A stretch of 22,373 nt of DNA, taken from the IMG/VR virus record IMGVR_UViG_3300044846_001312, positions 1 to 22,373 of that record; one strand, given 5' to 3'. How positions within the stretch are numbered: the first letter of the stretch is position 1; each line of letters opens with the position of its first letter. A program made the position numbers and the translations under genes. Shown in pieces: positions 1-22,373 of the stretch. The notes under the pieces were generated by a model. It did no database searches. It was given only the letters and a program-made list of their open reading frames with translations, and was not told the DNA's origin. Source of the stretch: a virus.

Positions 1-191
1 CCGCCATCCGGATCAGCGGCGCCAGATACCGTGTAATCTGTCGTCAGTGCCAGGGTGGTTTCCGCACCCGTCGCAATGGTGATCTTGATGACGGTAAGGT
101 CGTTGTCCTCAAGAAAGTAATACGGAAACGAGAACGGGCCGGTGGTCCCCGATCCGGTGTATGAAATTCTGTTGGCTGACGTTTCAATCAT
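1..191 (-). CDS. Tail fibre protein, N-terminal fragment (cut by window edge)
   Basis: Partial gene; the frame stays open to the left edge, giving 63 visible residues. It opens MIETSANRISYTG, followed by a PFSFPYYFLEDNDLTV segment and a TTDYTVSG turn. This pattern is typical of the virion-attachment domain at the N-terminus of T7 gp17-like fibres, which docks the fibre on the tail nozzle; the receptor-binding part would lie outside the window. The ATG at 191 has a good AGGAG Shine-Dalgarno about six bases upstream. It is last of the tail/ejection genes seen and follows the large ejection protein after a 51-base gap in which I see no terminator or promoter. The alternative is another tail appendage that uses the same anchor. 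Confidence 0.72.
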   Translation of the reverse strand, partial: MIETSANRISYTGSGTTGPFSFPYYFLEDNDLTVIKITIATGAETTLALTTDYTVSGAADPDG

Positions 192-242
192 GGCGCTCTC
201 CTGAATCCTCTTGTATCAAAAATGACGGCGGCAACGGACCCT

Positions 243-2792
243 TTAGCGTCCGCCGACTGCGCGTGAAAGATCAGGAGCCCTGCCCGGTGCGGCGTGCCCC
301 GGCTCCCACCAATATTCCTGATTGAATTCGCGCCGCGCCCGGCTCGCCATCGACGACAGATAGCCCGGCGAAAGCTCGTTCTGCAACTGCTGGAAGAACA
401 GATGATCCGCCGCGCCCTTGACGTACCAGAGCGAAGCCCCCGGCGTCAGTCCCTTGACCGCCTTGACCGCTTCGGCGCCGATCTTCGTATCCTTGCCCTG
501 CGCCGCTTGGATCAGATTGCCTTGAGTCAGGCCAATCATTTCCTCGGCCAGACCCGCTACCGGCCCGAGCATGGCGCTCAAACCGCCGCCGCCGTGCTGG
601 GTAGCCTCGGAGTAGATGAAGTCCCCGTACAAGCCCAGACTGCCGCCCTTGAAGAACGCTTGCGCCCAGAACTTCGCCGCCTTCTTCGGATCGTCCCAAG
701 GGTTCGCGTTCTTCGGGTCACGTCCGGCGAGGATTTCGGAGATTTCCACGGCCAGCCCGCCAAGCAGCGTCGTGCCGAGCACCAGCGGCATCAGGTATTT
801 CGCCCGCCCGCCTGCGGTTCCGCCAGACTCGCCGCCCCAATTCATGCCGCGCGACACATGGCGCTCGATCATCGCCAGCGGAAAGGACTTGAACAGCCAT
901 GCGCTGCGCCACAGTTCGCCGCCGAGCGTGCCGCGCGCCTGTGATCCATGCGTCAGCAGCTTCTCGCGTGCGCCGGGAGTGATGACGGCCATGTCGACTT
1001 CTTCGAGGACTGCGCCGAGCAGTCGTGTTGTGGCGGCATTGCGCAACCGTGCCGGCGTCGTGTTGTTCGCCGCGGCGATCTTGGCGAGGTCAGCGTCGGG
1101 AATCGCCCGCACCGCCTCCGGCGTCAGCATGGTTTCGTTGCCGCGCCATGTTTCCGTCTTGGCGAGCTTCCACACCGCCCAATCGGTTTCGGTGACGCCC
1201 TTGGACAGCAGGATGCGATTGTCGACCGCGTCGAGCTTGGCGAAGTCTGAGGTCTTCACCAGATGCCCGATGCTGTCCATCATCGTCGCGCCGAATGCCG
1301 CCTTGCGTGCGGCGGTCATGGCCGAGAGGCCAGAGGCCCGAATGGTCGCCGTCGCCATCTTCGAGGCGAAGGATGCGCCCAGCCCTTCCTGACCAAAGCG
1401 CCCGAGGTTCGATGCCATCACTTCGCCGGCCAGCCCCATGCGCGCCAGCAGCCTCCTGTCGGTCTTGTTGGCAGGGTTCAGCGCGGTCAGTTCGTTGCGC
1501 AGTATCTGCATTTCCGGCAGGTTGTTCACGTGGCCCATCAGCGCCATCGTTGCTTCATCGGTGATCGAAGTGATCACGGCAGAGCCAAGCCGGGACGCGA
1601 CCAGCCATGAGCGCAGAGAGTCGAAGCCGCGCGCCATGCCCTCGTTTGCCACCGGCAGCACCTGGCCGGCGACATGATTGAACAGGCGCGTCGTCTTCAT
1701 CGCCTTTTCGTTGATCGCGTTCGGGTTGTCCGTCTTCGCCGCGATGCCGTCGAGAATCGCCTGATCGCGGAACAGTTCAAAGCTGCGGTTAGGGTTCGGG
1801 CCGAAGGTTTCGACCAGCGCGATCTGGTGCGCGATGCCGCGAACGTGGCCCATCATCACATCGTAGAAGCCCTGTTCGCCGTACTTCGTCTGGTAGGCCG
1901 TCCATCCGTCGCCGTCCTTGAAATGGATCTGGCGCGACTCGCTGCCCCAATTGGCGCGCATCGCCGAGCCTGTCACCTTGCCCGGTTCGATCTTGTTCAT
2001 GCCGTTGCTGCTGATCGTTTCCCATGCCTTGCGGAGAACGGTCTCCAATTCGGCATCATCCATCAGCGTGCCATCGGGCCGGACGTACTTGTCACGGTTC
2101 AGCATGGGCATGATGTCCTTCACCCAGGCGTCAGCGCCAGCCTTCCAGACTTTCGATTGCGAATGGTGATGGGGAAGCCCCCAATCCTCCAGCTTGCCGA
2201 TGTCGCCGCCCGCCTGGTTGAAGCGCAGCCGCAGCGCCTCGGTCGTTTCCTTCCAAGCCTTCGCGCCGGCTGCGGCCTCGGGCGATCCAGTGTTTTCGCC
2301 CATCATTTCCTTGACCAGTAGCCGCACGCCGGCCATGTCCTCGACCATGCCGAAGAACTTGGGATTCGTCGCCTCGAAGGTATTGACCAGCCGCCCGACC
2401 GCCTCGTCACCGATGGCTCGGCCCTGCGTCTCGACGGACAGCACGCGGCCGGTTGCCTTGGCATCGAAGGCCACAAGCTGATCCAGTGCCGTCAGGCTAT
2501 CGATTCCGCGCGCCTTGGCTGTGGCGAGATAGTTCTGCACCCGGTCATGCGCTGCGATGGTGTTGGCGATCCGCTGCTTGACCTTGGCCGCGTCAGCTTC
2601 CAGCCCCTTGCTGGCGATCTCGGCGGCCATTTCCATCATGGCGCGCGGGGTCACGGCTTGGCCGGCCTTCTGCAATTCCACCCGAGCGGCAGGCATCGCC
2701 GACCGCACCCGATCCTCGATGTTCTTCAGTTCGTTGGCGTTGAGACTGCGGCCGATGGCCTGCGTCACGGCGTCTATGCACTCGGCTTTCAC
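243..2792 (-). CDS. Large internal virion / DNA-ejection protein (849 aa)
   Basis: Probably an inner-capsid protein ejected with the DNA, by position after other ejection-type genes and by size. A central block around residues 200-290 (WGLPHHHSQS, then a charged YVRPDGTLMDD stretch and GMNKIEPG) recurs in large phage polyvalent or virion proteins. Around 665-688 is a hydrophobic membrane-like segment (LMPLVLGTTLLGGLAVEI). The C-terminus (SPGYLSSMASRARREFNQ, then YWWEPG and RAPD) is also familiar from podovirus ejection proteins. The frame is open from a TTG at 2813, but I chose GTG at 2792: it has GAGGG seven bases upstream and overlaps the previous stop by one base (TAGTG), implying translational coupling. 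No lytic transglycosylase signature was recognised. Exact function is inferred. Confidence 0.7.
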   Translation of the reverse strand: MKAECIDAVTQAIGRSLNANELKNIEDRVRSAMPAARVELQKAGQAVTPRAMMEMAAEIASKGLEADAAKVKQRIANTIAAHDRVQNYLATAKARGIDSLTALDQLVAFDAKATGRVLSVETQGRAIGDEAVGRLVNTFEATNPKFFGMVEDMAGVRLLVKEMMGENTGSPEAAAGAKAWKETTEALRLRFNQAGGDIGKLEDWGLPHHHSQSKVWKAGADAWVKDIMPMLNRDKYVRPDGTLMDDAELETVLRKAWETISSNGMNKIEPGKVTGSAMRANWGSESRQIHFKDGDGWTAYQTKYGEQGFYDVMMGHVRGIAHQIALVETFGPNPNRSFELFRDQAILDGIAAKTDNPNAINEKAMKTTRLFNHVAGQVLPVANEGMARGFDSLRSWLVASRLGSAVITSITDEATMALMGHVNNLPEMQILRNELTALNPANKTDRRLLARMGLAGEVMASNLGRFGQEGLGASFASKMATATIRASGLSAMTAARKAAFGATMMDSIGHLVKTSDFAKLDAVDNRILLSKGVTETDWAVWKLAKTETWRGNETMLTPEAVRAIPDADLAKIAAANNTTPARLRNAATTRLLGAVLEEVDMAVITPGAREKLLTHGSQARGTLGGELWRSAWLFKSFPLAMIERHVSRGMNWGGESGGTAGGRAKYLMPLVLGTTLLGGLAVEISEILAGRDPKNANPWDDPKKAAKFWAQAFFKGGSLGLYGDFIYSEATQHGGGGLSAMLGPVAGLAEEMIGLTQGNLIQAAQGKDTKIGAEAVKAVKGLTPGASLWYVKGAADHLFFQQLQNELSPGYLSSMASRARREFNQEYWWEPGHAAPGRAPDLSRAVGGR

Positions 2793-4618
2793 TATGCGGC
2801 CCTCAGAAAGCAAGCGACCGCAGCGCGCAAGCCTGTTTCCTGCTCGCGTGCGGCGGTCTCTAGGTTGGTGATGATGCCCTGCGCCTCGGCGACGGTTGTC
2901 GTCGCGTCGGTGTCATCCAGCGGAATTACCGCATCGGGCTTGAGGGCTGTTGCTGGCTGGGCGTTGGCGTCGGACTGGCCGGCTGTTGATTCCGGCGCGC
3001 GTTGACCTTCTTGGCGGTTTCCAGCAGTTTGCGAGTCGTGCTCATCGAGTAGCTCCTTTATTCCGCGCATGAATCCGGCGTCGTCGGACTCGAACTGTGT
3101 TGCCAGTTGTTCGACGCGGCCCTCGTCAATCTCTGCGGCCCGCGCCGTCATGGCGACATCAAGTTCATTATGGGATGCCAATCCGCTTTCCGCAAGTTCG
3201 TCTCCGGTCGGCTTCCATTCAGCAGACTTGGTGCGCTGTTCTGCGACTTCTGCCATGTATTCGACCGTGCGGAGCTCGGCGGGCTTCAGCTTCTCGCCGG
3301 CCAGTGCCTTGTCGATGGCCTTCTGCACGTCGCTTTCTTTCAATCCCTTGGGGCGATTCGGCCACCATTCTGCATTCGGCACCCAGGCGGTGCGCGTGAT
3401 TACCTCGCTCCCGCCTTCGTCTTGCTGCCTGATCATGCGCCCGCCAACTTCTGCCCATCCGGTTTCGCCCTTCATGGTCAGCAGCTCGGCGCGGATAGTC
3501 TCGTCGGCGATGCGTTGCTCAAAGGTGCGCGGGGCTTGCGGTTCGTTCCACGGATCATTTTCCGGCGCGTCACCAGCGCCGACTTTCGAGGTGATCTCGG
3601 GCGCCAGCACAGCAGAAACATCCTCCTGCACCTTCGCCGCCGCCTCGTCGGGAATGAATTCGCCGACCTCCTGCCGCATCGTCACCGGGCGGCCTTCCAT
3701 CAGGTCGTCAATCGCTCCGGTCATGTTGGCAACGTGCGAATCACGCGCGGCCAGATCAGCCGGCAGGCCGAAGCCGGGGCGCTCGATCTTCACCTGTTCA
3801 TTTTTCACCAGCGCCGCGTCGATGTCGCTCGGCTTGAGCATGTCGGCGATCTTGGCGCGGTATTCGGCCATCGCGTCGGCCTTGGCCTTCTCGCCGCGCA
3901 GCTGCAGCGCCCGCCCGCCACCGGCAAACGCTGCGCCGAGGATGGCATCGACCGCCATCGCCTCACCGTCCAGCGCCTTGAACTGCATCGCCAGATCAGC
4001 CCGGCCGGCCTTGGCGTAAATCTCCGAAGTCATGCCGCGCTGGAACACGCCCTGCGCGAGGTTGATGCCGGCGCCGTAGATCAGGTTCATGCCCAGCCCG
4101 GACGCGCCCAAGGTCATCGGGGCGATCACGCCGGCCGTCATCGCCGCGCCCTGCACGCCTCCCACCTTGGCCGCCGTTTGAAGGTCGACGCCCTTGTCGA
4201 GAGCATCCAGCGTGCCGCCGACCGTTTCATTGACCAGCACGCCCGGCGCACCGAAGGCAACCGCCTCGCCGCCGATCTTCACCAACCCATGCAGGATTTG
4301 CCCCGCCATGCCGATTTCTTCGGCCTTCGGCGCCAGGTGGCGGGAGAGTTTGTCGGCTGGCGTCACCAGATGCTCGAACACCTTGTCTTGCAGCTTGATC
4401 GAATCCGCCGTCAGCAGATCGAAACTGCCGGCCACCGCTCCGAGCGCGAGGCCGGTCGTGCGCTGCGTGTCGGCCAGCAGGCGCCCGACGCCGGTCACAG
4501 CGCCGCGCACCATGCCAGCAAAGAATCCAGCGGGTTGACTTAGATCAAGCGGATTCATCCTCGCCTGATCCATCAGGCTGGCGCTGTCGTGATCCCCTGC
4601 CAGGTCGAAGGCGCTCAC
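2792..4618 (-). CDS. Probable ejection/internal virion protein (608 aa)
   Basis: Unnamed structural-type protein. The N-terminal 240 residues are rich in Gly, Ala and hydrophobic residues (for example VNETVGGTLDALDKGVDL, then AAMTAGVIAPMTLGASGLGM), suggesting membrane-active helices like those of pilot proteins that enter the host envelope. The middle and C-terminal thirds are charged, ending in a low-complexity Q/T/A-rich linker and a short AVACFLRAA tail, which I recall at the ends of related podovirus proteins. The start is GTG at 4618, in a GTGA overlap with the preceding stop and with AGGA upstream. It sits between two other large ejection-type genes, so a role in the inner core or ejection conduit is likely. 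A scaffold role is less likely because a separate scaffold gene exists. Function is inferred from position and composition. Confidence 0.62.
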   Translation of the reverse strand: MSAFDLAGDHDSASLMDQARMNPLDLSQPAGFFAGMVRGAVTGVGRLLADTQRTTGLALGAVAGSFDLLTADSIKLQDKVFEHLVTPADKLSRHLAPKAEEIGMAGQILHGLVKIGGEAVAFGAPGVLVNETVGGTLDALDKGVDLQTAAKVGGVQGAAMTAGVIAPMTLGASGLGMNLIYGAGINLAQGVFQRGMTSEIYAKAGRADLAMQFKALDGEAMAVDAILGAAFAGGGRALQLRGEKAKADAMAEYRAKIADMLKPSDIDAALVKNEQVKIERPGFGLPADLAARDSHVANMTGAIDDLMEGRPVTMRQEVGEFIPDEAAAKVQEDVSAVLAPEITSKVGAGDAPENDPWNEPQAPRTFEQRIADETIRAELLTMKGETGWAEVGGRMIRQQDEGGSEVITRTAWVPNAEWWPNRPKGLKESDVQKAIDKALAGEKLKPAELRTVEYMAEVAEQRTKSAEWKPTGDELAESGLASHNELDVAMTARAAEIDEGRVEQLATQFESDDAGFMRGIKELLDEHDSQTAGNRQEGQRAPESTAGQSDANAQPATALKPDAVIPLDDTDATTTVAEAQGIITNLETAAREQETGLRAAVACFLRAA

Positions 4619-6696
4619 TTGGGAATCCTATTCATCAGCCCGCTGGGGTCGTTCGGGTCGGTAACGCGCAGCAGTACCGGATTTCCGTCCTTGCCCAACA
4701 GGTATCCGGTGCCGGACTTGACCAGATAACCGCCCTTCGTGTTCTGAAGCTGCATGCGAGGCCATTGTTCAACGGCCATCGGCACACCTTGAGCCGTCAC
4801 GGTCTTGATGAATTCCTTCTGCACTATGTTTTTGAAGGTCGAATCATCCATGCCCCACGGCTTGACCACGCGCCCGCCGTTGATGTCGGCCACGCCCCCG
4901 GTCGTGCGCTGAATCGCCTCCTTCAGCAGACCATCGTTCAAGTTTCCGGAGTAGTCGCCCTTCTGTGAAACCAGCCCGGCATAGGCAGCTTTTGCCGCTT
5001 GGTAGCTGACCTGATAGGCTTCCGGGTTTCCCGCGAACGCATCGCCGGCCTGAGAGTTGAAGGCCAGCCGGATGTCCTGATCCTTCGGCATGGGAAAGGT
5101 CGGCTTGCCGTCCTGCCCCTTGGCATCCTTGCCGGGGTTGAGGATGCGTTCGCCGGCCAGCATCAGCCCGGACGTGCTGCCCGCGGTAAAGGTCTGGTCG
5201 CTGAACCAGCCCGGCACGGTCATGGGACGCTCGCGAGTGGCGATCATTCCGGCCAGTGCGGTAACGGGTGAGTCCTTGGCGATCTGCTGCATCGTGGCAC
5301 GGAAGACCTGATCATCCCCGAAGCCCTTGCGGAGATTCTTCAGCGTCTCGGTCTTGACGGCATCGGAGGCATTCGCCAGCGATGCGGTGAGTTGCGCGGC
5401 CTCCTGCGGCAGCAGACCCTTTGGGGCAACGCCATTCCGCTGCGCCGCTTCGCGCAGAATCGTTACCCGGCTGCCCAGCGTCTCGGCCCAGGTGTCCGGC
5501 TTGCTGAAATCCAGCGGTGTGACCTGCGCGCCTTCTTTCTGCATGGCGTAGTCGAGCGGGGATTCGCGCATCGTCGCGATGTTGCCGGCGACGAACTTCT
5601 GCAGCTTGGCGACGTGGGCGATCTGTTCCTTGCTCGGCGTCGGGCCGTAGCTGGCGGCAAGCTCGTTGACCTTGGTGACCATCTGATCGGGCGGCAGCAG
5701 GGACAAGGCGGAAACCGCCTTCTGATCGGCGAGGATCGAACGCGCAGCGGCTTCGTAGGGCGTGCCCTTGGCGTCTTTGGCGAACGCGGCGAACTCCTGC
5801 GGGGGAATGTCCTTGCCGTTCTCGACATACCAATCGAGACGCCGGCCCATCTGTTCCAGGCCGGCCATGCGGCGACGCTCGGCGGCTTCAGCCTTGACGA
5901 TAAGCGTGTTCTTGAAGTTGCCGACGCGGGCCTCGGCGGCAGCAAGATTATTCGCCGGCACCCCTGGAAAACCGCCCTTCAGCATCCGGTCCAGAACTGC
6001 GTCCAGCGCCTTTGTGCTGTTGCGGGCTGCGCCTATCTCACCATTCAGCCCGGCCGTGTCTATGACTTGATTTGCCCGCTCCTTGAGGGCTTCTTTCTGC
6101 TTCGGCGGGATTTCCATCGCGTCGATCAGGGATAGCTGCTCGGCAAGCGCGGCCTGACGCTGCGCGGGAGAGGTCAGCACCGCCTGCGCCGTTTTGTTGA
6201 TGCTGGCTTCCAGCGTGTTCACCCGGTTGTCGATTCTGGCTCCGGCCTCGAATCCGAGCGCATCCTGTCCGATCTGGGTCCGCAAGTGAGTCAGGCCCTC
6301 ATTCAGCATCTTCTGCGTGACAGGGTCGGGACGGTCGGCAAGGACTTGCTTGCTGTACTCGTCGAAAGATTTCAGGACAGAGGGGGTCAAGCCGGCAGCA
6401 CCGGGAGGCGCGGATTCCTTCGCCTTCAGCAAATGCTCGGTCCATTTCAGGCGGGCATCAGAGAGAACTTTTGAGGTCTCGACTTTGGCGTCTTCATGCT
6501 GCTGCTTTTCCAGCGCAACGCGCAGCCGTTCGGCCTCGATCTCCTGTTCGCGCTGCATCTTGGCCGCTACCTGCATTCCGGTAGTCCCAAGGTCGGACAG
6601 TGCGCCACCGACACCGATCTCAGGAGTTGCAGAAGCGCGCGGCATCCCGCCTGACTGGGGCAGGATTTGCTGATGATATTGGGGAATGCTCGGCAT
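4615..6696 (-). CDS. Probable internal virion protein (693 aa)
   Basis: Large, mostly helical, soluble-looking protein. After a Pro/Gly/Gln-rich leader (residues 1-25) comes a GGALSDLGTTGMQVAAKMQ segment and a long charged coiled-coil-like region (about 45-115). The central part is helical with many A/K/E/Q residues, and the C-terminal 200 residues are more globular. The GALSDLG...QREQEIEAERL start is common in podovirus inner-core or DNA-transfer proteins lying between the Gp14-like and Gp16-like genes, so by position it corresponds to T7 gp15. I see no enzymatic motif, no signal peptide and no membrane helix. The ATG at 6696 has only a weak AGGG upstream. It overlaps the next gene by four bases. 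Confidence 0.62.
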   Translation of the reverse strand: MPSIPQYHQQILPQSGGMPRASATPEIGVGGALSDLGTTGMQVAAKMQREQEIEAERLRVALEKQQHEDAKVETSKVLSDARLKWTEHLLKAKESAPPGAAGLTPSVLKSFDEYSKQVLADRPDPVTQKMLNEGLTHLRTQIGQDALGFEAGARIDNRVNTLEASINKTAQAVLTSPAQRQAALAEQLSLIDAMEIPPKQKEALKERANQVIDTAGLNGEIGAARNSTKALDAVLDRMLKGGFPGVPANNLAAAEARVGNFKNTLIVKAEAAERRRMAGLEQMGRRLDWYVENGKDIPPQEFAAFAKDAKGTPYEAAARSILADQKAVSALSLLPPDQMVTKVNELAASYGPTPSKEQIAHVAKLQKFVAGNIATMRESPLDYAMQKEGAQVTPLDFSKPDTWAETLGSRVTILREAAQRNGVAPKGLLPQEAAQLTASLANASDAVKTETLKNLRKGFGDDQVFRATMQQIAKDSPVTALAGMIATRERPMTVPGWFSDQTFTAGSTSGLMLAGERILNPGKDAKGQDGKPTFPMPKDQDIRLAFNSQAGDAFAGNPEAYQVSYQAAKAAYAGLVSQKGDYSGNLNDGLLKEAIQRTTGGVADINGGRVVKPWGMDDSTFKNIVQKEFIKTVTAQGVPMAVEQWPRMQLQNTKGGYLVKSGTGYLLGKDGNPVLLRVTDPNDPSGLMNRIPK

Positions 6697-6700
6697 ATTG

Positions 6701-7285
6701 TTACCCTATGACTCGCGGAACAGAGGTGAAGACTGGGGCCGGAGCTTGGGTCAGCGGCCGGCCAGACCCATAGTTCGCCGCGCCAACCAACAGGGACCGC
6801 CCCGCGTTGATGTAGCCCGAGGTCTTGGCCGCTCCTGCGCTGCGACGATTGATCGCGGCAGAGTTTGTTTCCAGATCGGCTTGCGCGAGATAGCCCTTCG
6901 ACTTCAAGTCGCCGCTGTAGGCCAGGTTCAGCGCATCCAGCTCGGCCAGCGTTTGCGACTGCTCCATGATGTCGGCGTTGCTGCCGCCGAAGCCGGTCCC
7001 GCTTTGGGCGATCCCTGCCCGCTGCTCCCCGAGGACTTGCCGTGCCCGCCTGCGCTGCGCCTCCTGCGCTGCGGTCGATTCGGACAGGGCGGACGTGGAT
7101 TGATTGCGCGCCACCGCCGCGTTGTAGTCATTCACTCCGGCTTGCGAGTTATAGTTGTCGCTCTGCGTGTTCGCCGACGAGATCGCACCCAGCACTGAAA
7201 ACGCGGTGCTGGCGATGGAAATCACAGAAGATACCGTCGCCGCTGTCGCCGCCGACGCGCCCGCGCTTATGAGCATCGCCTCCAT
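6701..7285 (-). CDS. Internal virion protein B-like (T7 gp14-like)
   Basis: Small ejection protein of 194 residues, close to T7 gp14 in length. The N-terminus (about 5-40) is a continuous small-residue hydrophobic stretch (ISAGASAATAATVSSVIS and on to FSVLGAISSA). It is followed by an N/Q/S/A-rich helical region with QRRRARQVLGEQRAG and a GTGFGGSNADIMEQ motif near residue 100. This arrangement (hydrophobic head, Ala/Gln-rich helix, conserved SGtgf.gSn turn) is typical of gp14-like proteins, which T7 inserts in the outer membrane during ejection. ATG at 7285 has GAGG seven bases upstream and abuts the Gp13-like gene directly. The family call rests on pattern memory; position agrees. Confidence 0.75.
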   Translation of the reverse strand: MEAMLISAGASAATAATVSSVISIASTAFSVLGAISSANTQSDNYNSQAGVNDYNAAVARNQSTSALSESTAAQEAQRRRARQVLGEQRAGIAQSGTGFGGSNADIMEQSQTLAELDALNLAYSGDLKSKGYLAQADLETNSAAINRRSAGAAKTSGYINAGRSLLVGAANYGSGRPLTQAPAPVFTSVPRVIG

Positions 7286-7714
7286 CTATCGCCTCACTTT
7301 CGCGTATCCAATGCAGTCCCGACCATCAGGGGTATAAGCCTCGCGCAAGCCCTCCGGTTTGAACCCGAGGCGTTCCAGCCACTTGTGCCCGGTGCAGAAC
7401 TGCGCGTCGACCACCGCCTCAATGCGGCGGAATTCAGCCACGCTAAGAAAGCGCAGCGCGGCGTGATGAATCGCCAGAAAATGACGTTTCAGATTGCCGC
7501 CCATCAGCGCCCAGGCTTCGGCTCGCCCTTCCCACATCGGCAACAGTCCGGCGCAACACAGAACCGTTCCATCGTCGTCTATGGCGGCATAGGCCAGTCC
7601 GTTGGCGAGCGCCTTGCCGTAGTCCGGGTTTGCGAGGAACGCCCGCGCCCGCTCCTGCTGCGGTTGAAGGATCAGCGTTTCCAGATGCTCGGGGCGGAAG
7701 GGTTCGATTCTCAT
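7286..7714 (-). CDS. Gp13-like GNAT-fold virion protein
   Basis: A 142-residue protein with acetyltransferase-like layout: RIEPFRPEHL at the start, YAAIDDDGTVLCCAGLLPMW in the middle, and a C-terminal FCTGHKWLERLGFKPEGL segment, the 'worse-neighbour' helix and strand seen in GNAT proteins. The family is T7 gp13-like (formerly DUF2833), which has a GNAT-type fold but is an internal or assembly protein in T7. The acetyl-CoA-binding R/Q-x-x-G-x-G/A loop is not evident, so I do not predict acetyltransferase activity. It starts at ATG 7714 in an ATGA overlap with the nozzle gene and directly precedes the Gp14-like gene, the same order as gp12-13-14 in T7. Confidence 0.78.
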   Translation of the reverse strand: MRIEPFRPEHLETLILQPQQERARAFLANPDYGKALANGLAYAAIDDDGTVLCCAGLLPMWEGRAEAWALMGGNLKRHFLAIHHAALRFLSVAEFRRIEAVVDAQFCTGHKWLERLGFKPEGLREAYTPDGRDCIGYAKVRR

Positions 7715-10200
7715 CGTGCTTGCGTATCCACAATGGGCATGAAACCGACAACGGTCGCCGGCAAGGGTTGATCGTTGACGTACATTTGATAGGCGTCGGT
7801 GGTGTAGCCGTCCGGCCAGGCAATATCCTTGTCGCCCGTAAATGGGGGGATTGGTTCATCCATCAGATCATCCGGACCTCGGAACAGGATTTCATCGAGG
7901 TTGTCTTCGTCTGGTCCGACTTTTCCGCCGACCGTGTTGATCAAGCGCACCATCCCCGTGTCGATTCGCTTGGTCTTGCCCTGCGACGTTCCATTGGCCG
8001 ATCCGCCCTCAAGTCGCATGGTCTTGATCTTGGCCGGACAGGGCAAGCCGAGATGGACATACCACGATGGAGAATCCAGCGTGACGGAGCCCGATGCGAC
8101 AACAACGGCCGAATGCGGCGAGCCGTCCGCCAGCACGTCAAGGGTTTCACCTTCGAGGTGATCCAGTCCGCTGATCGTGGATGCCGTGATGGCCCAGCCG
8201 CCTGATGCAATCGCTGTCAGCGAAGGCCACGCTGAGATAATCGTCGCGTGCACCACTGTTCCAGAATTGACGGCGGTGATCTCTGCCCGTGCGGTGTGAT
8301 AGACATCGGCGCTGTCCTGGTAGCGGTAGCGGATTTCCTTTCCGATATCACCCGAGACAAAGGCCGTACCGCCCGCTGTGAAGGCGACGGCTTCCGTGTC
8401 CACCACAGTGGCGCCCGTGCCCGGTGTCAGCGTTTGAGCGACTGATCCGTCATATGTCAGCCCGGAGTCGACATAGAAGGCGTTGATGATGTCTTCCTCG
8501 GCGTCCAGCGGAGGCTCCATATATTCGACATAGCGCACCGTGCCGCCGTTGATTGTTCTGCGCACGATCATCCAGAGTTCATCGGCGTCAGTGGCCGGGT
8601 TCGGAATAACCTCAATGGCTTCGACAATCCCATCGCCGCCAATCGGATGCCGGTGCCAGCCGAACCGGCGCTGGTTCACGTTCAGCGTGGTGGCGAACAG
8701 CAGACCATCAGAGCGCAGCACCCATACAATGGAATTCGGCTCCTGCTGGTAGGCAATGCTGATGATGGCCTTGCCCTTGGGCAACAGATGCCGGGCCAGT
8801 ACGGATAGATTCGTGGAGCGGTAGCCTTCGGTTTCCAGTGTGTAGGCGATGTCCCGCATCTTGCGACCGGAGCGCTGCACGAACAGCACCGAATCACCGA
8901 CTCGTGCAGGTTGAACAGACCTGGAACCGTAGGACGATTCCGGCTTCGATTTGGCGTTGCCGGGGCCGAATGCTTCGGTCGTGGTGATCTCGCGGATCGA
9001 GAATTCCCCGCCTGCGGTGCCGACCAGCAGCGAACCGGAAGGGGCGACCCATTCAATGCGGTTGACCTGGTCGCTGGTGACTTCAATGGTCAGGCCGGCA
9101 TCCTTGGTTACATCGCCACCGGTGTCCTTGTCGCGGAAATTCTCGAAGTCGCCGGACTGGCTGAACCAAAGCTCGCGCGTCGAGGCGCGGGCAAAGACCA
9201 GGCGCTCACGGAAAAATGTCACATGCGACGGCCAGCCCCGCGCGTCAGACCATGCACCCCGCGCCCAGCGGGTCGAGGCGTCGCCGCTGCCGACCGCGCC
9301 GTCCGGGATGCGCGATTGCACGGTAATAGTGGCCGATGCGCCACCGGAGGCGACCGCCGTAATCTTGCCGTGACCATAACCTGAATCGAGAAATTCCCAC
9401 TGCACCCCGGCATTTCCGTCGAAGATCGCGCCCGATGTGTGGGAAGGCTGTACCGTGCCCGTCGTGGCCGAGTTCAAGGCTTTGTAGTTACGATTCCCGG
9501 CGCGGCGCACGTCGTTGGCGTTGACCGCCTTGCTGGCCTCCCATGAGGCCGTGGTATCCGCCAGCTTCTGCTCCAGATAGAACAGCGTCCCGATGTCGTC
9601 GGCAGTGAAGGTGCCCGCTGTCGATGCGGTCAGCGTGACCGATGCCCCCGTGTTCGCACCAGCGTAGACGGTGACCGTCTCATCCGGATCAAGATCGACA
9701 AACGGCCCACCATCCGGCACAAACTCAGCAAGCGTCCACGCGAGCGCCCCTGTGCGGGTCAGTTTCTGCACCGGGTAAGTCTCGTCGACGTGCGTAATGT
9801 AGAGGACATCTCCAGACTGCACCGAGCGCAGCAGGAAATTCCCGTCAGCGTCAAACAGGTCGGCGGCGACCCAGGGCGTCGCCACCTCGAGTGGCGCGGA
9901 TCCATTCATCACAATGCCGTGATCGGTATAAAACCGCAGGTACTGGTCGCCGACTTCGAGGATATAGGCCTGCTCGATGTTGAACTCGAAGCGCAGCGTC
10001 CCGGTGCGATCGGTCATATCCTTGACCTCGCGCACAAAACGAGTCCCGCCCCGGCGCTCTGCCGGCCCTTCGATCAGCGGCATGAAGTTTTCAAGGCGCG
10101 AGCAGCCCGAGGCGTATTCCTCAAGCTCGACGCGAGCGCCAAACAGCGGGGAAAGTTCTCCGGAAGAAAACGAATTCAGCAGAGGGGCGGCTTTGGGCAT
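7711..10200 (-). CDS. Tail tubular protein B-like nozzle protein (T7 gp12-like)
   Basis: An 829-residue structural protein that would form the tail nozzle through which DNA leaves. The N-terminus is diagnostic: SFSSGELSPLFGARVELEEY, then CSRLENF and GPAERRGGTRFV, matching the 'GElsp...gR.dl..Y..g...l.N......G...rRpGt' signature of gp12-like proteins. Two beta-rich inserts with a GTFTADDIGTLFYLE or TAFVSGDIGKEIRYR pattern occur near residues 190-210 and 590-615; these resemble the modules databases label FCCH-like. Length is close to T7 gp12 (about 794). ATG 10200 overlaps the tail tubular A stop by one base (TGATG). The gene follows tubular A and precedes the Gp13-like gene, the T7 order. Confidence 0.85.
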   Translation of the reverse strand: MPKAAPLLNSFSSGELSPLFGARVELEEYASGCSRLENFMPLIEGPAERRGGTRFVREVKDMTDRTGTLRFEFNIEQAYILEVGDQYLRFYTDHGIVMNGSAPLEVATPWVAADLFDADGNFLLRSVQSGDVLYITHVDETYPVQKLTRTGALAWTLAEFVPDGGPFVDLDPDETVTVYAGANTGASVTLTASTAGTFTADDIGTLFYLEQKLADTTASWEASKAVNANDVRRAGNRNYKALNSATTGTVQPSHTSGAIFDGNAGVQWEFLDSGYGHGKITAVASGGASATITVQSRIPDGAVGSGDASTRWARGAWSDARGWPSHVTFFRERLVFARASTRELWFSQSGDFENFRDKDTGGDVTKDAGLTIEVTSDQVNRIEWVAPSGSLLVGTAGGEFSIREITTTEAFGPGNAKSKPESSYGSRSVQPARVGDSVLFVQRSGRKMRDIAYTLETEGYRSTNLSVLARHLLPKGKAIISIAYQQEPNSIVWVLRSDGLLFATTLNVNQRRFGWHRHPIGGDGIVEAIEVIPNPATDADELWMIVRRTINGGTVRYVEYMEPPLDAEEDIINAFYVDSGLTYDGSVAQTLTPGTGATVVDTEAVAFTAGGTAFVSGDIGKEIRYRYQDSADVYHTARAEITAVNSGTVVHATIISAWPSLTAIASGGWAITASTISGLDHLEGETLDVLADGSPHSAVVVASGSVTLDSPSWYVHLGLPCPAKIKTMRLEGGSANGTSQGKTKRIDTGMVRLINTVGGKVGPDEDNLDEILFRGPDDLMDEPIPPFTGDKDIAWPDGYTTDAYQMYVNDQPLPATVVGFMPIVDTQAR

Positions 10201-10802
10201 CAGTGCCTCGACAGCATCCAGGAGTCGTCCGGGATTTCTTCGGGCGGAAGTTCGATTGCGTTGGCGCGGATCGCCATGCGGATGGACGCCTTCAAGTCCT
10301 CGCGCAACGATTCCTTTTTCGTGTTTGATTGCGTGATGGCCTCGCAGCCATTGAAGGCCAGATCAATCGCCAGGGTCTCGGAAAACGCCGCATCGAATTC
10401 CCCGGTGTCCGTCACGCGCTTGATGTACCGAAGATAGAGCGGCGCCGTAAAGTCGGTGACGATGGTTCGCCCCTCGATCTTGTAGGGTTCCGAATCCGGA
10501 CCGCCCATCGAATCAGACAATCCGGGAACTTGCCATATGTCGTTAACCTGCACCACGCGCAAACAGTCGGTCGGGAGTTGGTAGGCCATCGTGTAGCCCC
10601 ATTCCGGCGCATCGGACAGGGCCGGGAGCGATTCGCGTTTCATGGCGAAAGACCAGTTGTAGACTCTCAAAAGGAAATCGCGGCGCAGTTCGTAGAGCGC
10701 ATTCATTTCCCGCGCTTCTTTCACGTTATCCGACAGCGACGTAATCCGCTTGGCGCCGAGCTTGGTCAGCGCGGAATTGACGATTGCGATGGAACTAGCC
10801 AT
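10200..10802 (-). CDS. Tail tubular protein A-like (T7 gp11-like)
   Basis: Tail gatekeeper protein of 200 residues (T7 gp11 is about 196), which would bridge the portal and nozzle. The start SSIAIVNSALTKLGAKRI, then SLSDNVKEAREMNALYE and LLRVYNWSFAMKRESL, is the classical pattern of this family. The reading frame extends upstream to 10985, but that extension overlaps the glycosyltransferase and is Cys/Arg-rich shadow sequence. The chosen ATG at 10802 has a perfect AAAGGAGG Shine-Dalgarno six bases away, one of the strongest in the window. It overlaps the glycosyltransferase stop by eight bases. In BPP-1/T7-like gene orders it would follow the capsid genes directly; here the sugar cassette lies between. 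Confidence 0.87.
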   Translation of the reverse strand: MASSIAIVNSALTKLGAKRITSLSDNVKEAREMNALYELRRDFLLRVYNWSFAMKRESLPALSDAPEWGYTMAYQLPTDCLRVVQVNDIWQVPGLSDSMGGPDSEPYKIEGRTIVTDFTAPLYLRYIKRVTDTGEFDAAFSETLAIDLAFNGCEAITQSNTKKESLREDLKASIRMAIRANAIELPPEEIPDDSWMLSRH

Positions 10803-11430
10803 TCCATACCTCCTTTGCCCATCCCCCTGCTTCGTGGGGGCGCGGCTTGCCGTGGAAACACACCACCCGCGCGCCTTCCGGCACGGCTTGGGTGCAATGG
10901 GTCTTGTAGGACACGAATGCGCCCGGATACAGGTCTTGCAGGATGTCGACCTGCTTGGGGAATCGCCCTTGATCGAGGTTTTCAAAGAACCCCTGATCGC
11001 CTCTCGGATCGGTCATCTGCTGACCGTTCGAGTCGAATTCTTCCCACAGGCCGAGGCTGTTGTCGGTGCGCCAGATCATGATCGCCGGGCCAAGTCCTTG
11101 CGGACGCCAGAAGTCGCGCAGCGTGGCGAATGGCCCGTCATAGCTGGCGATGTCGTCGATGTTGCCGAGGATGAACGTGTCCAGGTCGATGAACATCGCC
11201 CGGCCATCGGGGAACATGCCCGGCTTGAACAGGTGCAGCTTTTCCCACCAACCGGGCAGAAGCGCCGGCTTGCAGGTCATCCCCGGATAGAGGCTGGAGG
11301 CGTCGTCCGTGACCACATAGAATCGGTGTGGCAGGGTCAGATGCTGCTTGATCTGCCGGCGCAGTTTACGGACATACTCGGCGCCGCGGCCGCAATAATT
11401 GCCTGTCTGGACGACGACGACGCTCAACAT
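10795..11430 (-). CDS. Glycosyltransferase with DxD motif (GT8/GT-A-like)
   Basis: Soluble protein of 211 residues. The N-terminus is a beta strand (LSVVVVQTGNY), and residues 79-92 hold the metal and nucleotide-sugar motif AMFIDLDTFILGNI with D82-L-D84. Downstream are GDQGFFE (144-150) and HGKPRP (193-198), resembling the acidic 'DQ' and terminal 'H-x-G-x-x-K-P' elements of GT8-type retaining transferases. This family occurs in phages and rarely has an assigned substrate. No membrane segment is visible. I chose ATG 11430 (MLSVVVV) over the longer frame because it sits at the previous gene's stop (seven-base overlap) and the extension is low-quality shadow sequence. Third of three probable transferases in the cassette; the acceptor is unknown. 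Confidence 0.75.
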   Translation of the reverse strand: MLSVVVVQTGNYCGRGAEYVRKLRRQIKQHLTLPHRFYVVTDDASSLYPGMTCKPALLPGWWEKLHLFKPGMFPDGRAMFIDLDTFILGNIDDIASYDGPFATLRDFWRPQGLGPAIMIWRTDNSLGLWEEFDSNGQQMTDPRGDQGFFENLDQGRFPKQVDILQDLYPGAFVSYKTHCTQAVPEGARVVCFHGKPRPHEAGGWAKEVWNG

Positions 11431-12107
11431 GTGACCGCCCCCCATTTCTGACGGAACAGTTCGGCATTGCGTGCGAAGCCTTCCCCCGGCCATAGAATCG
11501 TGGCGTTGGTCTTCGGGTGCGTGACGACCAGATCGTCGCACACGTTGAAGATTGCGCCGGCTCGCGCCATGCGCCGGATGAAGTCTCGATCTTCATATCC
11601 AGCACCATCGCGATAGTCTTCATCGAAGCCACCGGCGCGCTCGAATAGCTCGCGTCGCATCATGCCCAGATAGGCGATGCCAGAACCATCAGGACAGTCG
11701 GGAACCTTCACGCTGCTGTGGCAGTGCCAGGCGCGCTGTTCAGGGCACCACGCCGCCGCCAGCACATATCCATTCGGCCCGATTTGATCGAGCCTCGCAG
11801 CCATTTCCTGCAACACTTGGCCTTTGTCGTGCAGCATCTCGATGCAGGACAGCACGATGATGTCGCCGGACGCGGCGGCTACTCCAGCATTCCATGCGAC
11901 CGATTGCGGGGTCGGGGCCGACTTCACGGGAAGTCGCACCACCTTGGTATTCAGGGTCAGCCGTGGCGGGATATAGGGGATCGGGTTGCCGTCGTCGACG
12001 ATCACCAGTTCAAGGTCGACACCTTCGTGGTACTGCTGGTCAAGCAGATAAAGCGCCTTGTCGGCGGCCGCGCGGCGCATCCAATAGGGAAGGATCAGCG
12101 AGATCAT
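11424..12107 (-). CDS. GT2-family glycosyltransferase
   Basis: A 227-residue GT-A-fold protein. The start MISLILPYW plus ELVIVDDGNP (34-42) is the nucleotide-binding beginning of family 2 transferases. WNAGVAAASGDIIVL (72-86) leads to the usual DxD position, which here reads SCIEML (87-92). Loss of the canonical DxD is also seen in a phage/LPS-type subgroup with an 'xNPEv' version, so it need not mean inactivity. GYEDRDFIRRM (170-180) is the conserved catalytic ED segment, and DDLVVTHPKT follows. It lacks membrane helices, unlike prophage GtrB enzymes. Starts at ATG 12107 in an ATGA overlap with the ketoisomerase gene. Donor and acceptor cannot be read from sequence. Confidence 0.82.
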   Translation of the reverse strand: MISLILPYWMRRAAADKALYLLDQQYHEGVDLELVIVDDGNPIPYIPPRLTLNTKVVRLPVKSAPTPQSVAWNAGVAAASGDIIVLSCIEMLHDKGQVLQEMAARLDQIGPNGYVLAAAWCPEQRAWHCHSSVKVPDCPDGSGIAYLGMMRRELFERAGGFDEDYRDGAGYEDRDFIRRMARAGAIFNVCDDLVVTHPKTNATILWPGEGFARNAELFRQKWGAVTC

Positions 12108-12478
12108 CGCGCCAGCCTCTTGAATTCGGCGAAGTCTCGGATGCAGTCGGTCTCGTCATGTTCAGCAGAAGCCAAGACCAGAACAACCGCATCCGGCGTG
12201 AATTCGTGCAGCTCCAGCCACTCAAGCGGATCGATCAAAAGCCCGGTGGTCGGATCGTCCATGCGAATATCGCGGTAGCCTTTCCGATCCCTGATCGTCA
12301 GACTGAAGCCGCCACAGATCGCAATCATCAATCGACGCAGTTCGCGGTGTGCATGGCCCCCGCGCGTGGCCTTCGGGTCAATGTGATGCAGGTAATAGAC
12401 GCGCTCGATGTCGAACGGCAACCGCTCGATCACGGTCAGGCTGCCGCGCGTGTCGGTGATGGTCTTGAGGTTCAACAT
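12104..12478 (-). CDS. FdtA/QdtA-like dTDP-sugar 3,4-ketoisomerase (cupin)
   Basis: A 124-residue single-domain cupin of the WxcM-like/FdtA family. These enzymes convert dTDP-4-keto-6-deoxyglucose to the 3-keto isomer on the way to 3-amino sugars such as Fuc3NAc and Qui3NAc. Seen: DTRGSLTVIERLPFDIERVYYL (9-30, quoted in two parts in the family pattern), the hallmark RGGHAHRELRR (39-49; H42 and H44 at the catalytic/cupin position), GGFSLTIRDRKG (56-67), and ASAEHDETDCIRDFAEF (103-119). The last matches the usual 'aS..Y.e.DYIR.y.eF' end, with Cys in place of the usual Tyr. ATG 12478 has GAGAGG eight bases upstream and a seven-base overlap with the previous gene. No dTDP-sugar synthase or aminotransferase lies nearby, so a substrate from the host is implied. 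Confidence 0.83.
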   Translation of the reverse strand: MLNLKTITDTRGSLTVIERLPFDIERVYYLHHIDPKATRGGHAHRELRRLMIAICGGFSLTIRDRKGYRDIRMDDPTTGLLIDPLEWLELHEFTPDAVVLVLASAEHDETDCIRDFAEFKRLAR

Positions 12479-13059
12479 TTGCCGTACCTCTCAATCCACG
12501 CCTTGGTGTTGCCTGAGAGCGATGTCACCCGCCCCTTGAATATCTGGCGGACGGCGCACTTCCATTCATTTTCTGTCGCCCGATCAACAAAGTCGGTCGA
12601 GTACCAGGGGGCGTCGAAGAAATGCCCGTCGCCAGTCATCGGCACGCCGGCCAGCACGATTTCGTCATAGCCGAGCAGCAGCCCGACATAGCAGGCGAAC
12701 AGGCCGGACGTTCCGCCCACCGCATCAATGTTCCACGTCACATCAATCCCGTCGCCGGATTTGTGCGAGTGGATCATCGGAGGTACGGCGTCGCCGTAGT
12801 TGTGGCCCAGGCGGAACTTCTTCCACCCCGGCATGTATTCCTTGTGCAGCGTGACCCAATGCCGGATGCGCTCATGCAGATACGCGCCGACATCATTGAC
12901 GGCCATGATTTCACCCTTCCACGGGCGCACCTTGGCGTAGTCATCCCAAACAGTGCGGCCACCGCCGATCACCAGCAGAGGCCCGGAAAACCGCCCGCAG
13001 CGGGAAGGGATTTCTCCCCTCCCGCCGAGAGCGCGCCAGAGGTCTGGCAGATCGGACAT
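12472..13059 (-). CDS. DUF115/GT42-like Rossmann-fold protein
   Basis: A 195-residue phage protein with nucleotide-binding features. LLVIGGGRTVWDDY (28-41) is a strand-turn-helix with a glycine-rich loop. IMAVNDVGAYL (51-61) and HWVTLHKEYMPGW (67-79) follow. VGGTSGLFACYVGLLLGYDE (114-133) then IVLAGVPM and GHFF (145-148) resemble the 'TSGvym..AialGykeIylsGiDf...H.F' signature shared by GT42 sialyltransferases and the DUF115/MptE superfamily. I infer a sugar-nucleotide or nucleotide-binding enzyme, perhaps a transferase; no activity is proven. ATG 13059 overlaps the cement gene stop by one base (TGATG) and lacks a strong Shine-Dalgarno, so reinitiation is likely. First gene of the sugar cassette. 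Confidence 0.6.
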   Translation of the reverse strand: MSDLPDLWRALGGRGEIPSRCGRFSGPLLVIGGGRTVWDDYAKVRPWKGEIMAVNDVGAYLHERIRHWVTLHKEYMPGWKKFRLGHNYGDAVPPMIHSHKSGDGIDVTWNIDAVGGTSGLFACYVGLLLGYDEIVLAGVPMTGDGHFFDAPWYSTDFVDRATENEWKCAVRQIFKGRVTSLSGNTKAWIERYGKC

Positions 13060-13568
13060 CAGGTGCCTGCGACGTAGCGAGTACGCAGCGAGACGGTGCC
13101 CGCGCCGCTGCCCACGGTGTCACCCGTGAAGCAGATGTCGTACCAGCAGTTCGGATCAGCCGACAGACCGGCGTTCTGCCAAACGGCTTCCTCGATGTCT
13201 TCGACGCCGACCGCCGAACTGCCCTCGAACAGCAGCTCAGTCCCGGTCAATGATGCGGAGACCAGGGTGATATTGTCCGCGTAGGCGTTGGCGTCGACCA
13301 CCGCGCCGCCATCTTCTGCTGTGGCATACAAGCCCACATCGAAGACAGCGCCCGAAGTGATGGCGTCGTTGAACAGCGAAAGCTGGCTGATGCGCCAGGA
13401 CGAATGCACCCGCGCCAGACGGTAAACGCTACCGTCCGCGTCGGCTGCGGCGATCTCAACCGTCCCCACCTGCTCGCGGAGAACGGCGCCCATGACATTG
13501 AGCGAGTTCGCAACGGGAGGCGTGGCGTCGAGGTTGGTGACCAGATTGGTCTTGGTGTTGGCTACCAT
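13059..13568 (-). CDS. Probable capsid cement/decoration protein (Bbp16-like position)
   Basis: A 169-residue protein, beta-rich and without Cys clusters or membrane segments, directly after the major capsid gene. In Bordetella phage BPP-1 the gene beside the major capsid gene (bbp17) encodes cement protein Bbp16, a jelly-roll protein that stabilises the shell; the same position here is the main basis for the call. Visible sequence includes an N-terminal arm (residues 1-30), SWRISQLSLFNDAITSGAVF, then DVGLYATAEDGGAV, consistent with beta strands facing a shell. ATG 13568 has a strong AAAGGAGA Shine-Dalgarno five bases away, expected for an abundant product. The 33 bases between capsid stop and this start contain only that site. 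Confidence 0.62.
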   Translation of the reverse strand: MVANTKTNLVTNLDATPPVANSLNVMGAVLREQVGTVEIAAADADGSVYRLARVHSSWRISQLSLFNDAITSGAVFDVGLYATAEDGGAVVDANAYADNITLVSASLTGTELLFEGSSAVGVEDIEEAVWQNAGLSADPNCWYDICFTGDTVGSGAGTVSLRTRYVAGT

Positions 13569-13601
13569 GTGATTCTCCTTTGAGTTGGGTTAGGTGGCCG
13601 A

Positions 13602-14441
13602 TCAGACGTAGCTGATCTCGACGACGCCGGCATCCTCGACGCGGGTCGCGCCGATATCCATCTCGACGAAAACCTGCGTTGAGTAGTTCTTGTCGGCGCG
13701 CTCGCTGATGCGGACAACCGGCTCGGCACCCACCGCCAGAACAACCGCGTTCTTGGCGTAGACGAACGCCTTGAGCGCAGTGACTTGCGTCGAGACGATG
13801 AACTTGAAGCCGAGGAAGGTGTCGATCTGGCCCTGCACCAGCGCTTTGATGCTGTTGTAGTCGGACGAGGTGATTTCCGTCGCTGACAACAGATCGGTGA
13901 GGCCGGCCGGGTTGATCGCGCAGGTCAGCATGTCCGTGTCGACATCGGCCGCCAGCAGGATTTCACGGGCAGAACGAAGTTTCGCCACGGTCAGCGCCGC
14001 CGAAGCCGCCGCGATCTTCTGCGCGCTTGGCAATGCGACGGTCGTCGCGCCGGCCACACCGGAATAGGCGTTACCGGCCATCGCCGCGATCAATACCGCA
14101 TCCATCTTGCGGCCTGCCGCCATCGCCGCGTTCATGGCGTAGGGGCTGGTCGGGTCGATCAGGGTGCGAATCTTGTCGGCGTTGTCGATCAGGTCGGCAA
14201 AACGCGACGTGACCAGAGAAACACGGCGCCGGCTGTGCGGAGTGTCGATCTGCGGGGTGTCGTCATGGCGCGAAGTGGCATCGACCATATCGACGGCGCC
14301 GATACGTTCGAAGTAAGCATTCTTGCCGGTGACTTGCTCGCTGCGGACGGAGCCGCGGAGCTTGGAACCCTTCTGCTGCGAGAGCATCAGGACGTTTGAC
14401 TTGTACTGTTCGACCATTGCGGTCGTGATTTGCGTGGACAT
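13602..14441 (-). CDS. Major capsid protein
   Basis: A 279-residue capsid subunit. Position after the scaffold and sequence features support the call: TGKNAYFERIGAVDMVD near residue 40, SRFADLIDNADKIRTLIDPT near 80-100, an Ala-rich helix (AAAGR to AAMAG), and a C-terminal RADKNYSTQVFVEMDIGATR, then EDAGVVEISYV. These are shared by the capsid family of BPP-1-like and related podoviruses (variant HK97 fold). The frame opens at a TTG five codons earlier, but ATG 14441 has GGAGG eight bases upstream (GGAGGACTACACC) and is the better start. It is preceded by the largest noncoding stretch in the window, which may raise its expression independently. Confidence 0.85.
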   Translation of the reverse strand: MSTQITTAMVEQYKSNVLMLSQQKGSKLRGSVRSEQVTGKNAYFERIGAVDMVDATSRHDDTPQIDTPHSRRRVSLVTSRFADLIDNADKIRTLIDPTSPYAMNAAMAAGRKMDAVLIAAMAGNAYSGVAGATTVALPSAQKIAAASAALTVAKLRSAREILLAADVDTDMLTCAINPAGLTDLLSATEITSSDYNSIKALVQGQIDTFLGFKFIVSTQVTALKAFVYAKNAVVLAVGAEPVVRISERADKNYSTQVFVEMDIGATRVEDAGVVEISYV

Positions 14442-14621
14442 GGTGTAGTCCTCCAAAAAGTTGAAAAGCGACTCTTCGAAAGGCCTACCCGCCTGCGCGG
14501 AACCATTTCTAACCCTGTTGCGGTAGGGTCAATCCGGCAGTCTCTCCTGCTGTCTCGCGGACCTGATTCGGGTCAGGCTCCCCGCAATTCCGGCGCGCTC
14601 ATAACACGCCGTCCCACCCGA
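14442..14621 (-). promoter_or_regulatory. Structured noncoding leader upstream of the capsid gene
   Basis: The only long intergenic stretch (180 bases) in an otherwise overlapping gene array. On the minus strand it can form several short hairpins: CCTGA/TCAGG (14562-14577), GCAG/CTGC (14537-14550), ACCCT/AGGGT with a possible wobble extension (14512-14529) and CCGC/GCGG (14489-14500), followed by the capsid Shine-Dalgarno GGAGG. None has a T-run, so none is a classical terminator. The longest ATG-started frame I found inside is nine codons, without good context. It could be a 5' leader controlling capsid translation, an RNA-processing site or a promoter region. I do not recognise it as a named riboswitch. 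Confidence 0.5.
14506..14532 (-). promoter_or_regulatory. Weak sigma70-like promoter candidate before the capsid gene
   Basis: On the minus strand, TTGACC (14532-14527) is followed after 15 bases by TAGAAA (14511-14506). The -35 matches five of six consensus bases, the -10 four of six, but the spacer is short. The inverted repeat ACCCT/AGGGT falls on the -35 edge and spacer, so it could be an operator as easily as an RNA hairpin. A boost for capsid expression would make sense at this point. Chance occurrence is quite possible. Confidence 0.22.
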
Positions 14622-15482
14622 TCAGCTTTCGCTGTCCGGGAATGCAATCTTGTGCAATCGCGTCCATTCCGCCTTCTTGTCGGCATCGCCGGCCGTCAGA
14701 GCATTCACGAATCCGGTGTCCTTGCGCAGCTCGACAATGCGGGCGCGAGCGCCTTCCTGTGACATGCCGAAGGTCGCCGACCCCGTATCGGAACCGTGGA
14801 AGCGGTGTTCGCCCATCGCCTTGCCGAGTTCGGCGAACATCAGCGCGGTGCGCTTCGGGCCGATGGCGCGCTCAATGCTGATGGCTTCTTCATCCGACAC
14901 GCCAGCAGCGCGGCGAACACGACGGGCCAACTCAATGGATGCGTCGTACTGGTCGCCGAGTTCCGCCTTCATGGCGTTCATCTCGGTGTCGAAGCGGGTG
15001 TCGTAGGCGGCTTCGGCGGCGGCCTGCTGGCTCGATACATACTCGTTCCACTTGCCAGCGAGTCCAGCGGCTTGCCGCTTCGGGATGCCCAACTCATGGA
15101 ACCAGCCAGTCGCTTGCTTGAGGAAGGCGTCGGACTGGCCTGCGGGAACACTGAGGCCGTAGCCGTCCGCGTTCTCGGGAAGCCCGAGCTTGGACATGAT
15201 GCCCCGGAAGCCGTCGACGTCGTTTTCGTCCTTCGGCAGCCGCAACAATTGATCCGGCGGCACGCCAAGCTTCTGCTCGGCATTGCGGTACATCGGAATA
15301 ATCTTGCCCAGCGCGTCCTTCTCGGTGAGCTTCGAGACGCCCATGCCATCAAGCCAGGTCTTGACATCGCCCTCGTAAGAGGAAGTCCAGCCATCGTTGG
15401 CGGCAGGCACGGCACCACCAGCAGGAACAGCGTTACCGTCAATGACTGGTTCGGGCGCGACGAGTGCGGATTCAGGTGGCAT
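14622..15482 (-). CDS. Putative capsid scaffolding protein
   Basis: A 286-residue acidic, helical protein between portal-associated genes and the capsid gene, the usual place for a scaffold. The N-terminus is Pro/Ala/Val-rich and disordered (PPESALVAPEPVIDGNAVPA), then SYEGDVKTWLDGMGVSKL and a KLGVPPDQLLRLPKDENDVD segment recurrent in podovirus proteins at this locus. The C-terminal half is a charged helix (QQAAAEAAYDTRFDTEMNAM) ending in a Lys/Arg-containing segment that could bind capsid. The frame extends upstream to 15533, but ATG 15482 has AAGGGGA upstream and an 11-base overlap with the Bbp19-like gene, so I use it. It would direct shell assembly and leave the mature particle; the role is inferred from position. 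Confidence 0.72.
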   Translation of the reverse strand: MPPESALVAPEPVIDGNAVPAGGAVPAANDGWTSSYEGDVKTWLDGMGVSKLTEKDALGKIIPMYRNAEQKLGVPPDQLLRLPKDENDVDGFRGIMSKLGLPENADGYGLSVPAGQSDAFLKQATGWFHELGIPKRQAAGLAGKWNEYVSSQQAAAEAAYDTRFDTEMNAMKAELGDQYDASIELARRVRRAAGVSDEEAISIERAIGPKRTALMFAELGKAMGEHRFHGSDTGSATFGMSQEGARARIVELRKDTGFVNALTAGDADKKAEWTRLHKIAFPDSES

Positions 15483-15777
15483 CAGATTCCCCTTGTTGAT
15501 CGAGTTTGTAAAGCTGTTGAAGGTCTGAATCATCGAGATTCAGCATGGCGAGAACACGGAAATAAACCTCCTGCCGGGCGGCAGCGGCGACACTGGCGAG
15601 CGGGTCGATACCTTGCGGGCCGGTCTTGATGGTCGGTTTGTTGCCATAGCAGAAGCGGCGAAGTTCGGTCAGAACAGCGGCGCCGTCATTGGTCGGCTTT
15701 CCATCACCACCAAGGAAGCAGGCGCGGAAGGCGTCGCGCTGGCCGGTGATGCGGCGGATGTAGTCGCGCACGCTCAT
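15472..15777 (-). CDS. Bbp19-like conserved phage protein
   Basis: A 101-residue protein resembling Bordetella phage BPP-1 Bbp19. The pattern is R-D-A-F-R-A-C-F-L-G in the first 23 residues, then GAAVLTELRRFCYG (33-46), GIDPLASVAAAARQEVYFRV (56-75), and LNLDDSDLQQLYKL. The 'R.aCFl..dG..t..G..VL.dL..FC' and 'r.eG.r.v...i...l.ld...l' layout is characteristic of the family, whose role is unknown. It lies between portal and scaffold, as in BPP-1, and overlaps the portal stop by four bases (ATGA). The ATG at 15777 is the only sensible start. Likely soluble. A role in head assembly is inferred from its fixed location. Confidence 0.77.
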   Translation of the reverse strand: MSVRDYIRRITGQRDAFRACFLGGDGKPTNDGAAVLTELRRFCYGNKPTIKTGPQGIDPLASVAAAARQEVYFRVLAMLNLDDSDLQQLYKLDQQGESDAT

Positions 15778-17423
15778 TGCGGCATCCCGCCCGGCTGCTG
15801 GATCGTTGAAGCAGTCGCGGCAGCCTGCGCCATGCTGTTGGCGGCGTCTGCAGCCACGGGGGCAGCGGCAAGCATCTGCTGCATCGCGGCAGCTTGCGCT
15901 TTCTGTTCCTTGACCTTCTTCAACGCATCCGGATCGCGCAGCACTTTGGCCGGCACGCCGTTGATCTCGGCAAGCTCGCGCGGCAGGGCGTCGGTATCGA
16001 ACACGTCATAGACGTTCGGGTCGAGCTGCGCCATCGGGGCCAGTTGCTCGAAGGTGCGCAGGATCGCAATGCCATCCTCGGAGCGCAGCAGGCGCGCCAG
16101 CGGGCTGGTGTATTCGATGTCGTAATCCCCGCCCGCGTCGATGATCTCCTGCGGAGGGTCCGGGAGAACCCCGGCCATCGACAGAATGTCAATCTCACGC
16201 TCGATCAGCGGCCCGAGGAATTCGGATTGCTGCCGGCCCATCGTCGGTGCCAGCAGTTGTCCCTTCTCCTGTGCGCGCAGCATCGCCTCCGTAGCGGTGA
16301 TCTGCGGCGTCTCGACGAGAATCTGAAACAGCGACACTAAGAAGGCGTCATTGACCAGCTTTCGCTTGCTGTCGGACAGTTCGTGCGCCCAGGGCAGGTT
16401 CGCCCCGGTCTGCAACGGCTTGACCAGTTCGCGGCCTTGGTCATCCACGCCTCCGAAGTTCAGCGCACGCGGGCGCATCTTGAAGCCTTGCAGCGCGCCA
16501 TCTTCAAACAGCAGGAGCGGAGGATCGACGGCCAGATGCCCGGCGCGGAGCGTGGTCTTCTCCATCTCGTTGAGCATCTTGATGTCGGCCAGCACCAGCA
16601 TCGCCGGGCCACGGCCATAGACCTCGCGCGGATTGGTCGAATAGCGGCTGACCGGATAGGGGAAGGTGCGATAGCCGCCCTCTTCGATCACCGATCGGCC
16701 CTCGACGCTGACGTAACAGGAATAGAAGTTCATGCCCTGCCGATCCAGCCGGCGCGGATCGCGCTTGCGATTCGGCTCGACGGCATGGATGAACTCGAAG
16801 CGGCTGGCCTCGTCCTGCTTCTCGTAGGCTTCCTTGATCTTGCCGGGCAACTTGTCCAGCCCGAAGGCTTCGACCGCCTGCCGCGCGCTGTACTCGAACT
16901 TGCGGTGCACCGTATCAATCTTGCCGTGCTGGTTCTCGCTGACGAACAACTCCGACAGGTGGCAGGACTTGTACCGGATGCCGCGCCCCGGCACGTCCTC
17001 GACCATCATGCCCATCGTGCCGAAGGCGCCGAGGCTCTTGTAACACTCGTTGGCCTGGCTGGCGAAGTTCGAGAACGGCGAACGGCGCACGGAAAACAGA
17101 ATCTTGGTCACATCCTCCAGGTACTGCTTGACCGCATGGACTTCGCGCAGGTCTTTGTCGGTCGTGGTGAGTTTGTGCCACTGCTGGTTGTCAGGCGTCA
17201 GCAGCGAGTGAATCGCGGCGGCGAACTTCTCCAGGGCAAGCGGCGCGGTCGAGTCGAATATCTTCTCGGTGCGTTTCTCGCCGCTCTGCCGTTTGCCGGT
17301 GAAGTCGGACATTTGCGGCCAGACGCGATCCGCAACCTCCTGCCACAACGATTCCCAATTCGAGCGCAGCGCCCGCATCTGGTCCTGGCGGCGAAGAATG
17401 TCGTCGGCGCGCGTGTCAGCCAT
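15774..17423 (-). CDS. Portal (head-to-tail connector) protein
   Basis: A 549-residue T7-type portal, which would form the dodecameric ring through which DNA is packaged and ejected. Diagnostic stretches: SNWESLWQEVADRVWPQ (21-37), IFDSTAPLALEKFAAAIHSL (55-74), LGAFGTMGMMVED (131-143), and EVYGRGPAMLVLADIKMLNE (267-286), the 'YGrGPam..L.DiK.LNe' hallmark of the head-to-tail connector family. The last 45 residues are Ala/Gln-rich and probably disordered. Length matches T7 gp8 (about 536). ATG 17423 overlaps the previous gene's stop by one base, with AAGG about eight bases upstream. It lies downstream of the terminase, in the standard packaging-to-head order. Confidence 0.9.
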   Translation of the reverse strand: MADTRADDILRRQDQMRALRSNWESLWQEVADRVWPQMSDFTGKRQSGEKRTEKIFDSTAPLALEKFAAAIHSLLTPDNQQWHKLTTTDKDLREVHAVKQYLEDVTKILFSVRRSPFSNFASQANECYKSLGAFGTMGMMVEDVPGRGIRYKSCHLSELFVSENQHGKIDTVHRKFEYSARQAVEAFGLDKLPGKIKEAYEKQDEASRFEFIHAVEPNRKRDPRRLDRQGMNFYSCYVSVEGRSVIEEGGYRTFPYPVSRYSTNPREVYGRGPAMLVLADIKMLNEMEKTTLRAGHLAVDPPLLLFEDGALQGFKMRPRALNFGGVDDQGRELVKPLQTGANLPWAHELSDSKRKLVNDAFLVSLFQILVETPQITATEAMLRAQEKGQLLAPTMGRQQSEFLGPLIEREIDILSMAGVLPDPPQEIIDAGGDYDIEYTSPLARLLRSEDGIAILRTFEQLAPMAQLDPNVYDVFDTDALPRELAEINGVPAKVLRDPDALKKVKEQKAQAAAMQQMLAAAPVAADAANSMAQAAATASTIQQPGGMPQ

Positions 17424-17617
17424 CAGGCGGCCTTACCCTTGCGTGTCTTGCGCGGCTTGGCTTCTGGCAGGATCAGCGGCGCCGGCAGTGATTCGGGAAC
17501 TACCAAAACCCGGCTCTCGGGCGCTGTCGGGATATACCAGCCCTGCTCGGTCATCACCTTGCGGGTCAGCCGTCCCTGAGCGTTGAGCGCGTGCGCCTCG
17601 GCGTAGGTCATGCTCAT
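17423..17617 (-). CDS. Small conserved phage protein (64 aa)
   Basis: Not assigned. Visible features are an N-terminal YAEAHALNAQGRLTRKVMTE helix pair, GWYIPTAPESRVLVVPE and a basic Lys/Arg-rich tail (KPRKTRKGKAA) that could bind nucleic acid or acidic protein surfaces. It is cleanly sandwiched: it starts with an ATGA overlap at 17617 and ends with a one-base overlap with the portal ATG. This supports it as a real gene despite its size. Its place between terminase and portal suggests a packaging or head-assembly accessory role, but that is inference. Confidence 0.62.
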   Translation of the reverse strand: MSMTYAEAHALNAQGRLTRKVMTEQGWYIPTAPESRVLVVPESLPAPLILPEAKPRKTRKGKAA

Positions 17618-17841
17618 GATCCGACCAGCGTCTTTTTCGTGACGGGCGTATCGGCCACGCCAGCGGCGCCGGTAGCGACCATCGCAGACCGGCCGCGCTT
17701 GCGTCGTGCCTCATCCTGCGAGGCGCGCTCGGCGGCGGTATTACTGGCGGCCGTGTTGATCGTTGGCGCTGGCGGTGGGGGGGGCGGGGGGGCCACTTGT
17801 TGCGGCGCGCTTCCGCCGCCACCGCCGAAGATTGCATCCAT
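17614..17841 (-). CDS. Small Pro-rich conserved phage protein (75 aa)
   Basis: A 75-residue protein with MDAIFGGGGG at the start, a run of seven prolines (residues 18-24), and a conserved-looking ARRKRGRSAMVATG to VTKKTLVG C-terminus. I recall similar proteins (Pro-rich, then R-x-x-R-G-R..iltG..G....KtLlG) beside terminase or portal genes in many short-tailed phages; none has an assigned function to my knowledge. The proline run is encoded by two long C tracts on the minus strand (G8 and G7 on the plus strand). ATG 17841 has AAAGGAA upstream and follows the TerL stop by nine bases. It overlaps the next gene by four. Confidence 0.67.
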   Translation of the reverse strand: MDAIFGGGGGSAPQQVAPPPPPPPAPTINTAASNTAAERASQDEARRKRGRSAMVATGAAGVADTPVTKKTLVGS

Positions 17842-17850
17842 ATCGTTCCT

Positions 17851-19071
17851 TTACTCAAACATTGCGTAGTCAGCGTCCGCTGTATCGCGACGTTGGGCGT
17901 GCTGCTTCGTGGCCTTGCGCACGCCCTCGCAGGCATAGCGCAGGGCATCAATAACGTGGTTGTCCTTGTCCTTGAGTTTCGGCAATACCTGCCCAGTCAG
18001 GGCGTCGACCTCGTAGCTGTACATAGTCAATTCGTCGATCAGGTGCGTGCAGCGCGGGTGCACGATGATGTCGAAGGCCTTCAGAAACTCGACGCCTTCC
18101 TCAAGCGACTTGGCACCCTTGATGGCGGCATTGATCTTCGGATAGCCGTGCTTGCGCATGTAGCTGATCGTCTCGGGCCTGGCTGAGTCCGCCGTGATGA
18201 ACCACTTGCGCGAGTCGGGAACACGGTCGAACAGGTCGGGCAACTGGTCGATCTCGCAGCCGACCATGTAGGCTTCGTAATCGACGTAGAGATTGCGGCC
18301 CTCAAGGTGGCAGCGCACCAGCACGGACGGATCAACCGAAAATCCCCAATCCGCGCCCATACGGAACACGGTTCCAGCACCAGCCTCGAAGTCGTCAATG
18401 CGCCAGTTGCGGAATACCCGCGCCTCGCTGTTGCGCGAATAGCCGCCGAGCCAGACATGCGCGAACTTGTCAGGATCGCGGCGCTGATCGTAAGCAACCT
18501 CGGCCATCAAGACGTTCGGCATCCACGGGTTATCTCGATAGTTCGCCTGAACAACCACCGAATCAGTCGGCGGGGTCTCGCAGCGCAGCAGCGCGTCGAC
18601 CGGGTCTTTTTCGCTGTTCGGATTCCAGGAGAACCAAAGCTCCGAGCCTTCCTTGCGAATCGTCGGGCGCAGCAGATCAAGGCTTCGCTGACTCAGCGTC
18701 TGAGCTTCCTCGACCCAGGCGATGTCATAACCTTCCAGCGACTTGATCGTATCCGCCGTGTGGTTCTGCATACCCTGAAAGATGATCCGGCCGCCGTAAG
18801 GGCCGGCAATGTAGTCCTGCTTGATGTCGAAATACTGCGAGACACCCAGCGATTCGATCTTCAGTTCGAGCAACTTCTTGACAGACTGCGCCAGCGACTT
18901 TTGCACTTCGCGGACACAGACGGCGTCTGTCTTGCCCATCATGCAGCGCTCAATCAGCATTTCAGCGAAGAAATGCGACTTTCCAGATCCACGCCCACCA
19001 TGCGCGCCCTTGTACCGAGCCGGCATCAGTAGCGGCTTGAACACGCGAGTGGTTTCAATCGTGAGTTTCAC
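17851..19071 (-). CDS. terL: Terminase large subunit (packaging ATPase/nuclease)
   Basis: A 406-residue DNA-packaging motor. Walker A is GGRGSGKS (25-32), Walker B is YDIAWVEEAQTL (115-126) with the catalytic Glu, and FSWNP (148-151) sits where motif III is expected. The C-terminal RNase H-like nuclease shows acidic residues at GADWGFSVDPS (D241), ITADSARPE (D295), and KDKDNHVIDALRYA (D370, D375). The layout matches the PBSX/Terminase_3 and _6C type. Start is GTG 19071 in a GTGA overlap with the small subunit, with AAGG seven bases upstream. Complete, no damage seen. It would pump DNA into the procapsid through the portal encoded downstream. Confidence 0.93.
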   Translation of the reverse strand: MKLTIETTRVFKPLLMPARYKGAHGGRGSGKSHFFAEMLIERCMMGKTDAVCVREVQKSLAQSVKKLLELKIESLGVSQYFDIKQDYIAGPYGGRIIFQGMQNHTADTIKSLEGYDIAWVEEAQTLSQRSLDLLRPTIRKEGSELWFSWNPNSEKDPVDALLRCETPPTDSVVVQANYRDNPWMPNVLMAEVAYDQRRDPDKFAHVWLGGYSRNSEARVFRNWRIDDFEAGAGTVFRMGADWGFSVDPSVLVRCHLEGRNLYVDYEAYMVGCEIDQLPDLFDRVPDSRKWFITADSARPETISYMRKHGYPKINAAIKGAKSLEEGVEFLKAFDIIVHPRCTHLIDELTMYSYEVDALTGQVLPKLKDKDNHVIDALRYACEGVRKATKQHAQRRDTADADYAMFE

Positions 19072-19352
19072 TCGCCAGCCTTCGAGTCGATAATCACGCG
19101 CTGGATGGATTCGACGCGGACCGGATTGTCGGCGTCTCCGGTGATAGTGGTAGGCAGAACCTTTCCGAGCAGGGTCAAGAACGGTCCGGGGCTTTCGACG
19201 GCCTGCCGCTTCAAATACTCCACACCACCACCGGGCTGATCGTTGAGCGCCTGAAGGATCAATTCTCGAAGGGCACGATTGTTCTTGTCCGGACCACGCT
19301 TCCCCTGGTTCGGTTTTTTTACGCCTTTCTTAAACGCACCAGCGTTCGCCAT
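19068..19352 (-). CDS. terS: Probable terminase small subunit
   Basis: A short basic protein (94 residues) ahead of TerL. The N-terminus is Lys/Gly/Asn-rich (FKKGVKKPNQGKRGPDKNN), suiting DNA contact. ALRELILQALND, then GGGVEYLKRQAVESPGPFLT and LLGKVLPTTITGDAD, follows the 'G...yl...A...p..Fl.llgkvlP..v.g' pattern of small terminase-like phage proteins. Two adjacent ATGs exist (19355, 19352). The second is preferred because GGGG (19358-19361) stands five bases before it but only two before the first. The Shine-Dalgarno abuts the T-run of the upstream terminator. It would recognise the packaging start site and load TerL. Confidence 0.75.
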   Translation of the reverse strand: MANAGAFKKGVKKPNQGKRGPDKNNRALRELILQALNDQPGGGVEYLKRQAVESPGPFLTLLGKVLPTTITGDADNPVRVESIQRVIIDSKAGE

Positions 19353-19361
19353 CATTTCCCC

Positions 19362-19386
19362 AAAAAAAAGCCCGGACTAGCCGGGC
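19362..19386 (-). terminator. Intrinsic terminator before the terminase genes
   Basis: On the minus strand GCCCGG-CTAGT-CCGGGC is followed by eight Ts: a perfect six-pair GC stem, five-base loop and uninterrupted T-run. It stands between the helix-turn-helix gene stop (19411) and the small terminase start. The T-run ends directly at the terminase Shine-Dalgarno. No room for a promoter remains between them, so late genes need read-through or antitermination, or a promoter upstream of the hairpin. Confidence 0.88.
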
Positions 19387-19410
19387 GTCAAGGAGGTACG
19401 ACAGGAGGTG

Positions 19411-19722
19411 TTACCCGGTTGCTGGCTGCTTTATAGCCCTCGCTCTGAAGGTTTCGAGACTCTTTTGAGTCCATGCATCACCAAAAACTTTCCGGTGCAA
19501 CAACAGCAGCGCATAGCCTGCCGAATAGCGCGGTTCCTTCGCGCAATGCTTCCATCCCAAGACGGTGGTTCTTGGAACATTGATTGCTTCGGCGATGCGC
19601 GTCACCGGCCAACGTGACCGCTCAAGGTCAGCAATCAGAGAATCCCATTCGATGCAGCGGAAGGCGGCGCATTCGAGCTTGTGGAGCGATATGACGCCCG
19701 CCCGCGATGCGTCGACCATCAT
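19411..19722 (-). CDS. Small helix-turn-helix protein, possible late-gene regulator
   Basis: A 103-residue protein. Residues 38-58 (RWPVTRIAEAINVPRTTVLG and the following WKHC) read as a helix-turn-helix: IAEAINV is the first helix and turn, RTTVLGWK the recognition helix. Then follows EPRYSAGYALLLLHRKVFG, common after this motif in small phage proteins of unknown function. No enzymatic motif. ATG 19722 shares a base with the microprotein stop (TAATG), and a GGAGG lies 11 bases upstream. It is the last gene before the terminator and the terminase, the position of Q-type late regulators in lambdoid phages, so a transcriptional role is plausible. It does not look like a known Q protein. Confidence 0.68.
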   Translation of the reverse strand: MMVDASRAGVISLHKLECAAFRCIEWDSLIADLERSRWPVTRIAEAINVPRTTVLGWKHCAKEPRYSAGYALLLLHRKVFGDAWTQKSLETFRARAIKQPATG

Positions 19723-19769
19723 TACTTCTTCCGCCTCCAGTCAATGCAGCCGGTGCAGGTGTCAGCCAT
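19722..19769 (-). CDS. 15-residue CxxC microprotein
   Basis: Short frame MADTCTGCIDWRRKK, ending TAA. Support: ATG 19769 has a GGAGG six bases upstream inside the Ref gene (GGAGGCTGTTT). It overlaps the Ref stop by eight bases, ends with a one-base TAATG overlap with the helix-turn-helix gene, and exactly fills what would otherwise be a 39-base gap. The CTGCIDWRR core resembles the start of small phage zinc-ribbon proteins with a C-x-x-C-I-x-W-R segment, so it may be a shortened relative. It could bind metal as a dimer, or mainly couple translation to the next gene. No functional evidence. Confidence 0.5.
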   Translation of the reverse strand: MADTCTGCIDWRRKK

Positions 19770-20034
19770 AAACAGCCTCCAGCGTCCGATCCAGTGACTC
19801 AAGCTCGTTCGCCTTGTGCAGCGCCCACCGCTGGCGCGTGCCGTGGATTCCGTGGGTTCCGGTGTGGCAAGCCTCGCAAACTGGCACTACGCAGAAATCA
19901 CCACTCCTGCGCCCGGGCGTCCTGCCTTCGAGGATGTGGTGAAGATGGGCGAACGGCTCGCCGCAGCAAACACAGCCGGCCTGCTGCCCGAATTCAGAAA
20001 CGCGCTGCATATGCCGCTTCCCGGCCGCGCTCAC
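19762..20034 (-). CDS. Ref-like HNH recombination-enhancement nuclease
   Basis: A 90-residue zinc/HNH-type protein matching the catalytic domain of phage P1 Ref, a RecA-dependent nuclease that cuts DNA at displacement loops. Seen: HMQRVSEFG (8-16), the metal pair GCVCCGE (20-26), LHHILEGR (31-38, the HH core), VPVCEACHTG (50-59) with a second Cys pair, then HGIHG (61-65) and a C-terminal NELESLDRTLEAVYG. The 'HH..eg....r.......PlC..CH.g..GiHg' layout is the family signature. It lacks P1 Ref's long N-terminal DNA-binding part, as is usual for phage nin-region versions. ATGA overlap with RusA. Likely acts with NinB and RusA in recombination. Confidence 0.8.
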   Translation of the reverse strand: MSAAGKRHMQRVSEFGQQAGCVCCGEPFAHLHHILEGRTPGRRSGDFCVVPVCEACHTGTHGIHGTRQRWALHKANELESLDRTLEAVYG

Positions 20035-20372
20035 GGCCCGACCTCGATCTGTACCATGCCGCCAATCCGATCCGCGACCGATAGCGTCAGCGTGAAACGC
20101 TTGTCATTGACCTTCAGGGCTTCTGCTAGGCCATCCAAGCCGCTTTTGATCGAGGCCAGCATGTTGTCGAGGTCACGCCCGCGCCGGTCAGGCGGCACGA
20201 ATTCAATCCGCAGGCTGATCGGCCCATTCTCCCGAGCCGTTACCATCGCTTCCTTGGCGAGATAGAAGCAGTCCAGCCGGTAGGCTTTCGCGGCGCGCGC
20301 CTTCTTTGACCAATGGCCGCGCGCATTCGGGTTCAAATCTGGCGATGGCCAAGGAAAGGTAACAGCGTTCAT
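20031..20372 (-). CDS. rusA: RusA-family Holliday junction resolvase
   Basis: A 113-residue endonuclease that cuts four-way junctions. The start (WPSPDLNPNARGHW, 8-21) matches the 'p...LnPN.r.HW..k' opening of the family. The active-site block is RDLDNMLASIKSGLDGLAEA (66-85), with D67, D69 and K76, followed by VND (D90). These correspond to the Asp residues and nearby Lys of E. coli RusA, though the Lys is displaced by a few positions, as in P22-like phage versions. The frame extends upstream to 20423, but ATG 20372 forms an ATGA overlap with NinB and removes a non-conserved extension. Expected to resolve recombination or branched replication products before packaging. Confidence 0.87.
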   Translation of the reverse strand: MNAVTFPWPSPDLNPNARGHWSKKARAAKAYRLDCFYLAKEAMVTARENGPISLRIEFVPPDRRGRDLDNMLASIKSGLDGLAEALKVNDKRFTLTLSVADRIGGMVQIEVGP

Positions 20373-20749
20373 GCCGCCATTTCCTCCTCTGCAATCCAAC
20401 GCGCCCCGCAGACCGATCTGCACCAGCGCACCGGTGGAGACTTCAAGCCTTGGCTACTCGGATCGTCGCCCAAGGAAAAAGCCATCGTCAGGGCGACCGT
20501 GGCCTGCTGCTTCGTCAGGTCAAGCGAACTGCCGCCGAGCATGATGAACCCCGGCGCACCCTGCCCCATGTCGAACGCCGGCATCATTCGCCAGCCCAAG
20601 ACCGTTCCGCAGATAAGGTGCCTGAAATCATCCTTGCTCAACCTTTGGCCATGCCACTCGATCTGCGCGGCCAGATCCCCACAAGCCGCGTGCAGTGTGT
20701 TCAACTGCTCGCGCTTTGGGTCGTCCTGCCAGTTGCGGGAATCGGTCAT
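20369..20749 (-). CDS. ninB: NinB-like recombination protein (short form)
   Basis: A 126-residue relative of lambda NinB (Orf), a recombination mediator that helps load recombinase on SSB-coated DNA. The core matches: REQLNTLHAACGDLAAQIEW (13-32), HGQRLSKDDFRHLICGTVLG (33-52), and a C-terminal MGQGAPGFIMLGGSSLDLTK stretch equal to 'G...vvlG.sts.mt...'. The ATG at 20749 is fixed by an ATGA overlap with the preceding stop; the longer frame to 20797 is Arg-rich and non-conserved. The first roughly 40 residues of lambda NinB (a beta-rich part) seem absent, and a VRWCRSVCGARW tail is present. First of the NinB-RusA-Ref set, as in lambdoid nin regions. Confidence 0.78.
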   Translation of the reverse strand: MTDSRNWQDDPKREQLNTLHAACGDLAAQIEWHGQRLSKDDFRHLICGTVLGWRMMPAFDMGQGAPGFIMLGGSSLDLTKQQATVALTMAFSLGDDPSSQGLKSPPVRWCRSVCGARWIAEEEMAA

Positions 20750-20934
20750 TTGCCGCCCCCTACCGCTCCAGCGTGTTCGCTTGCCTTCCGCTCGCATTCC
20801 TCAAACGTCCCGAATTCCCCGAGCAATTCAGCGTTGCACCACAGCCGATATTTCAGGTGGTCGCCGACCTTGAATTTTCCGACGCGGTAGGGTTCGCAGA
20901 TCATGCCCATGTCGCCTTTACGCTGCCAGATCAA
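20746..20934 (-). CDS. Small conserved phage protein (62 aa)
   Basis: Unassigned. Sequence shows W-Q-R-K-G, CEPYRVGKFKVGDHLKYRLW and LLGEFGTFEECERKASEH, a pattern of small phage proteins that I recall as 'G.yRi.ky...g...Y.lw.....lG.f.t...Ak..ae.h'; function unknown. The start is uncertain. TTG at 20934 gives a TTGA overlap with the upstream stop and keeps the Trp-containing N-terminus, but has a poor Shine-Dalgarno. ATG at 20910 has AAAGG four bases upstream. The gene ends in an ATGA overlap with NinB, supporting its reality. Possibly fine-tunes replication or recombination; no motif shows this. Confidence 0.55.
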   Translation of the reverse strand: MIWQRKGDMGMICEPYRVGKFKVGDHLKYRLWCNAELLGEFGTFEECERKASEHAGAVGGGK

Positions 20935-21536
20935 ATCGCACCACGGAATATATCGTTCGGGCTTGAAATAGCCTGTCGAATAGACTCTGGTGCTGAAAGC
21001 AGAAGATTCGACAGGTCGGCGTCAGGTATGAAAATCATTGCCTGCTGCGCGGTCAGCCGTCCGGCAGCGACCCCGGCCTTGATTGCCGACTCACGCCCTG
21101 ATTTATCCCACCCGAGACTGACCGACCACGCAACGGGGGTGCAGCGGTCACGAGCCTGCCGGCAAAGGTTCTGATAAACTTCCTTGAAAGCCATCCTGGC
21201 GCCCACTTCGTCTCCGCTGTCCAGCAACGGATGCGCGGCGCCCATCGCCTGCGCCATTTCCTCGGTCCAGACAGCGGTATCAGCCTCTCCTTTCGGCACC
21301 ATCGACCAAGCCTCTTCGACACCCGGCCGGCCATCATCAAGCCGAGTCAGCACGTCGGCAATGGTCATCCTCCCTTTGAGTTCGCGCCGGCAACGGGTAA
21401 GTGCGCCCATGACTTGCGGCTCTGGATACCGCGCCAGATCGTCGAGCATGACCTGTATCGCGGTTTCTGAAAGATTCGTCCCGGTCAGTTCAGCCGTGAC
21501 GGCGACAGCTTTGGCGAGATTAATTGACGGCTGCAT
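20931..21536 (-). CDS. Conserved phage protein downstream of the replication gene (201 aa)
   Basis: Not functionally known to me. Helical, soluble, with LAKAVAVTAELTGTNLSETA (8-27), VMGALTRCRRELKGRMTIAD (42-61), and VLTRLDDGRPGVEEAWSM, then WTEEMAQAMGAAHPLLDSGD and GARMAFKEVYQNL. The 'aL.rcrrElkGrlt.adil.rl..g.pG.eEAWam' pattern recurs in phage replication neighbourhoods. The C-terminus is loosely organised. ATG 21536 has AGGGAG a few bases upstream and a 17-base overlap with the DUF1376 gene. Lying directly after a probable initiator, as lambda P follows O, it could be a helicase loader, but no AAA+ motif is seen. Treat this as a position-based guess. Confidence 0.67.
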   Translation of the reverse strand: MQPSINLAKAVAVTAELTGTNLSETAIQVMLDDLARYPEPQVMGALTRCRRELKGRMTIADVLTRLDDGRPGVEEAWSMVPKGEADTAVWTEEMAQAMGAAHPLLDSGDEVGARMAFKEVYQNLCRQARDRCTPVAWSVSLGWDKSGRESAIKAGVAAGRLTAQQAMIFIPDADLSNLLLSAPESIRQAISSPNDIFRGAI

Positions 21537-22373
21537 TGCGCTCCCTTTCCTCGATTCCTGCGATTACCTTGCCCCACACATTCCCATTTGCCTGCGTCTT
21601 GTCGGCCTGCTGCGCCTGGGTTTGGGTGATGGTCTGATTCGTCGCCCATTCCGTCCGCAGCTTCTCGGCATCGGCAAGGAGCGGCCCTACGGCGTGTCCT
21701 TTCCCGACGTAGAAACTGGAGTTGTGACGAACGTAGAACGCGGCGATGTGCGGCGCCTCCAAGGCGGAAACCCGCTGGCAGAACTGCTTGACCTGGGCGC
21801 GCACCTTGGCGTTGATGATCGGCGATTCGCTGTAGCGGTCCCGGTAGCTGGCGCTGTACGCGCCCCATGTTTCCCTGCAAACCGCCTGCAAAGCCGTGTC
21901 TTCAACGGAAACCGGCTTCTTTTTTTGGGCAATCGGCGCAGCCGGTTGCAAGGGTTTTGACTTTGCTTGGTTTTCTACAAGCACTAAAAGCGGTTCAAAG
22001 TCTTGGGTTACGGGTTTCGGGTTAACGGGTAACGGGTTACGGGTTACGGGTAGTTCAGCATCCGTTGAACGTTCGTTGATCGTTTGCTGAACGTTCGTTA
22101 ATCGGGTGTTGTTGTGTTGTTCAGCCTTTGCTCTACGAACCTCACCAGAGCGCAACCCGCTTTCCCTTGCCTTGTCTGATTTTTCGTAAACTCGCGTAAT
22201 TTCCTTGTCGCATCTGGCGTGCTGCCAACTCGACCCGGTATCGACAAAGAACTCTTGAAGCACTTGGGATACCGTTACAGCGTCAAGCCGGACACGCCTA
22301 GCCGCTTGTGTTGCGTCATAGGGTATGTGCCCCTCGGTGTCGTAGTACAGATCAATCAGCCGGCGATAGGCTA
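21520..22373 (-). CDS. DUF1376-domain replication-associated protein (N-terminus cut)
   Basis: The 283 visible residues run to the right edge without a start, so the gene is partial. It opens AYRRLIDLYYDTEGHIPYDA, then RRVRLDAVTVSQVLQEFF and WQHARCDKEI, which is the DUF1376 (YdaU-like) domain: a winged-helix-like module found in phage proteins standing where a replication initiator is expected. A linker rich in T/N/Q/P (PVTRNPLPVNPKPVTQ) follows and is encoded by tandem repeats described separately. The C-terminal half (ETWGAYSASYRDRYSESPI, then QFCQRVSALEAPHIAAFYVR) is another DNA-associated-looking domain recurrent in such proteins. GTG at 22263 is internal, not the start. By analogy with lambda O and P22 gp18 it may bind an origin in its own gene. 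Confidence 0.78.
   Translation of the reverse strand, partial: AYRRLIDLYYDTEGHIPYDATQAARRVRLDAVTVSQVLQEFFVDTGSSWQHARCDKEITRVYEKSDKARESGLRSGEVRRAKAEQHNNTRLTNVQQTINERSTDAELPVTRNPLPVNPKPVTQDFEPLLVLVENQAKSKPLQPAAPIAQKKKPVSVEDTALQAVCRETWGAYSASYRDRYSESPIINAKVRAQVKQFCQRVSALEAPHIAAFYVRHNSSFYVGKGHAVGPLLADAEKLRTEWATNQTITQTQAQQADKTQANGNVWGKVIAGIEERERNAAVN
22005..22053. repeat. Tandem GGGTTAC heptamer array
   Basis: Seven consecutive copies on the plus strand: GGGTTAC, GGGTTTC, GGGTTAAC, GGGTAAC, GGGTTAC, GGGTTAC, GGGTAG. The period is seven bases with one eight-base unit, so it does not follow codons and the peptide is not simply repeated. This points to selection on DNA rather than protein, as for initiator-binding iterons. 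Slippage without function is the alternative. It lies in the linker-encoding part of the DUF1376 gene. Confidence 0.85.
22066..22104. repeat. 17-bp direct repeat containing an 8-bp palindrome
   Basis: TGAACGTTCGTTGATCG (22066-22082) recurs as TGAACGTTCGTTAATCG (22088-22104), 16 of 17 bases identical, starts 22 bases apart, near two helical turns. Each holds the palindrome GAACGTTC. The heptamer GTTCAGC or its complement also occurs at 22053-22059, 22086-22092 and 22119-22125. The 22-base period is again out of codon phase, favouring a protein-binding DNA site. Confidence 0.8.

Follow-up and report, generated by a model that had tools for sequence, protein, structure and literature searches.

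The window, that is, the whole 22,373-nt stretch that was analysed, covers part of the genome of an HTVC010P-like podovirus, a short-tailed environmental phage. On its minus strand, a cassette of four genes (G1 to G4) is located between the genes of the probable decoration (cement) protein and tail tubular protein A, inside the capsid-tail operon, and is joined to both by stop-start overlaps (Table 1). These amount to 1 nt between the decoration gene and G1 (TGATG), 7 nt between G1 and G2, 4 nt between G2 and G3 (ATGA), 7 nt between G3 and G4 (ATGTTGA), and 8 nt between G4 and tail tubular A, the ribosome-binding site of which (AAAGGAGG) sits within G4. The initial annotation had described four overlapping genes between a probable cement protein and tail tubular A, tightly coupled to the structural genes; the reading frames, the overlaps of 1–8 nt and the flanks were all confirmed. 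The decoration gene has its own Shine-Dalgarno sequence (AAAGGAG), and the tail tubular B flank was assigned by phrog_376. For the major capsid protein (MCP), the ATG at 14441 was preferred, the longest open reading frame beginning at 14456; the mechanical reading frame of G4 starts at 11541, and its ATG overlapping the G3 stop lies at 11430.

Table 1. Genes of the cassette and its flanks in the window
Feature	Coordinates	Strand	Size or basis
Major capsid protein (MCP)	13602..14441	-	PF19821 1.3e-77, phrog_3437
Probable decoration (cement) protein	13059..13568	-	Position after MCP and family profile matches
G1, GT42/MAF-fold (DUF115/MptE-like superfamily) putative glycosyltransferase	12472..13059	-	195 aa
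G2, predicted FdtA/WxcM-type NDP-4-keto-6-deoxyhexose 3,4-ketoisomerase	12104..12478	-	124 aa, PF05523
G3, GT2-like (GT-A) glycosyltransferase	11424..12107	-	227 aa, PF02709/PF00535 matches
G4, GT8-fold glycosyltransferase with DxD	10795..11430	-	211 aa, phrog_1962
Tail tubular protein A, conserved downstream flank	10200..10802	-	phrog_394 2.8e-56

As the dN/dS values of the cassette genes against relatives were 0.12–0.27, indicating purifying selection, and close homologues occupied the same place in independent contigs, the cassette was judged to be beyond chance. The MCP was 82–92% identical to those of the closest viral contigs. GC content (58–61%) and GC3 (71–79%) of the cassette resembled those of the neighbouring genes, and an argument from foreign composition for its recent import was therefore dropped. 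The promoter and terminator scan gave signals at chance level; late expression would follow from the gene order. When bacterial genomes were searched with the MCP for a host, no match was obtained. In the family profile of the gene upstream of G1, only two matches to the PDB were found at E<10, both marginal, namely, 7eel_H 'Cement (decoration) proteins' (E 0.017) and 8h89_J 'Virion associated protein' (E 0.018), and this gene probably encodes a cement protein.

The enzyme classes named by the initial annotation (GT42-like, FdtA-like, GT2 and DxD glycosyltransferase) were upheld by family, profile and fold matches. G2 matched PF05523 at 9.4e-35 (119.7 bits, cut-off 23) and FdtA 2pa7 at 1e-26, and both active-site histidines of the RGxHAH motif are kept as H42 and H44, at the positions where entries 2pae and 2pak carry Asn. 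The residues that we take to tell FdtA from QdtA are Arg17/His97 and Tyr17/Arg97, respectively. G2 shows the FdtA-like arginine in D-x-R-G (R11), whereas at the W-[HR]-E-M position, where FdtA has His and QdtA has Arg, its L88 is of neither type. By family and catalytic histidines, G2 is thus predicted to be an FdtA/WxcM-type 3,4-ketoisomerase. Unlike FdtA and QdtA, it was found with no aminotransferase or acetyltransferase partner. A DegT/DnrJ aminotransferase was not detected in eight related records, three of them 38–42 kb in length, which leaves a phage-made 3-amino sugar unsupported. Moreover, other enzymes of the deoxysugar pathway were not encoded in the records examined; therefore, a usable product would depend on the host. 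FdtA relatives in cultured phages were few and distant.

The AF2 model of G1 (pLDDT 93.8) resembled the MAF glycosyltransferase 5mu5 (Z 11.9 over 162 residues) and the GT42 sialyltransferase CstII (Z 11.1), in a tie with SteA (Z 11.6) and HPPK (Z 10.4). In Foldseek, GT42 sialyltransferases alone reached E<0.001 (E 2.8e-5), and they also led the G1 profile search. G1 has in common with MAF and GT42 enzymes the TSG..A..LGY..I.LaG motif, and H97, S118 and SxSGxT were invariant in an alignment of 23 rows. However, unlike them, it is a short single domain, and no Pfam match (e.g., PF01973) was obtained at E<=1; accordingly, G1 is termed fold-related to GT42/MAF rather than a member. A sialyltransferase activity was weighed and is not claimed, as the fold match leaves the donor unfixed.

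G3 matched PF02709 just above the cut-off (23.7 bits against 23), PF00535 below it (9e-4, 19.6 bits against 23.3), and NCBIfam glycosyltransferase models at up to 5e-9, under their cut-offs. G4 matched the phrog_1962 glycosyltransferase at 6e-32 and, as a profile, glycogenin at about 1e-5; its model resembled GlyE (Z 16.4) and glycogenin (Z 15.5), and its DxD (D82-L-D84) was invariant in six rows. As fold and DxD fit while no Pfam match, including GT8, was found at E<=1, G4 is called GT8-like. In all four proteins, no hydrophobic stretch of membrane-helix strength was detected, the highest 19-residue Kyte–Doolittle mean being 1.67, in line with the earlier description of soluble enzymes.

The place of the cassette was compared among 41 distinct HTVC010P-like relatives, picked solely by MCP. 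With this group of Pelagibacter phages (MCP PF19821), the present phage shares the order portal-protease-MCP-decoration-tail tubular A-tail tubular B. The slot lacked recognised sugar genes in 30 relatives, usually holding the decoration gene alone, while sugar genes of varying make-up followed the decoration gene in the other 11, including all six closest relatives. The initial annotation had asked whether the cassette is an insert between conserved flanks, and a variable insert is what these relatives display. The cargo included glycosyltransferases, methyltransferases, sulfotransferase-like genes and HNH genes; G1 was the most persistent gene, around which the others were swapped, although most of it was deleted in frame in one relative (L018). 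In a close relative (L008), the FdtA position was occupied by a PF08421/PF13489/PF08484 nucleotide-sugar C-methyltransferase. Enzymes of this kind use 4-keto-deoxysugar nucleotides as substrates, and the same type of precursor would therefore be tapped. Unlike this phage, the cultured members of the HTVC010P group that were inspected carried no sugar genes in the slot. The full module was not found in cultured phages, where the fused glycosyltransferase described below gave only partial matches, and the single G1 match was in the siphophage Pkon1, in which the G1 homologue overlaps the stop of the MCP gene.

In a second, distantly related podovirus lineage (MCP phrog_9953, decoration protein phrog_29386), the same slot contained FdtA followed by a fused GT2(G3)-G4-MptE-like protein; the MptE-like domain was fused to GT2 and G4 in both L002 and L191, and the L002 protein matched PF01973 at 2e-18. 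Of the 98 long decoration proteins, about 88 were accompanied by glycosyltransferase genes, as against none of the 71 short ones (0/71), which lack the C-terminal domain and correspond to the N-terminal domain of the long type (hhalign E 7e-7). On the MCP tree of this lineage, the decoration type changed at least nine times, and in independent pairs, glycosyltransferase presence never changed in the opposite direction; well-supported branches carried only five independent pairs (p 0.125).

Judging from about 200 related phages, this phage may coat its own shell proteins with sugar, most likely the outer decoration protein. We put the probability that the cassette is a modular virion-glycosylation cassette at roughly 60%. 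This reading is favoured because the module recurs directly after the decoration gene in the second lineage and tracks the decoration C-terminal domain there. It is further supported by the overlaps of the cassette with structural genes in the capsid-tail operon, the sugar genes behind the decoration gene in HTVC010P-like phages, the Pkon1 arrangement and the histidines retained in G2. MAF glycosylates flagellin, and GlyE and glycogenin likewise glycosylate proteins; thus, the folds of G1 and G4 point in the same direction. It is weakened by the about ten long decoration proteins without a glycosyltransferase, by the fact that the decoration 3' end adjoins the glycosyltransferase gene in the second lineage, so that a single deletion could take both, by the lack of a long/short decoration split in the window's own lineage, where one was sought, by the small number of independent pairs on supported branches, by the dependence of a usable product on the host, and by the fold of G1, which also fits the non-glycosyltransferase proteins SteA and HPPK and comes with no Pfam match. 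Of the earlier proposal of virion glycosylation with a rare sugar, the virion target was favoured, and a phage-made 3-amino sugar was not supported.

In the proposed scheme, the sugar nucleotide would come from the host, the probable one being dTDP-4-keto-6-deoxyglucose from the Rml pathway. G2 would move its keto group from C4 to C3, giving an unusual 6-deoxyhexose that a host reductase or aminotransferase may complete. Cytosolic G1, G3 and G4 would then assemble a short glycan and attach it, by a linkage that we infer along with the donor and the timing, to a virion protein of the same operon. The decoration protein encoded directly upstream is the likeliest acceptor, capsid or tail proteins being possible, and the benefit would be altered adsorption or shielding. 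More tentatively, at least two podovirus lineages may keep a permanent site after the decoration gene in which glycosyltransferase and sugar-tailoring genes are shuffled. Those decoration proteins that possess a C-terminal acceptor domain would then present a changing set of unusual sugars, in effect a coat-variation system, and acceptor domain and enzymes would be lost together.

Alternatively, the targets of the enzymes might be surface glycans of the host (LPS, EPS), altered late in infection or during lysogeny, which would keep released virions from re-binding debris or exclude competitors. FdtA-GT2 pairs are typical in O-antigen and S-layer glycan loci, soluble cytosolic glycosyltransferases also make surface glycans and can use lipid-linked precursors, and the contig of a close relative (L004) carries two integrase genes. 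However, the cassette has no flippase, polymerase, lipid-carrier glycosyltransferase or membrane helix, its place among late structural genes would leave little time for surface remodelling, and in two lineages the module recurs right next to the decoration gene, which makes this explanation unlikely. It is still less probable that the slot is a tolerant insertion site carrying genes of diverse function with no bearing on the virion. The mixed cargo and the in-frame loss of most of G1 in L018 would fit such a site, but the cargo is overwhelmingly sugar-related, G1 stays while other genes swap, the cassette is under purifying selection, and glycosyltransferases co-occur with decoration type.

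The tie of SteA and HPPK with MAF and CstII, together with the missing Pfam match, would also allow G1 to be a protein of this fold that binds nucleotides and serves as a regulator or scaffold. This is very unlikely, as only GT42 sialyltransferases stand out in the Foldseek and profile searches, G1 is found among sugar genes at many loci, and in the second lineage, GT2 and G4 form one protein with an MptE-like domain. Hypermodification of DNA bases by the glycosyltransferases is extremely improbable: neither the window nor six related records yielded a thymidylate-synthase-type enzyme, the cassette sits with late structural genes, and, to our knowledge, no ketoisomerase takes part in the known DNA-glycosylation routes. 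DNA-glycosylating phage glycosyltransferases are nevertheless known, from work cited in PMC12619734.

According to PMC5852040, glycosylated structural proteins have rarely been identified in phages. The clearest case is the mycobacteriophages, in which glycans are carried on capsid and tail-tube proteins (PMC11256854; PMC12619734, citing Freeman 2023). In the Che8-type system, phage-encoded glycosyltransferases place the glycan on the major capsid and tail-tube proteins, and in the Che8-related Maravista, the glycosyltransferase genes lie near the genome 3' end (PMC11256854, PMC12619734). The present phage is unrelated, its glycosyltransferases lie inside the capsid-tail operon, it has a sugar-tailoring gene, and the decoration protein is the suspected acceptor; like that system, it encodes glycosyltransferases, here coupled to virion genes. 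XacN1 also has virion glycoproteins (PMC5852040), and its link to the cassette is circumstantial, as ORF373 resembles G4 across 27% of the fused query, but the glycosyltransferases named in that paper are ORF328 and ORF334. If virion glycosylation applies here, it would be common in environmental podoviruses, modular and encoded in the capsid operon itself; the decoration-domain association would offer a concrete candidate acceptor, and coat sugars could account for differences in adsorption, grazing or shielding among near-identical phages. The phage gtrABC serotype-conversion clusters likewise encode phage-borne sugar transferases. As the initial annotation had held, the cassette differs from them: it gave no Pfam match to the GtrA flippase or the membrane glycosyltransferase GtrB, and it is placed among capsid and tail genes.

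The four sugar genes were most likely used for glycosylation of a virion protein, to which we assigned a probability of about 0.6, and the decoration protein was the first-choice acceptor. In the window, a virus record of 22,373 bp from IMG/VR, the minus strand encoded, in order, the terminase large subunit, portal (PF12236), a protease/scaffold-like protein, the major capsid protein (MCP, PF19821), the decoration protein, G1 (GT42/MAF-like glycosyltransferase, GT), G2 (FdtA-type ketoisomerase), G3 (GT2-like), G4 (GT8-like), tail tubular A, tail tubular B, and internal virion proteins. The capsid protein shared 49–58% identity with its counterparts in cultured HTVC010P-group Pelagibacter phages. 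The cassette genes overlapped one another and both flanking genes by 1–8 nt, which confirmed their placement amid structural genes in the initial annotation. The lack of membrane helices claimed there was also borne out, as a membrane-strength hydrophobic stretch was found in none of G1, G2, G3, and G4. Since promoter-like and terminator-like signals in the scan were not above chance, we inferred late expression from the gene order.

According to its matches to PF05523 (9.4e-35) and the FdtA structure 2pa7 (1e-26), G2 clearly belongs to the FdtA ketoisomerase family, and its H42 and H44 are the histidines replaced by Asn in entries 2pae and 2pak. At the two positions separating QdtA from its FdtA-like variant, R11 was FdtA-like but L88 was neither; therefore, these residues do not fix the stereochemistry of the predicted product. 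G1 had no Pfam match, and its predicted model (pLDDT 93.8) matched the MAF glycosyltransferase 5mu5 (Z 11.9, 4.0 Å, 162 residues) and GT42 CstII (Z 11.1), with the non-GT proteins SteA and HPPK tied. The G4 model (pLDDT 75) had a GT8 fold (GlyE, Z 16.4, 3.2 Å, 193 residues; glycogenin, Z 15.5) with an invariant DxD, and G3 was predicted to be GT2/GT7C-like. All four genes were under purifying selection (dN/dS 0.12–0.27). The related records that were screened (up to 42 kb, possibly incomplete) contained no aminotransferase (PF01041), epimerase/dehydratase (PF01370, except the SDR of podovirus L002), or sugar-nucleotide transferase (PF00483) gene, which suggests that the donor sugar would have to start from host metabolism. 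Thus, the phage-made 3-amino sugar proposed earlier was not supported.

Using the capsid protein alone as query, 61 related loci were sampled. The slot from MCP to tail tubular A could be read for 41 distinct capsid proteins. No recognised sugar gene was present in 30 of the 41, where the slot usually held the decoration gene alone (~550 bp). Sugar-type genes of differing content occupied the other 11, including all six nearest to the window, in line with the suggestion of a variable insert between conserved flanks. G1 was the most persistent cassette gene among near relatives, and L018 is, judging from its sequence, a slot in decay. Near relatives were 90–92% identical to the window in the capsid protein, down to 58–63% in G3. 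The G3 of the unrelated L002 was equally close (60%), which is a sign of exchange. Separately, the contig of L004, which is closely related to the window phage, carried two adjoining integrase genes; therefore, phages of this group may be temperate.

Slot contents and coordinates of features in other phage loci
Locus	Coordinates	Content
L003		G1 + G4
L004, L007		G1 + small methyltransferase-like gene + G3 + G4
L008		G1 + C-methyltransferase (PF08421/PF13489/PF08484) + G3 + G4
L019		G1 + methyltransferase + other GT-like genes
L023		G1 + methyltransferase-like gene
L018	3096-3380	G1 alone, 94 aa after large in-frame deletion; remaining cassette genes gone
G002 (contig of L004)	2338-4167	two integrase genes
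L142	7066-7521	HNH-type endonuclease-like gene between MCP and decoration gene, lineage 2 (by eye)
L148	6683-7132	as L142
L222	6006-6680	as L142
L146	7578-7958	124-136 aa gene (also in related loci), slot of long-decoration phages without GT
L138 (phiNP)	5442-6627	gene annotated alpha-2,3-sialyltransferase (GT42), then G4 homologue

L002, from a second podovirus lineage, differed in both its MCP (phrog_9953) and its decoration protein (phrog_29386, annotated as a virion structural protein, 1e-20). Its slot held an SDR (PF02719, 5e-77), FdtA, and a 697-aa fusion of GT2, G4, and MptE-like (PF01973) domains; L191 held FdtA and a similar fusion, with the SDR absent. A variant of four genes (MptE-like GT, unassigned GT-like gene, methyltransferase, and GT8-like gene) was observed in the slots of L167, L183, and L210. 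For this lineage, 169 readable slots were obtained in total from MCP-only scans and 21 loci of a G4 scan, the latter selected via a GT and hence biased towards GT presence. A GT accompanied none of the 71 short decoration proteins (88–98 aa) and 86–88 of the 98 long ones (158–196 aa), with L206 classed as long and with GT-family ORFs of L150 and L166 that were seen in the slots but missed by the cut. The first MCP-only scan by itself, with L171, L220, and L206 corrected by eye, gave 0/32 and 32/40, respectively. The N-terminal half of the long protein matched the short one (hhalign E 7e-7). The L146-type gene had no Pfam or PHROG match, and similar genes also adjoined short decoration proteins and GT genes.

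On the MCP tree, at least 9 changes of decoration type and 12 of GT presence were counted. Among five independent pairs on well-supported branches, the GT change was concordant in 3.6 on average and opposite in none (p 0.125, too few for significance). Because the 3' end of the decoration gene adjoins the GT gene, joint deletion of both is a plain alternative for this co-occurrence. The main rivals to virion glycosylation itself were late modification of the host surface, which was considered unlikely, and a slot that tolerates cargo, which was considered somewhat less likely still. Phage-encoded virion glycosylation as such is already known: PMC11256854 and PMC12619734, citing Freeman 2023, describe it for mycobacteriophage capsid and tail-tube proteins, and XacN1 has virion glycoproteins (PMC5852040). 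In the literature searched, which covered few subscription journals, no paper was found that describes a comparable cassette within a capsid operon.

The G1 profile scan gave 33 loci, most of them downstream of MCP and decoration genes and upstream of tail tubular A (L082–L090, L092, and L100, the right flank missing from some), often with an adjoining methyltransferase gene. The same left flank was found in L094 and L102, while in L091, L093, and L095, G1 lay with GT genes upstream of a terminase-like gene. In the siphophage Pkon1, a G1 homologue overlapped the MCP stop. In phiNP, a lambdoid Citrobacter phage, the sialyltransferase-annotated gene and the G4 homologue that follows it overlapped by 11 nt and lay upstream of the terminase genes. 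Moreover, PmgQ (phage P1 pmgQ/P7 hdmD), annotated with a putative morphogenetic function, was a distant G4 relative.
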